Shown here: positions 1 to 60,000 of the stretch, piece by piece | Numbering within the stretch: position 1 is the stretch's first letter | Layout of the letters: each line of letters begins with the position of its first letter | Source of the DNA: Gemmatimonadota bacterium | Lineage (GTDB): Bacteria; Gemmatimonadota; Gemmatimonadetes; Longimicrobiales; Gaopeijiaceae | Direction: 5' to 3' | NCBI GenBank assembly: GCA_030430625.1 | Contig: JAUIKL010000004.1 | Coordinates: 1 to 60,000 of the forward strand | DNA: 60,000 nucleotides | Made by a program: the position numbers and the translations under genes | Notes under the pieces: model-generated | Told to the model about the DNA's origin: nothing | The model's input: the letters and a program-made list of their open reading frames with translations, nothing else | Databases searched by the model: none

Positions 1-138
1 CCGGAGGACGGGGTGTGGCGCACCACGGTGACCTTCGACGAGCCGGGGACCTACATCCTCCGGGCACGCGGGGACGACGGTGCCCTGTACCACGATCAGG
101 ATGTCACCGTGGTCGTTTCGGCCGTGGCGTCGGACTGA
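1..138 (+). CDS. C-terminal end of an Ig/PKD-like protein (partial)
   Basis: An open frame runs in from the left edge in frame 1 and stops at TGA 136-138. The 45 visible residues (for example FDEPGTYILRARGDDGALY, then DVTVVV) look like the last two or three beta strands of a bacterial Ig-like or PKD fold, a form common at the C-terminus of exported or periplasmic proteins. The start and the rest of the gene lie outside the window, so the function cannot be stated. Confidence 0.6.
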   Translation, partial: PEDGVWRTTVTFDEPGTYILRARGDDGALYHDQDVTVVVSAVASD

Positions 139-311
139 GGTCGGGCCAGCAGCGGGTCCGTCCCCGAGACCGTTCTGACACCGTGTGGTCATGGGTCTGT
201 GACCTGATCGTCGTCGCATCGACCACGTAGCGCCTCATCATACCGGGCCCGGCATGTCGCCGGGTCCCTCCGCTCCTGTGCGGTGGGCACGATGTCCCCC
301 CTGGAGGCATG

Positions 312-1706
312 ATGATCAAAGCTCGTGCGCTTCTCGTCCTTCCGCTCGCCGTGGCCATCGGCGCATGCGGAGACACGGATGTACTTCCGACCTCTCCCGA
401 GGGTGTGGAACAACCTTCGGCCGGCTTTCTCTCCGGTTCCGTCTCCTCGGCTCAGGGGCTACAAAGGGCGCTGGACCGAGCCGCTGGTTCGTATAGCCCG
501 TCCCGGATCACGATCCGGCGCGGGGCCGTCATTCACCTCGACGAGACGCTGACGTACGACGGTGCCGGCGCCCTCTCGATCCAGGCGAACGGCGCCACGC
601 TCGTAGGGCCGGCCAAGGGCAACGCCCTCGACTTCTACGGCGGCGGGGACATCACCATCAGGGGGCTGACCGTGACCGGTGCGGCCGAACACGGTATCTA
701 CGCGGAGGTCCCCGGTGATCGCACCGGCACCTTCCACTTCTCGATGACCGGTGTCGAGCTTCGAGAGAACGGTTTTGCGGGACTCTGGATCGACGACCAG
801 GTCCACAACTCGGCGGCGGGTGTATCCCTGCGCGTGGTTGGGAGCACGGTCGTAGGCAACAACACGGCCGGCGTCGGGGAGGTCCTGACGTACGACCAGG
901 TTCTGGCTCTCGCGGACAAGGATGGGATCCGGGTCAACGAGGGCGGCGCAGGGGACCTGCACAGCACGATTCGCAACTCCGAGTTCTACTGGAACCAGGC
1001 GGACGGGGTCGAGTTGGACGAGACCGGTGACGGCGACGTCTACAGCTACATCTACTCGTCGCGGTTCGACGACAACGGGGACCAGCTCCAGTTCCCGGAC
1101 GAGGCCCCCGCCGGCTTCCCGGACGATCCCGACGACTACGAAAAGGACCTCGAGGACGGCTTCGATATCGACGAGAACGACGAAGGTTCGATCTACGCCT
1201 GGTTCAGCAACGTCACGGCCTTCAGCAACGAAGACGAGGGGATCGATCTGGACGAAACCTTCAACGGTTCGATCCACATGGCCGGGGCGCGCATCGTAGC
1301 CAACGAGAACTTCGGGGCCGGGATTCAGCTGACCGAGAGCGAAGAGCAGGAGGGGACGGACGGGGACATCGTTCTCGGGCTTCTCAACGTCACGACGAAC
1401 GGCTCTCGCGACTCACGCGGCATCCGACTCGAGGAGTTCTACGGGGGCGACATCCGCGGCCTGTTGACCCGCTATACCGCTGATGGCAACGACAGCGACG
1501 GCATGCGGGTCGAGGAGTACGACGATGGAGAGATCGACCTCCGTATCTGGCGCGGTGCCTTCACCAACAACGGCGGAGATGGTCTGCAGTTGGAAGAGAA
1601 CGGTGCCGTGACGCTCATCAACGCCTTGTTCGACAACAACGACGATGACGACATCAATGCGGACGACGATGTCGTGGTGACCACGTACGGTGGGCGCATG
1701 AACTGA
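312..1706 (+). CDS. Acidic right-handed parallel beta-helix lipoprotein
   Basis: This is a 464-residue predicted lipoprotein. The N-terminus has a hydrophobic signal ending in a lipobox-like IGAC, followed by GDTD. The body is built of short glycine- and asparagine-rich rungs (ITIRGLTVTGAAEHGIYAE, then repeats of N-G-x-G-I-x-L-D-E), typical of pectate-lyase-like beta-helices. Many rungs carry acidic pairs (DENDE, DLDE, DDDDIN), so the surface should be strongly negative and may bind Ca2+. No catalytic motif was recognised. ATG codons lie at 309 and 312; GGAGG at 303-307 is only 1 nt from the first and 4 nt from the second, so 312 is preferred. Its role is probably cell-surface, as a carbohydrate-binding or structural protein, which is an inference from the fold. 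Confidence 0.75.
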   Translation: MIKARALLVLPLAVAIGACGDTDVLPTSPEGVEQPSAGFLSGSVSSAQGLQRALDRAAGSYSPSRITIRRGAVIHLDETLTYDGAGALSIQANGATLVGPAKGNALDFYGGGDITIRGLTVTGAAEHGIYAEVPGDRTGTFHFSMTGVELRENGFAGLWIDDQVHNSAAGVSLRVVGSTVVGNNTAGVGEVLTYDQVLALADKDGIRVNEGGAGDLHSTIRNSEFYWNQADGVELDETGDGDVYSYIYSSRFDDNGDQLQFPDEAPAGFPDDPDDYEKDLEDGFDIDENDEGSIYAWFSNVTAFSNEDEGIDLDETFNGSIHMAGARIVANENFGAGIQLTESEEQEGTDGDIVLGLLNVTTNGSRDSRGIRLEEFYGGDIRGLLTRYTADGNDSDGMRVEEYDDGEIDLRIWRGAFTNNGGDGLQLEENGAVTLINALFDNNDDDDINADDDVVVTTYGGRMN

Positions 1707-1719
1707 GGCGACAGCCTCA

Positions 1720-1740
1720 CGAGGCGCGTCGAGCGCCTCG
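1720..1740 (+). terminator. Hairpin after the beta-helix gene
   Basis: An 8-bp perfect stem (CGAGGCGC / GCGCCTCG) closes a 5-nt loop 13 nt after the stop codon of the beta-helix gene. There is no following T-run, so a terminator role rests on position only. Confidence 0.35.
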
Positions 1741-1871
1741 ATGCGGGATCGTAGCGGGGTGTCGGCGGGAGCCGGCACCTCGCTTCTCGCTCCGGGCCGC
1801 CCTTGCCCCTAGCTTCGCCCGCTGAGACGACCGCTCCAGGCGGTCGCGATTCGTTGTCCTGGGAGTGAAGC

Positions 1872-2741
1872 ATGAGCGGACGGGTGTATCGAAGGGGCCG
1901 CGCCCTGATCGTCGGCGGACTCGCGTGGTCGATGGGAGCAGCGTGCGCCGCCCCCGAGCCGGAATACCCACGGGAACTCGACATGACGACGTGGTCGATC
2001 GCCGCGATCGACCCGGAGACGGGTGATGTCGGCGTTGCGGTCTCCTCGTGCGTCGAGACGTTCGGCGACGGTGTCGCGGCCCTCGTTCCGGGTAAGGGCG
2101 CGGCGGCGACGCAGGCCGGGTTCGACATCGATAACCGCAACCGTGTATTCGAGGCGCTGAAGGAAGGCCTGACCGCCGAAGAGGTGGTTCAGCGCGTGAC
2201 CGACCCCGCGTGGGACGACGAGCTCGAGCGGCGGCAGTACGGGGTCGTCACGCTGAACGACGGTGTCGTGCACGTGGCCGGGTACACGACCCCTCTTCGT
2301 CAGGGCATGCGCCCCGACGACGATGGCAACATGCGTTTTGCTGGAGTGATGGCGGATGCCAGCCGCGGTGTCACGTCCCAGGGGAACACGCTCGCGAGCT
2401 CCGAGGTCGTCCAGCGTCCTCTGGACGCTTTCCGCTGGGAGGATCCGGCGGGGTTCAACACCCTGGCGGACCGCCTGATGCGGGCACTCGAGGCTGGCTC
2501 GCACGCGGGGGGAGACGTGCGTTGTAACCAGGGCAGCATCCGTCAGACGACGTCGATGGCGGCCATCCTGGTGGCTCGCGGTGGTGACGAGCCGTATGCC
2601 ACGGAAAACATCGGCCAGACGGACGTGGGAACGGACGCGGCCCCGTGGCTCGCTCTCTCCGTGCACACGACTCGACTGGCGGAGAACCCACTGCTCGAAC
2701 TCCGGCAGCAGTTCGACGCGTGGAGGCGCACGGTCGAGTAG
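1872..2741 (+). CDS. Exported DUF1028 family protein (Ntn-hydrolase-like)
   Basis: This is a 289-residue protein. After a basic and hydrophobic signal segment (about residues 1-28, ending near Ala-Cys), it matches the DUF1028 family: TWSIAAIDPETGDVGVAVSS, GDGVAALVPGKGAAATQA, a VVTLNDGVVHVAGYTTP-like block, and a late RPLDAF/ALEAG segment. DUF1028 proteins have an Ntn-hydrolase-like fold and occur next to peptidases and amidases, but the reaction is not settled. The start is supported by GGAG 6 nt upstream of ATG 1872. It appears monocistronic and converges on the outer-membrane protein gene, with a shared hairpin between them. Confidence 0.85.
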   Translation: MSGRVYRRGRALIVGGLAWSMGAACAAPEPEYPRELDMTTWSIAAIDPETGDVGVAVSSCVETFGDGVAALVPGKGAAATQAGFDIDNRNRVFEALKEGLTAEEVVQRVTDPAWDDELERRQYGVVTLNDGVVHVAGYTTPLRQGMRPDDDGNMRFAGVMADASRGVTSQGNTLASSEVVQRPLDAFRWEDPAGFNTLADRLMRALEAGSHAGGDVRCNQGSIRQTTSMAAILVARGGDEPYATENIGQTDVGTDAAPWLALSVHTTRLAENPLLELRQQFDAWRRTVE

Positions 2742-2792
2742 GACCGACGCCGTCCGACCGTTCGGTACTCGCCGGGCGCCACCTACGACGAA

Positions 2793-2828
2793 GAAGCCCC
2801 CGGCACCACGAAGGGTACCGGGGGCTTC
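2793..2828. terminator. Bidirectional terminator hairpin between convergent genes
   Basis: Arms 2793-2807 (GAAGCCCCCGGCACC) and 2814-2828 (GGTACCGGGGGCTTC) pair over 15 positions with one mismatch around the loop ACGAAG. It lies in the 106-bp gap between the DUF1028 gene (+) and the outer-membrane protein gene (-). There is no long T-run on either side. Confidence 0.7.
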
Positions 2829-2847
2829 GATCGTCCTGCCGCGTACG

Positions 2848-3492
2848 TCAGTTCATCGGGACCTTGTATGTCAGCGACGTGCTGAGACCGTACTGCGTCT
2901 GGCCCTCCCAGAACTGCGCCGAGATTCCGGTCCGGAAGGCGACATCGTCGTTGAAGTCCGCCGTCACGCCCGCGTTCACCCCGAAGACGGTGTCGGAGAA
3001 GGACCCGCCGCCGGCGGACGCTCGGTTGTACGTGACCTCAGGGCCTCCCCAGATGTCGACCGTCGGCGCCACGGCATAGCGGCCGTTCAGCTGAATCGGG
3101 AAGGAGGTACGGGTGATGCCGTCGAGGTCGACGTAGTTGACGCCGACCGCTCCCTGGATCTTGGCCACGTTGTCCGCCCCAACGTAGAGGTCGGAGAGGA
3201 GCTGCCCGCCGAAAGTGATCGAGCTCAGAGCTCCCGAGTCACAGTATCCGAGGCCGAGGCGCAACGCCGCCTTGTCGGCAAATGCGTAGGAACCGTCGGC
3301 TCCGTACACGGTCTGCTCGTTGTCACCCAGGCCGAAGTTGACGCCGCCTGCGATCTTGAACGACCCGACAGCGCCGTAGCCCCGGTACTGGTGGTGCATC
3401 GGGAGCCGGCAATCGGCCGCTGCGTCTTGAGGCGCCACGAGGGCCGCCGCAACGGCCACAGACGCGGCCGCGTATACAGTGCGAAGTTTCAT
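2848..3492 (-). CDS. Outer-membrane beta-barrel-like protein
   Basis: This is a 214-residue protein with a clean Sec signal peptide (MKLRTVYAAASVAVAAALV...AAA-D). The mature part alternates polar and hydrophobic residues with aromatic girdles and repeated Gly turns (VGSFKIAGGVNFGLGD, LRLGLGY, TYNRAS, GISAQFWEGQTQ) and ends in a short barrel-like strand. No named family was recognised. The frame opens 35 codons earlier, but the signal peptide and GGAGAA upstream fix the start at ATG 3492. It lies downstream of the AsmA-family gene on the same strand, separated by 175 bp, so it probably has its own promoter. Confidence 0.7.
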   Translation of the reverse strand: MKLRTVYAAASVAVAAALVAPQDAAADCRLPMHHQYRGYGAVGSFKIAGGVNFGLGDNEQTVYGADGSYAFADKAALRLGLGYCDSGALSSITFGGQLLSDLYVGADNVAKIQGAVGVNYVDLDGITRTSFPIQLNGRYAVAPTVDIWGGPEVTYNRASAGGGSFSDTVFGVNAGVTADFNDDVAFRTGISAQFWEGQTQYGLSTSLTYKVPMN

Positions 3493-3667
3493 GGATTCTC
3501 CACTCGAAGATCGAGAAGGCCGCGCCGGGAAGGCGCGGAGAAATTGGGGAAAGACGCACGTTCGATCAGCACCTTTCCTTCGAACCACCGTGTACAAAGT
3601 TCACGGGACGGAACGCGGGCGCTAGCGAATTTTGCACGCCTACGGACGACCCATTCGTTCTCTGCCC

Positions 3668-6475
3668 CTACGGATGCCCCACTCCGCCAAGGATCTGGGC
3701 CGCCCGTTCTCGGGCTTCGGTCACCAACTGTTCGGCTCGGGCTTCGGCTTCTTCCTCGATGTCCGTCGCCCGCTGATCCGCCTCTTCTCTGAGGCGGTCC
3801 CCGGCGCGCTCTGCTGCGATCCGCTGGATCGGATTGCCGGCGCGCTCGACCAGTTCGTTGGCGGCGCGATCCGCCTGGTTTCGGATCTCAGCGGCGGAAC
3901 GGGCGGCCTCGGACCGGATGGTCTCGGCCACGCGCTCGGCATCGGCCACCACGCTGTCTGCTCGCGCCTGCGCGGCCCGGAGGGCCTCGGCCCTCGTGGA
4001 ATCCGCCCGGGCCCGCGCGGCGTCGATCTCGGGTTGCACCGCCGCCGTCGCAGCGTCCGCTCCCGCGCGCACCGCCGCCTCCTGAAGTGATTCGGTGGGG
4101 TCGCCGAGCGCGACCGAGAAGGACGGGTCGAGGACGAAGCCCGAGATCGAGACGCGGACCGGGATCGGGTCGATGCCCGCGATCCGCGACCCGAGCGGCC
4201 CTGCGGCCGACGCCAGGGCGTCGAGAGCGCTGGCCGCGATGCCGGCTCGGGGCACTGCGAGCGTGATGTCGTAGTCGATCGACTGATCGATGCCGTTGGA
4301 CCCCGTCACACCGATGCCCATGCCGGCCACGGTGGCGTCGAAGGGGTAGAGGAGGAGGCGGCCTCCTTCGATCTGGATGCCCGACCGAATGGCGTCCACC
4401 GTCGGGTTGGACAGCCGCGAGAGCTCCAGTCGCTCGGCCAGGCGCTCGAAGATCGGGAAACCCTCGATCTCGACCGGGGACGTCGCGAATGAGCCGTCGC
4501 CTTCGAGAACGTCGAAGTCGGGGCTGAGGTTGGCGCCGAGCGCCCCCTGAAGGTCCAGGTCGGTCGTGAAGGTCCCTTCCGTGTACGCGGCGATCGGGAC
4601 CAGGGCTCGGAAGGACGCGAGACTCGCGGCCGTCTGCCCCATGTCGAGACTGTCGAGGCCGAGTGACAGGGCGAAGGTCGGGCGGGCGGGGTCGGTCGTC
4701 TCGTAGGTGCCATCGACCGAAATCCGGCCTCCGAGTGCCTCGAGTCCGATTCCCTCCATCTCGAGTCGCCCCTCGCGAACGACGGCCCGTCCCCGAGCGT
4801 TCGACATCTCGATGCCGTTGAGTTCGACGCGCTCGGCGACGCCGTCGAGGGTGAGGTCGACGGCGCCGGGGACCTGAATGGCGGTCACCTCGTCGTCGGA
4901 TCTCCACTCGTCGAGGACGAGGCGTTCCGACTCGAAGGACGCCGTGCCGACCAACGTTCCGCTCCCCAAGGCGTACGCCAACAGGTTGTCCAGCTGTCCG
5001 GAGGCCCGGACATCGCTGCTGCCCGCCTGGACATCGAGGTCGGTCAGGCGAGCCGCCGAAGGGGTGAGGGCCAGGTCGAGTGTCCGCACGTCGATCGGCT
5101 GGCGGAGCGCCGGCCCGCGCAGGGCCACGTCTCGGGCCGATACGGTTCCGGATGCGTCCACCCGCTCCCACGCCTCGGCCTGGAGATCGGATCGGCGGGC
5201 GCGTACCGAGGCGTCCACGTCGATGCGGCCCGACAGATCCTCACCTTCGGGGAGTTTCACGGTCTGCGAGAGGGCTGCGAGGTCCATCCGACCCACGGCG
5301 CGAATATCGACGTCGGGGTCCGACAGGGGCGTGCGAACGCGCGCCGATGCGTCGACGCGGTCCTGGCCGACGCGAAAGCTGAGGGTCGACAGGTCGACGA
5401 AGGTCGAGTCGAGGCTGCCCCCTGGATTGCTGACGGTCAGCCGCGCCGAGATCGAGTCGGCCGGGAGCGGGAGGTCCGGGTACCGGAAGCGCCCGTCCTC
5501 CACGGTGAGCGCGAGGGAGAAGGCCGGCACCTCCTCGACCGCGTGACGACCGCGGACCTCACCACTCAACTCGAAGCGCCCGGAGGTCTCGAGGGTCGGG
5601 AAGTCGTTGGCGTACAGGGTGGAGAGTAGGCTGAGCACATCGCCGAAGTCCGAACTCGGGGCCGCGAAGGCGAGGTCGAAGACGGTCGCATCCGCTGCAC
5701 TGGCCACCGATCCATCGAGTCGGAGCTCGAGTGCGTTCAGGCGAATCCTCTGGTCGGTGAGTCGAGCCGTACGCGACTCCATCTCGACACTCACGGTGCC
5801 GTCGTGCGCGACGTCCACCTCGTGGAGGTACGGGGCGCCCGCCATGACCACGGTGACGGCCTCGGTGCGCGTCGACGTCGTGGCATCGAGCGAGGCCCGC
5901 GAGAAGTCTCCCGATAGCTGGTGCTCGATGTTGCGGACGGAGATGCGGGTGTTGGACTCCCGATCGTCGAAGTCGAGGCGACCTCCGTCGACGCGGAGAT
6001 CCCTGAGTGACAGGGCGAGGCCCGGCCCCTCCTGACCCGATTCTTCCTCCGCGGTCGGGTAGACCTCTCCTCCCCAGTTCGTTCGACCCTCCTCGGTGAT
6101 GCGAAGACGTGCGTCCGGCTGTTCGAGCCGGACGGTGCGCACCACGAGGGGGCCGCGCCCGCGTACGGCCGAAAGCAGGGCCGGGCCGTCCATCGAGACC
6201 GCGATTCGATTCGTGGTCAGAACCGTGTCCCCGGCAAAGTCGCCTGTGCCGAGCACGGTCAGCCCTTCGAGTCGGAGGGACGGGTGCGGAAAGTCTCCCA
6301 GAAGCCCCAATCGGGCACGGCTCCACGACACGTCGAGGGACGTGGCGTCGGCGATCTCCGCACGGAGGCGGTCTTCGATGCGGCCCGAGAAGAGAAGGGG
6401 AAGGGCCAGGAGCCCGACGATGATGGCCGCCAGGCCGGAGCCGGCGGCGAGCGCGATCCTACGTGACCGAGACAT
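3668..6475 (-). CDS. AsmA-family envelope protein with C-terminal coiled coil
   Basis: This is a 935-residue protein. One N-terminal transmembrane segment (SGLAAIIVGLLALPLLF) is followed by the AsmA signature region (FPHPSLRLEGLTV, then IRLEQPDARLRI-like text). A long beta-rich middle has AsmA/DUF748-like repeats (LDLRVDGG, VDLTLDGV, LSRLSNPTV). The last ~120 residues are different: Ala/Arg/Glu heptads (ARARADSTRAEALRAA, AERVAETIRSEAARSA) predict a long coiled coil. AsmA-like proteins are thought to be anchored in the inner membrane, span the periplasm and help lipid transport or outer-membrane assembly. The frame also opens at GTG 6490; ATG 6475 is chosen because it directly precedes the basic and hydrophobic segment. 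It lies 69 bp after the sulfotransferase gene on the same strand. Confidence 0.8.
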   Translation of the reverse strand: MSRSRRIALAAGSGLAAIIVGLLALPLLFSGRIEDRLRAEIADATSLDVSWSRARLGLLGDFPHPSLRLEGLTVLGTGDFAGDTVLTTNRIAVSMDGPALLSAVRGRGPLVVRTVRLEQPDARLRITEEGRTNWGGEVYPTAEEESGQEGPGLALSLRDLRVDGGRLDFDDRESNTRISVRNIEHQLSGDFSRASLDATTSTRTEAVTVVMAGAPYLHEVDVAHDGTVSVEMESRTARLTDQRIRLNALELRLDGSVASAADATVFDLAFAAPSSDFGDVLSLLSTLYANDFPTLETSGRFELSGEVRGRHAVEEVPAFSLALTVEDGRFRYPDLPLPADSISARLTVSNPGGSLDSTFVDLSTLSFRVGQDRVDASARVRTPLSDPDVDIRAVGRMDLAALSQTVKLPEGEDLSGRIDVDASVRARRSDLQAEAWERVDASGTVSARDVALRGPALRQPIDVRTLDLALTPSAARLTDLDVQAGSSDVRASGQLDNLLAYALGSGTLVGTASFESERLVLDEWRSDDEVTAIQVPGAVDLTLDGVAERVELNGIEMSNARGRAVVREGRLEMEGIGLEALGGRISVDGTYETTDPARPTFALSLGLDSLDMGQTAASLASFRALVPIAAYTEGTFTTDLDLQGALGANLSPDFDVLEGDGSFATSPVEIEGFPIFERLAERLELSRLSNPTVDAIRSGIQIEGGRLLLYPFDATVAGMGIGVTGSNGIDQSIDYDITLAVPRAGIAASALDALASAAGPLGSRIAGIDPIPVRVSISGFVLDPSFSVALGDPTESLQEAAVRAGADAATAAVQPEIDAARARADSTRAEALRAAQARADSVVADAERVAETIRSEAARSAAEIRNQADRAANELVERAGNPIQRIAAERAGDRLREEADQRATDIEEEAEARAEQLVTEARERAAQILGGVGHP

Positions 6476-6544
6476 GGAGACGGTGTACACCGATGATGCG
6501 CTGGAGGTCGTTCTCGGACTTCGGCGGCCGGAGTGGCCCAGCCG

Positions 6545-7351
6545 TCATAGACCGTACGACGCCAGGGACTCGGGAAAGAAGTCACGCACGATCTCCGCGG
6601 AGTGCGCAACGATGCGGGATCGCACGAAGTCGGGGTCCAAAGTGGCCAGGGGATCGACGTCCTTCGGAGCGTTCTGTTCGTGAGCGATGGCCAACGTGTC
6701 GGGTTGGATGCCCAGAAAGTCCGCGATGCGTGGAGGTGAGCCGTTCAATTCGTGGGTGCGGACGACCAGGCGTCGGCTCGGCTCGATCGCCGCGAACACC
6801 CGGCGGTAGTGATCCGCGTATTGAGCGAGGTACACGTCCAACGAACAGAGGCCGCGGGCCTCAAGTTCGCGCTCTTCTTCGGCGAACTCACCCTGACGGC
6901 CATGTAGGAAGAAGTCTCGGTACGGCTGCCATGCCGTCGACGTCGTCCTGGCGCGGTCGTGATGCGCGACCCTCGACCGCAGCCAGGGTAGGGGCTCCCG
7001 AATGGTCACGATGAACCGGGCCTCGGGGAATGCGTCGGCGAGATGGTCGACGACGTAGGCGAGGGCGTGGGAAGCCTCGACTTCGAGGTGGAGCCGGCGA
7101 TCCCTCGCGACCACCGCCTGTCGGATCCGTGGGGCGTCGGAGGCTGACGATGTCGCCCCGTCGATGGCCAGGTCGATGAGGCGGGCGGCGTCAGCTTCGT
7201 GAGCTGCCCGGTAGGACTGGCCGAACATACTCGCCAGAGTGGTCGTGCCCGTCCGTGCGGCCCCGACCCCGTACACGTGGATGCGTCGTCGCCGCATGCG
7301 GCGCAACGGGGCCTTGATCGGCTCGGGGATCAGGGAAGTGAGGGTCGGCAT
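6545..7351 (-). CDS. Sulfotransferase family protein
   Basis: This is a 268-residue protein with the 5'-phosphosulfate-binding P-loop near residues 29-41 (GVGAARTGTTTLASMF) and a 3'-phosphate-binding region (EARFIVTIREPLPWLRSRV). Both are typical of PAPS-dependent sulfotransferases of the Sulfotransfer family. The enzyme would move a sulfuryl group from PAPS to an acceptor that cannot be named from sequence. The frame opens 32 codons earlier, but that part is Pro/Arg-rich and not conserved-looking, so ATG 7351 is preferred. The AsmA-family gene follows on the same strand, so a role in modifying an envelope glycan or lipid is possible but unproved. Confidence 0.75.
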   Translation of the reverse strand: MPTLTSLIPEPIKAPLRRMRRRRIHVYGVGAARTGTTTLASMFGQSYRAAHEADAARLIDLAIDGATSSASDAPRIRQAVVARDRRLHLEVEASHALAYVVDHLADAFPEARFIVTIREPLPWLRSRVAHHDRARTTSTAWQPYRDFFLHGRQGEFAEEERELEARGLCSLDVYLAQYADHYRRVFAAIEPSRRLVVRTHELNGSPPRIADFLGIQPDTLAIAHEQNAPKDVDPLATLDPDFVRSRIVAHSAEIVRDFFPESLASYGL

Positions 7352-7536
7352 GGTGTGGGCGATCGGGCCTGGAGTCCGCGAAGAGTGTCCCCGACCCGCC
7401 GAGCGATCAAGGACGCCGCTCGGAGGGATTCGCGCCGGGCTCGGCAAAGTCGAGTAGCGACTTTGAAGTGGCGGCTTGCGCAGGCTACGTTGGGCTCGTC
7501 GCGAACGCCCCCGCCACCGTATCCAGCGAGGTATCT

Positions 7537-7857
7537 GTGCTGCGCTCGATCGAATTCGTCGTCAAGGGACGCCGCTACAGCGGTAGGGTCGGGCCCGTAC
7601 CGGACGGCCCGTCGGAGTTCGACGACGGCGCCTGGTTCGTCTCGATGGACGGTGGCCCCGAACGCCGTGTCTTCGAGGCCCATGCCGACGATGAGGACAC
7701 CCCGGAGTTTCGACATCGTATGGTGATCGCTACGTGGCTCACCGAGGGGTACAACCGCCGGGTTTCGGCCGACCGTCGCCGGGCGGCGGAGACGAACTCC
7801 GCCGCGAGCGAGCGTCGCCGTGGTGCGGACCGGAGAGGTGCGGCAGCCACGGGTTGA
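7537..7857 (+). CDS. Small hypothetical protein with Arg-rich tail
   Basis: This is a 106-residue protein starting at GTG 7537, with GCGAGGT 4 nt upstream. The frame opens at GTG 7468, but the extra residues look non-coding. The N-terminal half (RSIEFVVKGRRYSGRVGPV, then GAWFVSMDGGPERRVFEAH) looks like a small beta-rich fold. A helix follows (RMVIATWLTEGYNRRVSADRR), and the tail is Arg/Ala-rich and probably disordered. No family was recognised. It diverges from the sulfotransferase gene and stops 3 bp from the metZ stop on the other strand. Confidence 0.5.
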   Translation: MLRSIEFVVKGRRYSGRVGPVPDGPSEFDDGAWFVSMDGGPERRVFEAHADDEDTPEFRHRMVIATWLTEGYNRRVSADRRRAAETNSAASERRRGADRRGAAATG

Positions 7858-7860
7858 GCA

Positions 7861-9066
7861 TCAACGGATGGACCGGGCCAGGGCATCGAGAACGTCCTGT
7901 GTCACGTCCTCCATGTCCTCCAGGCCCACCGAGATCCGAATCAGACCCGGTGTGATGCCGACCGCCAGCCGGTCCTCCTCGGTCAGCTTCGCGTGGGTCG
8001 TCGAAGCCGGATGTGTGACGATCGTTCGCGTGTCGCCGAGGTTGGCCGTGAGCGAGCACAGACGAATCGCGTCGAGGAACCGACGGCCCTGCTCGACACC
8101 ACCGGGAAGGCAGAAGGTGAGAAGGCCGCCACCCCCGGACATTTGGGCGCGGGCGATGGTGTGCTGGGGGTGCTCGTCCGAAAACGGGTAGCGGATCCGA
8201 TCGACCAGGCCACTCTGTGCGAGATCGGTCGCGAGGCGTTCCGCGTTCTCGGAGTGTCTCTCCATCCTGAGGTGGAGCGTCTCCAGGCTCTTCGCGAGGA
8301 CCCAGGCATTGAAGGGCGAGATCGACGGCCCGCTGGCGCGACAAAAGGCGAAGATGTCGTCGAGCAGGGATTCGGAGCCGACGACGGCTCCACCCATGAC
8401 ACGCCCCTGGCCGTCGACGTACTTCGTTGCGGAGTGCACGACGAGATCGGCGCCGAAGTCGATGGGTCTCTGAAGGACGGGCGTGGCGAAGGTGTTGTCC
8501 ACGACAAAAATCAGCCCTCGCTCGCGGGAGAGCGGCCCCAGCGAGGCGAGGTCCACGACATCGAGACCAGGGTTCGTCGGGGTCTCGACGAAGATCATCC
8601 TGGTCGATCCGGTGATCGCCTCGGCCCATGACTGGATCGGTGCGCCCGCGTCGACGTAGCTGCTCGTGATACCCAGGCGGGGAAAGACGTCGGTCAGGAG
8701 CCTGTGGGTCGATCCGAATACGGAGCGGCACGCCACGATGTGGTCGCCGGCCGACAGGAGGCCGACGACGGCAGCGAAGATCGCCGCCATCCCGGTGGCG
8801 GTGGAGTGACCGCACTCTGCTCCCTCAAGCGCGGCGAGCCGGGACGAGAGTTCGTCTGCGTTGGGGTTCGTGAATCGACTGTAGATCGGGCGCTCGAGGT
8901 CCCCCGCGAACGTGGCACGCATCTCCTCCGCGTCGTCGAAGACGAAGCTCGAGGTGAGGAAGATCGGGCTGGAGTGTTCGCGGTACGGGCCGCGCTCGGC
9001 GGTCGAGTGGATCGCCGCCGTTCTCGGGCCCAGGGGACGCGTGGGCCGTCGGGCGGGGCCCGTCAT
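7861..9066 (-). CDS. metZ: O-acylhomoserine sulfhydrylase, PLP-dependent
   Basis: This is a 401-residue Cys/Met-metabolism PLP enzyme. It has the YSRFTNPN block (about 62-69), the STATGMAAI phosphate-binding turn (88-96), an ETPTNPGLDVVD block typical of MetZ, Asp190 in the VVDNT motif and the Schiff-base Lys215 in HSATKYVDGQG. MetZ makes homocysteine directly from O-succinylhomoserine and sulfide, bypassing cystathionine. Its ATG overlaps the panB stop as ATGA (9063-9066), so it is translationally coupled and belongs to the SAM-riboswitch operon with metX and panB. Succinyl versus acetyl donor preference cannot be read from sequence alone. Confidence 0.88.
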   Translation of the reverse strand: MTGPARRPTRPLGPRTAAIHSTAERGPYREHSSPIFLTSSFVFDDAEEMRATFAGDLERPIYSRFTNPNADELSSRLAALEGAECGHSTATGMAAIFAAVVGLLSAGDHIVACRSVFGSTHRLLTDVFPRLGITSSYVDAGAPIQSWAEAITGSTRMIFVETPTNPGLDVVDLASLGPLSRERGLIFVVDNTFATPVLQRPIDFGADLVVHSATKYVDGQGRVMGGAVVGSESLLDDIFAFCRASGPSISPFNAWVLAKSLETLHLRMERHSENAERLATDLAQSGLVDRIRYPFSDEHPQHTIARAQMSGGGGLLTFCLPGGVEQGRRFLDAIRLCSLTANLGDTRTIVTHPASTTHAKLTEEDRLAVGITPGLIRISVGLEDMEDVTQDVLDALARSIR

Positions 9067-9929
9067 CGTCCCTCGGCCTCGACCGCGGCGTGGAAGAGAG
9101 CGAGTTCGTCTCCCTTGATCGGGTACTGGTGTTCAGGCCCGGGGAAGTGGCCGCCCCGAACTTCGTCTCGGTACTCCGTGAAGGCGGTTCGCATGACCTC
9201 GGCCACGTTGGCGTATCGTCGGACGAAGCGCGGCGTGAACGCTTCGAAAAGTCCAAGGAGGTCGTGGACGATGAGGAGCTGGCCATCACACGCGTTGCCG
9301 GCACCGATCGACAGCACCGGAATGGTGAGACGCTTCGTGATCACCTCCGCGACCTCGGCCGGCACGGCCTCGACGAGGAGGGCGAACGCGCCGGCCTCCT
9401 CGAGCGCCAGGGCGTCGCCGACCAGGGCCAGTGCGGCGTCGGCGCTGCGCCCCTGGGAACGATACCCACCGATCTGCGTGTGGGATTGCGGGGTCAGGCC
9501 GATATGCCCCATCACCGGGATGCCGGCGTCCGTGATGGCGCGGACCCGACCAGCCATACGTCGACCACCCTCGAGCTTCACGGCGTCGACCGCACCTTCG
9601 GACAGAAGGCGTCCGGCGTTGATCACGGCATCGCGGTCGGACGGCTGATAGGACATGTAGGGGAGGTCTCCGACCACGAAGGCGTGCTCCGCGCCGCGGG
9701 TCACGGCTCGACTGAGCGTCACCATCTCGTCCATCGTGATCGTGAGCGTCGTCTCGTGCCCCAGCAGGCACATGGCCGCCGAGTCTCCGACGAGAATCAT
9801 CTCGATGCCTGCCTCGTCCTCCAGACGGGCCGTCGGGTAGTCGTAGGCGGTCAGAAAGGAGATCTTCTCGCCCTTCGCCTTCATCTCGAGAAGGGTCGGG
9901 ATCGTGATCTTTCGGCGGGCGTCAGCCAT
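9063..9929 (-). CDS. panB: 3-methyl-2-oxobutanoate hydroxymethyltransferase
   Basis: This is a 288-residue PanB, close to the usual family length. Motifs are LTAYDYPTARLEDEAG, the metal-binding VGDSAAMCLLGHETTL, DLPYMSYQ, KLEGG, HIGLTPQS, the catalytic Glu in LLVEAVP, and SIGAGNACDGQLLIVHD. It uses 5,10-methylene-tetrahydrofolate to turn 2-oxoisovalerate into ketopantoate, the first committed step to pantothenate and CoA. ATG 9929 is preferred over an in-frame start 24 nt earlier. Its start overlaps the metX stop by 8 nt and its stop overlaps the metZ start, so it sits inside a SAM-controlled methionine operon, an unusual place for a pantothenate gene. Confidence 0.93.
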   Translation of the reverse strand: MADARRKITIPTLLEMKAKGEKISFLTAYDYPTARLEDEAGIEMILVGDSAAMCLLGHETTLTITMDEMVTLSRAVTRGAEHAFVVGDLPYMSYQPSDRDAVINAGRLLSEGAVDAVKLEGGRRMAGRVRAITDAGIPVMGHIGLTPQSHTQIGGYRSQGRSADAALALVGDALALEEAGAFALLVEAVPAEVAEVITKRLTIPVLSIGAGNACDGQLLIVHDLLGLFEAFTPRFVRRYANVAEVMRTAFTEYRDEVRGGHFPGPEHQYPIKGDELALFHAAVEAEGR

Positions 9930-10887
9930 GGTGACACGTCTCCAGTAGGGCACCCGAGATCAACTGTCCCAGGGCCTCGGGTTCTTTGAGAAAAGCGTCG
10001 TGCCCCCACGCCGATCGGAGTCGGTGGTGGCGACACGTGTCTCCGATCCCGTGCGCCAGCTCATCGCACAGCCAGGTGGGGACCAGGAGATCGGAGTCGA
10101 TCGAGACCAGGTCGACCTCGGCCTCGATCGAGGCCGGGTCGACGCGGTGGAGGTCGATCGAGTGGGAGAGGGAGCAGAAGGCGTCCGGGTGGAATCGGTC
10201 ACGGAAGGCCTCGCCTCTCGACGTCAGGTACTCCTCGACCTCGAAACGGCCTCGGGTATCGGGAAGGGGCGTCGCGTCGAAGCGGGCCTCGAACTCTTCG
10301 ACCGTGCGGTACGTGGTCATGGCGAGCGCGCGCGCCTGAACCAACCCCGATCCCGCGTCTCCGGCGGCACGCCCGAGGTCGACGATGGCGCGCTGGATCG
10401 TCCGGTGCGCCGTGGCCATCGGGTGGGTCCTGTGGGCGCCGCTGACGACCACGAGTCGCGGGAAGCGGGTCGGGTAGGCCGCCGCCGCGGCGAGCCCGAC
10501 CATGCCACCGTACGAGGCGCCGACGAAGGCGAAGACCGTCTCGATCGACAGAGCGTCGAGCACCGCCACGAGTACCCTCGCCTGGTCGGTGGTCGAAATC
10601 AGTGGGTACGAACGGGGTGCACCCGGGCGGGGTCCGGGGAAGGTGTTGGGGTCGGTCCCGAGCCAATCGATGGAAACGACGCGCTGATGTGTCGTGTCGA
10701 TGGCCCGTCCGGGACCGACCAGATCACTCCACCATTTCCCGACGTGGCGGTCGGCCGAGATCCCGCCCAGGACGACCCAGGTCGGTGCGGTTCGGGGCCC
10801 GTTGTCGCTGTATCGAACGACGGGGCGGTCGAGCCGATCACCCGAGGTCAGGTGGAAGCGCTCGGGGAGCCGCAGTGTGTCGGTCAA
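9922..10887 (-). CDS. metX: Homoserine O-acyltransferase (MetX family)
   Basis: This is a 321-residue alpha/beta-hydrolase of the MetX family. The nucleophile elbow is GASYGGMVG, with Ser125. The later triad Asp lies in the SIDSDLLVPTW region and His in WGHDAFL. It activates homoserine with acetyl- or succinyl-CoA for methionine synthesis; the next sulfur gene is metZ, so succinyl is possible. The start is TTG 10887, with the Shine-Dalgarno GAGAGG at 10898-10893 and a 5-nt spacer. It is the first gene of metX-panB-metZ and lies 108 nt after a SAM-I aptamer. Confidence 0.85.
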   Translation of the reverse strand: MTDTLRLPERFHLTSGDRLDRPVVRYSDNGPRTAPTWVVLGGISADRHVGKWWSDLVGPGRAIDTTHQRVVSIDWLGTDPNTFPGPRPGAPRSYPLISTTDQARVLVAVLDALSIETVFAFVGASYGGMVGLAAAAAYPTRFPRLVVVSGAHRTHPMATAHRTIQRAIVDLGRAAGDAGSGLVQARALAMTTYRTVEEFEARFDATPLPDTRGRFEVEEYLTSRGEAFRDRFHPDAFCSLSHSIDLHRVDPASIEAEVDLVSIDSDLLVPTWLCDELAHGIGDTCRHHRLRSAWGHDAFLKEPEALGQLISGALLETCHHG

Positions 10888-10896
10888 GCCAGCCTC

Positions 10897-10995
10897 TCAT
10901 CTCTCGGAGTCGAACCTCATCCGATTCCGAGAGATGCAAGGGGCACCGAACCCGCGCATACGGGTGACCCTGCCGACGTTCGCACGCCTGCCCAT
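10897..10995 (-). other. Candidate 32-codon upstream ORF in the metX leader
   Basis: An ATG at 10995 immediately follows the 3' strand of aptamer helix P1. The frame stops at TGA 10899-10897, whose last two bases are the first two of the metX Shine-Dalgarno. GAGAG just upstream could serve as its own ribosome site and would be occluded when P1 forms. Codon choice is less GC-rich at third positions than in neighbouring genes, so it may be chance. Confidence 0.2.
10898..10936 (-). promoter_or_regulatory. Hairpin before the metX ribosome site (expression platform)
   Basis: An 11-bp perfect stem pairs CATCTCTCGGA (10936-10926 on the minus strand) with TCCGAGAGATG (10908-10898) around a 17-nt loop. 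The 3' arm abuts and overlaps the metX Shine-Dalgarno. There is no T-run after it, so it fits translational control rather than termination. The loop carries GATGAGG, which could pair with the 5' strand of aptamer P1 (CCTCATC). Confidence 0.6.
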
Positions 10996-11111
10996 CTCAT
11001 CTCTCAGGAGACCTATTCGGTCTCCGTAGGAATTAGCACCGTCGCGAAAGCGGCTGCTTCCGCGGGTTGCTCCGGCTTCACAGGGCCTATCCCTCAGCCG
11101 GTCTTGATGAG
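10996..11111 (-). promoter_or_regulatory. SAM-I (S-box) riboswitch upstream of metX-panB-metZ
   Basis: On the minus strand the RNA begins CTCATCAAGA, then GGCTGAGGGA, GGCCCTGTGAAGCCGG, AGCAACC, GGTGCTAATTCC and ends CTGAGAGATGAG. These are the conserved blocks of the SAM-I aptamer: the kink-turn AAGA/GCTGAGGGA, GGCAACC-like and GGTGC-AATTCC segments. P1 is CTCATC (11111-11106) with GATGAG (11001-10996). S-adenosylmethionine binding would stabilise P1 and lower expression of the downstream methionine genes. Output is probably translational, since no terminator with a T-run lies between the aptamer and metX. Confidence 0.92.
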
Positions 11112-11119
11112 GAGCGAAG

Positions 11120-11149
11120 AGGCTAGCGGAAGGTGGGGGGTGAGGTCAA
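11120..11149 (-). promoter_or_regulatory. Sigma70-like promoter of the metX operon
   Basis: TTGACC (11149-11144) and TAGCCT (11125-11120) are separated by 18 nt on the minus strand. Transcription would start about 11113, just before the first base of the SAM aptamer. Confidence 0.55.
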
Positions 11150-11160
11150 CGGGGTCGGGC

Positions 11161-12381
11161 TCAGCCTCGGTCGAGCCGCAACACCACGACGGAGGGGACG
11201 TCGAAGTCGTCCGTCACGATGGCAGCGATCCGCTCGACACCGACATCGACGACGTCGATCGGCGTCGGGAGTGTGATGTCTCCGAGCCACGTTCGCTCTA
11301 CGTCGAAGACCGACCAGTGTGTCATGGTGTCACCCGGTGCCAAAAAGTGTCGAACCCATACGTGGTCGAGGTCGTCGATCAGGATGCGGTCGAAGGCGGG
11401 GAGAAAGTCGGCGATCGGCCCCTCGGCGTAGCGGCGCTCGATCTCGGCGGCCCACACCTCCGGCGGGTCGCTCGTCGGGCGGGCGAGGTCGGCCTGCTTC
11501 CGCCCCTCGATCATCCGCTCGGAGACCGCGCGCCGATCGTAAGGTCGCCCGAAGTCGGCGGACGACCGTGGACCCCCCGGATCGTCGAACGTCCACTCGG
11601 TGATCGTGAAGTCTTCGCCGAGGCCGTGGAGGAGACGGCCGCCACCGGCGTACACGATCACGCGTTGCCCGAGGATCGGTGGCCTCGGGGAGGCCTCGGA
11701 CACCACGCCCAGCCGCCCGATTTCGGCGAACTCCGTCATGGACCGGTCGCTGAGGTCGATCGTGTATGCGGGTGTGTACGAAACACCGTCCCGGATCGTC
11801 CCGATGGAGCTGTTGGGCCAGCCGATGAACGAGGTCGGCCCCGCTGGACCCCTGATCACCGTACCGGCGGGGCCACCGGCCGACAGCCAGTCGCCGAAGG
11901 TCACCTGGTCGGCGAGTGCTCCGGTCGCTGGATCGAGTCGCACCAGACGGCTCGTCGACGGATCGTACAGGGTGACGGTCGAGTCGGCTTCGAGCCAAGC
12001 CAGGGCGAGGAAGTTCAGCTCACCCGGGCCGTCACCGACCTCACTCCGCCACCAGAGCCGCTCGCCTGTGCCATCGAAGGCCGAGACGGACGGCGACCGT
12101 GGCCGATCACCGATCACCAGAAGGTCGTCGTGCACGAATCGTGCGGCGACGACCTGTGTCAGTGGGTACTCCGGGTCGTTGCCGTCGACTCGATAGATGG
12201 GCACGGTGTCGATCACCCAGGGGGCACCGCCGCTCCAGGCCGAACCGGAGCCCATGACTCCGGCCGTGTCCTCGCGTGGGTTCGGATCCGGTCCGCAGGC
12301 CCAGATCGACACCATGAGTGCGACTGCTCCGAGCCCGTGCGGTCGCCGGTCGATCAGGTATCGTGTGACTCCCGTCGTCAT
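11161..12381 (-). CDS. Beta-propeller-like lipoprotein
   Basis: This is a 406-residue predicted lipoprotein with the lipobox SIWAC. The mature part has repeated strand blocks of the kind W-x-D...V-x-L-Y-D-P-S-T-S-R-L-V-R-L-D, FDGTGERLWWRSEVG and GEDFTITEWTF, in keeping with a six-bladed propeller of the BF3164/NHL type. No catalytic residues were recognised. The frame stays open 117 codons upstream, but that overlaps the divergent reductase gene on the other strand. ATG 12381 directly precedes the signal peptide and is preferred. Such proteins are common in Gemmatimonadota, and their substrates are unknown. Confidence 0.7.
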   Translation of the reverse strand: MTTGVTRYLIDRRPHGLGAVALMVSIWACGPDPNPREDTAGVMGSGSAWSGGAPWVIDTVPIYRVDGNDPEYPLTQVVAARFVHDDLLVIGDRPRSPSVSAFDGTGERLWWRSEVGDGPGELNFLALAWLEADSTVTLYDPSTSRLVRLDPATGALADQVTFGDWLSAGGPAGTVIRGPAGPTSFIGWPNSSIGTIRDGVSYTPAYTIDLSDRSMTEFAEIGRLGVVSEASPRPPILGQRVIVYAGGGRLLHGLGEDFTITEWTFDDPGGPRSSADFGRPYDRRAVSERMIEGRKQADLARPTSDPPEVWAAEIERRYAEGPIADFLPAFDRILIDDLDHVWVRHFLAPGDTMTHWSVFDVERTWLGDITLPTPIDVVDVGVERIAAIVTDDFDVPSVVVLRLDRG

Positions 12382-12559
12382 CCGTCCCACTCCTTGCCCA
12401 CGAGGTCGGATCGCAACTGATCCGAAACTGAAGGGGTCGACATTAGCGGGCTTTCGCGCACTGCGCACGCACGCCATGATGCAGCTCTGCCCAGTTCGGG
12501 AGGGCCGCCGTCCGGCCGCTGGCCCGCACTCTCGTTGACTTCTCGACGGATGGACCAGG

Positions 12560-13522
12560 ATGATCACACGACGCGAATGGCTACGTATCACCGGCGCGGC
12601 GAGCGCGGCGCTGGGGCTGAACCCGAGCCTGCTCGCCTCTCTACAGAGCGGCGCCGTACGCACGAAGCCGATCCCTTCGAGCGGCGAACAGGTGCCGGTG
12701 ATCGGACTGGGTGGACGTTGGATCTCCGCCAACTCGAGCGCTGAAGAGCTCGCGGATCACCGGGCGGTGCTCCACGAGCTGGCCCGGAACGCGGAAGGGG
12801 CGGGGCGCGTGTTCGACAGCGCCGCCGGGTACGGCGGAGGCGGTTCGGAGGAGTACGCCGGGCAGTGGGCCGCGGAAGACGGCTTCGGCGGCGACATTTT
12901 CTGGGCCACGAAGGTCAACGTGGCCGGTCGTGGTGGCGGGTCCGTGGACGAGGCCGACGTCCGGGCGCAGATCGAGCGCTCGTTCGAGCGCATGCGGGTT
13001 CCGGTGATCGACCTCAACCAGGTCCACAACATGGGCGACCCTCCGACCCAGCTCGGGGTGTTGCAGGAGTACAAGGAGTCTGGGCGGATCCGGTACATCG
13101 GCATCACGACCACGAGCTCCGGTCAGTACGACCATCTGGCTCGGGTCATGCGCGACTACCCGATCGACTTCATCGGGATCGACTACGCCATCGACAACCG
13201 GGAGGCGGAGGAGGTCATCTTCCCGCTGGCTCAGGATCGGGGCATCGGTGTCCTCGTCTATCTGCCGTTCGGGCGGAGCCGCATGTGGGAGCGGATCGGT
13301 GATCGGGACCTCCCCGAGTGGGCGCATGAGTTCGACGCTCACACCTGGGCGCAATTCATGTTGAAGTTCGTCGTCGCCCACCCCGCCGTGACGGTGGCCG
13401 CCCCGGGGACGGGCGATCCCGAGCACATGATCGACAACCTCGGCGGGGGCAGGGGGCGCCTTCCGACAGCGGACCACCTCCGTCGGATGACGCAGCTGGT
13501 GGAGAGCCTGCCGGGGGGCTAG
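12560..13522 (+). CDS. Tat-exported aldo/keto reductase
   Basis: This is a 320-residue protein. A twin-arginine motif (TRREWLRITGAASAALGL) at the N-terminus predicts export through Tat. The rest is an aldo/keto reductase barrel with all four catalytic residues: Asp86 (FDSAAGYG), Tyr91, Lys118 (WATKVN) and His156 (QVHNMGD). Such enzymes reduce carbonyls with NADPH, and Tat export suggests the cofactor is loaded before transport. The physiological substrate is unknown. The stop is only 10 bp before the MscS-like gene, so the two probably share a transcript. It diverges from the propeller lipoprotein gene. Confidence 0.85.
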   Translation: MITRREWLRITGAASAALGLNPSLLASLQSGAVRTKPIPSSGEQVPVIGLGGRWISANSSAEELADHRAVLHELARNAEGAGRVFDSAAGYGGGGSEEYAGQWAAEDGFGGDIFWATKVNVAGRGGGSVDEADVRAQIERSFERMRVPVIDLNQVHNMGDPPTQLGVLQEYKESGRIRYIGITTTSSGQYDHLARVMRDYPIDFIGIDYAIDNREAEEVIFPLAQDRGIGVLVYLPFGRSRMWERIGDRDLPEWAHEFDAHTWAQFMLKFVVAHPAVTVAAPGTGDPEHMIDNLGGGRGRLPTADHLRRMTQLVESLPGG

Positions 13523-13532
13523 GCAAACACGG

Positions 13533-14945
13533 ATGACCACGACATCACGGGGCCGCGCGGTCTCCTTCGCACTGTGGGTTCTCGCGTCCCCGTCGGTCGT
13601 CATGGGGCAGGACCCGACCCTCGTCGATTCGGCGGTCGCCGACTCGACCGTCGAGACGTTGCAGGAGGTACCGGAAGCGATCTCCGATGCGCGGTCGGTC
13701 GCGGACGAGACGATCCGTGGGACCCTGCAGGCGATCTTCGATCGGGTGCCGTCGCTGGACGGGGTCGACGTCGTCGTCGAGGCCGGAGTCGTTCGGCTCC
13801 AGGGGGTCGTGCTCGAAGACGCCACCAGGGAGCGTGCAGCCGAACTCGCGGAAGGGCAGGACGGCGTCCTCTGGGTGGAGAACCAGATCGCGCTGGATGC
13901 CTCGTTGTCGAGGCAGCTGCAGCCGACATGGGACCGACTCCAGACTCGCGGCTACGATCTGGTGGCGCGACTTCCCCTGCTGGTCGTAGCGCTCCTCATC
14001 GTCGTGCTTTCGCTCTGGGTCGGGAAGCTCCTGGGCCGATGGGGCGGCCCCTCGTGGTTCGAGGTGCGGAACCCCTTCCTTCGGCATCTGATCGGAAGGG
14101 CGATCCAGACCGCCGTGGTGTTGGCGGGGCTTCTGGTCGCGTTGGATCTGATGGAGGCGACGGCCCTCGTCGGTGCGGTGGCCGGAACCGCGGGACTCGC
14201 CGGCCTCGCTATCGGTTTCGCGTTCAAGGACATCGTCGAGAACTACCTGGCCGGCCTCCTCCTGGCCGTACAACAGCCCTTCGAGAAGAACGACCACGTC
14301 GTCGTGGACGGACACGAGGGCAAGATCGTGCGGATGACACCCCGCGAGACGATCCTCATGACACTCGACGGCAACCACGTGCGCGTGCCGAACGGCGTCG
14401 TGTTCCGCAGTCCGATGCTCAACTACTCTCGAAATCCGAAGCGGAGGTTCACCTTCGATGCGGGGGTCGGACCCGTCGACGACTTGTCGTTGGCGCGCCG
14501 TGCCGGGGTCGAGATCCTCACGCAGATGGACGGTGTCCTCGACGATCCGGCGCCCGAGGCGTTGGTCGTGAACCTCGGAGACTCTTGGGTCACGGTCCGC
14601 TTCATGGGCTGGGTCGATCAGCGGGAGGCCGAGTTCGGTCGAGTGCGATCCGAGGCGATCCGGCTCGTGAAACGTCGACTCGAGTCGGCCGGCATTTCGC
14701 TGCCGTCACCCGAGTACATCGTCAGGCTCAGCGGGGACGGCGCGGTGGCCGGAGCCCCCTCGGACCTTCCAGCGCCGGCCGAGGTCCAGCCGCCCGCGCC
14801 CTTCGATGCCACGGACGTACGTCAGGAGCAGGAGGACGTGTCCAAGGACGACGCCGTGGACCGTCAGATCGAAGCCGAGCGAAGGGAGAGCGGCGAGGAG
14901 GACCTTTTGGCCGGGGAGAAGCCGGCGCAGGCCACTCCGAACTGA
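13533..14945 (+). CDS. BON-domain MscS-type mechanosensitive channel
   Basis: This is a 470-residue membrane protein. A signal peptide (ending near VVMGQ) is followed by a periplasmic BON domain at about residues 60-120 (IRGTLQAIF...VRLQGVVLED...VENQI). Next come transmembrane helices (LPLLVVALLIVVLSLWVG; AIQTAVVLAGLLVAL) and the pore helix plus beta domain of MscS (AIGFAFKDIVENYLAG, QPFEKNDHVVVDG, VRVPNGVVFRSPMLNYS). The tail is Pro/Glu-rich and disordered. It should release solutes on hypo-osmotic shock; the BON domain may sense or bind the envelope. It follows the aldo/keto reductase by 10 bp. Confidence 0.88.
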   Translation: MTTTSRGRAVSFALWVLASPSVVMGQDPTLVDSAVADSTVETLQEVPEAISDARSVADETIRGTLQAIFDRVPSLDGVDVVVEAGVVRLQGVVLEDATRERAAELAEGQDGVLWVENQIALDASLSRQLQPTWDRLQTRGYDLVARLPLLVVALLIVVLSLWVGKLLGRWGGPSWFEVRNPFLRHLIGRAIQTAVVLAGLLVALDLMEATALVGAVAGTAGLAGLAIGFAFKDIVENYLAGLLLAVQQPFEKNDHVVVDGHEGKIVRMTPRETILMTLDGNHVRVPNGVVFRSPMLNYSRNPKRRFTFDAGVGPVDDLSLARRAGVEILTQMDGVLDDPAPEALVVNLGDSWVTVRFMGWVDQREAEFGRVRSEAIRLVKRRLESAGISLPSPEYIVRLSGDGAVAGAPSDLPAPAEVQPPAPFDATDVRQEQEDVSKDDAVDRQIEAERRESGEEDLLAGEKPAQATPN

Positions 14946-15036
14946 CTCTACCGGGCCACCTCGGAGGTGGCGGGCTGGGCCGGCCCGAGTACTGCTCTCG
15001 TTCCGGGCGATCTGCTTCCCGGCTGCACTGGGAACC

Positions 15037-15057
15037 AACACCCCCTTTCGGGGTGTT
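15037..15057 (+). terminator. Hairpin after the MscS-type gene
   Basis: AACACCCC / GGGGTGTT forms an 8-bp stem around CTTTC, followed by CGCTTTA. It closes the reductase-channel transcript. An AT-rich stretch (15059-15094, with two TATATG copies and CCTATCACCTAT) follows and is a likely promoter or operator for the next gene. Confidence 0.6.
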
Positions 15058-15112
15058 CGCTTTATATGTGAATCAATGACCTATCACCTATATGCAGACG
15101 CAGAGGTCCGAC

Positions 15113-16198
15113 ATGGCTGAAGGGAAGCTCTTCTCGTCGTACGATCTTGCAGGCGTACCGCTGTCCAACCGGGCCGTGATGGCCCCGATGACACGATCCC
15201 GAGCAATCGGAAACGTGCCGAACGAACTGATGGCGACCTACTACCGACAGCGGGCCGGGGCCGGCCTGATCGTCACGGAAGGGACGTCGCCGTCTCCCAA
15301 CGGCCTCGGGTACGCTCGGATCCCCGGTGTATTCGACGGAGCGCAGGTCGCGGGGTGGCGGCTGGTGACCGATGCCGTCCACGACGAGGGCGGCCGGATC
15401 TTCTGTCAGTTGATGCACACCGGCCGCGTGTCCCACCCGGCCAACCTCCCGGACGGGGCTCGTGTGCTGGCTCCGTCGGCGGTCGCCCTCGAGGAGACGA
15501 AGATGTGGGTCGATGCCGAGGGTGATGCGGTCGAGATGCCGGCACCCGAAGCCATGACCGAGGCCGACATCGAAGCCGCGATCGAGGAGTTCGTCGAGGC
15601 CACCCGACTCTCGATCGACGCCGGCTTCGACGGCGTGGAGCTCCACGGGGCCAACGGGTACCTGATCGATCAGTTCCTCAGCCCGCACGTGAACCGCCGG
15701 GACGATGCCTGGGGCGGATCGTGGGAAGCCCGAAACCGCTTCGCGCTCGAGGTGGCCCGTCGGTGTGTGGCTGCGGTCGGCGGAGACAAGGTCGGCATCC
15801 GGCTGTCCCCCTACGGCGTCTTCAACGAGATCCCGCACCACGACGAAATCGACGACGCGTACGTTGCCCTGGCCGAAGAACTCGGTCGGATCGGCCTCGC
15901 CTACGTTCACCTCGTCGATCACTCGAGCATGGGCACGCCTGCCGTACCGGACGAAGTGAAGGACCGGATGCGGGCGGCCTTCAGTGGCGCCTTCATCCTC
16001 TCGGGTGGATACGACCTGGAGCGGGCCAACGCCGATCTCGAGGCCGGGCGAGCGGATCTGATCGCGTTCGGGCGGCCCTTCCTGGCCAACCCGGATCTCG
16101 TGAAGCGGTTCGAGCAGGGGGCCGACCTGAACGAACCGCGCATGGATTCGTTCTACACGCCCGGGGAGGAAGGGTACACGGACTATCCGACCCTGTAG
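15113..16198 (+). CDS. Old yellow enzyme family alkene reductase
   Basis: This is a 361-residue FMN-dependent ene-reductase of the NemA/OYE class. It has NRAVMAPMTRSRA, YYRQRAGAGLIVTEGT, the QLMHTGRVSHPA block, the active-site HGANGYLIDQFL, and the C-terminal phosphate-binding GGYDLERANADLEAG...DLIAFGRPFLANPDL. It would reduce activated C=C bonds or nitro-esters with NAD(P)H. A start at 15092 is possible, but AGAGG at 15102-15106, 6 nt before ATG 15113, favours the shorter form. The AT-rich upstream region may hold an operator, as OYE genes are often under electrophile-sensing repressors; no regulator gene is adjacent. Confidence 0.9.
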   Translation: MAEGKLFSSYDLAGVPLSNRAVMAPMTRSRAIGNVPNELMATYYRQRAGAGLIVTEGTSPSPNGLGYARIPGVFDGAQVAGWRLVTDAVHDEGGRIFCQLMHTGRVSHPANLPDGARVLAPSAVALEETKMWVDAEGDAVEMPAPEAMTEADIEAAIEEFVEATRLSIDAGFDGVELHGANGYLIDQFLSPHVNRRDDAWGGSWEARNRFALEVARRCVAAVGGDKVGIRLSPYGVFNEIPHHDEIDDAYVALAEELGRIGLAYVHLVDHSSMGTPAVPDEVKDRMRAAFSGAFILSGGYDLERANADLEAGRADLIAFGRPFLANPDLVKRFEQGADLNEPRMDSFYTPGEEGYTDYPTL

Positions 16199-16292
16199 TA
16201 CCTCGACCGCCACTCGAAGCGGCGGCGTGTAACACGTTGGTGACAATGTTCTTCGTTGGTGCCGGTCCGGCCCGATTCGGCTGGTCGCGCGC

Positions 16293-16325
16293 GGGGGCAT
16301 CGGAACAGATTGCTCCGATGCCCCC
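16293..16325 (+). terminator. 12-bp perfect hairpin between the OYE and Vps62-like genes
   Basis: GGGGGCATCGGA / TCCGATGCCCCC pair perfectly around a 9-nt loop. There is no T-run; the stem ends 15 nt before ATG 16341, right beside its CGGAG ribosome site. It could end the upstream transcript or limit translation of the next gene. Confidence 0.55.
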
Positions 16326-16340
16326 AGCCACGGAGATCCG

Positions 16341-17189
16341 ATGATTCGCCGAACCCTGATCGCCCCCGCGAGCGTGGCGATGATCCTTTCGGTGGGTGGG
16401 TGTGACCGTCCCGCCGCAAACGACGCGGGGGACCCTGCGGCCTCGGAGGTCGCGGCCGCGCCCGAGCGATTCGACGAGGCCGGACGCGCGTATGCGGCCG
16501 GAGTCGAGCTCCACGGCCAGCGGCGCGTAGGGGAAGCGAGCCGCCTGTACCGGCGCGCCCTCGATCTCGATCCTGTATCGGATCCCACCGAGGCCGAGAT
16601 CGAGTTGGCCGTCCGTCACGCACCCCTTCTGTTCGTACATCGCGACGAGCCTCTGCCTCTGGAAGATGTCGGCGTCGTGATCGACCCCGACGGCCCGCGC
16701 ATCGCCTACCATCTGTTCTGGGACGACGACATCGACTTCCCGGACGACAACGAACCGACGGACCACGAGGTGGTCTGGATCACGTACGATCCCGGTACCG
16801 ACCGACCGACGCGGCTACAGACGTACTTTCACGGCGAGATCGTCGATCACGATCTCTCGGCCGAGGTACGACCCGAGGTCTTCGTGGAGTGGGGAAAGCA
16901 CGGTTCGCTGCCGCGCGCCATCGTCGGAGGTGCGGCAACGCCGACCGAACTGCGAGAGAATTGGGCTGCGCTGGTACAGGGAACACGAAGAGCGGGACAT
17001 CCCCTGGCGGCCGGCTGGCCCGAGGCCTTCGTGGGTGATCTGGACGACTATCGGGGGAACGCCGATGTCGTGGATCCCGGTCACCTGATCCGCGAGCGCC
17101 GAATGGTCGCGACGAGTCGGTGGTCGAACGCGGTCATCGACCAGCGTTTTCTCCGCTACAACTTCTCGGCGAAGCCGGGCTGGCCCTGA
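16341..17189 (+). CDS. Vps62-like lipoprotein
   Basis: This is a 282-residue predicted lipoprotein with lipobox SVGGC. After a short linker it has a helical stretch resembling one TPR (GVELHGQRRVGEASRLYRRALDLDP). A domain similar to Vps62/DUF946-type proteins follows, with RHAPLLFVHRDEPLPLEDVG, YHLFWDDDIDF, a QTYFHGEIVDHD segment and VEWGKHGSLPRA (the WxKHGS element is characteristic). The His/Asp-rich core suggests metal binding, but no reaction is established. It stands between the OYE and DUF2911 genes on the same strand, with a 55-bp gap to the latter. Confidence 0.6.
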   Translation: MIRRTLIAPASVAMILSVGGCDRPAANDAGDPAASEVAAAPERFDEAGRAYAAGVELHGQRRVGEASRLYRRALDLDPVSDPTEAEIELAVRHAPLLFVHRDEPLPLEDVGVVIDPDGPRIAYHLFWDDDIDFPDDNEPTDHEVVWITYDPGTDRPTRLQTYFHGEIVDHDLSAEVRPEVFVEWGKHGSLPRAIVGGAATPTELRENWAALVQGTRRAGHPLAAGWPEAFVGDLDDYRGNADVVDPGHLIRERRMVATSRWSNAVIDQRFLRYNFSAKPGWP

Positions 17190-17244
17190 GGGTCCGACAA
17201 CCGCAGCTTTCGGGCGACATGAGGAATCAGCCCGCACTCTGCCG

Positions 17245-18261
17245 ATGACCCGCTCACGACTCGCGTGGACCGCCGCGCTCACCCTCGCGCTCGTACCCGC
17301 TGCGGTCTCCGCGCAGGCCACCAGTGAACTCGCCACCTTCACGCAGGTGATCTCGGGCACGGAGGTCGGGATTGTGTGGTCCCGACCGTCACTCCGGGGC
17401 CGAGAGGTGATCTTCGGTCGACAGATTCCGTGGGGCGAGGTATGGACGCCGGGCGCCAACGCCGCCACGACGATCAGCTTCTCGAAGGATGTCGTCCTCT
17501 CGGGCACCCCGGTCCCGGCGGGCCGCTACAGCGTCTGGCTACGCGTTCTCGAAGACGAGCCGTGGAGGTTGGCGCTGCACGCGGATACGACGTTGTGGCA
17601 CAGTGCACACCCACCGATCGAGGACGCGGTCGTGCATCTGGGCATCGAGCGGGCCCGGACCGAGGACGTGCAGGAATCGCTCGAATGGGATCTCGATCGG
17701 ATCCGGATCGACGGCGCGGATCTGGTCATGCACTGGGGCCGAGACCGGGTATCGCTCCCTCTCGAGGTCGACCCGGGGATCGCGTTGGCGACGCCTGCAG
17801 AAGAGGCCAGGGCCGTGCTCGGGGACTGGCTCTTCGACGACAGCCCGAGCATGCCGACGCGAGAACAGATCGATCGCTTCACCGGCGGGGACAGCCACAA
17901 CCCGACCGCTCGGTACTTCGAGGTGATGTTCGGAGGGGAGCGTCCGCGATCGATCCACATCGAGCGTGACGAGGACACAGGGATCGTGCACTTCGTCGAT
18001 CGTTTGACCGAGGATGCGGAAGCCGCCTTCTACTCGGGCGAAGGCGAGCAGCCGGTCGTCATCTACGGCCAGGCACTCCTACCGCGGGGAGGCGGCGCGT
18101 ACGCGATGGCGGGGACCTTCGGCCGCGAGGTGTCGGCCGTGAACCCCCGTGCGGCGCCGATCATCGAATTCGAGTTCGACGACGAGGGGCGGGCGATCGC
18201 GTTCACGATCCGGAGCCCGAACGACGACATCCAGGGCACCGGAGCGCGGCCCGGGCGCTGA
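17245..18261 (+). CDS. Exported DUF2911 protein
   Basis: This is a 338-residue protein with a Sec signal peptide (ALTLALVPAAVSAQA). A DUF2911 domain follows at about residues 35-170: IVWSRPSLRGREVIFG, PWGEVWTPGANAATTISFSKDV, LPAGRYSVW-like text and a WHSAHPP element. DUF2911 proteins are widespread in Bacteroidota and Gemmatimonadota and have no known activity. The C-terminal ~150 residues form a second beta-rich domain of unknown type. The stop codon lies inside a terminator stem shared with the convergent M15 peptidase gene. Confidence 0.75.
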   Translation: MTRSRLAWTAALTLALVPAAVSAQATSELATFTQVISGTEVGIVWSRPSLRGREVIFGRQIPWGEVWTPGANAATTISFSKDVVLSGTPVPAGRYSVWLRVLEDEPWRLALHADTTLWHSAHPPIEDAVVHLGIERARTEDVQESLEWDLDRIRIDGADLVMHWGRDRVSLPLEVDPGIALATPAEEARAVLGDWLFDDSPSMPTREQIDRFTGGDSHNPTARYFEVMFGGERPRSIHIERDEDTGIVHFVDRLTEDAEAAFYSGEGEQPVVIYGQALLPRGGGAYAMAGTFGREVSAVNPRAAPIIEFEFDDEGRAIAFTIRSPNDDIQGTGARPGR

Positions 18262-18273
18262 CCCGGTCAGCGC
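18255..18273. terminator. Hairpin between convergent DUF2911 and M15 genes
   Basis: GCGCTGAC / GTCAGCGC forms an 8-bp perfect stem around CCG and includes the DUF2911 stop codon. It sits in the 34-bp gap between convergent genes, so it may serve both. Confidence 0.6.
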
Positions 18274-18295
18274 GGGGAGACATCCGAGCGGCGGA

Positions 18296-19273
18296 TCAGA
18301 AGTCCGCGAGCTCGCTCCGGAACGGGGCCACACGAGCGGCGTCGGCCGCGAGGATCCTGTTGTACTCCAGGATCTCCGGGCGGAACTCGAAGTGCAGGTT
18401 GTCGAAGTGCGCCCACTTTCCGCCCCACAGGAAGCCGTGACGCTCGAAGGTCTCGATCACGGGATCCGGCGGGCTCCAACGCTGATCGAGCGGCGTGCGA
18501 TGCCATCCGGTCCGGTTCCAGGCCCGGGTCCACCGCCAGTAGACTTGCCGGCCCTCGTACGAGTCGGGTACGAAGTCGACGGCGAGCCCCCACGAGTGCT
18601 GGCTGCGCGTGCGGGTCCCCGCGATGCCGCGGTCGATGAACGAGTAGGTGATGTCGATCTCGTCGATCCAGTCGGCCACCTCGGCGTCGCGTGCGGCAAG
18701 CGAGAGGAGGTCGGCTTCGACACCGACGAGTGCGTCGGCTACGACATCGTTCACGAACATGCGGCGGTCGATGAAGGTGGTCGAACGGGACCCCCTCCGG
18801 ATCTGAGCCTCGGTGCGGCCCCAAAGCGCTTCCTGCAGATCCGTGCAGAAGCGTACGGGGTCGGTGGACACGGGGATCGGTTCGTCCGGCATCTCGAGCG
18901 GGTAGCGATAGAAGATCGAATCGCACCGGTCGCGCCGATCGAGTCGGTGCGCCGCCAACATCCGGCCGTCGAGGAAGTGGATCTCCTGACCGGCCACCGT
19001 GAAGACGAGGTCGTCGTCCCGGAACGACACGGAGTCGATGTGGGCGTCGTACGCTCGTAGGAAGGCTCGGACCCGCACATCGGATCGGAGTGACGCCTCG
19101 AGTGGGCTCATGTCGGGCGATACGCGCTCGGCCACAAGTGGCTCGGGGGCAGAGACTTCCGCCACCAGCACGTCCGTGGTCGAGTCCGCCTGCGAGACGG
19201 CACCGAGGCCAGCACCCCCGAAGAATCCACAGGCCACGAGGCCTGGAATCCAAAGGGTTCGGGTCGGTCTCAT
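18296..19273 (-). CDS. M15-family D,D-peptidase-like protein
   Basis: This is a 325-residue exported protein with a hydrophobic N-terminus (PGLVACGFFGGAGLGA), possibly a lipoprotein. The C-terminal half carries the M15 zinc site: SQHSWGLAVDF (His226, Asp233) and HFEF (His294), with the WGGKWAHFDNLHFEF block typical of M15C/VanY-like carboxypeptidases. These enzymes trim peptidoglycan stem peptides in the periplasm. The N-terminal ~200 residues are extra to the usual catalytic domain and hold several Cys. It faces a hairpin at its 3' end and is followed by no other gene on its strand. Confidence 0.75.
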   Translation of the reverse strand: MRPTRTLWIPGLVACGFFGGAGLGAVSQADSTTDVLVAEVSAPEPLVAERVSPDMSPLEASLRSDVRVRAFLRAYDAHIDSVSFRDDDLVFTVAGQEIHFLDGRMLAAHRLDRRDRCDSIFYRYPLEMPDEPIPVSTDPVRFCTDLQEALWGRTEAQIRRGSRSTTFIDRRMFVNDVVADALVGVEADLLSLAARDAEVADWIDEIDITYSFIDRGIAGTRTRSQHSWGLAVDFVPDSYEGRQVYWRWTRAWNRTGWHRTPLDQRWSPPDPVIETFERHGFLWGGKWAHFDNLHFEFRPEILEYNRILAADAARVAPFRSELADF

Positions 19274-19447
19274 GGCGGGTCTGCCTGGCTGAGGGAAGCG
19301 AGATCGCGGTTCCGACGGCGTACGGAGCCGGGGAACATGAGGTGCGACCGTCCACTACGCACCCTCCGTGCCGGTTCGTCGACACGGCACTGCGCCCGGA
19401 TCGTCAGGTGATTCGGGCTATTTCGACCGATCAGACCCCTGACGGCT

Positions 19448-19482
19448 CGGCACCGAGTTCTGCCGGTCGGAACTCGGTGCCG
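19448..19482. terminator. 13-bp perfect terminator hairpin
   Basis: CGGCACCGAGTTC / GAACTCGGTGCCG pair perfectly around a 9-nt loop. CCTTTTCG follows on the plus strand, and the matching A-run precedes it on the minus strand. It lies just after the stop of the small membrane protein gene at 19505-19969 (-). Confidence 0.75.
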
Positions 19483-19504
19483 CCTTTTCGAGGTCCCTGG
19501 CGGG

Positions 19505-19969
19505 TTAGGCGGACCCCGGGAGCGGTTGTCCCATCGGAGGCCCGGATTGCGCCCGAGCGGCTTCCGGCGGGGCGGGGCTCTCTTCGCCCGCGGAGGCCCG
19601 GATGTCACCGATCAGCCCAATCAGGCGTTCCTCGATCTCGTCCATCATCTCGCTCGCCTCTTCCTGGGCGCGAACACCCTGCTGGACGTCGACCGCGATC
19701 CGATTGAGCCGACGGATCTCACCGAGCACGTCGTCCACACACTCACGGAGTCGCCAGAAACGACGAGGGTAGCGGTGTGGCTGGACGTACTTCAGCGCGT
19801 GTTCGATCACGCTGAGCCGGACGCTGGAAAGGAGCATCGGCAGGACTGCAAGGAGCCCGAGGCCGAGTCGAATGTGCGGTGTGTGCACGAAGTAGAGGGC
19901 CGCCGCCAGCGCTGTGTACGACACCACCAGCACGACGGCCAGGATCTGGAACTGCTGTTTCTCTTGCAT
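19505..19969 (-). CDS. Two-helix membrane protein with cytoplasmic coiled tail
   Basis: This is a 154-residue protein. Two transmembrane segments lie close together (FQILAVVLVVSYTALAAALYFV and LGLGLLAVLPMLLSSV). A basic stretch (YVQPHRYPRRFWRLREC) follows, then a helical region (VDDVLGEIRRLNRIAVDVQQG...EEASEMMDEIEERL). The tail is Pro/Ala-rich. No family was recognised. ATG 19969 with GGAGA upstream is chosen over the longer open frame. It follows the DUF1684 gene on the same strand with a gap of about 145 bp. Confidence 0.6.
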   Translation of the reverse strand: MQEKQQFQILAVVLVVSYTALAAALYFVHTPHIRLGLGLLAVLPMLLSSVRLSVIEHALKYVQPHRYPRRFWRLRECVDDVLGEIRRLNRIAVDVQQGVRAQEEASEMMDEIEERLIGLIGDIRASAGEESPAPPEAARAQSGPPMGQPLPGSA

Positions 19970-20113
19970 GGGATCGTCTCCCCCCAAGGAAGTTGTCCTC
20001 CAGTGTCGGCTGGAGTCCCATACTTCAAAACTGTGCGGCGTCCGAGACGGGGAACAAGGATGATGTTTTCTCCACCCGACCCCTCCGGTGGCACGGACCC
20101 GGCGGGCGGTCAA

Positions 20114-21094
20114 CTACGGCCCGACCCGGCCCGCGCGTCTGTCCACCGACTTGGCAGGACGCTTCTCCCCGGCCTCGATCCGGATGGGAAGATGGTTCTC
20201 TTCGGGCGGTACACCGCAGACGGACCAGGGAGTGAAGACACACGGGGCGTTGTAGGCCCGGTTGAAGTCGATCGTCGTCCAGGCACCGCTGTCCGGCTTC
20301 TCGACCCTGAGGTATCGGCCCCCCTGGTATGTCTCGTCGACCGCCGTCGAGTCCCAGATCATCACCTGCATCGACGTACCCGTCGGGCGGCCCGTCGCCA
20401 CGAGTCGGAACTCCTGGTCGTCCTTTCGAAACACCACTTCGCCGAGCGACAACAGTTCGATCGTCCCACCCGTGACGTCCGGGATACGAATCGGTCTGGG
20501 TTCGCGGAAGGCGTCGAACCTCGCGGGTACGTTCCAGGACGGGTCGAGCGGATAGTAGTCGGGAAGCCGGAAGGTCGACCGTGCCGGGTGGTCTTCGTCC
20601 CAGGCGCGCAGCCAGAGACGACTCGTACCGGGTTCGGAGTGGACACGGAGTCCGAGGGAGCCCAGGGAGAGTCGTGTCGGCGTGGGCTCGCGATCGTGTC
20701 GCAACCGCGTCCTCTGCGTCACCACATCACCCTCGTGGAGGGACAACGGGGAGTCCGACGAGGGAACGACGTAGACCGCGTCGTCGGATCGGTACAGCGT
20801 GCCCGCCAGCGCGGGGGCGTCCTTACCGGGTAGGGTGATCGGCAGCGACGGATCGGACCCGAAGCTCGTTGCGCCCATCGGAAGCTCCCAGAGGCCGATC
20901 CAGAGCACGGGGCCGCCAGGAGGGGCGACGGCGCGAGCCTCGCGTAGCGTGCGCCAGGCCTCGTGCTCGGATCCGAAGCGTTCGACGGGCACATCGGCTG
21001 TGTGTTCGGGCCACGGCTGGTCGCAGGCCGTCGAGAAGACGAGGGGAAGCAGGATCGCGAATCGCCGAGGACGTATCGGGAGATGGAATGACAT
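20114..21094 (-). CDS. DUF1684 family lipoprotein
   Basis: This is a 326-residue predicted lipoprotein (FSTAC lipobox). It has the DUF1684 signature: YQGGRYLRVEKP, DFNRAYNAPCVFTPWSVC, GVPPEENHLPIRIEAGEK. The family is common in Bacteroidota, Actinomycetota and Gemmatimonadota, with no known activity; the conserved Cys pair and acidic residues suggest a small-molecule site. The frame also opens at GTG 21118. No clear ribosome site lies before ATG 21094, and a strong terminator T-run ends 24 nt upstream, leaving almost no room for a separate promoter. Expression may therefore depend on read-through from metB. Confidence 0.75.
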   Translation of the reverse strand: MSFHLPIRPRRFAILLPLVFSTACDQPWPEHTADVPVERFGSEHEAWRTLREARAVAPPGGPVLWIGLWELPMGATSFGSDPSLPITLPGKDAPALAGTLYRSDDAVYVVPSSDSPLSLHEGDVVTQRTRLRHDREPTPTRLSLGSLGLRVHSEPGTSRLWLRAWDEDHPARSTFRLPDYYPLDPSWNVPARFDAFREPRPIRIPDVTGGTIELLSLGEVVFRKDDQEFRLVATGRPTGTSMQVMIWDSTAVDETYQGGRYLRVEKPDSGAWTTIDFNRAYNAPCVFTPWSVCGVPPEENHLPIRIEAGEKRPAKSVDRRAGRVGP

Positions 21095-21118
21095 GGTCGT
21101 GTGGTGGCGTAGGGGCAC

Positions 21119-21148
21119 AAAAAAACCCGCCTGGCGGAGCCAAGCGGG
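21119..21148 (-). terminator. Strong intrinsic terminator after metB
   Basis: On the minus strand, CCCGCTTGGC / GCCAGGCGGG forms a 10-bp stem with one G-T pair around TCC, then seven Ts. It ends the metB transcript 31 nt after the small cysteine-rich ORF, and directly precedes the DUF1684 start region. Confidence 0.88.
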
Positions 21149-21178
21149 CGATGAAGCGAACGGACTACGACGAACGCG

Positions 21179-21286
21179 TTACGTCAGCGCACAGGGCTCC
21201 CGGAGGGTGATGGGACAACAACACGCCGCGGCGCCGATCTTGGCGGCGTCGTGGGACTGTTCCGGGGAGAGCCGATGGTGCGTCAT
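21179..21286 (-). CDS. 35-residue cysteine-rich ORF coupled to metB
   Basis: The ATG overlaps the metB stop as ATGA (21283-21286). The frame runs 35 codons to TAA 21181-21179, before the intrinsic terminator, so it would be co-transcribed with metB. The peptide is MTHHRLSPEQSHDAAKIGAA followed by a C-terminal part with three consecutive Cys and a fourth Cys four residues from the end. Third codon positions are mostly G or C, as in neighbouring genes, except that all four Cys codons are TGT. It could be a metal- or thiol-binding small protein, or a leader peptide whose Cys codons time the terminator downstream. No family is recognised, and translation is not proved. Confidence 0.5.
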   Translation of the reverse strand: MTHHRLSPEQSHDAAKIGAAACCCPITLREPCALT

Positions 21287-22554
21287 GCGAAAGGAATAGC
21301 CTGGCCGGCGGTTCGGTTCAAGACCGTGGCGTCCAGCGCCCGGTTCACGTCACCGGCCAGCGCGTCGGGAGATTCGATCCCGACCGAGAGCCGCACGAGG
21401 TCGTCACGGATCCCGGCCTCGGTTCGCGCGTGCTCGGGCATCGACGCGTGGGTCATCGACCACGGGTGGCACGCGAGGCTCTCGACTCCGCCCAGCGATT
21501 CGGCGAGTGAGAAGGACCCGAGCCCGTCAAAAAAACGCCGGGTGGCCGCCAGCCCTCCGCGGAGCTCGAAGCTGACGATACTCCCCGCTCCGCTCTGTTG
21601 CTCGGCAGCCAGGGCGAAACCGCCGTGGCTCTCCAGACCCGGGTAGTGCACGACCCGAACGGCTTCGTGCTTGCACAGGGCGTCCACGACCGCAGCCGTG
21701 TTGCGGGCGTGGGCCTCGACCCGGGCGTGCAGGGTTCGCAGACCGCGCAGGGTCTGGTAGCAGTCGAACGGGCTCTGGGTGACTCCGAGGCAGTTGCCCC
21801 ACCAGGATGCTTCCGCTCCCGCCTCGGCGTCCGCCGCGACCACGGCTCCTCCGACGACATCGCTGTGTCCGTTGATGAACTTGGTCGTCGAGTGCACGAC
21901 GAGGTCGGCACCCAGTTCGATCGGGCGCTGGAGTGCGGGGGAAAGGAAGGTGTTGTCCACGACCGATACCGCTCCGACGGCGGCCGCGCGCTGGCACAGG
22001 TCGTGGATCGGATAGATGCGGAGGAGCGGATTGCTCGGTGTCTCGATCCACACCATGCCGACGTCGGGGGTGAACGCTTCAGCGACGTCGGCCGGTTCGA
22101 GGAAGTCGACGAACCGGACGGAGAACTGTCCTCGTCCGGCGAGCGCCTGGAGCAACCGATACGTGCCTCCGTAGCAGTCTTTGGGAGCGAGAACGACGCT
22201 CCCCGGTCGACAGAGGTGGAGCGCAACGAGGACCGCCGCCATGCCGGACGCCGTCGCGACGGCCGATTGCCCACCCTCCAACTCAGCGAGCGCGCCTTCG
22301 AGTGTGGCCCGCGTCGGGTTCCCGGAGCGCGCGTAGTCGTAGACCGGCGGGACACCGAGCGCCTGGAATTCGTAGTTCGAGCTCAGGTAGAGAGGAGGCA
22401 TGACCGATCCGAAGGCCGTGTCTTCGGCCACGCCTGCACGAACCGCAGCGGTCACCGGGTCTCGGGGTCGACGGGCCGGCGCGAGAGTCGCGGAGCCGGA
22501 CGCTCGAGGCTCGACACGATTCGGGGTGCCTTCGACTACGTCGCTGCCTGCCAT
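21283..22554 (-). CDS. metB: Cystathionine gamma-synthase
   Basis: This is a 423-residue Cys/Met PLP enzyme. It has YARSGNPTRATLE (74-86), ATASGMAAVL (100-109), ETPSNPLLRIYPI (171-183), Asp200 in VVDNTF, the Schiff-base Lys225 in STTKFINGHSDVVGG, and the late SLAESLGGVESLACHPWSMTH block. It condenses an O-acylhomoserine with cysteine to cystathionine. A gamma-lyase role is possible from sequence, but the SAM riboswitch upstream argues for synthesis. The frame is open to ATG 22617 inside the aptamer; ATG 22554 with AGGAG 5 nt upstream is the likely start. A small ORF overlaps its stop. Confidence 0.9.
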   Translation of the reverse strand: MAGSDVVEGTPNRVEPRASGSATLAPARRPRDPVTAAVRAGVAEDTAFGSVMPPLYLSSNYEFQALGVPPVYDYARSGNPTRATLEGALAELEGGQSAVATASGMAAVLVALHLCRPGSVVLAPKDCYGGTYRLLQALAGRGQFSVRFVDFLEPADVAEAFTPDVGMVWIETPSNPLLRIYPIHDLCQRAAAVGAVSVVDNTFLSPALQRPIELGADLVVHSTTKFINGHSDVVGGAVVAADAEAGAEASWWGNCLGVTQSPFDCYQTLRGLRTLHARVEAHARNTAAVVDALCKHEAVRVVHYPGLESHGGFALAAEQQSGAGSIVSFELRGGLAATRRFFDGLGSFSLAESLGGVESLACHPWSMTHASMPEHARTEAGIRDDLVRLSVGIESPDALAGDVNRALDATVLNRTAGQAIPFA

Positions 22555-22612
22555 CTTCGCTCCTGGAGTGAGTCGGTGCCCCTCCTGAAGCGCTGCGCGA
22601 GCAAGACGCCCT

Positions 22613-22727
22613 CTCATCTCTCAGGTCATCGACCTGCAGGAGTTGGCACCGTGATCCCCGCTCCTGTAGAGCGGATATCTGGTTGCCCCGGCGTCTAAGG
22701 GCCTGTCCCTCAGCCGGTCTTGATGAG
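22613..22727 (-). promoter_or_regulatory. SAM-I (S-box) riboswitch upstream of metB
   Basis: The minus-strand RNA carries CTCATCAAGA, GGCTGAGGGA, GGCCC, GCCGGGGCAACC, GGTGCCAACTCC, GCAGGTCGATGACCTG and AGAGATGAG, the canonical SAM-I blocks in order. P1 pairs CTCATC (22727-22722) with GATGAG (22618-22613). The 58 nt between the aptamer and the metB ATG contain no T-run, so control is probably at translation. It closely resembles the metX leader. Confidence 0.95.
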
Positions 22728-22733
22728 GCCGGG

Positions 22734-22762
22734 AAGGTCGAAGAAGGGTGGGGAGGCGTCAA
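22734..22762 (-). promoter_or_regulatory. Probable promoter of metB
   Basis: TTGACG (22762-22757) lies 17 nt before GACCTT (22739-22734) on the minus strand, a few bases upstream of the aptamer. The -10 is poor, but the layout matches the metX promoter, including the C-rich spacer. Confidence 0.45.
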
Positions 22763-22850
22763 GACACGGGCTGCCTGAGGGGAGGGAGCGCGCCGCTCGG
22801 GTGAAGTGATGTACTTTCCAGCTTCCCCCCGACTCTGGAGTACTCCCGAC

Positions 22851-25712
22851 ATGAAGCGCCTGGCTGCACTGCTTCTTCTTTCGGTCTCGGCATGCGGGCC
22901 GCTCGACCTACCCCTCGATCCCGATCTCGCCGACACCCAGGCGCCGACGGCCGTCCTCGAGCTCCTGGACGCCTCCGGTGCCGTGGACACGGATGGCCGC
23001 GTCGATGTAGGAGAAGCGTTTGCCCTCAGTGGCGCACGGTCGACGGACATCGGTGGGGTGGTCGATCGGTACGAGTGGCTCGTGCCGGGGCTGTCACCCA
23101 TACGCACCGATGGGCCGACGCTGGCGGTGACAGAGATCGACGGCGTGGACTTCGGGACGGGTGTGTACACGTTCGGGCTCCGTGTGTCGGACGACAGCGG
23201 GAACCAGTCCGCACTCGCCGAGACGACCGTCACGGTCGGTGATCCCGATCCGCCCTCGGCCGTGCTGGACGTTCTCGACGGGGTCGGTGCCCTGAAGCCC
23301 GATGGCCGCATCGAGGCCGGGGACTCGTTCTCCCTCGGCGGTGCGCGGTCGACGGATGTCGGTGGGAGCGTCGTCCGGTACGATTGGCGCCTCCCCGGGG
23401 CCGTCACCGTGACGACGGACGCGCCGACTTTGGCCGTGACCGAGATCGTGGACGAGGGCTTCGGACTCGGAGAGCACACCTTCGGGCTGCGGGTGTCCGA
23501 TGACAGTGGCAACCAGTCGACGCTGGTCGAGACCACGGTCACGATCCAGGACACACGGAGGCCGACGGCGGTCCTTCGAATCCTGGATGCCCTCGGCGAA
23601 GTCGACGCCGACGGTCGCATCGAGGTCGGGCAGCCGTTCTCCCTCGGGGGTGAGGGCTCGCTGGACTCCGGTGGCCCGATCGCGCAGTACGAGTGGCGGC
23701 TGCCGGGCGGACTGACCGTGTCCACCGATGCGCCCACGCTCGCGGTGACCGAGATCTCGGACGAGGGCTTTGGTCTCGGGGTGCACACGTTCGGACTCGT
23801 TGTCGTGGACGCGGCCGGCAACGAGTCGGTGGTCGTCGAGACGACGGTGACCATCGTCGACACGCAGGCGCCGACTGCGGTTCTGCAACTTCGGGATGCT
23901 GCTGGTCAGCTCGTCGACGACGGGACGATCGAGGGTGGGTCAGCCTTCATCCTGGACGGTTCGAGGTCGACCGACGCCGGGGGACGGATCACGAGCTACG
24001 AATGGATCTATCCCGATGGAAAGACCGAGACGACCGATGTCCCGTCCCTCCTCGTGACGGCGGTCGTGAGTGGAGGGCTGGATCTCGGCGACTACACCTT
24101 CGGGCTCCGGGTGGTCGACGAGAGCGGAAACGAATCGGCGGTCGCCCAGACGACAGTCACGCTCGTCGACACGCGGGCTCCTACGGCGGTCCTCGACGTG
24201 CTGGATGGATCGGGCGCGATCGTTGGCGATCGGAGGATTGGCTTCGGGGACGCGTTCTCCGTGGACGGTTCGAGGTCGAGTGACATCGGGGGGCAAGTCG
24301 TCGAATACCGGTGGGTTCTCTCCGACGGACGGTCGGTGACGACCGATGACCCCCGACTGGCGGTCACGGACTTCATGCGCTTCGCTCTCGGACCACACAC
24401 CTTCGCGCTGACCGTGGTCGACAGCAGCGGCAACGAGTCCGCGGTCGTCGAGACGACCGTCGTCGTCGTGGACACGCAGGCGCCGACCGCAGTCCTCGAA
24501 GTGCTCGACGCCACGGGTGCCGTGGATGCGGATCAGCGGTTCGGCCCAGGCGACGTGTTCTCGTTGAGCGGCTCGAGGTCCACCGATGGCGAAGGGTCGA
24601 TTGCGCAGTATCGGTGGGTTCTCCCCGACGGGCAGGCTGTGACGACGGACTCACCGACGCTCGCCGTGACGGAACTCACCGACGCCGGGTTCGCTGTCGG
24701 TGAGCACACGTTCGGGCTCCGGGTGGTCGACGAGAGCGGAAACGAATCTTCGTTGGCCGAGGTCGTTGTCACGATCGTCGACACTCAGGCGCCGACCGCC
24801 GTTCTCGACGTGTTGGATGCATTGGGGGATATCGACGCCGACGGACGCGTCGAAATCGGTGAAGACTTCTCCCTGTCCGGCGCTCGGTCCGTGGACACGG
24901 GAGGGCAGCTTGTGCGGTACGACTGGATCCTCCCGTCTGGCCTCACCGTGATCACGGATACGCCGACGCTGGAGGTGACCCTGATCAGCGACTCCGGCTT
25001 CGGTGTCGGCACCCATACGTTCGGTCTACGTGTCACCGATGGGAGCGGAAACGTCTCGCAGCTCGTTCAGACAACGGTGACGGTGGTCGACACGCAGTCC
25101 CCGACGGCCGTACTCGAGGTTGTGAATGCCGCCGGAGACGTCGACGCAGAGCGTTCGTTCCGACTGGGTGAGACCTTCTCCCTGAGAGGGTCGAGGTCGG
25201 TGGATGTCGGAGGACAGATCACCCGTTATCGCTGGATTCTGCCCAGCGGGCAGTCGGTCGTGACCGAAACACCGACACTCGCGGTCACCGATCTTTTCGG
25301 CGGTAGCCTCGAGGTCGGCGTCTCTACCTTCGGACTCCAGGTGACTGACGACAGCGGGAACGAGTCGACGCTCGCCCAGGTCACGGTCACGCTCCTCGAA
25401 CCCGATACCACAGCACCGACCGCAGTGCTGAGCGCGGTCTATCCCGATGGCAGGCCCGTGATCGGGACGGTCCCGCAGGGAGCCGCCTTCCTGCTCACGG
25501 GCGTCCGGTCGACCGATGTGGGTGGGGTCATCGTCCGGTACGACTGGCGCCTTCCGAACGGACAGGTCGTGACGACGGACCGGCCTTCTCTCGCGGTGAC
25601 GGAGGTCGCAGGCCCCTTCGGTTCAGGTGAACAGACGTTCGGCCTGACCGTGACCGACGACAGCGGAAACGAGTCGGTCCTGGCTCAGGTGAGGGTGATC
25701 ATCGGGCTCTGA
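22851..25712 (+). CDS. Lipoprotein with nine tandem Ig/PKD-like repeats
   Basis: This is a 953-residue predicted lipoprotein (lipobox SVSAC, then GPLDLPLD). The rest is nine tandem repeats of roughly 95-100 residues. Each begins near DTQAPTAVLxVLD, continues with DGRIxxGxxFSLxGxRSxDxGG and YxWxLPxG, then TLAVTE, HTFGLRVxDxSGNxS and TVTVVDT. The fold is PKD/Ig-like. Repeats are so alike that DNA-level recombination could change their number. No enzymatic domain is attached, so an adhesin or surface spacer role is likely, as an inference. The frame opens at 22806, but the signal peptide fixes the start at ATG 22851. It diverges from metB. Confidence 0.82.
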   Translation: MKRLAALLLLSVSACGPLDLPLDPDLADTQAPTAVLELLDASGAVDTDGRVDVGEAFALSGARSTDIGGVVDRYEWLVPGLSPIRTDGPTLAVTEIDGVDFGTGVYTFGLRVSDDSGNQSALAETTVTVGDPDPPSAVLDVLDGVGALKPDGRIEAGDSFSLGGARSTDVGGSVVRYDWRLPGAVTVTTDAPTLAVTEIVDEGFGLGEHTFGLRVSDDSGNQSTLVETTVTIQDTRRPTAVLRILDALGEVDADGRIEVGQPFSLGGEGSLDSGGPIAQYEWRLPGGLTVSTDAPTLAVTEISDEGFGLGVHTFGLVVVDAAGNESVVVETTVTIVDTQAPTAVLQLRDAAGQLVDDGTIEGGSAFILDGSRSTDAGGRITSYEWIYPDGKTETTDVPSLLVTAVVSGGLDLGDYTFGLRVVDESGNESAVAQTTVTLVDTRAPTAVLDVLDGSGAIVGDRRIGFGDAFSVDGSRSSDIGGQVVEYRWVLSDGRSVTTDDPRLAVTDFMRFALGPHTFALTVVDSSGNESAVVETTVVVVDTQAPTAVLEVLDATGAVDADQRFGPGDVFSLSGSRSTDGEGSIAQYRWVLPDGQAVTTDSPTLAVTELTDAGFAVGEHTFGLRVVDESGNESSLAEVVVTIVDTQAPTAVLDVLDALGDIDADGRVEIGEDFSLSGARSVDTGGQLVRYDWILPSGLTVITDTPTLEVTLISDSGFGVGTHTFGLRVTDGSGNVSQLVQTTVTVVDTQSPTAVLEVVNAAGDVDAERSFRLGETFSLRGSRSVDVGGQITRYRWILPSGQSVVTETPTLAVTDLFGGSLEVGVSTFGLQVTDDSGNESTLAQVTVTLLEPDTTAPTAVLSAVYPDGRPVIGTVPQGAAFLLTGVRSTDVGGVIVRYDWRLPNGQVVTTDRPSLAVTEVAGPFGSGEQTFGLTVTDDSGNESVLAQVRVIIGL

Positions 25713-25779
25713 CGGGAATGGCAGCCCGCCCGGAGACGATTTCCGCTGGCGCCCGGGAACGCCCTATTCGACTACGCGT

Positions 25780-25807
25780 CGACTCGGAGTGTCGACGGTG
25801 CGAGTCG
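25780..25807. terminator. Possible hairpin between convergent genes
   Basis: CGACTCG / CGAGTCG form a 7-bp stem around a 14-nt loop in the gap between the Ig-repeat gene (+) and the cyclase gene (-). There is no T-run, so confidence is low. Confidence 0.3.
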
Positions 25808-25834
25808 TTCGCGGTGCGAACCCGACCGTCGGTC

Positions 25835-26854
25835 TCAGCCCAGCGCGACGATCTCGGTCTCGCCCGCGCCTCGGAGGTCGATGGTGCCCATCGCCCGGGG
25901 GGTCACGTAGTCCGGTAGCTCCAACCCTTCGACGAGAGGTCGTGACGCCAGCAGTCGGTATCCGAGCCGTGAGCATTCGCTGCGGATACGGGCCGTAACG
26001 TTCAGGACCTCGCCGTTGAAGGCGATGACCCGCTTGATACCACCCATCTCTGCGGCAATCACCTCGCCCTCGTGGAGCGCGGCCTTGAACGCCGGGACTG
26101 CCCCGTACCGTTCGATGTACTCCCCGCTCCGACCCCAGATGGCCTTTTCCATCTCGAAGAATGCCCGGACACAGTTGGCGTTCCGAGTGCCGGCTTCGTA
26201 GGGCCAGGAGATCACGACCTCGTCTCCGACGTATTCGTAGATCTCGCCGTCGGCGTCGACGGCTGGCTCGGCCACGTCCTGGAAGAAGTCGTTCACGAGC
26301 CCGTAGTAGTGCTCGAGCGACAGGGTCTTGGCGAGCCGGGTCGAGCCTTCGAGATCGACGAACATGAAGATGCGTCGTTCCCTCCGGGGCCGGTGGTATC
26401 GACCGATGATGAAGCGGGCCAGAACGCCGGGCCCCAGAAGGCGGTCGAGTTGCCTGAGGAAGATGACGACGAGATAGACGAGGTACGTGCTGCCGATGGC
26501 GCCGATGTTGAGGGGCAGGGATGCGGAGAAGTCGGCCAGCGTCAGGCCCTGCCACCACCCGACGGCCAGCCCGCCTCCCAGGAAAATTGCGGCGAGCGCC
26601 GCGACGTAGGTCGTCGCCTTGGCCAAGACAGCCAACGCAAACGGGAGTCGGCGGAACCGACCGGCGAGAGGCGAGGATTCGAAGAGGATCAGGGGCAGAG
26701 CAATCAAGACGCCGAATACCACCGTGGTCGCCGGTGCGGCGGGCGCATCGGGTGCCAGAATCGACGTGAGGCCGTCCCAGACGAGTGAGATCGCCACGAA
26801 CAGCGTCACGACGGGTAAGGCGGCCCTGAGTCGTCTCTTCGCCCGAAGACTCAT
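25835..26854 (-). CDS. Membrane-anchored class III adenylate/guanylate cyclase
   Basis: This is a 339-residue protein. About four transmembrane helices fill residues 10-135 (ALPVVTLFVAISLVW; TVVFGVLIALPLILF; LAVLAKATTYVAALAAIFL; YLVYLVVIFL). A class III cyclase domain follows, with both metal-binding aspartates (FVDLEGST, Asp167; YVGDEVV, Asp211) and a late FNGEVLNVTARI block. It would make cAMP or cGMP in the cytoplasm; the nucleotide cannot be told from sequence. It lies 55 bp after the CPBP protease gene on the same strand and may belong to that operon. Confidence 0.85.
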   Translation of the reverse strand: MSLRAKRRLRAALPVVTLFVAISLVWDGLTSILAPDAPAAPATTVVFGVLIALPLILFESSPLAGRFRRLPFALAVLAKATTYVAALAAIFLGGGLAVGWWQGLTLADFSASLPLNIGAIGSTYLVYLVVIFLRQLDRLLGPGVLARFIIGRYHRPRRERRIFMFVDLEGSTRLAKTLSLEHYYGLVNDFFQDVAEPAVDADGEIYEYVGDEVVISWPYEAGTRNANCVRAFFEMEKAIWGRSGEYIERYGAVPAFKAALHEGEVIAAEMGGIKRVIAFNGEVLNVTARIRSECSRLGYRLLASRPLVEGLELPDYVTPRAMGTIDLRGAGETEIVALG

Positions 26855-26909
26855 GACCTGATCTCGGCAGGGAGAATCGGGGGCATGCCCGACTCGGTGT
26901 GCCGGGCCG

Positions 26910-27692
26910 TCAAGGACCCGTCCCGGCGACCACCGAGTAGACCCCGACTATGAGGAAGACGCCCTCGATTCCATGCAGGATGATGGCGAACCAGATGCTT
27001 CTGAAGCGTCTCGACGGGAAGGACCAGGCGAGGCCTCCGAAGATGAAGGCGAGCATCTGCACAGGCCTGTGGAGGTGGTACAGCGCGAATAGCGCGGAGT
27101 TCGCTACCCAGTCCCACCGCCCGAAGACCCCCTCCATCCTGGGAAGCAACACCCCTCGGAAGAGGAGTTCTTCGCCCAGCAGGTAGTTGAACAGGCTGCT
27201 GACGAGAGCAATCGGGACCAGCCACCACGCCCCGGCGAGCTCCTCGAGGGCGAGCACGCCAAGATCGAGTTCAGGCAGCCGCGCGAGCATCGGGAACGGG
27301 ATCAGGATGAGCCGCCCGATCACGTCCTCGAGTGGGGTCATCTCGAAGATGGCGTAGAAGGCGAAGGCGGGAACCAGATACCACAGGTAGCTCCACCTTC
27401 GCTCGCCCGAACGGGGATCGCTCGGGGCGTGCAGCCAGATGCGCTCCGAGAGGGCCCGCCAGGTGAATTCGTCGAGCTCACGGCGAAGCAACAGCACGGA
27501 TAGGACGAACTGCCAGACCATCCCCGCGATCAGGAAGTACCAGGTGACGAGCATGGGGTGGTGGTCCACCTTCGTGGCCACCCCCGGAGCGAGCCAGAAA
27601 GCCATCAGTGGCATAGGGAGGGCGACGGCAGCCCAGATCGCCAGAATTTTGCCGAGGCTGTACTGGGCGTCGGCAGGTCGGATCGTAGACAT
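26910..27692 (-). CDS. CPBP-family intramembrane metalloprotease
   Basis: This is a 260-residue polytopic protein with the CPBP/ABI motifs: EELLFRGVLLP (motif 1, catalytic Glu pair) and FALYHLHRP (motif 2 His). A final hydrophobic block (IWFAIILHGIEGVFLIVGVY) carries a third His. Relatives (CAAX protease and bacteriocin-processing families) cleave within membranes or protect against peptides. It begins 3 bp after the serine hydrolase stop, so the two are co-transcribed. The substrate is unknown. Confidence 0.85.
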   Translation of the reverse strand: MSTIRPADAQYSLGKILAIWAAVALPMPLMAFWLAPGVATKVDHHPMLVTWYFLIAGMVWQFVLSVLLLRRELDEFTWRALSERIWLHAPSDPRSGERRWSYLWYLVPAFAFYAIFEMTPLEDVIGRLILIPFPMLARLPELDLGVLALEELAGAWWLVPIALVSSLFNYLLGEELLFRGVLLPRMEGVFGRWDWVANSALFALYHLHRPVQMLAFIFGGLAWSFPSRRFRSIWFAIILHGIEGVFLIVGVYSVVAGTGP

Positions 27693-27695
27693 GAC

Positions 27696-28883
27696 TCAAA
27701 GCACTCCCGCCATCTGGGCCAGACGCCGGTAGGGCGCCCGAAAGTTCAGCTGCTGGAGTAGGAAGAGCGGCGACGGGTCGATGAGCGAAGGTGCGCCGTT
27801 CATGAACACGATCATGCCCGTACCTGCCTCCCGGTTGAAAGCGGCCAGTCCCGAGTAGCCGGGGTCTCCGCCCGAATGGCCGCGCACGTCCGCGTCGCCG
27901 GTGTTCACGAGGAATTCGTCGAAGACAGCAGGATGCCACACGAGTGCGTCGTCGGCGGGAGCGCGCCAGAGCGCCTCCAGGGTCTCACGGTCCAGGATCT
28001 CTCGTTCCCCGGATTCCGGAGGGTAGGAGAGCGCGACCACGAACTTCGCGAAGTCGGAGACTGTGGTACGAAGTCCGCTGGCGGGGTAGGAGGTCGTGCT
28101 ATACGGGTCGAGACGGGTGTCACCGTCGTAGGCCACGGCGAGCCGGTCCATGTCCACTTCGCTCGAGAACCACCCCGTCGACGCCATCCCGAGAGGCGTG
28201 AAGATGTGTTCGCGAGTAAAGGCATTGAACGGTCGTCCCGATGCGCGCTCGACGAGAAAGCCCAGAAGGCCGAAGCCCAGGTTCGTGTAGTGTCGCTCCT
28301 CGCCGGGCGGCGTCCGGGAGAAGTTTCTCTGCGCGTCATACAGGTCGCCGCCCGGTAGGAAGTACCGGCGGAGCGCCTCTTCTTCCGGGACTTCGGGGTC
28401 GGGCACGCCCGAGTGGATCGTGAACAATCTCCGGTACGTTTCGGAGTGGTCGATCAGACTCGAGCGGTGCTGGAGGAGCATCCGGGTCGTGATCGCCGCC
28501 TCGGGATGGTGTGGGTTCACGATCTCGAAGGGCAAGTAGGCGTTGATCGGAGCGTCGAGGTCGAGAAGCTGCAGTTCTGCCAACTGCATGACGGCAACCG
28601 CGGTCACCATCTTGGACAGCGACGCGACCTGGAAGACCGTTTCGTCCGTGATCGGCATTCCGGCCTCCGCGTCCGCGTACCCGTAGTTGCCGGACCAGGA
28701 AATCCGGCCGTTCCTGAGGAAGGCCACGGCGAGCCCCCGGGCCTGAAGCGCATCCATCTTCTTCTCGATGAAGGTGTCCAGGTCCGAGTGGTTCGAAACG
28801 TCCACCACGCTCAGGACGACGGTCGCCAGCACGATCGCCCCCAGGGCAGACAGTCCGATCAGGCTTCGGATGAGCATGTGCAT
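27696..28883 (-). CDS. Class C beta-lactamase-like serine hydrolase
   Basis: This is a 395-residue protein. An N-terminal membrane or signal segment (LIGLSALGAIVLATVVLSVV) is followed by a serine hydrolase of the AmpC/PBP4*/EstB type. It has Ser88-x-x-Lys91 (VASLSKMV), a Tyr-x-Asn motif (RHYTNLGFGLLG) and GHSGGDPGYSG as the third motif. Such enzymes are peptidases or esterases acting outside the cytoplasm and are usually not true resistance enzymes. It lies between the DUF6268-like gene (13-bp gap) and the CPBP gene (3-bp gap), in an operon divergent from an AraC regulator. Confidence 0.85.
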   Translation of the reverse strand: MHMLIRSLIGLSALGAIVLATVVLSVVDVSNHSDLDTFIEKKMDALQARGLAVAFLRNGRISWSGNYGYADAEAGMPITDETVFQVASLSKMVTAVAVMQLAELQLLDLDAPINAYLPFEIVNPHHPEAAITTRMLLQHRSSLIDHSETYRRLFTIHSGVPDPEVPEEEALRRYFLPGGDLYDAQRNFSRTPPGEERHYTNLGFGLLGFLVERASGRPFNAFTREHIFTPLGMASTGWFSSEVDMDRLAVAYDGDTRLDPYSTTSYPASGLRTTVSDFAKFVVALSYPPESGEREILDRETLEALWRAPADDALVWHPAVFDEFLVNTGDADVRGHSGGDPGYSGLAAFNREAGTGMIVFMNGAPSLIDPSPLFLLQQLNFRAPYRRLAQMAGVL

Positions 28884-28896
28884 CGGTCATCTCCGC

Positions 28897-29796
28897 CTAA
28901 GGCGCGATCGTGAGGCCGAACCGAACGAATCCGGTCTTTTTCACACCGAAGGAACCCTGTGTCTCGGTTCCGTCGAAGAACTCGAACCGGTTGTAGGGCA
29001 CGACTCCCCCCTCGACCTGGATCGCCACCGCGCCGAAGGCCAGGCGTACGGATGGGCCGACGGTGACGGTCGAATACAGGAGTTCCGGGTCGTCCACGTC
29101 GTAGATGTCCGGGTCGCCCTGGTAGCTGTTTCCACCCGTAGAAAGGCGCAGGCCGAACTGCGCGTGATCGGAGTGTGCGTACCAGAGCTCGGAGCTGGTG
29201 AGGAGGATGGTTGTCCAGCTCCACTTGTTGCCGTCGTTCCAGTCGAGGAGAGCTACCGGCAGAGGCAGCGGTTTGCCGAACTGCGTGGAGTAGGCGACGC
29301 CGACGCCCCACGCGAAGCCGGGGCTGACCCGTCGGATGCCAGCGAGCACGGCCTGGATGTTGAAGTCTTGCGTGTCGAGTTTTCCCTCGAGATCGGAGGC
29401 CATGCCCGGGCTCAGGATGCCGAGAAGGGACCAACGGTCGTTGATCGGGCGGGTCAGGCTGAGCGACAGATGGCTTTCGTAGAGGGCGTCGATCGGCGGG
29501 TCACCGCCCGCGAAGCCCGTGTAGCGAAACGCGCGACGCTGAAAGCCGAGGCTCACCTCCAGTTGGCTCCCGCCGTCGAAGCTGAATGGGAACGTCATAT
29601 CGACACGTGTAGCCGATGAGGCGACCTCGGCGGTCGGCGAGCCATCGATCGGATCCGAGAAGGCCTGCGACGGAAGCTCCTCGAACGTGAGGGACAGCTG
29701 CGCGTCGACGGGGGAAGCGCAGATCATTGCGAGGGCTATGAAAACGGACAGCGGCTTGAAGCAGGTAGCCGCGATGTGGTCAGTTCGAACGGACAT
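28897..29796 (-). CDS. Exported outer-membrane beta-barrel-like (DUF6268-type) protein
   Basis: This is a 299-residue protein with a Sec signal (FIALAMICASPVDAQ). The mature part has a barrel-like strand pattern: SQLEVSLGFQRRAF, HLSLSLTRPINDRWSLLGIL, FAWGVGVAYSTQFG, LFGLRLSTGG-like text and GFVRFGLTIAP at the end. It resembles DUF6268 outer-membrane proteins. It is the first gene of the hydrolase-protease cluster and diverges from the AraC-family gene with a 245-bp spacer that should contain both promoters. Confidence 0.65.
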   Translation of the reverse strand: MSVRTDHIAATCFKPLSVFIALAMICASPVDAQLSLTFEELPSQAFSDPIDGSPTAEVASSATRVDMTFPFSFDGGSQLEVSLGFQRRAFRYTGFAGGDPPIDALYESHLSLSLTRPINDRWSLLGILSPGMASDLEGKLDTQDFNIQAVLAGIRRVSPGFAWGVGVAYSTQFGKPLPLPVALLDWNDGNKWSWTTILLTSSELWYAHSDHAQFGLRLSTGGNSYQGDPDIYDVDDPELLYSTVTVGPSVRLAFGAVAIQVEGGVVPYNRFEFFDGTETQGSFGVKKTGFVRFGLTIAP

Positions 29797-30041
29797 TCGG
29801 TACCGTCCCGGTTGGGAGTGTCATGACCCCGCCTCGAGCGGGAGTCGTGATTTCGAATGTGTCCGTCGGTCCTGGGGCCGTATTGACAGGGCCCGCCAGT
29901 TTCTTGTCCGAGCGCGCCGAATCGCGGGCGCGAGGCTTTCTCCAGCCACACGAGGCAGGGATCGGGACCGGGTTGCGCGCGCTGGAGTCGGCCGGGAAAA
30001 TGGGCTGACCGTCTCGTTTCGTCCGTCATGCTCTCGTTGCG

Positions 30042-31049
30042 ATGCCCTCGATTCCCAAGGTCGCGATCACCAGCACCGTCGCCATGGTCTCGGCCGCGAA
30101 GGTGCTCGGTGTCGACCCGGAACCGATCCTCCGGGACGAAGGGGTCGGGGCCGCTGTCCTGACCGACCCGGACGCGCGGATCCCACTCGCGAACGCGCTC
30201 AGGATATGGGAGCAACTGGCCAACGCGGCGGGCGATCCTTACTTGCCGCTGACGGCGCCGTCGCTTCTACCACCCGGGGCCTACCGAATTCTGGACTTTC
30301 TGGCCGCAGCGATGCCGACGCTTGGTGATTGGATCGAGAGTTTCACTCGTCACTACAGGGTGGTGACACCGGCGGTAGACCTTCGTGTCGGTTGGTCGGA
30401 CGGAATGCCGTACCTGGACATGAGGCTCGCAAGCGGCGGCGCGGTGGTTCCCCAATTCGTCGACTACACGTTTGCTGCCCTGATCGCGCGCACCCGACTG
30501 AAGGGGTACCCGACCTGGGAGCCGTCACTCGTCGAGTTCCGCCATCCAGCCGAGCGACACGAGCCCTACGTGTCCGCGCTGCATTCTCCGGTCCGTTTCG
30601 ACGCCGATCGCGATCGGCTTTGGTGCAAGACGAGCGATTGGTCGATGCCCTCTGCGGAGGCCAATCCCCCCCTCAGCCAACTGCTGGACGAGCATGCCCG
30701 GCTGCTCGGAGAGGCCGTGCCGACCGACGGTGGGTTCGTCAGGAGCGTCCGAAAGGCGATCGGCGAGGTCCTGCAGACCGGCGCCACCGCCGAAGATGTC
30801 GCCGCGAAGTTGTACATCAGCACTCGCACGTTGCAGCGACGGCTGACTCAGCGCGGAACGACGTACAAAGCCGTCCTCGAGGACGTGCGGGAAGATCTGG
30901 CGAGGGGCTACCTGGACCGGTCGGACATCGCGATCTCGGAGGTCGCCTTCATCCTCGGCTACAGCGAGCAGAGCAGCTTCAACCGGGCCTTCAAGCGCTG
31001 GACGGGAGCCGCGCCGGGCGACTGGCGCCGCCGCTCCCGAGTCCAATGA
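30042..31049 (+). CDS. AraC-family transcriptional regulator
   Basis: This is a 335-residue protein. The N-terminal ~200 residues match the ligand-binding domain of OruR/ArgR-like AraC regulators (VLGVDPEPILRDEG, ARIPLANALRIWEQLA, GAYRILDFLAAAMPTLG). The C-terminal ~100 residues hold the two helix-turn-helix motifs (EDVAAKLYISTRTLQRRLTQRGTTY and ISEVAFILGYSEQSSFNRAFKRWTG). It diverges from the DUF6268-like/hydrolase/CPBP operon, which it probably controls in response to a small hydrophobic or amino-acid-like ligand. The control is an inference from position. Confidence 0.9.
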   Translation: MPSIPKVAITSTVAMVSAAKVLGVDPEPILRDEGVGAAVLTDPDARIPLANALRIWEQLANAAGDPYLPLTAPSLLPPGAYRILDFLAAAMPTLGDWIESFTRHYRVVTPAVDLRVGWSDGMPYLDMRLASGGAVVPQFVDYTFAALIARTRLKGYPTWEPSLVEFRHPAERHEPYVSALHSPVRFDADRDRLWCKTSDWSMPSAEANPPLSQLLDEHARLLGEAVPTDGGFVRSVRKAIGEVLQTGATAEDVAAKLYISTRTLQRRLTQRGTTYKAVLEDVREDLARGYLDRSDIAISEVAFILGYSEQSSFNRAFKRWTGAAPGDWRRRSRVQ

Positions 31050-31207
31050 CCCGGGGTTGCCCATGGCGCAGGCCCTGGGAGTTGACCCACGCGGGAGTAG
31101 CAACGAACGTTGCTCGCGGCGGTCTACGAGCCCCGAGCCTGACTCGCGTAGAAAGGGTTGCAAACGACGCGCGGTCGGAGGCTCAAATCGCTGCAGCAGA
31201 AGTAGTT

Positions 31208-31281
31208 CGGGGCGTGGCGCAGTCCGGTAGCGCACCTGCTTTGGGAGCAGGGGGTCCCCGGTTCGAATCCGGGCGCCCCGA
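31208..31281 (+). tRNA. tRNA-Pro (anticodon TGG)
   Basis: The cloverleaf has acceptor CGGGGCG / CGCCCCG, anticodon stem CCTGC / GCAGG with loop TTTGGGA (TGG), and T-loop TTCGAAT. CCA is not encoded. The last 15 bases recur 177 bp downstream as part of a direct repeat. Confidence 0.95.
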
Positions 31282-31316
31282 CTTATCGAGAAGGAATCAC
31301 CGAGGTGCCGCGCCCG
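31267..31316 (+). repeat. 50-bp direct repeat, copy 1 (tRNA-Pro 3' end plus flank)
   Basis: This copy starts at ATCCGGGCGCCCCGA in the tRNA T-stem and runs on through CTTATCGAGAAGGAATCACC to GCGCCCG. It matches 31444-31493 at 49 of 50 positions. Confidence 0.9.
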
Positions 31317-31443
31317 GATTCAGGGCGCCGGAGGCGCCCGCTTCGCGGAGCGAAGCAGAACCGTAGGTTCGACTTGAGCGGGCCAGCTGGCAAACCGAAG
31401 TCGGTGCGGCGCTCCCGCGAAAGGGCGAGCCGACGGCGAGCCC
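31317..31443. other. 127-bp structured segment between tRNA-tail repeats
   Basis: It holds two adjacent perfect hairpins (31323-31339, GGGCGCC/GGCGCCC; 31340-31356, GCTTCG/CGAAGC), a 10-bp palindrome GCCAGCTGGC (31382-31391), and two copies of GGCGAGCC. No ORF or known RNA was recognised. It could be a small mobile or REP-like element inserted at the tRNA end. Confidence 0.5.
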
Positions 31444-31493
31444 ATCCGGGCGCCCCGACTTATTGAGAAGGAATCACCGAGGTGCCGCGCCCG
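31444..31493 (+). repeat. 50-bp direct repeat, copy 2
   Basis: It repeats the tRNA-Pro 3' end and 35 bp of flank with one change (TATTGAG for TATCGAG). The two copies have the form expected of flanking sites of a tRNA-targeted insertion, or of a tandem duplication. Confidence 0.9.
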
Positions 31494-31508
31494 TCGACCG
31501 ACGCCGGG

Positions 31509-32405
31509 CTACCGCATCGACGCCCGAAACGCCTCGATCGCCTCGACCGTCAGCTGCGTGCGGTAGGCGATGATCTTCCGGCCCAGCTCCTGGGTTTCCG
31601 CGAGCGGCTCCAGGCTGATTCCGTTGATCGTGCCGCGGCCGGCCGCAACCCGCTGCTCGTAGCGGATCGACGTGGGGTCGATGACCGACATGATGGCGTC
31701 GATGGAGAGCTCTTCGTGGATGCCATCGGATCCGGAGCTCGCCTGGTACTCCATCTGCTCCGGAATGCCCAGCTCCTCCTGGATGTACTGCCGAACCAGA
31801 GTGTGGTTGTAGAACTCGGGCACGTGGTGGAAGACGGCGGGCTCGCCGCCATAGCGCTCGTTCAGGGCGTCTGCGGCGGCCTGCATGCCCCGGAGATTCC
31901 CCCCGCTGTCGCCGAGGTAGTAAACCTCGGTGAAGCCCATCGAGCGGAGGCTGTCGCCGATGTCGGTGAGCCAGGCGATGTACGTCTCCTGCGAGACCAT
32001 CGGGCCGGTGTTGCCCGGCATGACGTCGCGGCCCGGGTTACCCGGCTCGAGCGTCACGAGGGGTGCGATGAGGGTGTTACCGAGTGCCTCGGCCACCGAG
32101 GGTCCCATGAGCCGATTCGAGTAGTTGTGCTTTCCCGACGCGAGGTGCGGACCGTTCGACTCCACCCCACCGGTGAGCACGATGGCCGTCGTCTTTCCGG
32201 CGCGAATGGCATCGCGCAGCTCCATCCACGTCAGCTCCTCTATCCAGAGGCTCTCGAACGCCTCGATCGGGCGGGGCTCGTTCATCGCCTCCTGCCGCGC
32301 GGCTTCGCGGGCAGCGATCTCCTCGGGCGTGAGCTGGCGACGCTGCTGGGCCGTCAGGGGCGTGGCAACGAGGAGCAGTGCCGCGAGGAGGAGGGGGGTC
32401 TTCAT
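31509..32405 (-). CDS. Exported creatininase-family amidohydrolase
   Basis: This is a 298-residue protein with a Sec signal peptide (KTPLLLAALLLVATPLTAQ). The mature part resembles the creatininase superfamily: WIEELTWMELRDAI, TGGVESNGPHLASGKHN, and a GDSGGNLRGM block where the family has its second metal region. In creatininase the first motif is E-Q-H-G-P-H-L; here it is E-S-N-G-P-H-L, so one usual metal ligand is replaced by Asn, and activity may differ. The frame opens 14 codons earlier, but the signal and GGAG upstream favour ATG 32405. It follows the unusual tRNA gene on the same strand. Confidence 0.75.
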   Translation of the reverse strand: MKTPLLLAALLLVATPLTAQQRRQLTPEEIAAREAARQEAMNEPRPIEAFESLWIEELTWMELRDAIRAGKTTAIVLTGGVESNGPHLASGKHNYSNRLMGPSVAEALGNTLIAPLVTLEPGNPGRDVMPGNTGPMVSQETYIAWLTDIGDSLRSMGFTEVYYLGDSGGNLRGMQAAADALNERYGGEPAVFHHVPEFYNHTLVRQYIQEELGIPEQMEYQASSGSDGIHEELSIDAIMSVIDPTSIRYEQRVAAGRGTINGISLEPLAETQELGRKIIAYRTQLTVEAIEAFRASMR

Positions 32406-32517
32406 GGGGATGACTCCGACGGAGGGCGTTGAACGTCGCAGCATCATGGGGGGCGACCGGCCGCTGGGCCAGATGGCGGGTGTCCGATATGGACACGCCC
32501 GCGCCTCCGGAACGAAG

Positions 32518-32587
32518 TGGAGCCCGATGGATTCGAACCACCGCCTCTCGACAGAGTCGAGCGCTCTCCCAACTGAGCTAGGGCCCC
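32518..32587 (-). tRNA. tRNA-like gene with shortened anticodon arm (Gln-CTG or Arg-TCT, possibly pseudo)
   Basis: On the minus strand the acceptor (GGGGCCC/GGGCTCC), D-arm (GCTC/GAGC) and T-arm (GGTGG/CCATC, loop TTCGAAT) are intact, and the length is 70 nt. The anticodon arm is CTCGA-CTCTG-TCGAG: a 5-bp stem with only a 5-nt loop, two bases short. A loop of CTCTG plus two lost purines would read CTG (Gln); a 4-bp stem with a 7-nt loop would read TCT (Arg), but without U33. It is either a decayed tRNA, a sequence error or an unusual functional RNA. Confidence 0.7.
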
Positions 32588-32734
32588 GGCACCCTCAATG
32601 CTTGTCACGCTCGACGAGGCAACGCAAGGATTGTGGTCGAGTCGTCCGGTTATGGCACGTGCAGCGTTTCGGAACGAAGGTTGCTCCACTGACCGAAGTC
32701 GCAATCGCAAAGGCACACACACCGGTGCTGGATC

Positions 32735-33922
32735 ATGGATCAGAACCTCCTCATTCGCGCAGTTTTCCTCGGCATCGCGGTCACGACGGCATGCCAGTCG
32801 ACGGTTCTCACTCCGGATCCGCCGGTGGACCCGGTCGCCACTTCGTTGGTAGTCTCGGCAGACAGTATCGAAGTGGCGGTCGGGGACACGATGCGCCTCA
32901 CTGCCCTGGTTCTGGACCAGTTCGGAGACCCGATGGCGGGATCACAGGCCTCATGGAGCAGTTCGAACGACTCGGTAGCCGAGGTCTCGACCTTGGGTAG
33001 GGTCACGGCCAGAGGTGCGGGCTCCGGAACCGTGCAGGCGACGTTCGGAGTGCTCGCGGCGTCCGTGATCGTCGTTGTTCTGGCCGACACGACTTCGCCT
33101 CCGCCCCCTCCGCCACCGCCCCCCGCTGCGGGGTCGGAGTGCGACGAAACCCCGGAGTCCTGGCTCTGGTGCGACGATTTCGACTCGGATCGCCTGGATA
33201 GCTACTTCGAGATCGACAATGCGGGGGGCAGCTTCACCCGCCAGTCGAGCGGGGGCCTCGACGACTCGCCGGTGATGGCTGCTCATTGGTCACCGGGACA
33301 GGTCAACGCAGGAGCGCTTCACCTGGCGATCGGCCGGTCGCCGGACAATTACAGGAAGTCCGTGACCGACGATATGGACCTCCGGGAAGTGTACTGGCGG
33401 TTGTACTTCCGGCAGCAGGAAGGCTGGCAGGGCGATGGGGCTTACAAGCTCTCGCGTGCCTTCATCTTCCACAGCACGGACAACTGGGGCCAGGCGATGA
33501 TCGCGCACGTGTGGTCGGGTGGGCCTTCGAACGAGCACCTCGTTCTCGATCCCGCTTCGGGCACGGACGCGGCCGGTAACGTCATGACGTCCGGCTACAA
33601 CGACGCCGGCAACATGCGCTGGTTGGGCATCCGTCAGTCCTCGACCGAGATCTTCGCCGAGGAACACCGCGGGGAATGGCACTGCGTCGAAGCTCAGGTG
33701 CGTCTCAACGAGGCCGGGAGTGAGAACGGGATCTTCCGACTCTGGATCGACGACGAGCTCGAAGCCGAGACCACCAGCCTCAATTGGGTCGGCGCATACG
33801 ATGACTACGGCCTCAATGCGGTCTTCGTCGAGAACTACTGGAACGGTGGGTCGCCTGCGGACCAGACTCGTTACATCGACAACTTCGTCGTCAGCACGGA
33901 GCGTATCGGCTGTAACCCGTAG
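32735..33922 (+). CDS. Big_2 plus lectin/lyase-like lipoprotein
   Basis: This is a 395-residue predicted lipoprotein (lipobox VTTAC). Residues about 35-115 form one Big_2 Ig-like domain (SADSIEVAVGDTMRLTALVLD...WSSSNDSVAEVSTLGRVTARGAG). A run of nine prolines is the linker. The C-terminal ~260 residues look like a concanavalin-like jelly roll (CDDFDSDRLDSYFE, VYWRLYFRQQEGWQGDGAYKLSRAF, HCVEAQVRLNE, GIFRLWIDDELEAE, YIDNFVVS), as in polysaccharide lyases and LamG-like proteins. A role in binding or cutting external polysaccharide is likely; active-site residues were not identified. Confidence 0.72.
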   Translation: MDQNLLIRAVFLGIAVTTACQSTVLTPDPPVDPVATSLVVSADSIEVAVGDTMRLTALVLDQFGDPMAGSQASWSSSNDSVAEVSTLGRVTARGAGSGTVQATFGVLAASVIVVVLADTTSPPPPPPPPPAAGSECDETPESWLWCDDFDSDRLDSYFEIDNAGGSFTRQSSGGLDDSPVMAAHWSPGQVNAGALHLAIGRSPDNYRKSVTDDMDLREVYWRLYFRQQEGWQGDGAYKLSRAFIFHSTDNWGQAMIAHVWSGGPSNEHLVLDPASGTDAAGNVMTSGYNDAGNMRWLGIRQSSTEIFAEEHRGEWHCVEAQVRLNEAGSENGIFRLWIDDELEAETTSLNWVGAYDDYGLNAVFVENYWNGGSPADQTRYIDNFVVSTERIGCNP

Positions 33923-34153
33923 GTCGGGCGCGGTAGGCGCCGGAGACGGAGCGCCTCCTTCGTGGACCTGAAGAGCGTGGCTACAATGGGGGATGAATCG
34001 TAATCTCCCCCGAGTGCGGGGCCGACGCTCGTTCGACCGTGCGGGTAAGCGGCGAATCGTGTCGGTCACGTAACATCTGGCCTCCGGCGGGTTACATGTG
34101 GATGCACCGGTCCGTTACCGTGCCCGCGATCTGCGATTCACCCAAGGAGGCCC

Positions 34154-34426
34154 ATGGCGTCGATCCGACGCTGGCGAACTCGCTCGATGGTCGCCGCGTG
34201 GCTGTGCGTGCCTGTCGGGGCGTTCGCGGCCCGTTGGATGGCGCTGAGGGTGGCCGAAGCGATGGGTACGGTTTCGCCCGGCTTCTCGCAGGCTACCCTG
34301 TGGGTGACCGTTTGCTTGACCGCCGTCCTCATGGGCTGGATGACGCGGGAGTGGCTCGCTGGACGGAACGAGCGGCATGTCGCCAAGGTCATGAACCTCC
34401 GGGCGAGCCGACGTATCGTGCACTGA
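34154..34426 (+). CDS. Small two-helix membrane protein
   Basis: This is a 90-residue protein with basic ends and two hydrophobic helices (MVAAWLCVPVGAFAARWMAL and ATLWVTVCLTAVLMGWM). The start is well supported by AAGGAGG 4 nt upstream. No family was recognised. It precedes the CDP-alcohol phosphatidyltransferase gene by 46 bp on the same strand and may be co-transcribed with it. Confidence 0.65.
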   Translation: MASIRRWRTRSMVAAWLCVPVGAFAARWMALRVAEAMGTVSPGFSQATLWVTVCLTAVLMGWMTREWLAGRNERHVAKVMNLRASRRIVH

Positions 34427-34472
34427 GGCGTCGATACGTGTCGGGCGGCGTGCCAGCCCGAGGCGGCCTACG

Positions 34473-35093
34473 ATGAAAATGGTCCTCTGGGCCGTGACGC
34501 TGTGGCGCCTGGTGGCGATCCCGATCTTCCTGGTCGCCGCCACACAGGCTCAAGTCCTGGCTCGGTCGGGTTTGGATCCGTCGGCCCACCGATGGACGGC
34601 GATCGCGGCGATGCTTTCGATCGGCGCGTCCGACATCCTCGACGGATGGATCGCACGCCGTTTCGACCTCACGAGTCAGGTGGGGGCAACGGTCGACGCC
34701 GTGGCTGACAAGATTGCCCAGGTCGCGTTCGTGGCGTACCTGACGCTCGATGTGGGGCCGGTCTTCACCGCGATCCCTCTCTGGTTCCTGATCATCGTCT
34801 TCGGGCGTGACCTGACACTGCTCGTGGGTGTTTCCGTCCTCCGCCTCCGCTACGGCCCGCTCCACGTCGTGCACCGGGCGCACGGAAGGGTCGCCACACT
34901 TCTGATCGTGGGGATGATCCTCTGGTCGGCCTTCGCTCTTCCCAGTTGGGGGATGGCGCCCCTGGGCGCCCTCACGGCGATCCTCTCCGTGTGGAGTGCG
35001 ACGATCTACGCGCTCGATGGCGCGGCACAGGGCGAGGCGATCCGCGCCGCCGCACGGGTGCGGGCCGGCGGTGCGGATCCGGCTACTCGCTGA
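34473..35093 (+). CDS. CDP-alcohol phosphatidyltransferase
   Basis: This is a 206-residue membrane enzyme with the complete family motif D54-x2-D57-G-x2-A-R-x8-G71-x3-D75-x3-D79 (SDILDGWIARRFDL...GATVDAVADK). Several transmembrane helices follow. It would transfer a phosphatidyl group from CDP-diacylglycerol to an alcohol; PgsA-like glycerol phosphate use is the commonest case, but the acceptor is not determined. Its 3' end overlaps the convergent M20 gene by 11 bp. Confidence 0.88.
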   Translation: MKMVLWAVTLWRLVAIPIFLVAATQAQVLARSGLDPSAHRWTAIAAMLSIGASDILDGWIARRFDLTSQVGATVDAVADKIAQVAFVAYLTLDVGPVFTAIPLWFLIIVFGRDLTLLVGVSVLRLRYGPLHVVHRAHGRVATLLIVGMILWSAFALPSWGMAPLGALTAILSVWSATIYALDGAAQGEAIRAAARVRAGGADPATR

Positions 35094-36369
35094 CCCCGCA
35101 GTACCGGAGCGCAGTTACCGCCAGCGTACGGCTCATGAGCACGAGTTCTTCGACATCGACGTACTCGTCGGGGCGATGCGCGCGGCGGATGTCGCCCGCG
35201 CCGAACAGCACCACCGGCATGGCGGCGACGTGGGCGAACAGGCCGGCATCGGCGCCGAACGGAACGGCCTCGAGACCCGGGGCGTTGCCGGTCAGGTCAC
35301 GTAGCGCCGTCGACAGCGTGTCCACGATCGGCGCTTCGACTGGGGTGTCGACAGGGTAGAAGCGGCCGCCCCACCACTCGACCACGGGAGGGGAGGTGCG
35401 GAGGAACGGGTCCCGGCGCGCGGCCCCGCCCACGGCTTGTTCGAGCGCACTCCTGGCCTCCGGCATGGTTTCTCCGGGTAGGACACCGAGTCTGCCCTCG
35501 ATCACGACCTGCTCGGGCACCGACGACGCCCACGAACCCCCTCGCACGGTGCCGACCGACAAGGGGAAGGGGATGGGCACCCCACCGTAAAGGGGGCGGC
35601 CCACGTAGGGCTCGTTCCGCTCCGCTTCCAGAGCGAGGAGGGCCCTGTGGAGGGGGTACAGCTTCTCGATGGCGCTCACCCCCTCGGTGCGCGTCGCGCC
35701 GTGGGCCGCGCGCCCGGGAACGACGACCCGGAAGTTGATGCACCCCGATTGGATCGGCGCCACCTGGAGTCGGGTCGGCTCCATGACGATGGCGGCGTCC
35801 CCGGTATGTCCGCGCAGGATCGCGGCGAGTGTACCGATCCCGCCGTCTTCCTCTCCGACGACGCTGTGCAGGAGGACGGTCCCCCGAAGGCGCACCCCGG
35901 CGCGCTCCACCGCTACCATCGCGTGGAGTCCGGCCATCAGCGGCCCTTTCATGTCGAGCGCCCCCCGGCCGTACAGCCGCCCCTGTTCGAGAGCCCCCGC
36001 GAACGGCGGATGCGTCCAATCCGACGCATGGCCGGGCGGAACGACGTCGACGTGGCCGTTGAGGACGAGCGTGGGGCCGCCGGTCGGTTCGGTGCCTGGC
36101 AGGCGGCCCACGACACCCAGCGCCCGCGCCCGGTCGAGTTCCCAGGAGGCAGCGGGGTGATCCTGGACAGTCGGGAGGTCGATGTCCCAGACGTCCATCT
36201 CGAGTCCGGCATCACGCATCAGGGCCGCGACAGCCTCCTGACAGGCCGTCTCGTCCCCGGCGTCGCTGCGGATGCGTACGAGCCTGCGGGTCGCGTCGAC
36301 GAGACCTTCGACGTCGACGGCATCCGCCACGCGCCGCTCGGTCTCGGTCAGTGGCTGGGGGGCGGTCAC
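35083..36369 (-). CDS. M20-family metallo-amidohydrolase (ArgE/DapE-like)
   Basis: This is a 428-residue M20 peptidase or deacylase. Metal and catalytic residues are in LVLNGHVDVVPPG (His, Asp), YGRGALDMKGPLMAG (Asp), SVVGEEDGGIGT (Glu-Glu) and a late FGAGDIRRAHRPDEYV block (His). It would hydrolyse an N-acyl amino acid or a small peptide. The start is GTG 36369, overlapping the fusion-protein stop as GTGA; the longer open frame upstream is just the other strand of that gene. Its coupling to an ABC exporter suggests the two handle the same compound. Confidence 0.85.
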   Translation of the reverse strand: MTAPQPLTETERRVADAVDVEGLVDATRRLVRIRSDAGDETACQEAVAALMRDAGLEMDVWDIDLPTVQDHPAASWELDRARALGVVGRLPGTEPTGGPTLVLNGHVDVVPPGHASDWTHPPFAGALEQGRLYGRGALDMKGPLMAGLHAMVAVERAGVRLRGTVLLHSVVGEEDGGIGTLAAILRGHTGDAAIVMEPTRLQVAPIQSGCINFRVVVPGRAAHGATRTEGVSAIEKLYPLHRALLALEAERNEPYVGRPLYGGVPIPFPLSVGTVRGGSWASSVPEQVVIEGRLGVLPGETMPEARSALEQAVGGAARRDPFLRTSPPVVEWWGGRFYPVDTPVEAPIVDTLSTALRDLTGNAPGLEAVPFGADAGLFAHVAAMPVVLFGAGDIRRAHRPDEYVDVEELVLMSRTLAVTALRYCGVSE

Positions 36370-37553
36370 GGGGACGATCCTGGGTCGCGGGTCCGGACAC
36401 GGACCCCCTCGGCGAGCTCGTCGGGTGGGTACACGACTACGACGTCCCCGATCTCCAGACCGGCGGTGACGACGGCCACCCGGTCGTTGCGCTCTCCCAG
36501 CTCGATCGACCGGAGTCGGGCCCGTCCGCCTTCGACCACGAACAGCTGCGGACCCGTCGTGTCGAGGAACCAGGATCCGGCGGGGATCACGACCTCGTCG
36601 ACCCCCTGCCAAACGGTGATCTCACCCGAGACCCGGTACCCGACGCCGAGCGAGGGCTCGGGTTCGTCGAGCACTGCGTAGACGGTTACACGTTGCTCTT
36701 CGACGCCCAGGGTGGAGATGTGGGTCTCGCCGACCCGGGTGAGGTGGCGCACGTGTCCGCTCAGAGGGCGTGGCCCACCCCAGCGGGTGAGCGTGACCGG
36801 AGCACCCACCTCGATCCGCACGGCGTCCTCGGAGAGGACCTCGAGGTCGATCTCCATCGCGTCCGTCGTACCGATCTCGAGAAGCGCTTCACCCGCGCCG
36901 ACCACCCGCGCACTCGGCTCGGGAAGCGACACGACGCGCCCGGAGACCGGAGCCGTGATCGGGAGCGCGGTACGCGCCTCGTCGACAGCGTCGACCCGGC
37001 CTTCGGCGGAGAGGAGGCGTGCCCGGGCCGCTTCGGCCGCCGATGCCGCTGCCGTCACCGCAGCCTCGGCCGAGGCCGACCGCTCCGCGGCCACCCGCGC
37101 GGCCGTTTCCGCCTGTTCTGCCTGCTCGGGTGTGATGATCCCCGCCTCGGCGAGGGGCCGTCGACGCTCCCATTCACGCTCCGCCTGCATCGCGGCATCA
37201 CGAGCCTGCGCTCGCGTCGCCTCGGCCTCACGATGCCGGGCCTGAGCCGCTTCCCATTCCGAGCGAAGCTGGGCCACGGTCTGCGGGTTCTCCTGGAGGG
37301 GATGGAGCCAGGCGATCCGCGTGCCGGCGGTGATCGAGTCCCCTACCTCGACATCGAGCCGTGTGATACGCCCGTGGTTGGGGGCGGTGATCCGGTAGCG
37401 ATCCCGGGCTCGTGTTCGACCCTCCGCCGGAACCGTCACCGACAGGGAATCTCGCCCGACGGGCGCCGTGTCCACGTCGACACGTGTCGGTCGGAGGGCG
37501 AGGCCGAGCAGGATCAGCGCGACGATCGCGAAGGCTGCGATTCGGGTCTTCAT
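36366..37553 (-). CDS. Membrane fusion protein (HlyD/MacA-like)
   Basis: This is a 395-residue periplasmic adaptor. One N-terminal membrane segment (IAAFAIVALILLGLAL) precedes a barrel-sandwich half (APNHGRITRLDVEVGDSITAG). A long Ala/Glu/Arg coiled hairpin follows (EWEAAQARHREAEATRAQA...RLLSAEGRVDAVDEA), then the second lipoyl half (ITAPVSGRVVSLPEPSARVV) and a beta-barrel domain. It links the inner-membrane ABC permease to an outer-membrane channel. It is the third gene of the exporter operon; its start is 5 bp from the permease stop. Confidence 0.88.
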   Translation of the reverse strand: MKTRIAAFAIVALILLGLALRPTRVDVDTAPVGRDSLSVTVPAEGRTRARDRYRITAPNHGRITRLDVEVGDSITAGTRIAWLHPLQENPQTVAQLRSEWEAAQARHREAEATRAQARDAAMQAEREWERRRPLAEAGIITPEQAEQAETAARVAAERSASAEAAVTAAASAAEAARARLLSAEGRVDAVDEARTALPITAPVSGRVVSLPEPSARVVGAGEALLEIGTTDAMEIDLEVLSEDAVRIEVGAPVTLTRWGGPRPLSGHVRHLTRVGETHISTLGVEEQRVTVYAVLDEPEPSLGVGYRVSGEITVWQGVDEVVIPAGSWFLDTTGPQLFVVEGGRARLRSIELGERNDRVAVVTAGLEIGDVVVVYPPDELAEGVRVRTRDPGSSP

Positions 37554-37557
37554 GGTC

Positions 37558-39918
37558 CTACTCCCGTGTCTTGAGCACGGTGATCAGGTCGAGCCGGTCG
37601 AGGCGTCGTCGTACGAGCCACGCGCTGGCCAGAGAAGCTACGAGGGTGGTGCCCGCAGAGACCGTGTAGGTTCGACTGCTCACGACCAGCGGGATACGGT
37701 AGGTCTCCGAGGCCATGGCGGTCGTGACGAGCGCCGCGAGCCCGTGACCCAGGAGCCATCCGAGGGGAATCGCCAGCAGCGTCAGGATCGCCTGCTCCCC
37801 GAACAGGAGGGTCGCGACTTCCGAACGGGTGAAGCCGAGGACGCGCAGACTCGCCAGTTCGCGGCCCCGCTCCGAGAGGGCGATGCGGGTTCCGTTGTAG
37901 ATGACGGCCACGGAGATCACGCTGGCGAAGCCGACGAGGAAGGTCACGGCCACGAGCAGACTGTCGTCGAGTTGCTGCCGGAAGTTCTCCACCATCCGAC
38001 TGGGCGAAGAGACGCTGGCCACCGAAGGCATGTCCAGCACTTCTCGTGTCAGGGCCTCGTTGTCCGTGGTCTCCGTCTCGAGCAGGGCCAGGGTCGAGCG
38101 GGTGTCGGTCCGGCTCACCCGGCGCACCGTCTCTGCATCGGCGTAGGCGGTCGACCCCATGAGGTCGTCGACCACCCCACGAACCCGGAGGCGAGCCGTC
38201 CGGCGATGACCGGTCAGGTCTTCGACGAAGACCGCGTCCCCGGCTCCGACCCGAAGGCGGCTGGCCAGGATAGAGCTGAGGAGGACGCCCTCGGGGGGCA
38301 CAGCGTGCTCCCGGCCCTGCCCGTCGACGATGCGGCGGAGCCGTCCGTTCGGATCGAGCCCCGTCAACGCCGTCTCGACCTCACGGTGCCCCGAGCGGAT
38401 CCGCACAGGAAGCAGGCGCACGGTCTCCGCGCGGCGGACACCGGGGAGCGCCCCGAGGGAGGTGACCACCGCGGAGGAGCGCTCCTCGATGAAGGACACC
38501 GTCACGTCTTCCCTCTGGGTCCACTGGAACTGAACCGACATCATCCGCTCGACCCCGTCGAACATGAACATGCCGACCACGAGGATGGCCACTGAGGCTG
38601 CGATGCCGAGGGTGGAAGCCGCTGCCCGCAAGGGCTTTCGCTCCAGGTTCCTCACAACGAATCGAGCCTGGTTGGAGAGGCGTGACACGATGGCGAGGCG
38701 CTCGATCCACCCGCGAGCGAAGCGGTCGGGGGGCGCGGGCCGCATCGCCTCGGCCGGGGCCAGTGTGGTCGCCGCACGGACCGCAGCGGAGCCTCCCAGA
38801 AGGGCCGCCACGAAGGTGACACTTCCGCCGATGAAGACGAGTCTGGCGGAGAGGCGGTACTCGAGCTCGGGGAAACGGAAGTAGGTGGCATACAGGTCGA
38901 CCATGGCTCCACCCGAGGCGAGCCCCGCCACAGACCCCAACGCCGTGCCGACCGCGACCGCCACCACCGAATAGCCGAGAAAGTGGCGCCCGATCTCCGA
39001 ATCCGTGTACCCGACGGCCTTGAGGGCCCCGATTTCGCTTCTCTGCGTCGAGATCAGGCGACCGAGGACCATGTGCAGGAGAAACGCGGCCACTCCGAGG
39101 AAGACGGCAGGGAAGACGATGCCCATGGTCCGGTTCTGATTCAACTCGTCCTGGAGGACCTTGAAGGAGAGCTGATCTTCTCGGCCGTAGGCCCCGGTCC
39201 CCCCATACGGCTCCAGGACATCGTCGACCGCGTCGATGATCGGAACCACCGAGGCTCCGGGTGCGAGCCTCAGCGCGACTTCGTTGAACGAGCCGTCCTG
39301 TTGGAACGATGCGGCCATCTCCTTGTGGGGCAGCCAGAACACACCGTACCGCTCGTCGTCGGGGTACAACGTGCCCGGCGGGACCACATAGGAATGGTCG
39401 GGTCCGATCCCGGTGCCGACGATCGTGAGCTGTCGCCGCACACCTCCGAGGACGGCGACCAGGGTATCGCCGAGCGCCAGATCGTTGGCCTCGAAGAACA
39501 GCTCCCCGACCAGGACCTCGTCCCGCGCCAGGGGATCGGGAACGGAGCCCTCTCGGACGTAGACGTCGTTGACCAGGGCGCGGCGTTCCGGCAGGGACAC
39601 GAAGAGCCCTTGACCGGGAGCGTCCGACCAGGGGAGGTCCAGGCTCGCGAAGCCCTGCACCCGAGGCTCGACCGCCGCGACTCCGGGGATGTCGAGCAGG
39701 GCCTCGCGCGTCGACTCGGGAGCCCGCGACACCGACGCCCAGATGTGGGCCAGGCGGAAGTCGGAGTAGTACGCCGACCGCCCCCGCTCGAGCGCCTCGT
39801 ACGTCCCCCGCATCGCAACGAGGGTCGTGACGGCGGTCGCGACGACGAGCGCGATCGAGAGCATCTGGGTCCGCTGACGCCAGAGCTCACGGAGCATTTT
39901 CCGATCGAGGGTACGCAT
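37558..39918 (-). CDS. FtsX/MacB-type ABC transporter permease
   Basis: This is a 786-residue permease. One N-terminal helix ([18 protein letters not shown]) and a large periplasmic domain are followed by a first FtsX core ([39 protein letters not shown]). A second periplasmic part and second FtsX core ([40 protein letters not shown]) complete it. It belongs with MacB-like exporters and LolCE relatives that use a mechanotransmission mechanism. The frame is open to GTG 39927, which would overlap the ATPase gene; ATG 39918 is 2 nt after that stop. Confidence 0.85.
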
Positions 39919-39920
39919 CC

Positions 39921-40688
39921 CTACCACTGCACTTCATCGAGGCCGACGCGCGTCTCGTTGACCGAGGTGTCCGAGATCTCGCCGCTGCTCATCCGAATGA
40001 CGCGGTCCCCGATACCGGCGATCGCGGCGTTGTGCGTGATGATGGCGGTCGTCGTTCGCGTCTCGCGATTGACGTGGTCCAGCACTTCGAGGACGAGCTT
40101 GCCCGTCTCGGCGTCGAGCGCTCCGGTCGGTTCGTCGCAGAGCAGCAGTTCGGGGCGCTTGGCGACCGCCCTGGCAATCGCAACCCGCTGTTGTTCACCG
40201 CCCGAGAGCTGAGCGGGGAAGTGGTCCAGACGGTCCGCGAGGCCCACGAGATCCAGGGCGTGTTCCGCGGTCATCGGGTCCTTCGAGATCTCGCAGACCA
40301 GTGCGACGTTCTCGCGAGCCGTGAGACTCGGGATGAGGTTGTACATCTGGAACACGAAGCCGACGTGCTCGCGCCGGTACTGGGTCAGATCGGCGTCGGT
40401 GACGCCGCTCAGCTCCTCGGTGCGGAAGTGCAGCGTGCCGCTCGAGGGGCGGTCCAGCCCTCCGAGGATGTTGAGCAGCGTCGACTTACCGCTGCCCGAC
40501 GCCCCGAGGATTACGACGGCTTCCTGTTCGAAGAGGGTGAAGTCCACGGTCCGGAGCGCGTGTACTTCGACCTCACCCATCACGTACACCTTGCTGATGC
40601 CCCGTGCTTCCAGCAGGGGCGACGACGTCCCGCTATGCGTCGAAAGACCTACCATGCGTGAAACCGAGTCCGTTCGCGGTATCCCCAT
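39921..40688 (-). CDS. LolD/MacB-type ABC transporter ATPase
   Basis: This is a 255-residue ATPase. Walker A is [10 protein letters not shown], the Q-loop is [18 protein letters not shown], the signature is [14 protein letters not shown], Walker B is [12 protein letters not shown] and the switch His is in IITHNAAIA. It powers the adjacent FtsX-type permease. ATG codons at 40688 and 40655 are both possible; 40688 has GAAGG close by. It is the first of four genes (ATPase, permease, fusion protein, M20 hydrolase), all overlapping or within 5 bp. Confidence 0.88.
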
Positions 40689-40763
40689 CCTTCGAATGTC
40701 GGAAGGAGGGGGGCGCGAGGTCTGTCGGGGCCGGTCTGCCGGGGTGTGTAGGGGAAATGGTCA

Positions 40764-43700
40764 TCAATCGTCGATCATGATGACCGAGATGATCCGCCAG
40801 CCCCCGCCGTTGGCGGGCCCGATCGTCATCTGGAAGTCGCGAAGCTGGATGCGCTCACCTCCGAAGCCAGTTCGGTAGGTCATCTGGAGGCGGAATTCGG
40901 CTCGGGCTCGCGCCGGTCCCGAGGTGAGCGCGATCGGGACACCGCCCAGGTCCTCGGTTTCGACGAGCCGCGCGGAGAAGTCGTTGTTGTCGACGAGGTC
41001 GAGGAGGTCGTCGAGTCGGTCACTGCTCGCGGCATCGTAGATGCGCGTGACGGCCGCCTCGTCCGTCGAGTTGAGGATGCCGACGTATTCCTGGGTCAGG
41101 CGACGTGCGATCTCCACCGTCACCGACGCCTCCGATACCGAGACCTGGACGGTCGCATCCATACCGCCTGCGGATGCCGTGACGGTCGTTGTCCCCGTTC
41201 CCCGGGCCACGACACGCCCCGCGTCGACACCGACCACGGCTTCGTCGGCCGACTGCCAGCGCACAAGCCTCGGCGGGAGGCGGAAGTCGTCGGGGCCGAA
41301 CACCCGGGCCTCGAGGGTCCCGGAGGCCCCGGCCTCGATCTCCAGCGTCGTGGGGCGGACCTCGATCCGTTCGACGACCACTTCGACGGCTACCGTCTGG
41401 TCGGCCCGCAGTTCACCGATTCCGGCCGAGAGCGTCGTCGTTCCCGGCCCCACGGCCAGAAAGACATTCCCCTCGTCGAGTCGGACGACCGCCGGGTCGG
41501 CCGATCCCCAACGGACCCGCGCTGGCTGGTTCGGCATCGGCGCGCCCCGCTGATCGAGGACACGCGCCGAGAACGCCGCCCTCTCCCCCACGCGCATCGA
41601 GGAGGGCATGCCGACGATCTCGAGCGTCGTCGCACGCGCGGGCGCTCGCTCGGCCGGGGCCGGTGAAGGAGCGTCGGTCCCGGGTCGGTTGTTTGCCGCG
41701 GCCCCGACTTCCGAACCGGCATCCCGTCCCGGGGCGACCGTCACCGACACCTCGCGCCGCACGTCCCCTGACGACGCAGTCAGCGTCGCCGCTCCGGAGG
41801 CCAGCGCCGTCAGCAGGCCGCCCGGGGCTACCCGTGCAACCGATGGGTCGCTGCTCACCCACTCGATCTGCGCTGCGGGGATCGCGGCCCCCTCTTCGTC
41901 CAGCGCCTGAGCCGTGAGCGTGCGCTCTTCTCCGATGGTGAGGGGCTCGTCCAACGCTTCGACGTCGAGGTCGGTCACTGCGGGGCCGGCGGGAGTCGGC
42001 TCGGCCTCGCTCTCGCTCGTCGCGGCGGGCGGGGGCGTCAGCTCAGCACCAGAGCCCAACCAGCCCATGCCGCGCGCGCCCAGGGCTCCGGCCGTGCCGA
42101 ACAGCAGGAGGAGTAGCGCCGCCACTGCAGGCCGCCGATACCCGGGAGGGAGTGTCGGCGGGGTGCCGGCCGGAGGGGAGGGAGCCGACGGAGTGATGGT
42201 CGACGAGGAAGCAGCGGACTCGGCGCCGGTCGACCCGAAAGACGCTACCGCGTTCGCATCGGTTCGCACCACGATGTCGGCCGTCCCCGTGACACCGCCG
42301 CTCTCGGCGGTGATCACCGCCGACCCGGCCCCGGTGGCCACGACCTGCCCGTCCTTCGAGACCGACGCCACCGAGGCGTCGCTCGTGAGCCAACGAACGG
42401 GTCGCTCCAGCACACGCCCGTGTTTGTCGTGCACCTCGGCGGCCAGCGAGACGCGGCCACCGCTCTCGACCTGCAGCTCACCCGGCTCGACGACGACCTC
42501 GGCGGGAGCCGCGTGCCCGACGACGATCGACACCGAGTGGGTCACACCCCCGGCCGAGGCCTGGATGAGCGCGGTCCCGGCCCGGAGCGCCCGGACACTC
42601 CCGTTGTCCACGACAGCGACGGCGCTGTCGGTGCTGGTCCATGTCACCGAGGCTCCAGGGAGGGATCCCTGGGTTCCGCTGCGCACGTCCGCGGACAGCT
42701 GGAACGAATCGCCCTCCTCGATTCGCGTCGGCACCCCGAGGACCGTGATCGTGGTGGCCGAGTCGGCGTCGCCGGCCGAGGGGCCGGGCAGGGGGCTCAG
42801 GGGGGACGCCGTATCGAGGGCGCTGACCTCGGCGGTCGATGCGGCCAGCGCGGTGATGCGTTGGCGCACGGGGTCCCGTCGGCCGAGCGGGCCTCCGCCC
42901 ATGGCGGACAGGGCGGACTCGAGGTCGGGGAAGCGATCCTCCGGCGTCTTGGCGAGCATCCGGTGGACGGCCTCGGCCACGTGGCGTGGGCAGTCGGGCC
43001 GGAGGTCGAGGATCGCCTTGGGCTCCTCGGATGTGTGCGCGACCATGATGAAGTACTGGGACCCCGTGAACGGGGTGTGTCCCACGAGCATCTCGTACGC
43101 GACGACGCCCAGCGCGTACTGGTCCGAGGCGCCGGTGAGCGTCTCACCACGGCACTGCTCCGGACTCATGTACTCCGGCGTCCCGATCGTGGCGCCGGTC
43201 TGCGTCAGGCCGGTCGGGGACTCGGTGATCTTCGAGATGCCGAAGTCGGTCACGAAGGCGTCGCCTTCCCGATCGACCATGATGTTGGCCGGCTTGATGT
43301 CCCGGTGAATCACCCCTTTCCCGCGGTGGTGCGCATAGTCCAGCGCGGAGCCGACCTGGTAGAGGAGGGCCTGCACCACGGGGACGTCGAGCGGCGCATG
43401 TGCCTTCACGACGTTTCGCAGCGGCGGGCCGTCGATGAAGTCCATCACGAAGAAGTGGAGATCCTCCGATTCCCGGACCGCGTGGACGTTCACGATGTTC
43501 GGGTGCCGCAGAGACGCGACCGTTTGAGCCTCGAGGCGAAAGCGCGACACCATGCTCTCGTCCTGGAGGAGGTTCGAGGCGATGACCTTGATGGCCACCT
43601 TCCGGCTCAGGGCGATGTCCCTCGCCAGGAAGACGGATCCCATCGCTCCGAGGCCGAGCTGGTGAAGGATCTCGAATTCACCTTCGGTCGCGCGGGCCAA

Positions 43701-43841
43701 TCGGTTGGCCTGCATGTTCTTGAGCGCCGCGGGCACGACGACGGTTTCCGTCTGGTCTCGGGCGGAACCGCACTTCGGGCAGAAGCGATCGCCTCGGGCG
43801 AAGGCGTGACCGCACCGGGTGCAGGAAACCGTCTCCTGCAT
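40764..43841 (-). CDS. Ser/Thr protein kinase with zinc ribbon and five Big_2 domains
   Basis: This is a 1025-residue protein. Residues 7-24 form a zinc ribbon (Cys7, Cys10, Cys21, Cys24). Residues 56-320 are a Hanks-type kinase with GLGAMGSV (65-70), Lys85, HRDIKPAN (His179-Asp181) and DFG 199-201. Two Big_2 Ig-like domains follow at about 363-441 and 447-525, both before the only transmembrane segment (572-595). Three more lie after it (620-702, 737-821, 823-902). The last ~115 residues look like an NTF2/SnoaL-like domain. The kinase should act in the cytoplasm and the distal domains outside the membrane. It starts 2 bp after the cyclase-FHA gene, so the two are one operon. Confidence 0.88.
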   Translation of the reverse strand: MQETVSCTRCGHAFARGDRFCPKCGSARDQTETVVVPAALKNMQANRLARATEGEFEILHQLGLGAMGSVFLARDIALSRKVAIKVIASNLLQDESMVSRFRLEAQTVASLRHPNIVNVHAVRESEDLHFFVMDFIDGPPLRNVVKAHAPLDVPVVQALLYQVGSALDYAHHRGKGVIHRDIKPANIMVDREGDAFVTDFGISKITESPTGLTQTGATIGTPEYMSPEQCRGETLTGASDQYALGVVAYEMLVGHTPFTGSQYFIMVAHTSEEPKAILDLRPDCPRHVAEAVHRMLAKTPEDRFPDLESALSAMGGGPLGRRDPVRQRITALAASTAEVSALDTASPLSPLPGPSAGDADSATTITVLGVPTRIEEGDSFQLSADVRSGTQGSLPGASVTWTSTDSAVAVVDNGSVRALRAGTALIQASAGGVTHSVSIVVGHAAPAEVVVEPGELQVESGGRVSLAAEVHDKHGRVLERPVRWLTSDASVASVSKDGQVVATGAGSAVITAESGGVTGTADIVVRTDANAVASFGSTGAESAASSSTITPSAPSPPAGTPPTLPPGYRRPAVAALLLLLFGTAGALGARGMGWLGSGAELTPPPAATSESEAEPTPAGPAVTDLDVEALDEPLTIGEERTLTAQALDEEGAAIPAAQIEWVSSDPSVARVAPGGLLTALASGAATLTASSGDVRREVSVTVAPGRDAGSEVGAAANNRPGTDAPSPAPAERAPARATTLEIVGMPSSMRVGERAAFSARVLDQRGAPMPNQPARVRWGSADPAVVRLDEGNVFLAVGPGTTTLSAGIGELRADQTVAVEVVVERIEVRPTTLEIEAGASGTLEARVFGPDDFRLPPRLVRWQSADEAVVGVDAGRVVARGTGTTTVTASAGGMDATVQVSVSEASVTVEIARRLTQEYVGILNSTDEAAVTRIYDAASSDRLDDLLDLVDNNDFSARLVETEDLGGVPIALTSGPARARAEFRLQMTYRTGFGGERIQLRDFQMTIGPANGGGWRIISVIMIDD

Positions 43842-43843
43842 GG

Positions 43844-44740
43844 TCAGCCTTCGGGGTCCCGGAACACGACCTTGTAGTGGATGTCGAGGGGGCTGGGCAC
43901 CGAGGCCTGCTCACCGAGGCTGATCCGTCCGGCTCCCTGCAGGAGCACCTGATCCCGGTGCACGAAGATCTCGTTGCCGTCGAGTCCGACCAGGTAGGTG
44001 CCGTTGGTGCTGTGGTCCTCGAGGTAGAAACGCGACCCCCTGCGCACGACCTTGGCGTGAGCACGCGACGCCGAACTGCCGGGAACCACGAGGTCCGAGT
44101 CTTCGCCCCGACCGAGGGTGATCGGATCGTTCGTTCGTGAAGACATCGACACGACGCTGTCCCCGATCGCCAACTGCATCTCGGGAACCGGCAGCTGGTG
44201 CAGATTGGGCGCGACCGCCGTCATGCCGTCGGTTTCGTCACGCCAGAGGATCTCGCAGACGTGCAGCGGGACATCGCGCCCGCGCACCTGATGGTTGCCC
44301 AGGCTGCGGAACTGGATCTCCGCCGGGTCGACGCCCTGCAGGGTGTCACCCGTAGTCAGCAGCTGCTCCGCCGCGGCCATTCCGATGACCCGGGCGGCCA
44401 CGTTGACCACGTCCCCGAATACGTCGCCCCCCTCCAGGATCACGGGTCCCGCGTGGACCCCGATCTTCACCGCGGACGGGATCCCCCCGATGGCCGGGCG
44501 CCGTGTGAGCGCGCGCTGCATCTCGACGGCGGCACGGAGCGCGCTCGGGTTGGCCTCGAACGCGCACATGATCTCGTCGCCGATCGTCTTGACGACACGT
44601 CCGTCTTGCCCAGCCGTGATAGCGCCCAACTCGTCGAGGATCGACGAGAAGTGGCGGCGTGACTCGACATCTCCGATGGCTTCGGTGATCCCGGTGCTGT
44701 TGACGATATCGGCGAACAGAATCGCGCGATCAGCTTCCAT
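43844..44740 (-). CDS. Class III cyclase fused to an FHA domain
   Basis: This is a 298-residue cytoplasmic protein. Residues 1-~165 are a class III nucleotide cyclase with both metal aspartates (FADIVNST, Asp11; TIGDEIM, Asp55) and FGDVVNVAARV. Residues ~200-290 are an FHA domain (ITLGRGEDSDLVV, SASRAHAKV, LEDHSTNGTYL), which binds phosphothreonine. The coupled kinase 2 bp downstream is the obvious source of the phospho-ligand, so kinase output and cyclic nucleotide signalling may be linked. The nucleotide made is not known. Confidence 0.88.
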   Translation of the reverse strand: MEADRAILFADIVNSTGITEAIGDVESRRHFSSILDELGAITAGQDGRVVKTIGDEIMCAFEANPSALRAAVEMQRALTRRPAIGGIPSAVKIGVHAGPVILEGGDVFGDVVNVAARVIGMAAAEQLLTTGDTLQGVDPAEIQFRSLGNHQVRGRDVPLHVCEILWRDETDGMTAVAPNLHQLPVPEMQLAIGDSVVSMSSRTNDPITLGRGEDSDLVVPGSSASRAHAKVVRRGSRFYLEDHSTNGTYLVGLDGNEIFVHRDQVLLQGAGRISLGEQASVPSPLDIHYKVVFRDPEG

Positions 44741-44819
44741 GCGGCTTCGGATGGAGGTCGGGGGCGGGGCGGGGATCCGCTTTCACAATACACCAAGCGG
44801 AACCCGCGGGGCTACTGCC

Positions 44820-45719
44820 TCATTCGCCTCCGAGGTGCTCCCGGAAGAATGCGATCGTGCGCTCCTGAGCCAGCCGGGCGGCCGACTCGTCGTAGCGGGG
44901 CGTCGTGTCGTTGTGAAAGCCGTGGTTCACGTCGGGGTACATGTGCATCGTGTACTCCTTCCCGTGCTCGCGCAGGGCCGCCTCGAACGCCGGCCAGCCG
45001 GCGTTGATCCGCTCGTCGAGACCGGCGTAGTGGATCTGGAGCGGCGCCTGGATGTTCGGCACGTCGGCGGCGACGGGCTGGCTTCCGTAGAAAGGCGCGC
45101 CGGCGGCCAATTCGGGCATCCGCACCGCCAGGGTCCCGACCATGCCCCCACCGAAGCAGAAGCCGACCGCACCGAGACGACCCGTCGAGTCGGCGTGGTC
45201 GACGAGGTACCGACCGCCCGCGATGAAGTCCTCGGTCATCGTCTCGCGATCGAGCTCGCGCTGCATCGTCCGCCCGTCGTCGTCGTTCCCGGGGTATCCG
45301 CCCAGTGGGGTCAGGGCGTCCGGGCCGAGCGCGAGGAAGCCGGCAGCGCCGAAACGCCGGACGACATCCTCGATGTACGGGTTGAGGCCGCGGTTCTCGT
45401 GGATCACCAGAACGGCAGGCCACGGACCCGACGACCCGGTCGGTCGGGCCAGGTATCCGCGCATGGTACCGGACCCTCGCGGCGAGTCGTACTCGACGTA
45501 CTCGAGGGAGACCCGCTCGTCGCCTTCGGGGACCTCCGCGGCCCACGCGTACTCCGGGGACAGCGCGTCGAGGAAGGCGGCCGCCGTCATGCCCCCGGCC
45601 GCAAAGTGTGCGGCCTGGTCGAGGAAGCCCCTGCGATCGAGGAGGCCGTGGACGTACTTGTCGAAGAGGGCGAGCACTTCCTGCGGGAAGTCGGTGGCTT
45701 GCAGTCGTTCGCGGGACAC
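44820..45719 (-). CDS. Dienelactone hydrolase family protein, probably Tat-exported
   Basis: This is a 299-residue alpha/beta-hydrolase. The nucleophile is Cys188 (GAVGFCFGGGMVG), as in dienelactone hydrolase; Asp is in the YAGLDERI region and His in DVNHGFHN. Residues 28-60 hold a twin-arginine-like motif (DRRGFLDQAAHFAAGG) and a hydrophobic stretch, so Tat export is likely. GTG 45719 with GGAGG 5 nt upstream is the start; the longer open frame reads through the divergent promoter region. The substrate is unknown. Confidence 0.82.
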   Translation of the reverse strand: MSRERLQATDFPQEVLALFDKYVHGLLDRRGFLDQAAHFAAGGMTAAAFLDALSPEYAWAAEVPEGDERVSLEYVEYDSPRGSGTMRGYLARPTGSSGPWPAVLVIHENRGLNPYIEDVVRRFGAAGFLALGPDALTPLGGYPGNDDDGRTMQRELDRETMTEDFIAGGRYLVDHADSTGRLGAVGFCFGGGMVGTLAVRMPELAAGAPFYGSQPVAADVPNIQAPLQIHYAGLDERINAGWPAFEAALREHGKEYTMHMYPDVNHGFHNDTTPRYDESAARLAQERTIAFFREHLGGE

Positions 45720-45898
45720 GGGGCCTCCACGGAGTGGGTCGGATGAAGAATCGCCACGATAAGTCCGGTGCTGTGTCCCGGCGAGCGGTGGTAGACACGA
45801 AGTCATCGAGTGGGTGGCGGGCTCGGGCGCATTCGAGGGTTAGATTGCAGGAGTCGACGCCGCCGCTTGGCGTCTCCGCGAAGAATTGCCGCCCCCCC

Positions 45899-47713
45899 TT
45901 GAAACAGCACCTCCGTCTCCTCGCCCTGGCCGCCTCGGTCGTCGTCGTGTCGTGCGACGACGGTGTCGGTCCGTCCGTCCCCTCCTCGATCCGCCTGAAC
46001 GTCGAGGCGATCGAGCTGTCCGCGCTCGGTTCGTGGCAGGCGCTCTCGGTGGACGTGCTCGATGCGGGCGGCACGCGGATTCGGGACCTCGACCCCGGCT
46101 TCACCTCGACCGACGTCGCGGTCGCCACGGTCACCGACGAGGGCATCGTCACAGCCGTCGGAAACGGTGTCTCGACGATCGTCGTGACCGCCGGTGCGCT
46201 GGCCGACACGATTTCTGTGACGGTCGAGCAGGTCGTGACGACCCTGGCGGCCGGCGTAGACACGATTTCGTTCATGGATCCGGGGGCGTCGGCCCCGGTC
46301 CCGACGACCGCATTCGACGCGCTGGGCGCCGACGCCAGCGGACGGGTGACGTGGACGTCTCGGGCTCCGGGAATCGCCACGGTCGACGACTCGGGGCTCG
46401 TGGAGGCGGTGGCGACCGGCTCGACCTTCGTCGTCCTCGAGGCGGATGCGGTGGTCGACTCGGTGCTCGTCCGCGTCGCGCCCGAACTCACCCTCGTGGC
46501 GGTCGGAGCCGGCACGGTGAACGCGGTGGTCGACGCCACGGTCAACGTCGCGGCACGTATCGAGGACCTGACGGGGGCGCCGTGGGCCGGAGGCCGCGTG
46601 TCGTGGAGCGTCGGAGCCGGCTCCGGGCGGATCGAGTCCGCTCAGGAGGTCGACAGCGACATCACCGGCCACGTCGGGGCCGTGTGGACGTTGGGCACGG
46701 TGTCCGGGACGCAGCGGGCCTTCGCACAGATCGAGAGTCGGGGCGCGCTCACCGTCGTCGAGTTCCTGGCGGACGCCGCACCCGGAAGCCCGGTCTCCGC
46801 CGCCCTGATGGCCGACTCGGTCTTGCTGAGTGCCGTCGGAGAGAGTGCGTTCCTCGGACCCACGTACTACGACACGTGGGGCAACGTCGCGACCGGCGCC
46901 GGCGCCACCTTCACGTCGGCGGATCCAGGCACCGTTTCCGTGTCTCCCGAGGGCCTGGTCGTCGGCACGGGTGTGGGCGCGACGATGCTCTACGCGGAGA
47001 TGCCCGACGGGGGGGACTCTATCCTCGTCACGGTCGTTCCGCGCGGGGCGATCACCGTCACCTTCGACGATGGGTGGCGAAGTGTCTACGACAACGCGCT
47101 CCCCATCGTGCGCGACTTCGACTTCGTGGCCAACGTGGGCGTCTACGTCGACGCGACCTCGTTCCCGCTCTACATGAACGAGGGTCACCTCGACGAACTC
47201 CACGCGGAGGGGTGGTCGCTCGTCAGCCACACGATGTCACACAGCAGTCTGCCGACACTGAACACCGCGGAGTTGGACTACGAGTTGCGGGCGAGTCAGG
47301 CGTGGCTGCAGGAGCGGGGGTATCGCGGCGCGAACGTGTTGATTGCGCCCTACCACGACTTCGACGAGCCGACACGCGCAGCTGCGTCCCAGTACTACGC
47401 CGCCGCGCGCGGTACCGGGTCCAACATCGTCTCCCCCGATAGTCTCGTGGCCTGGAAGCCGTCCGACCCCTACGAGCTGACGGGCATCGACGTCGAGCAA
47501 CTTCCCTATACGACCGAAGAGGGGAGGGATCGCCTGCGGACTCTACTGCAGCGGACGGCCGACGAGGGGGCCTTCCTCGACGTCGTCTTCCACCAAATCC
47601 CGCCGGAGAATCAGGACGCCCTGCGGCTGACGCTCGAGGTGGTGGACGAGTTCCGCGAGCGTGTGCTCCCGTACCACGAGCTCTTCCCGATCTTCGCGCG
47701 ATCGATCTACTGA
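45899..47713 (+). CDS. Ig-like lipoprotein with polysaccharide deacetylase (NodB) domain
   Basis: This is a ~604-residue predicted lipoprotein (ALAASVVVVSC lipobox). About 390 residues of Big_2-like domains follow (RLNVEAIELSALGSWQALSVDV; TSTDVAVATVTDEGIVTAVG; TWTSRAPGIATVDDSGLVEA). The C-terminal ~220 residues are a NodB-type deacetylase: TVTFDDGWRSVYD (catalytic and metal Asp), WSLVSHTMSHSSL (metal His pair) and LIAPYHDFDE. It would deacetylate an N-acetylated glycan at the cell surface. TTG 45899 is a guess based on the signal peptide; no ribosome site is clear, and in-frame starts exist at 45743 and 45845. Confidence 0.75.
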   Translation: MKQHLRLLALAASVVVVSCDDGVGPSVPSSIRLNVEAIELSALGSWQALSVDVLDAGGTRIRDLDPGFTSTDVAVATVTDEGIVTAVGNGVSTIVVTAGALADTISVTVEQVVTTLAAGVDTISFMDPGASAPVPTTAFDALGADASGRVTWTSRAPGIATVDDSGLVEAVATGSTFVVLEADAVVDSVLVRVAPELTLVAVGAGTVNAVVDATVNVAARIEDLTGAPWAGGRVSWSVGAGSGRIESAQEVDSDITGHVGAVWTLGTVSGTQRAFAQIESRGALTVVEFLADAAPGSPVSAALMADSVLLSAVGESAFLGPTYYDTWGNVATGAGATFTSADPGTVSVSPEGLVVGTGVGATMLYAEMPDGGDSILVTVVPRGAITVTFDDGWRSVYDNALPIVRDFDFVANVGVYVDATSFPLYMNEGHLDELHAEGWSLVSHTMSHSSLPTLNTAELDYELRASQAWLQERGYRGANVLIAPYHDFDEPTRAAASQYYAAARGTGSNIVSPDSLVAWKPSDPYELTGIDVEQLPYTTEEGRDRLRTLLQRTADEGAFLDVVFHQIPPENQDALRLTLEVVDEFRERVLPYHELFPIFARSIY

Positions 47714-47862
47714 TCGGGGGCGGCGAGCGGACGACTCGAGGATCACATCTCGGGACCCGTGCGATCGACCTGGGGTATCGACGGCCCTACGTGCCCCCCT
47801 TACTGTTGGCCTCCGTCCACGCGGACGATGCCGGGCCCTTCGTGAGATTCAGGAGACCTTCG

Positions 47863-49020
47863 ATGTCGCGTACAGCCGTAGCCGCCCTGGCGGCCGCTGC
47901 CCTCGTCAGCTCGCCTTTCGCCGCATGCGCCCAGACGGGTGATGTCGAACGTTCGGTGCTCCACGACTACCGGATCGTCACCGTGGCGGACGGGCTGGTG
48001 AACCCGTGGAGCATGGCGTTCCTCCCGAGCGGTGACATGCTCGTCACCGAGCGGCCGGGGCGTCTGCGGATCATTCGCAACGGTTCGTTGGTGGCCGCGC
48101 CTGTCGAGGGGGTCCCCGAGGTGCACGCGCGGGGGCAGGGTGGCCTGTTGGAGGTGACCCTCCACCCGGACTTCGCCAGCAACCGGATGATCTATCTCAG
48201 CTATTCGAAGCCGCAGGGCGACGGCGAGTCGACGACCGCCATCGCTCGCGCTCGCTTCGAGAACGATGCGCTCCACAACTTCGAGGAGATCTTCGTCGCG
48301 AACTCCGCGGGTCGAGGGCACTACGGGTCCCGGATCGTCTTCGACGGGGAGGGGCACATCTTCTTCTCCGTCGGTGACCGTCAGGCGCCGCCCCGGGGGG
48401 ACCTGGAGGCGCACCCCGCGCAGGATCGGTCGAACCATCACGGGACGATCAACCGGATCTACGAGGACGGTCGGATCCCCGAGGACAACCCGTTCGTCGG
48501 TGACTCTTCGATGGAGCCGTCGATCTGGAGCTACGGCCATCGCAACCCCCAGGGTCTCGTCTTCGACCCTGCGACCGGTCGGCTCTGGCTGACCGAGCAC
48601 GGCCCGCAGGGTGGCGACGAGGTGAATCTGGTCGAGCCCGGCGCGAACTACGGCTGGCCGGTGGTCGGGTACGGAGTGAACTACGGCTCGGGTACCGCGA
48701 TCCACGAGGCGACGATGCGCGAAGGCATGGAGAACCCGCGGCACATCTGGGTTCCGTCGATCGGGACGTCGGGCATGATGCTCTACACGGGAAGCCAGTT
48801 CCCGCAGTGGCAGGGGAACCTGTTCGCCGGCGGGATGGCGGGTGAGCAGCTCGCGCGACTCACCGTCGACGGGGACCTGATCGTGTCGGAGGAGACGCTG
48901 CTCCACCGCCGCGGGCGAGTACGTGACGTGCGTCAGGGGCCGGACGGCTACATCTACGTGGCCATCGAGGACCGCGCAGGTGACCCGAGCCCGATCGTTC
49001 GTCTCGAGCCCGTGCGCTGA
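47863..49020 (+). CDS. PQQ-dependent sugar dehydrogenase family protein
   Basis: This is a 385-residue periplasmic protein with a signal peptide (ALAAAALVSSPFAACAQ). A six-bladed propeller of the soluble aldose/sorbosone dehydrogenase family (GSDH, YliI-like) follows, with NPWSMAFLPSGDMLVTERPGRL, GLLEVTLHPDF, GHRNPQGL, TEHGPQGGDEVN and GANYGWPVV. These enzymes oxidise sugars with PQQ and Ca2+; no PQQ genes are seen here, so the cofactor may be imported. ATG 47863 has AGGAG 7 nt upstream. Confidence 0.88.
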   Translation: MSRTAVAALAAAALVSSPFAACAQTGDVERSVLHDYRIVTVADGLVNPWSMAFLPSGDMLVTERPGRLRIIRNGSLVAAPVEGVPEVHARGQGGLLEVTLHPDFASNRMIYLSYSKPQGDGESTTAIARARFENDALHNFEEIFVANSAGRGHYGSRIVFDGEGHIFFSVGDRQAPPRGDLEAHPAQDRSNHHGTINRIYEDGRIPEDNPFVGDSSMEPSIWSYGHRNPQGLVFDPATGRLWLTEHGPQGGDEVNLVEPGANYGWPVVGYGVNYGSGTAIHEATMREGMENPRHIWVPSIGTSGMMLYTGSQFPQWQGNLFAGGMAGEQLARLTVDGDLIVSEETLLHRRGRVRDVRQGPDGYIYVAIEDRAGDPSPIVRLEPVR

Positions 49021-49044
49021 TCGAAGGTCAGAGGCTGAGCGAAG

Positions 49045-49653
49045 TCAGGGCAGGGCCTCGGCCCAGTACTCTTCGGTGACGATCGCAATCGGGACACCCC
49101 GGCTGCGGTACTGAACGACCTCGTCGATCGAGGTGCCGAAGGAGGACTGGCTCCATTCGCCCGACGCCAACGCCCCGATGACCAGGTAGTCGGTCCGACG
49201 GCTCACTGTTCTCTCGCACATTCCGCCCAACTCGAGAACTTCGCGCTCGCATGCGTGGGTGGGGCCGTAGGCCATCTCACCCGCAAAGACGAAGGTTCGT
49301 CCCTCGAACGCGATCGTGGGCGGCGGCTGGGTCGTGGGTAGGTCGGTCGCCAGTGGGTAGCCGAGTTCGGCGGCCTGGGGGTCTTCGGCCAGTTGCGTCA
49401 GCATCGCGCTGAGCCGCTTCCGCTCCTTTCCGTCGACGCGGCCGTCGAGGAAGATCCGCTCCAGCCGTCGGGCCAGGAGGTTCGCGGGATAGCGGGCCGC
49501 GACTTCGGGGTTGTCCCGTGTCCACTCGGAGAGCCGATGGGCCTCGTCCTCCGTGACTCGGCCGTCAGCGATGACTCCGCGCACGAGGCCGACCATCTGC
49601 GCCAGCCCTTGTTCGACTCGTCGTTGCTGGCGAAGAGTGCCGGCTCGGCTCAC
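49045..49653 (-). CDS. TerB-like plus BRCT domain protein
   Basis: This is a 202-residue protein. The N-terminal ~90 residues are helical and resemble TerB-like folds (MVGLVRGVIADGRVTEDEAHRLSEW, IFLDGRVDGKERKRLSAML). The C-terminal ~85 are a BRCT domain (GRTFVFAGEMAYG, RREVLELGG-like text, SRRTDYLVIGALAS). BRCT domains bind phosphopeptides or DNA ends. The start is GTG 49653, one base after the CotH-like stop, so the two are coupled. Confidence 0.72.
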   Translation of the reverse strand: MSRAGTLRQQRRVEQGLAQMVGLVRGVIADGRVTEDEAHRLSEWTRDNPEVAARYPANLLARRLERIFLDGRVDGKERKRLSAMLTQLAEDPQAAELGYPLATDLPTTQPPPTIAFEGRTFVFAGEMAYGPTHACEREVLELGGMCERTVSRRTDYLVIGALASGEWSQSSFGTSIDEVVQYRSRGVPIAIVTEEYWAEALP

Positions 49654-49654
49654 C

Positions 49655-50764
49655 TCAGTCGCCCTGGACCGGGCGGCAGTGCCGCGTGATCTGGCTCCGG
49701 AATCGACCCTCGTCGTCGACGACCCTCCAGAAGTCCTCGAGGAAATCGATCATGTCCTCGGCTTCGTCGTGCCCGAACTGCTCGTAGCCGAGGCCGGCGA
49801 AGTCGGTGAAGAGCGCCTCGATCTCGTCACGACGCGCCGCGAAGGGCGCGACGGCGGGCGCGTGCTCGAGTTCCTCTCGGCAGAATCCGCGAAAGAGCCG
49901 CTGCCGTACCCGTCGAATCCTGTCGTGCAGCGAGGGGTCGACCTTGGCGTACCGGGCGTTCACGATTCCGGACTGATCGAAGTCGTAGGGGATCGTCAGG
50001 TAGCGCGCGTCCTCGGTCCGGACGAGGCGAACGTTGTGGAAGTAGACCGGGGACCAGTCCGTGTTCGCGATCAGGTAGTTGAACATCGCGACCGTCACCG
50101 AGTAGGTGCCGTCGGCTCTGAGCGGATGGAACTGCGCCACGTCCTCGAGCGTGCCCATGAGCCGCGCCGCCAACTCGTCTTCATCTTCGATGAGGAAGCC
50201 GATCTTCGTACGGGTGTCGTATTCACCCGTGACGTCCTCGTACGTGATCTCCACCAGCCGAACGCGAAAGCTGGCGTCGGTCACCGTGTTGAGTACGCGG
50301 TAGGCGAGGTACTCGTTGAAGATGTACCGCTGGTAGTCGTCCCGGCCGTCGTTACAGGGCGTCACGAGCTTGAGCTTGTCCTGCCCCTCGAAGACCGTGC
50401 CCTCCATCTCGCTCGTGCGGAAGTTCAAGCGGAGCGGTGGGAAGTTGCAGTTGCGACTGTCCCTTCTGAAGTTGCCGCGCGCTCGCGTGTTCACGAACCG
50501 CTCGAGGACTTCGCCGCCCTCCCCGTGGAAGAGGACCGCGCCCTCGACTTCCGTCGAGTCGCTGCGCTCGTCGCGGAGCCAGTCGATGTCGGTTCGGAGG
50601 GTGAGGCGGAGCGGCTCCTGCGTGGCGAAGAGGGGAGCGGAACCCGCTCGCTCCGCGGCTTCGGCGTACTCCTCGTACGTCGGGTAGGGGCTGTCTTGAG
50701 CGTCAGCCGCAGCGGGCACCGCAGTCGCGAGCAGAAGCACGGTCGGCAGTCGAAACCGACGCAT
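49655..50764 (-). CDS. CotH-kinase-like exported protein
   Basis: This is a 369-residue protein with a Sec signal (LPTVLLLATAVPAAADAQ). It resembles CotH-type kinases: RARGNFRRDSRNCNFPPLRLN, a GQDKLKLVTPCN segment (putative ATP-binding Lys), YQRYIFNEYLAYRVLN, FRVRLVEITY and LTIPYDFDQSG (putative metal Asp). The match is pattern-based and the family is divergent. CotH, DUF4956 and polyphosphate-polymerase-type genes are often neighbours, which fits here: DUF4956 is divergent from this gene. GGGAGG 6-7 nt upstream supports ATG 50764. Confidence 0.6.
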   Translation of the reverse strand: MRRFRLPTVLLLATAVPAAADAQDSPYPTYEEYAEAAERAGSAPLFATQEPLRLTLRTDIDWLRDERSDSTEVEGAVLFHGEGGEVLERFVNTRARGNFRRDSRNCNFPPLRLNFRTSEMEGTVFEGQDKLKLVTPCNDGRDDYQRYIFNEYLAYRVLNTVTDASFRVRLVEITYEDVTGEYDTRTKIGFLIEDEDELAARLMGTLEDVAQFHPLRADGTYSVTVAMFNYLIANTDWSPVYFHNVRLVRTEDARYLTIPYDFDQSGIVNARYAKVDPSLHDRIRRVRQRLFRGFCREELEHAPAVAPFAARRDEIEALFTDFAGLGYEQFGHDEAEDMIDFLEDFWRVVDDEGRFRSQITRHCRPVQGD

Positions 50765-50903
50765 CGTCGTCCTCCCTGAGGGGTCTTCGAGTAGCTTATC
50801 GGGCGGGCGGCGTGGATGTCCAGCCGCTTCTTGCTCCCGCACCCACCCGCTGGCCATGATGGGCCGGTCCACGGGCGCATCCCTTTCAACACGAGAGCCG
50901 TCA

Positions 50904-51974
50904 ATGTCGACTGCGAGCCCGGGACGGACCCGGGGCCTCGGCCGGGTGATCGTCTACTACATCGTCCTGGCCGTCGCGCTGGCCGTGGCCGTGCACAACG
51001 TCCCCTTCATGGCCGACGTCGTGTCCGGCGCCCGATTGAGCGAGCTGGAGGGTTCACTCTCCGGTGCTCTCACCGGGACCGCGCCTGTCGGGACGCCGGT
51101 CGGAACGGGCAACGTCGATGCACCCGGTGGTCCCTGGGCGGGGGCGATCATCGCCGCGCTGTCGATGCTGGGAGCCCTGGCCATCATGATCCCGGTCACC
51201 TGGGTCTATATGGTGACGCGTCGTCACCGGGGGTACGAGGAATCGGTCGTCCACACCCTCCTGATCCTGCCGGTGGCCGTGACCGGCATCGTGATGATCG
51301 TCCAGAACAGCATCGCTCTGGCGTTCTCGCTGGCCGGAATCGTGGCGGCCGTACGCTTTCGAACCACCCTCGACGACACCAAGGACGCGGTCTACGTCTT
51401 TCTGGCCATCGGCGTGGGCCTGGCCACCGGTGTCCAGGCGCTGGGCATCGCCCTCACCCTCTCGGTCCTCTTCAACGCCGTCGTCGTCGTGCTGTGGATG
51501 ACCCACTTCGGGAACATCTACGCCGACCAGAATACCCGATCGGGCCCGTTGGCCGTCGGCGATGTCCTGGCCGGGCCGGCCTCGGCCCAGACCGCGCTTC
51601 AGGTCGGTGACCCCTCCGTCCTGGAGGCGACGCCGATCACCGACCTGGCCGAGATCGCAGAGCGCGCCGTCCGTATCGAGCGCCACATCGCCGAGGAGCG
51701 GCAAAAGAAGAAGGACCGGCGCGCCAACACCCTTTTGATCGTAGTCGGCCCGAGCGCCGAAGCGGTTCAGACGGAACTCGACCCGTTCCTCGAGGAACGG
51801 GCGGTGCGGTGGAAGCTCGCGGAGATCGGAGAACACGAGGTGGGGGCCGAGCTCGTGTACCTGGCCCGACTCGACGGCCCGGCCGATCAAGGGGCTCTGA
51901 TGGATCGGATGAGGGGCATGCCGTCGATCGCGGCGGCCGAGCTACGGTCTCTCAAGGGGCTCAAGCCCCGCTCG
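50904..51974 (+). CDS. DUF4956 membrane protein
   Basis: This is a 357-residue protein with about five transmembrane helices (VIVYYIVLAVALAVAV; WAGAIIAALSMLGALAIMI; LLILPVAVTGIVMIV; AVYVFLAIGVGLATGVQA; ALTLSVLFNAVVVVLWM). The DUF4956 signature RFRTTLDDTKDAVYVF is present, and a soluble C-terminal domain follows. DUF4956 proteins occur with VTC-like polyphosphate polymerases and CotH proteins, and the role is unknown. Its stop (TGA 51975-51977) overlaps the next start as GTGA, and the third gene of the operon is a CYTH-PPK1 fusion. Confidence 0.8.
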
Positions 51975-52945
51975 TGAGGTCGGCCCCTCTCTGGGCCCTC
52001 GTGGCCCTGGCGTGTGCGGCCGAGGCCCCGGCGGGGGACACCGGTCCGGAGGCAGCCGGACCGGGTGGGGCCGATCACCCTGCGGCGATCGACTCGGCCG
52101 AGGCGCCCCCGCCGCCCGTCCCGATGGGGACGGTGGAGTCCACGGCCGTGGAATCGTGGCTGGACCGATACGACTTCGACGACCGGCTCTGGTACGTCGA
52201 CCTTCCCGGGCGTCTCGACGAAGTCTCGGGTCTGGCCATGTCCCCCGACGGCAGGCTCTTCGCCCACGACGACGAGACCGGCCGGATCCACGAGGTCGAT
52301 CCGAGCACGGGTGACGTCGGAAAGGGCTTCGACCTGGGCGACCCGGTCGCCCTCGACGACTTCGAGGGGATCACGGTCGTCGGTGAGCGCTTCTTCGTCG
52401 TATCGAGCCTTGGCCTCCTCTACGAGTTCAGGGAGGGCGCGGATCGAGTCTCGGTCGAGTACCGGCTCACGGACACCGGCGTGGGGGCCGCCTGCGAGGT
52501 CGAAGGTCTCGAGTACGACCCTGAGGACGATGCACTCCTCATGGCGTGCAAGACGACGGTCCCCGCTCGCGGACCCATCGTGATCGAGCGTGTCCCCATG
52601 CGTCTCGGAGGGGTTGCGACACGTCTGGAGGTGGACCGGGATGGGCTGCGCGGTTGGGGAGTCGATCGCGACTTCGCTCCCTCCGGGGTGGTTCGAACCC
52701 CGGTGGGGACCCTCCTCGTTCTGAGTGCCCGGGACGACGCGATCATCGAAGTGGACCGGCTGGGGACCATCGTCTCGGCGACACGCCTGAGCGGAGGTCG
52801 ACACCCGCAGTCGGAGGGCATCGCCATAGGGCCGGACGGCGTCCTCTACGTGGCCGACGAGAAGAACGGGAAGGAGCCCCGCCTCACGGCCTACGCACCG
52901 ACGCGGGCCGATGCACGAGCGGGGACGGCAGGGGCGGCGCGTTGA
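51974..52945 (+). CDS. SdiA-regulated-like propeller lipoprotein
   Basis: This is a 323-residue predicted lipoprotein. It starts at GTG 51974, which overlaps the DUF4956 stop (GTGA). A short signal ends near VALAC. The mature part has propeller strands (LDEVSGLAMSPDGRLFAHDDETGRIHEVD, EGITVVGERFFVVSS, SEGIAIGPDGVLYVADEKNG), as in SdiA-regulated and NHL-type proteins. A calcium- or phosphate-related role is possible given its place between DUF4956 and PPK1, but it is inference. Its stop overlaps the PPK1 start as TTGA. Confidence 0.75.
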   Translation: MRSAPLWALVALACAAEAPAGDTGPEAAGPGGADHPAAIDSAEAPPPPVPMGTVESTAVESWLDRYDFDDRLWYVDLPGRLDEVSGLAMSPDGRLFAHDDETGRIHEVDPSTGDVGKGFDLGDPVALDDFEGITVVGERFFVVSSLGLLYEFREGADRVSVEYRLTDTGVGAACEVEGLEYDPEDDALLMACKTTVPARGPIVIERVPMRLGGVATRLEVDRDGLRGWGVDRDFAPSGVVRTPVGTLLVLSARDDAIIEVDRLGTIVSATRLSGGRHPQSEGIAIGPDGVLYVADEKNGKEPRLTAYAPTRADARAGTAGAAR

Positions 52946-55900
52946 TCCGCCGGCTCAACGTCCCCGTCGACGACGTTGCGCGCTTCACCGAGTTGTCCGA
53001 GAAGCGTCGCCCGCTCGGGATGTCGAGCTCACGGCCAACCTGGCACCTCCTGAGGGAGACCTACTTCGACTCGGCCGACGGAGCGCTTGCCGCTCAGAGT
53101 ATGACGCTCAAGCTCCGTGCCGAGGCCCGTGGTCACGGAGTCCTCGAACTCACGATCAGCCAGAGCATCAGCCTGCAGGGCGTGGTCGAAGAGCAGCTGT
53201 TCGAAACCCCGGTCGTCGGCGGGGTCTACGCCACGCTCACGGGACCGTCGGAGGTGGCCGCGCGGGTTCGGGAGGTGTTGGAGCCCGCGGCGCTCCGTCC
53301 ACGAGCGGCGATCGACATCGATCGCGAGACACGCGAACTGCGCGCCACACCCTTCGGGCGCGGGACGCACCGGATCGTCTTCGACGAGGCGATCGCCCAC
53401 ACGCCGGGCGTGACGCGGGAGCTGCTCGAGGTGACCCTCGTCGAGCTCTCCGCAGGGAAGACGAGCCTCGAGGAACTCGGGGATCGCCTGCGAACCCAGC
53501 ACGGCATCACCTCCGACGGACTCGACACGTACCGCCGGGTTCGGCGAGCCTTCGTGGGTTCGGAGCGGGGGCTTCGACCGGAGGTGCCCAACGACGTTCG
53601 CGTGAGCTTGATGCTGCTCAGGGAATGGTCCGTGGCCCTCGTCGAGGGCCCGGACGGTTTCGTCTTTCCGAACGCCCGCGGGTCGGGTGAAGAGATCGCG
53701 AGGGAGTATCTCGCCGACGTCGTGTCGCATCCTTCGGATGGGGCCAGACTGGACCTCGATCTGGTCGGCTTCGCGACCGCGCGCAGGGGTGGCGCCGATC
53801 TCGAAGTCTGGATGCACCCGCTCCTTCCCGACGTCGAAGCTGCCGACACCACGTGGATGCCCGTCGTGGAACTCATGCAGCGGCTCGGCGGACCGGGGCT
53901 GAGAGACCCGGGCCTGATCTCCACCATGCTGATGCTCGTTCGCTCCGAGCTCGGCCAGCGGATCCTGCGCGAGGCCCCGCACCGCAGGGAAGCTCCGGTG
54001 CTCCTTCCGGTACGGCCTCGGGTCGAAGGGCTCGAGGTGGGGGAGGGGTCGGACGACGCTCTCGACCTCGAGTTGAGTATCCTCGACTTCAACCAGCGGG
54101 TCCTGGAGTTGGCCGAGGACGAAACGATTCCCCTTCTCGAGCGATTCCGATTTGCCTCGATCTTCTCGAGCAACATGGACGAGTTCTTCGTCGTGCGGGT
54201 CGGACGACTCAAGGACCGGGTGGCCAACGGCGGGAGGGCAGTCGAGGAGGACTTTTCACCCGAGCAGCTCCTCGACATCGTGGCCGTCCGGGTACGCGCC
54301 CTCGTCGCGCGACAGTACGCCCGACTCCAGCGGGAGCTGCTCCCGCGCCTCGCCGACGTCGGTACGCGAGTCCTGGCGTGGGACGAGTTGTCCGAGACCC
54401 AGAAGCAGGCCCTGCGGGCACGCTTCTCGGCCGACATCTTTCCCGTCCTGACGCCGCTTTCCCTGACGCCCGGACCCGGTCGATCCTTCCCGCGGCTGGA
54501 GTCACTCGGGTTGGCCCTGGCCGTCTCCCTGAGACGCGGAGCCGAGGAGCGGAGCGAGGTGGGATACGTCCCGGTGCCCCGCGACCTCGACCGCTTCCGG
54601 TCCGTCCCCGAGTCGACCGATCTGATCCGGGTCGAAGAGTTGATCGGGGCCAACGCCGATCTCCTCTTTCCCTCGGCATCCGTCGAGGGGTGGTACACCT
54701 TCAGGGCGACCCGCCTCGGAGATGTGGCGATCGAGGACGAGCCGACCGGATCTCTGCTGGCGGCGGTGGCGGACGAGGTCGAGGCCAGGCCGTACAAGCC
54801 GGTCATTCGACTCGAGGTGGAGGAGGGGATGCCTCGTGAACTTCGAGCCACCCTGAGCCAAGCCATTCGGGACGATCAGGTCAACGACGCCGCGACGTTG
54901 CGGCGATCCGACCTGTACGTCGTTCCCGGGTGGGTCGACACCGCGTCCGTGTCCGAGCTCTGCGACCTCGAGATCGAAGGTGGACTCTTTCCGAAACACG
55001 AACCGGTCCATCCGCTCGACCCGACTCGGCCGATCTTCGACGCCCTCGCCGACGGGGACATCCTCTGCCATCACCCCTTTCACGACTTCGAGTCGACCGT
55101 GGGGCGTTTTCTGAGCGAGGCCGCCGCCGATCCCAAGGTGGTGTCGATCAAGCTGACGCTGTACCGGACGGGGCGGAGGTCACCCGTCATGGACGCCCTC
55201 ATCTCGGCTCTGGACGCCGGCAAGGACGTCAGCGTCTTCGTGGAGCTCAAGGCCCGATTCGACGAGGAGAGTAATCTCCACTGGACGAAGACCCTCGCGG
55301 ATCGCGGGGCCCGCGTCGTCTACGGAGTGGTCGGGTACAAGACCCACGCGAAGACGGCTCTCGTGATCCGGCGCGAGAACGGTGGGGTGCGGCGCTACGT
55401 CCACATAGGCACCGGCAACTACAACGCCGCGACGGCTCGCTTCTACACCGATCTGGGCTTGATCTCGGCCGACCCGGACCTCGGGGCGGACCTCAACGAC
55501 TTCTTCAACGAACTCACTGGGGGTGCCGGCCCTCCGCAGCACGCTTTTCGGCGCCTCCTCGTGGCGCCGAACTCGCTCGTTCAGGAGGTCGAACGGATGA
55601 TCGCGCGTGAAGTCGAACACGCGGCGGCCGGCCGACCTGCGAGGATCCAGGTTAAGGTCAATGGTCTGGCCGACCGATCGGTCGTCAAGCAGCTCTACGC
55701 CGCGGCTCGGGCCGGCGTGCAGGTCGACCTCATCGTGCGGTCGATGTGTACCCTTCGTCCCGGGGTGCCGGGACTGTCCGAGGGCATTCGCGTCGTGTCG
55801 ATTCTCGGCCGGTTCCTCGAGCACGCCCGCATCTACTACTTCGAGAACGCCGGCCAAAGCGAGTACTACATCGGTTCGGCCGACTGGCGGACCCGGAACC

Positions 55901-56103
55901 TCCGGCGTCGGGTCGAGGTGGTCACCCCCGTCGACGACCCAGGCGCGAGGGAGGTTCTCCGGGCGATTCTGGACAGCCAGTTGGCGGACCCACGCGCGTG
56001 GGAACTGCGTCCCGACGGTGCGTACGAACGGAAGAAGGGCAGCGGGCCGGACGCACAGCACCAGATGATGGCGAGCCGGGGTCAGCCCCCGGGCGTGCCA
56101 TGA
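52942..56103 (+). CDS. ppk1: CYTH-like domain fused to polyphosphate kinase 1
   Basis: This is a 1053-residue protein. Residues ~1-206 form a CYTH-like fold (YFDSADGALAAQSMTLKLRAE, VLELTISQ, AIDIDRETRELRA, RELLEVTLVELSAGK), but the E-x-E-x-K signature expected at its start is absent (IRRLNVPVDD). Residues ~374-1030 are PPK1: LDFNQRVLELAEDETIPLLERFRF, FSSNMDEFFVVRVGRL, the phosphorylated His802 (GYKTHAKTALV), TGNYNAATARFYTDLGL, and the second catalytic His961 (FLEHARIYYFEN). Typical PPK1 is about 690 residues. It moves the gamma-phosphate of ATP into polyphosphate. The start is TTG 52942, overlapping the lipoprotein stop (TTGA). Confidence 0.9.
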   Translation: MIRRLNVPVDDVARFTELSEKRRPLGMSSSRPTWHLLRETYFDSADGALAAQSMTLKLRAEARGHGVLELTISQSISLQGVVEEQLFETPVVGGVYATLTGPSEVAARVREVLEPAALRPRAAIDIDRETRELRATPFGRGTHRIVFDEAIAHTPGVTRELLEVTLVELSAGKTSLEELGDRLRTQHGITSDGLDTYRRVRRAFVGSERGLRPEVPNDVRVSLMLLREWSVALVEGPDGFVFPNARGSGEEIAREYLADVVSHPSDGARLDLDLVGFATARRGGADLEVWMHPLLPDVEAADTTWMPVVELMQRLGGPGLRDPGLISTMLMLVRSELGQRILREAPHRREAPVLLPVRPRVEGLEVGEGSDDALDLELSILDFNQRVLELAEDETIPLLERFRFASIFSSNMDEFFVVRVGRLKDRVANGGRAVEEDFSPEQLLDIVAVRVRALVARQYARLQRELLPRLADVGTRVLAWDELSETQKQALRARFSADIFPVLTPLSLTPGPGRSFPRLESLGLALAVSLRRGAEERSEVGYVPVPRDLDRFRSVPESTDLIRVEELIGANADLLFPSASVEGWYTFRATRLGDVAIEDEPTGSLLAAVADEVEARPYKPVIRLEVEEGMPRELRATLSQAIRDDQVNDAATLRRSDLYVVPGWVDTASVSELCDLEIEGGLFPKHEPVHPLDPTRPIFDALADGDILCHHPFHDFESTVGRFLSEAAADPKVVSIKLTLYRTGRRSPVMDALISALDAGKDVSVFVELKARFDEESNLHWTKTLADRGARVVYGVVGYKTHAKTALVIRRENGGVRRYVHIGTGNYNAATARFYTDLGLISADPDLGADLNDFFNELTGGAGPPQHAFRRLLVAPNSLVQEVERMIAREVEHAAAGRPARIQVKVNGLADRSVVKQLYAAARAGVQVDLIVRSMCTLRPGVPGLSEGIRVVSILGRFLEHARIYYFENAGQSEYYIGSADWRTRNLRRRVEVVTPVDDPGAREVLRAILDSQLADPRAWELRPDGAYERKKGSGPDAQHQMMASRGQPPGVP

Positions 56104-56166
56104 TCCGTTGAGGCCCGCGCGGGAGTGATTAGCTTGGTCCGTCGACTCTCCCGACGGGAGTTCGCG

Positions 56167-56240
56167 GCGCCTGTAGCTCAGTTGGATAGAGCATCGGCCT
56201 TCTAAGCCGGCGGTCGCAGGTTCGAGTCCTGCCAGGCGCG
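56167..56240 (+). tRNA. tRNA-Arg (anticodon TCT)
   Basis: The cloverleaf has acceptor GCGCCTG / CAGGCGC, D-arm GCTC/GAGC, anticodon stem TCGGC/GCCGG with loop CTTCTAA (TCT), and T-loop TTCGAGT. CCA is not encoded. It lies between ppk1 and pilT. Confidence 0.96.
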
Positions 56241-56376
56241 TCCAAACTCGGTCCTGATCGCACCGAGGGCCGTGGGGTACCCTGATCCCAGAAAAGTCTA
56301 GGTTTCATGCGGGGTTCGGGTATACCTTGGCGATGCCCCCCCGGGTGTAGACCGAGCCAATGGTTCCGGAGGCCAC

Positions 56377-57558
56377 GTGGCCAAGATCGATACCTTCCTC
56401 AGGATCATGCGCGAGGCGGGGGCCTCGGATTTGCATCTCGCGTCCGCGTCTCCTCCGGTGCTGCGAATCAACGGTGATCTGCGTCCAGCGGACCACCGGG
56501 CACTGACTGCGGAAGAGGTTCAGCTCCTCGTCTACGAGCTCCTCACGGAGTCGCAGATCGAGGCCTTCGAGGAGAAGGGCGAGTTGGACTGCGCCCACAC
56601 CCTCGAGGGGTCCGCCCGTTTCCGGATTCACGTCTTCCGACGCTACCCCGGCATCGCGGCCGCCTTTCGGGTCATCCCGCACGAGGTGCCGACGATCGAC
56701 ACGCTGCACCTCCCGGCAGCGATTCCGAAGATGCTGAAGCAGCGGGCGGGGCTGATTCTGGTCACGGGGCCCACGAACTCGGGCAAGTCGACCACGCTGG
56801 CCGCGATGGTCGACCATCTGAACGCTCATACGAACGGGCACATCATCACGCTCGAGGACCCGCTCGAATTCATTCACTCCCCGAAGAAGTGCCTGATCAA
56901 CCAGCGCCAGATCGGAGAGCACAGCAAGTCGTTCGCCAACGCGCTGAAAGGCGCCCTCCGCGCCGATCCGAACGTGATCCTGGTCGGAGAGATGCGGGAT
57001 CTCGAGACGATTTCGTTGGCTCTGTCCGCTGCGGAGTTGGGACTCCTGGTCCTGGGGACACTCCACACGAAGTCGGCGGCCCAGACGATCGGACGCGTCG
57101 CGGACGCCTTCCCGTCCGACCAGCAGTCCGCCGTTCGCCTGACCCTCTCCGAGGTTCTCATCGGTATCTGCTCCCAGCAGCTCCTGCGGAGAGCGGACGG
57201 GAAGGGACGGGTGGCTTCGTTCGAGATCCTGGTCGCCACGCAGGCCATCAAGACGATGATCCGGGACGGGAAGGGTCATCAGGTCAACAACGTCATCATG
57301 ACCGGGAAGAAGGAGGGGATGAAGCTCCTCGACCAGTACCTGAAGGAGCTGATCCACAACGGACTCGTGACCGGCGAAGAGGCCGCTCGCTACGCCGAGG
57401 AGCCGGAGACGATCCTCGCCTTCGCCCGCTCCGGCGGGAAGCTGCCGCCCGACCAGGCGCCGCCGCCTCCTCCGCCACCCCACGAAGACTCACAGCCCAG
57501 GGGCGAGGCCGCGGCCACCCCGACACCTCCGAAGACCCCGGGCGCGCCCATTGCGTAA
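56377..57558 (+). CDS. pilT: PilT-type twitching ATPase
   Basis: This is a 393-residue hexameric ATPase of type IV pilus retraction. It has ASDLHLASASPPVLRINGDL, Walker A GPTNSGKST (Lys137), the Asp box and Walker B VILVGEMRDLETI, and the His box VLGTLHTKSAAQTIGR. The C-terminus is a Pro-rich tail not usual in PilT. The start is GTG 56377 with CCGGAGG 5 nt upstream. The next gene overlaps by 8 bp, so pilus retraction and that regulator are co-expressed. Confidence 0.92.
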   Translation: MAKIDTFLRIMREAGASDLHLASASPPVLRINGDLRPADHRALTAEEVQLLVYELLTESQIEAFEEKGELDCAHTLEGSARFRIHVFRRYPGIAAAFRVIPHEVPTIDTLHLPAAIPKMLKQRAGLILVTGPTNSGKSTTLAAMVDHLNAHTNGHIITLEDPLEFIHSPKKCLINQRQIGEHSKSFANALKGALRADPNVILVGEMRDLETISLALSAAELGLLVLGTLHTKSAAQTIGRVADAFPSDQQSAVRLTLSEVLIGICSQQLLRRADGKGRVASFEILVATQAIKTMIRDGKGHQVNNVIMTGKKEGMKLLDQYLKELIHNGLVTGEEAARYAEEPETILAFARSGGKLPPDQAPPPPPPPHEDSQPRGEAAATPTPPKTPGAPIA

Positions 57559-59656
57559 AACCGAACGGCTCGACCAGATCCTCATCAGGCTCGGGTACGT
57601 CACGCAGGCCCAGGTGCAGGCGGCGGTGACCCGTCAGGCCTCGCAGGGTGGACGGATCGGTCAGAACCTCATCGAGATCGGGGCCCTGACGGAGGAACAG
57701 CTCTTCGACGGACTGGTCGAGCAGTTCCGGGTCCCCACGGTGGCCGTCAACGAGCACTCCATCGATCGGTCGCTCCTGGCGCGCATGCCGGAGGACGTCC
57801 TCGAGAGGAGCCTGATCGTTCCGGTCTCCTTCAACCAGGCGCTCGGCGTCCTCAGCGTGGCCGTGGCCAACCCCTCCGATGAGGGCGGCATCGCGCGGGT
57901 CAAGGCGGCCTTCGGCGCCAAGAAGGTCCGGGTGTCCCTGGCTCCGGAAACGCTCCTGGCGGACCTGATCATGCGGCTCCACGGGGAGGGTGGTGAAGGG
58001 GGGAGGGCGCCCTCCAGCCCCGACGAAGGGGTGCGACTCGTGGCACTCCCGGAGCTGTTCGAACCCGGAGAAGTCGAGGAGGCGTCCCCGAACGTGCCTA
58101 CCGAGTTGGGGGTGGCCGCGGATCGTGCGGTGCTGATGGTGGCCTCCGGCCCCTCCCGGCGGAACTTCCTGCCCGCTGTCCTGCGGGCCGAAGGCTTCGA
58201 GCTGACGGTCGTCAGCGCGGTGGACGAGATGCCCGACGCTCTGGCCGCCAAACCCGAGGTCGTTCTCGTGGCGGAGGACATGAAGGAGATCTGGAACGGG
58301 TGGCTGGCCACCGGTGCGTTCCCGCCCCCCTCGTGTGAGGTCCAGTTCTTCCGCTCCGTTGCGGACTCGCTGATGGAGAATCCCGCACCGTACGGCGCCA
58401 CCGCCGCCTCGGTCCGGGCGAGCGCCGGCGCCATCGCGGAGTATCGTGCGATCGCGGATGGGGTCAGTCCGCCCTACACGCTCATGGCCACGGACCTGGA
58501 ACTGCTCGCGGAGCGGGTCGGGCTCGGACGGCTCGCTCGGGACGGACTGCACGTCGCACTGCACCTGCTTTCACCGGTAGACGCGGGGACGAGCATCGAT
58601 CCCTTCCGGGCCTTCGCCTCGACGATGGAGTTGGCGCACCGGATCCGGTTCCCATGGCCGGTCAACGAAGTGCTGTCCCGCACGCTGGGCCTGTACCTGG
58701 GGCGGTCCGAACTCGGCGATTCGTCGGACGAAGTGGCTCTGGGCTCCCAGGTCCTTTCGCTCGTCTGGTTCAGACACAACCTGGCCGACGGGCCGGCGGA
58801 GCCGACCGCGGGGGTGGAGGAGCCCCCGACCGAGGAGTCCGAGGCGAAGATCCGCGCGGCTCTGCGGAGTCTGGCGGGTCGCTTTGCACCCCTGGAAGTC
58901 ATCGAAGCGTACGTCGAGATCCTCGGGGAACGTCTCCAGGACGAGGGGGCCGAACGGTGCACGATGCTGGTCGGGTCGGACCGTATCACGCGCGCCCTGG
59001 GGCCGGCCCTGGGACGGATCGGATCCGCCGTCGTACACACCGAGACGGGGACGGAGGCGCAGGCCATCATCCAGGAGGTTCATCCCGACGCGGTGGTGAT
59101 CGATCACGCGGCCTTCGGGGCCGAGTTGGAAAAGATCTGCCGTGTGTTGCGTCAGGATCGAAGCACGCTCGTCTTCGTGCTGACCGACGCGTCGGATCCG
59201 GCCCTGGTGCTGAACCTTCTCGACATCGGGGTCGACGACGTCTTCGGCCCGCCTCACGACTTCGATCTCGTAGCGGCGCGCGTACTGCGAGCCATGCGAG
59301 CGCGAGCCACGGCTCCGACCACACAGGCACCGCAGGGTGACTTTTCTGCGCGTTTCGAGGCCTTCTCGTTCCTCGACCTCGCGCAGATGCTGGCGAACAG
59401 TCTCAAGAGTGTCCGCGTCGACCTCCGGAGGAGCACGGGAGAAGAAGCCGTCCTCTATGTAGAGAAGGGGCGCCCCGTCCACGCCGAATGTGGAGCGCTC
59501 ACGGGGGCGCGGGCCGTCTACTACGTGATTTCGTGGGAAGAGGACGGTGAGTTCGCCGTCAACGAGGAGACGACCTTCCCGGCGCCGAACATTCAGGAGT
59601 CGATCGAGTCGCTGCTCATGGAAGGTGTTCGCCTGCTCGACGAGAGCCGCGCCTGA
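57551..59656 (+). CDS. MshEN plus receiver-like plus DUF4388 regulatory protein
   Basis: This is a 701-residue protein starting at TTG 57551, within the end of pilT. Residues ~1-145 match the GspE/MshE N-terminal fold (LGYVTQAQVQAAVTRQASQGGRIGQNLIEIGALTEEQL), which in MshE binds cyclic-di-GMP. Residues ~193-260 and ~475-590 are receiver-like alpha/beta segments (AVLMVASGPSRRNFL; CTMLVGSDRITRALG...LVFVLTDASDP). The part between is helical. Residues ~600-700 match DUF4388/PATAN (GDFSARFEAFSFLDLAQMLANSLKSV). No ATPase motif is present. A regulator or localisation factor for PilT is likely by position. Confidence 0.75.
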   Translation: MRKTERLDQILIRLGYVTQAQVQAAVTRQASQGGRIGQNLIEIGALTEEQLFDGLVEQFRVPTVAVNEHSIDRSLLARMPEDVLERSLIVPVSFNQALGVLSVAVANPSDEGGIARVKAAFGAKKVRVSLAPETLLADLIMRLHGEGGEGGRAPSSPDEGVRLVALPELFEPGEVEEASPNVPTELGVAADRAVLMVASGPSRRNFLPAVLRAEGFELTVVSAVDEMPDALAAKPEVVLVAEDMKEIWNGWLATGAFPPPSCEVQFFRSVADSLMENPAPYGATAASVRASAGAIAEYRAIADGVSPPYTLMATDLELLAERVGLGRLARDGLHVALHLLSPVDAGTSIDPFRAFASTMELAHRIRFPWPVNEVLSRTLGLYLGRSELGDSSDEVALGSQVLSLVWFRHNLADGPAEPTAGVEEPPTEESEAKIRAALRSLAGRFAPLEVIEAYVEILGERLQDEGAERCTMLVGSDRITRALGPALGRIGSAVVHTETGTEAQAIIQEVHPDAVVIDHAAFGAELEKICRVLRQDRSTLVFVLTDASDPALVLNLLDIGVDDVFGPPHDFDLVAARVLRAMRARATAPTTQAPQGDFSARFEAFSFLDLAQMLANSLKSVRVDLRRSTGEEAVLYVEKGRPVHAECGALTGARAVYYVISWEEDGEFAVNEETTFPAPNIQESIESLLMEGVRLLDESRA

Positions 59657-59659
59657 CCC

Positions 59660-60000
59660 CTACGACGACTCGGTCGTACGCACATCCACGCCCGCTTCGA
59701 GCGTCCGATGGACAGGGCACCGGTCGGCGATCTCCATCAGGCGTGCCCGTTGATCGCCATCCAACTCACCGGTGAGTCGGACTTCGCGCTCGACGACGTC
59801 GATTCGGCAGTCGTCGTCCTCCTCGCACGCGTCGCGATCGTCCCCGTGTAGGCGGCGGTGTCGGAGCCGGACGGTCGCTTCCTCGAGGGGCCATCCTTTT
59901 CGGCCTGCGTACATCTGCAGGGTCATCGAGGTGCATGCACCGAGGCCGGCCAGGAGGTAGTCGTACGGTGTGGGGCCGAGGTCGCCACCGCCGACCGACT
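59660..60000 (-). CDS. OsmC family protein (partial)
   Basis: The minus-strand frame enters from the right edge and reads SVGGGDLGPTPYDYLLAGLGACTSMTLQMY, the OsmC core with one redox Cys. It ends with DRCPVHRTLEAGV, the second Cys of the family's peroxidatic pair. OsmC proteins reduce organic hydroperoxides. About 113 residues are visible; the N-terminus lies outside the window. Confidence 0.85.
   Translation of the reverse strand, partial: SVGGGDLGPTPYDYLLAGLGACTSMTLQMYAGRKGWPLEEATVRLRHRRLHGDDRDACEEDDDCRIDVVEREVRLTGELDGDQRARLMEIADRCPVHRTLEAGVDVRTTESS

Follow-up and report, generated by a model that had tools for sequence, protein, structure and literature searches.

Genes and RNA Elements of the metB–DUF1684 Locus

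On the minus strand of the window, the whole 60,000-nt stretch of DNA that was analyzed, a SAM-I riboswitch, metB, a 35-codon Cys-rich open reading frame (ORF), an intrinsic terminator, and a DUF1684 gene follow one another in the 5′ to 3′ direction. The riboswitch aptamer (S box; 22611..22729, minus strand), upstream of metB, matched Rfam RF00162 with 81.7 bits (E 1.2e-18), and an Rfam search of positions 18000-25000 returned RF00162 and otherwise only a sub-threshold sX5 match, which was rejected for a score under its gathering score. No T run lies ahead of the metB start after the riboswitch (22729-22611), and control there is possibly exerted on translation. Among the metB loci of relatives, RF00162 was found in 16 of the 20 scanned (20 of 41 loci given) and a SAM_alpha match in one.

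The metB-like cystathionine gamma-synthase, a PLP enzyme encoded at 21283..22554 (minus strand), matched Pfam PF01053 (E 1.1e-124) and NCBIfam TIGR02080 (512.4 bits, cut-off 504.55), both matches being obtained on a longer 444-aa frame. Its start is probably the ATG at 22554, which has AGGAG upstream, because the listed start at 22617 falls within the riboswitch match. Elsewhere in the window, a second PLP enzyme of Cys/Met metabolism, 37% identical to metB, is encoded at 9102-7870 (minus strand) and adjoins a PanB-like ORF.

The DUF1684 gene (20114..21094, minus strand; Pfam PF07920, E 2.5e-36) encodes a protein that appears lipoprotein-like from a lipobox read at its N terminus and that carries a Cx7C motif (C-VFTPWSV-C). 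Of the 22 places found with DUF1684, 15 sequences were examined, that of the window among them, and every one had the motif. In the text available from PMC9426492, a haloarchaeal DUF1684 protein is grouped with a thiol relay on its Cx7C motif, the role being a proposed one, and a gene of this family in the downstream position would add some sense to a link with cysteine. A clear Shine-Dalgarno sequence was looked for ahead of both the Cys-rich ORF and DUF1684 and was found for neither.

A Small Cys-Rich ORF Overlaps the metB Stop Codon

The Cys-rich ORF (21179..21286, minus strand; MTHHRLSPEQSHDAAKIGAAACCCPITLREPCALT) is a candidate leader peptide. As described in the initial annotation of this DNA, its ATG (21286-21284) overlaps the metB TGA (21285-21283) in the form ATGA, and it contains three adjacent TGT codons (TGTTGTTGT; 21215..21223, minus strand), the proposed sensor, and a fourth TGT near its end (21191..21193, minus strand). 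Three Cys, not four, fall within nine codons. In 19 of the 38 window genes, an ORF 20 aa or longer begins within 8 nt of the stop, a small non-gene ORF was recognized by reading at the stop of 8 of the 38, the Cys-rich ORF among them, and the fraction of shuffled 102-nt stretches that stayed open was 0.71.

When 160-nt stretches were generated with a first-order Markov model of spacer composition, a CCC run in any of the three forward frames appeared in 0.29% of them; an ORF in a fixed frame that had CCC and no fewer than four Cys appeared in 0.05%. The pattern TGYTGYTGY was observed three times in the window against 0.78 expected and 115 times across the genome; of these 115 matches, 91 distinct places were examined and 87 sit in gene-like frames, the pattern elsewhere in the genome being nearly always out of frame within genes. 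Cys is encoded less often by TGT than by TGC (199 vs 381 among 91,970 training codons), and the use of TGT at four of four Cys positions has p ~0.014; TGT had been called unexpected here in the initial annotation.

The codon use of the ORF provides moderate evidence for coding. Without the Cys codons, GC was 17/30 at second and 28/30 at third positions (GC2 and GC3; Fisher p 0.001), and counting them changed the values to 21/34 and 28/34 (Fisher p 0.052). Cys codons were also omitted from the codon test in work on mycobacterial Cys-rich small ORFs (sORFs), according to the sections available from PMC9094748. The codon score was matched by 5 of 5604 shuffles when TGT was left out and by 334 of 4171 when it was kept. 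In the unmasked intergenic DNA of a 329-kb genome sample that includes the window, 1 of 57 other small intergenic ORFs scores as well, and that one is apparently a genuine mini-protein of zinc-ribbon-like type; with a cruder gene mask that left missed genes in the background, 121 of 1065 intergenic windows score as well as the ORF. Searches of Pfam and NCBIfam gave no match to the ORF peptide. The tiny ORF MLDLHCKLVCERCGYKRDCSDP (L114 9403-9632, minus strand) has four Cys and strong coding-like codons and looks like a zinc-ribbon-like mini-protein.

Terminator and Predicted Ribosome-Dependent Pairing

The intrinsic terminator (21119..21149, minus strand) is composed of an 11-pair stem (21149-21125) of about −20.5 to −21 kcal/mol, a TCC loop, and a run of seven T (21125-21119). 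The strong terminator previously noted after the ORF was thus recovered, with the distance from the ORF stop to the stem measured as 29 nt in place of the 31 nt first given, and its T run ends 24 nt ahead of the DUF1684 ATG at 21094, the spacing already reported. A simple terminator scan of 4.5 kb found three sites, two of which are the same stem, with 1.5 expected in shuffles. The placement of an intrinsic terminator between a candidate leader ORF and the following gene is that of a trp-type attenuator.

Computed folds gave alternative pairings across this region. Segment 1 (GGCTCTCCCCGG; 21262..21273, minus strand) can pair with segment 2 (GGGAGCC; 21195..21201, minus strand) when no ribosome is present, the copy of GGCTC at 21273 being able to do so; segment 2 is complementary to segment 3 (GGCTCC; 21141-21136, minus strand), the upper part of the terminator 5′ arm, and segment 4 is the terminator 3′ arm. 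Given the spacing of the Cys run, segment 2, and the stop, a ribosome covering 26 nt, the footprint adopted in the part of PMC13236596 available, leaves segment 2 just free when placed on the Cys run.

Equilibrium folding gave a terminator probability of ~1 at every ribosome position and was dropped as a test of attenuation because it also misses the E. coli trpL attenuator. Co-transcriptional folding was computed instead, on the RNA 3′ of the ribosome only and with the terminator 3′ arm not yet made. In the E. coli trpL control (L178), pairing of the 5′ arm was 0.83 with the ribosome at the Trp codons and 0.07 with it at the stop. At the target, raw arm pairing barely shifted with ribosome position (Cys codons, 0.70; stop, 0.57; no ribosome, 0.50), which is due in part to folding of the arm on itself. 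When only pairs of the arm and loop with upstream RNA were counted, pairing fell from 0.76 at the Cys stall to 0.36 at the stop. Spacer shuffles reached 0.76 in 23 of 1000 cases (2 of 100 in a second run), 13 of 1000 also matched the energy, and 162 of 1000 showed an equal or larger stall-minus-stop difference; the corresponding counts for trpL in the same shuffle test were 389, 10, and 74 of 1000. The terminator form beats the alternative by 10.8 kcal/mol at the target and by 4.7 in trpL, which points to leaky rather than strong control. The fold of the metB 3′ tail had a z of −0.52. Folding alone cannot carry the case at one locus.

Search for Orthologs of the Locus

The initial annotation had proposed looking for the ORF, and for its place after metB, in related genomes. 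No convincing ortholog of the peptide was detected in 97 relatives (best non-self E 0.024) or in the genomes of the order (154), phylum (395), and class (394), three overlapping samples in each of which the own genome is counted (best non-self E 1.7e-4). The latter match, in G362, was judged to be chance because it sits in the third minus-strand frame and not in the AraC-like ORF that covers that place. L147 (MSSGTECCCPSTSA), where the surrounding frame extends over at least 967 aa, was likewise put down to chance. A plasmid collection searched with the peptide gave no match, and a repeat element was rejected, the spacer being single-copy in the genome with the next match at E 0.16. A contig scan with metB yielded one distant Oscillospiraceae locus. 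The closest metB found was 61% identical, and the absence of an ortholog is weak evidence for that reason.

Conservation of the Cys run was not borne out either. The 300 nt that follow the metB stop were free of CCC in all forward frames at the 40 non-own metB loci (95 nt were left at L090), all of them distant with metB at most 61% identical, and no CCC run was found in the 320 nt upstream of DUF1684 homologs at 10 loci. Nor are the two genes neighbors in G007, G020, G025, G030, and G034, the five other genomes with both DUF1684 and a metB ortholog at 50% identity or more: they are found either on separate contigs or at a distance of 7.5 kb. In relatives such as L029, L036, L038, L088, and L091, the metB stop is overlapped by a kinase-like ORF that has ..VLKFGSS.. 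close to its beginning; the only match of the L036 kinase-like ORF in the window's genome is elsewhere, in an 849-aa frame on contig C188 (E 2.5e-11).

Cys/Met-Run Leaders Precede an ATP-Grasp Operon across the Order

Of the 4 of 91 TGYTGYTGY places outside gene-like frames, one is the target, two overlap each other in a 44-aa ORF, and one is in a 12-aa ORF. The 44-aa ORF, which contains a CCCC run, is a second poly-Cys leader in the window's genome (contig C189; L199 4026-4160, G000:C189) and is found 105 nt upstream of a gene for a RimK-like ATP-grasp protein, followed by one for a luciferase-like monooxygenase. The nearest model to the monooxygenase is SfnG, with a score under that model's cut-off. 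A luciferase-like monooxygenase is also encoded by the next gene after ATP-grasp in 4 of 4 relatives scanned (L231-L234).

ATP-grasp matches with E ≤1e-20 were detected in 56 of the 154 genomes of the order, the own genome included. At an identity of 50% or more, 34 non-own matches remained; the analysis covered 29 of those loci (L201-L229), which were picked by the ATP-grasp protein and not by cysteine content. Four or more Cys per nine codons marked a short upstream ORF at 17 of the 29 loci, compared with 1 of 29 in antisense; at a threshold of three Cys per nine codons, the counts were 26 of 29 and 6 of 29. Upstream of 62 control genes, a set from which L030 and L087 (short flanks) and the window's own two loci had been removed, such ORFs numbered 0 and 4 at the two thresholds. 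Met codons crowd the Cys run of the ATP-grasp leaders (51 of 336 residues near it and 28 of 766 elsewhere; p 9e-11), and the non-Cys codons of 26 pooled leaders are coding-like, with GC3 of 0.79 vs GC2 of 0.65 (p 9e-13; 9 of 26 singly below 0.05). L200, L215, L219, and L220 were left out of these Met and pooled codon counts.

Hairpins followed by a T run were found near the leader at 25 of the 29 loci, that of L219 having only −2.5 kcal/mol and L201, L202, L216, and L227 having none. The terminator scan gave no T run for the leaders of the own genome (L200) and of G030, so control there may be of another kind. The folding test was applied to 24 loci, leaving out L200, L201, and L202 (no T run) as well as L215, L219, and L220 (leader missed by the first rule); 23 of them have a hairpin, L216 now included and L227 having none, and the stem starts 22-47 nt past the ORF stop in these 23. 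Pairing at the stall exceeded pairing at the stop in 19 of the 23 leaders (medians 0.67 vs 0.24), the effect being absent in L203, L205, L206, and L228, the last with a wrongly picked Cys window. Shuffle tests on single leaders are weak, 5 or fewer of 100 shuffles being as good in 1 of 23. Taken across the set, the fit of leader segments to the terminator arm of the same locus was better than to arms reassigned by permutation, with 107 of 20,000 permutations as good.

A CTCCC/GGGAG hairpin follows the Cys run of the leaders, with changes on both sides in three of its four predicted pairs. Alignments A1 and A2 contain 20 of the 29 non-own loci and omit L201, L202, L215, L219, L220, and L227, together with the near-duplicates L205, L223, and L226. 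The consensus fold recovered the four-pair hairpin and not the terminator, which falls in gapped columns. Covariance model R1, built from the 20 loci, finds the left-out L205, L215, L219, L223, and L226, three of which are near-duplicates of modeled loci; it finds L227 at E 0.94 and misses the leaders of L200 (own), L201, and L202. We consider it very probable that the ATP-grasp leaders truly are transcription attenuators with Cys/Met leader peptides, and this order-wide family is a firmer and more interesting result than the target locus.

Comparison with the ATP-Grasp Leaders and with Known Systems

The layout of the target fits that of the ATP-grasp leaders: a Cys run in a short ORF, a segment complementary to the terminator arm, the stop-to-stem distance, the terminator, and then the gene. 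Its 29 nt from stop to stem is within the 22-47 nt of 23 ATP-grasp leaders. Unlike the target, the ATP-grasp leaders have Met among the Cys codons, the CTCCC/GGGAG hairpin, and a sequence profile of their own, and neither metB nor DUF1684 adjoins them. Their covariance model did not return the target among 26 window matches up to E 10, and applied to the target stretch alone it scored 3.1 bits, which does not place the target in the ATP-grasp leader family. Across all the DNA analyzed, a scan for short ORFs that have a Cys run close to their end and a terminator behind them returned 14 ATP-grasp leaders and the target only. Three control codon pairs in the same scan gave 2, 4, and 4 matches, and the co-occurrence of run and terminator at the target is on these numbers within chance.

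Leader attenuators with Cys codons are of a known kind. As described in the available text of PMC8632094, uORFC-8-2, upstream of cysS in Rhodobacterales, contains Cys codons and has an intrinsic terminator, like the target, and is predicted to be a ribosome-mediated transcription attenuator, the kind proposed for the target; compared by that description, it differs in having two tandem Cys codons, cysS as its target, and an alphaproteobacterial host. Mycobacterial polycysteine leaderless sORFs (Canestrari et al. 2020, as described in parts of PMC9031893, PMC9094748, and PMC13236596) share with the target contiguous Cys codons in a short ORF and attenuate the downstream gene. They are leaderless and are said to act by translation attenuation, whereas the target ORF begins at the metB stop and has a terminator after it; the overlap of its ATG with the metB stop argues against a leaderless start. 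The Cys-run leader peptides of Actinobacteria (acnes; cbs in B. longum) have their runs near the stop and, in the portion of PMC1262725 available, have Cys runs like that of the target and, unlike it, no conserved terminator hairpins. The E. coli trp attenuator has the 1:2, 2:3, and 3:4 pairing logic that is proposed for the target; it differs in its Trp codons, its position in a 5′ leader, and a smaller energy gap between terminator and antiterminator, the target being intercistronic. The term gemmatimon is absent from the available text of the attenuator survey PMC2965389, and a literature search joining gemmatimonad, leader peptide, and attenuation returned no paper. Within the literature searched, there is no precedent for leaders that combine Cys and Met codons with a terminator, for an ATP-grasp/monooxygenase operon as what they control, or for an intercistronic position.

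Discussion

We infer that 21286-21119 may be a ribosome-mediated, trp-type cysteine transcription attenuator between metB and DUF1684, a reading for and against which the evidence is about evenly balanced. Ribosomes ending metB would re-start at the overlapping ATG. When Cys-tRNA is short, the ribosome would stall on the three TGT codons and free segment 2 to pair with the GGCTCC of the terminator 5′ arm, allowing read-through into DUF1684. When cysteine is plentiful, the ribosome would be at the stop codon, segment 2 would be unavailable, and the terminator would form; in untranslated RNA, segments 1 and 2 would pair and the terminator would form too. The metB gene itself would remain under the SAM riboswitch. 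Stall-controlled read-through had been suggested in the initial annotation, and in favor of it are the geometry, the coding-like codons, the Cys-run leaders of the order, and the Cx7C motif of the DUF1684 product; against it are the lack of an ortholog in the genomes searched, the lack of a match to the family model, and the separation of metB from DUF1684 in other genomes.

The main rival is an ordinary metB 3′ end, in which the terminator would end the SAM-riboswitch-controlled transcript, the ORF would be a chance occurrence, and DUF1684 would have a promoter of its own that went unrecognized. A terminator after metB is to be expected anyway, small ORFs overlapping a stop are common and most shuffled stretches of this length stay open, and the unexceptional tail fold and the two to four coincidences with control codon pairs agree with such an account, as do the missing ortholog and the five genomes in which the two genes are apart. 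Against it are the coding-like non-Cys codons, the computed stall-dependent pairing, and the use of poly-Cys leaders with terminators elsewhere in the order; we give it a substantial chance that falls short of even. The codon use, the ATGA overlap, and the four Cys in 35 residues would also suit a lineage-specific small Cys-rich protein, translation-coupled to metB and acting as a thiol- or metal-binding peptide rather than a sensor, but this is improbable given that the peptide has no Pfam or NCBIfam match and no convincing homolog and that its Cys run is placed where the sensor codons of a leader would be. Most improbable of all is that the ORF is a stub of the kinase-like gene, of the aspartate kinase type by reading, that follows metB in some relatives. 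The ..VLKFGSS.. ORF does begin at the metB stop in the five relatives named above, but comparison of the spacer and peptide with six kinase-like ORF starts gave best E values of 0.055 for DNA and 0.34 for protein.

Beyond the attenuator reading of the single locus, the order may use a regulon of Cys/Met-codon attenuators for sulfur limitation. One order-wide set would control the ATP-grasp/SfnG-like operon, and the target would be an intercistronic member with two inputs, SAM for metB and cysteine for DUF1684. We advance this regulon only tentatively, as a possibility on the doubtful side of even.

In the parts of the literature available to us, Cys-codon leaders are either mycobacterial and actinobacterial, without clear terminators, or belong to the Rhodobacterales cysS motif. 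A terminator-bearing Cys-plus-Met leader kept across another order would show that ribosome-sensed sulfur starvation arose independently or is more widespread. Through such leaders, sulfur limitation would also be linked to an uncharacterized ATP-grasp/monooxygenase operon and possibly to DUF1684.
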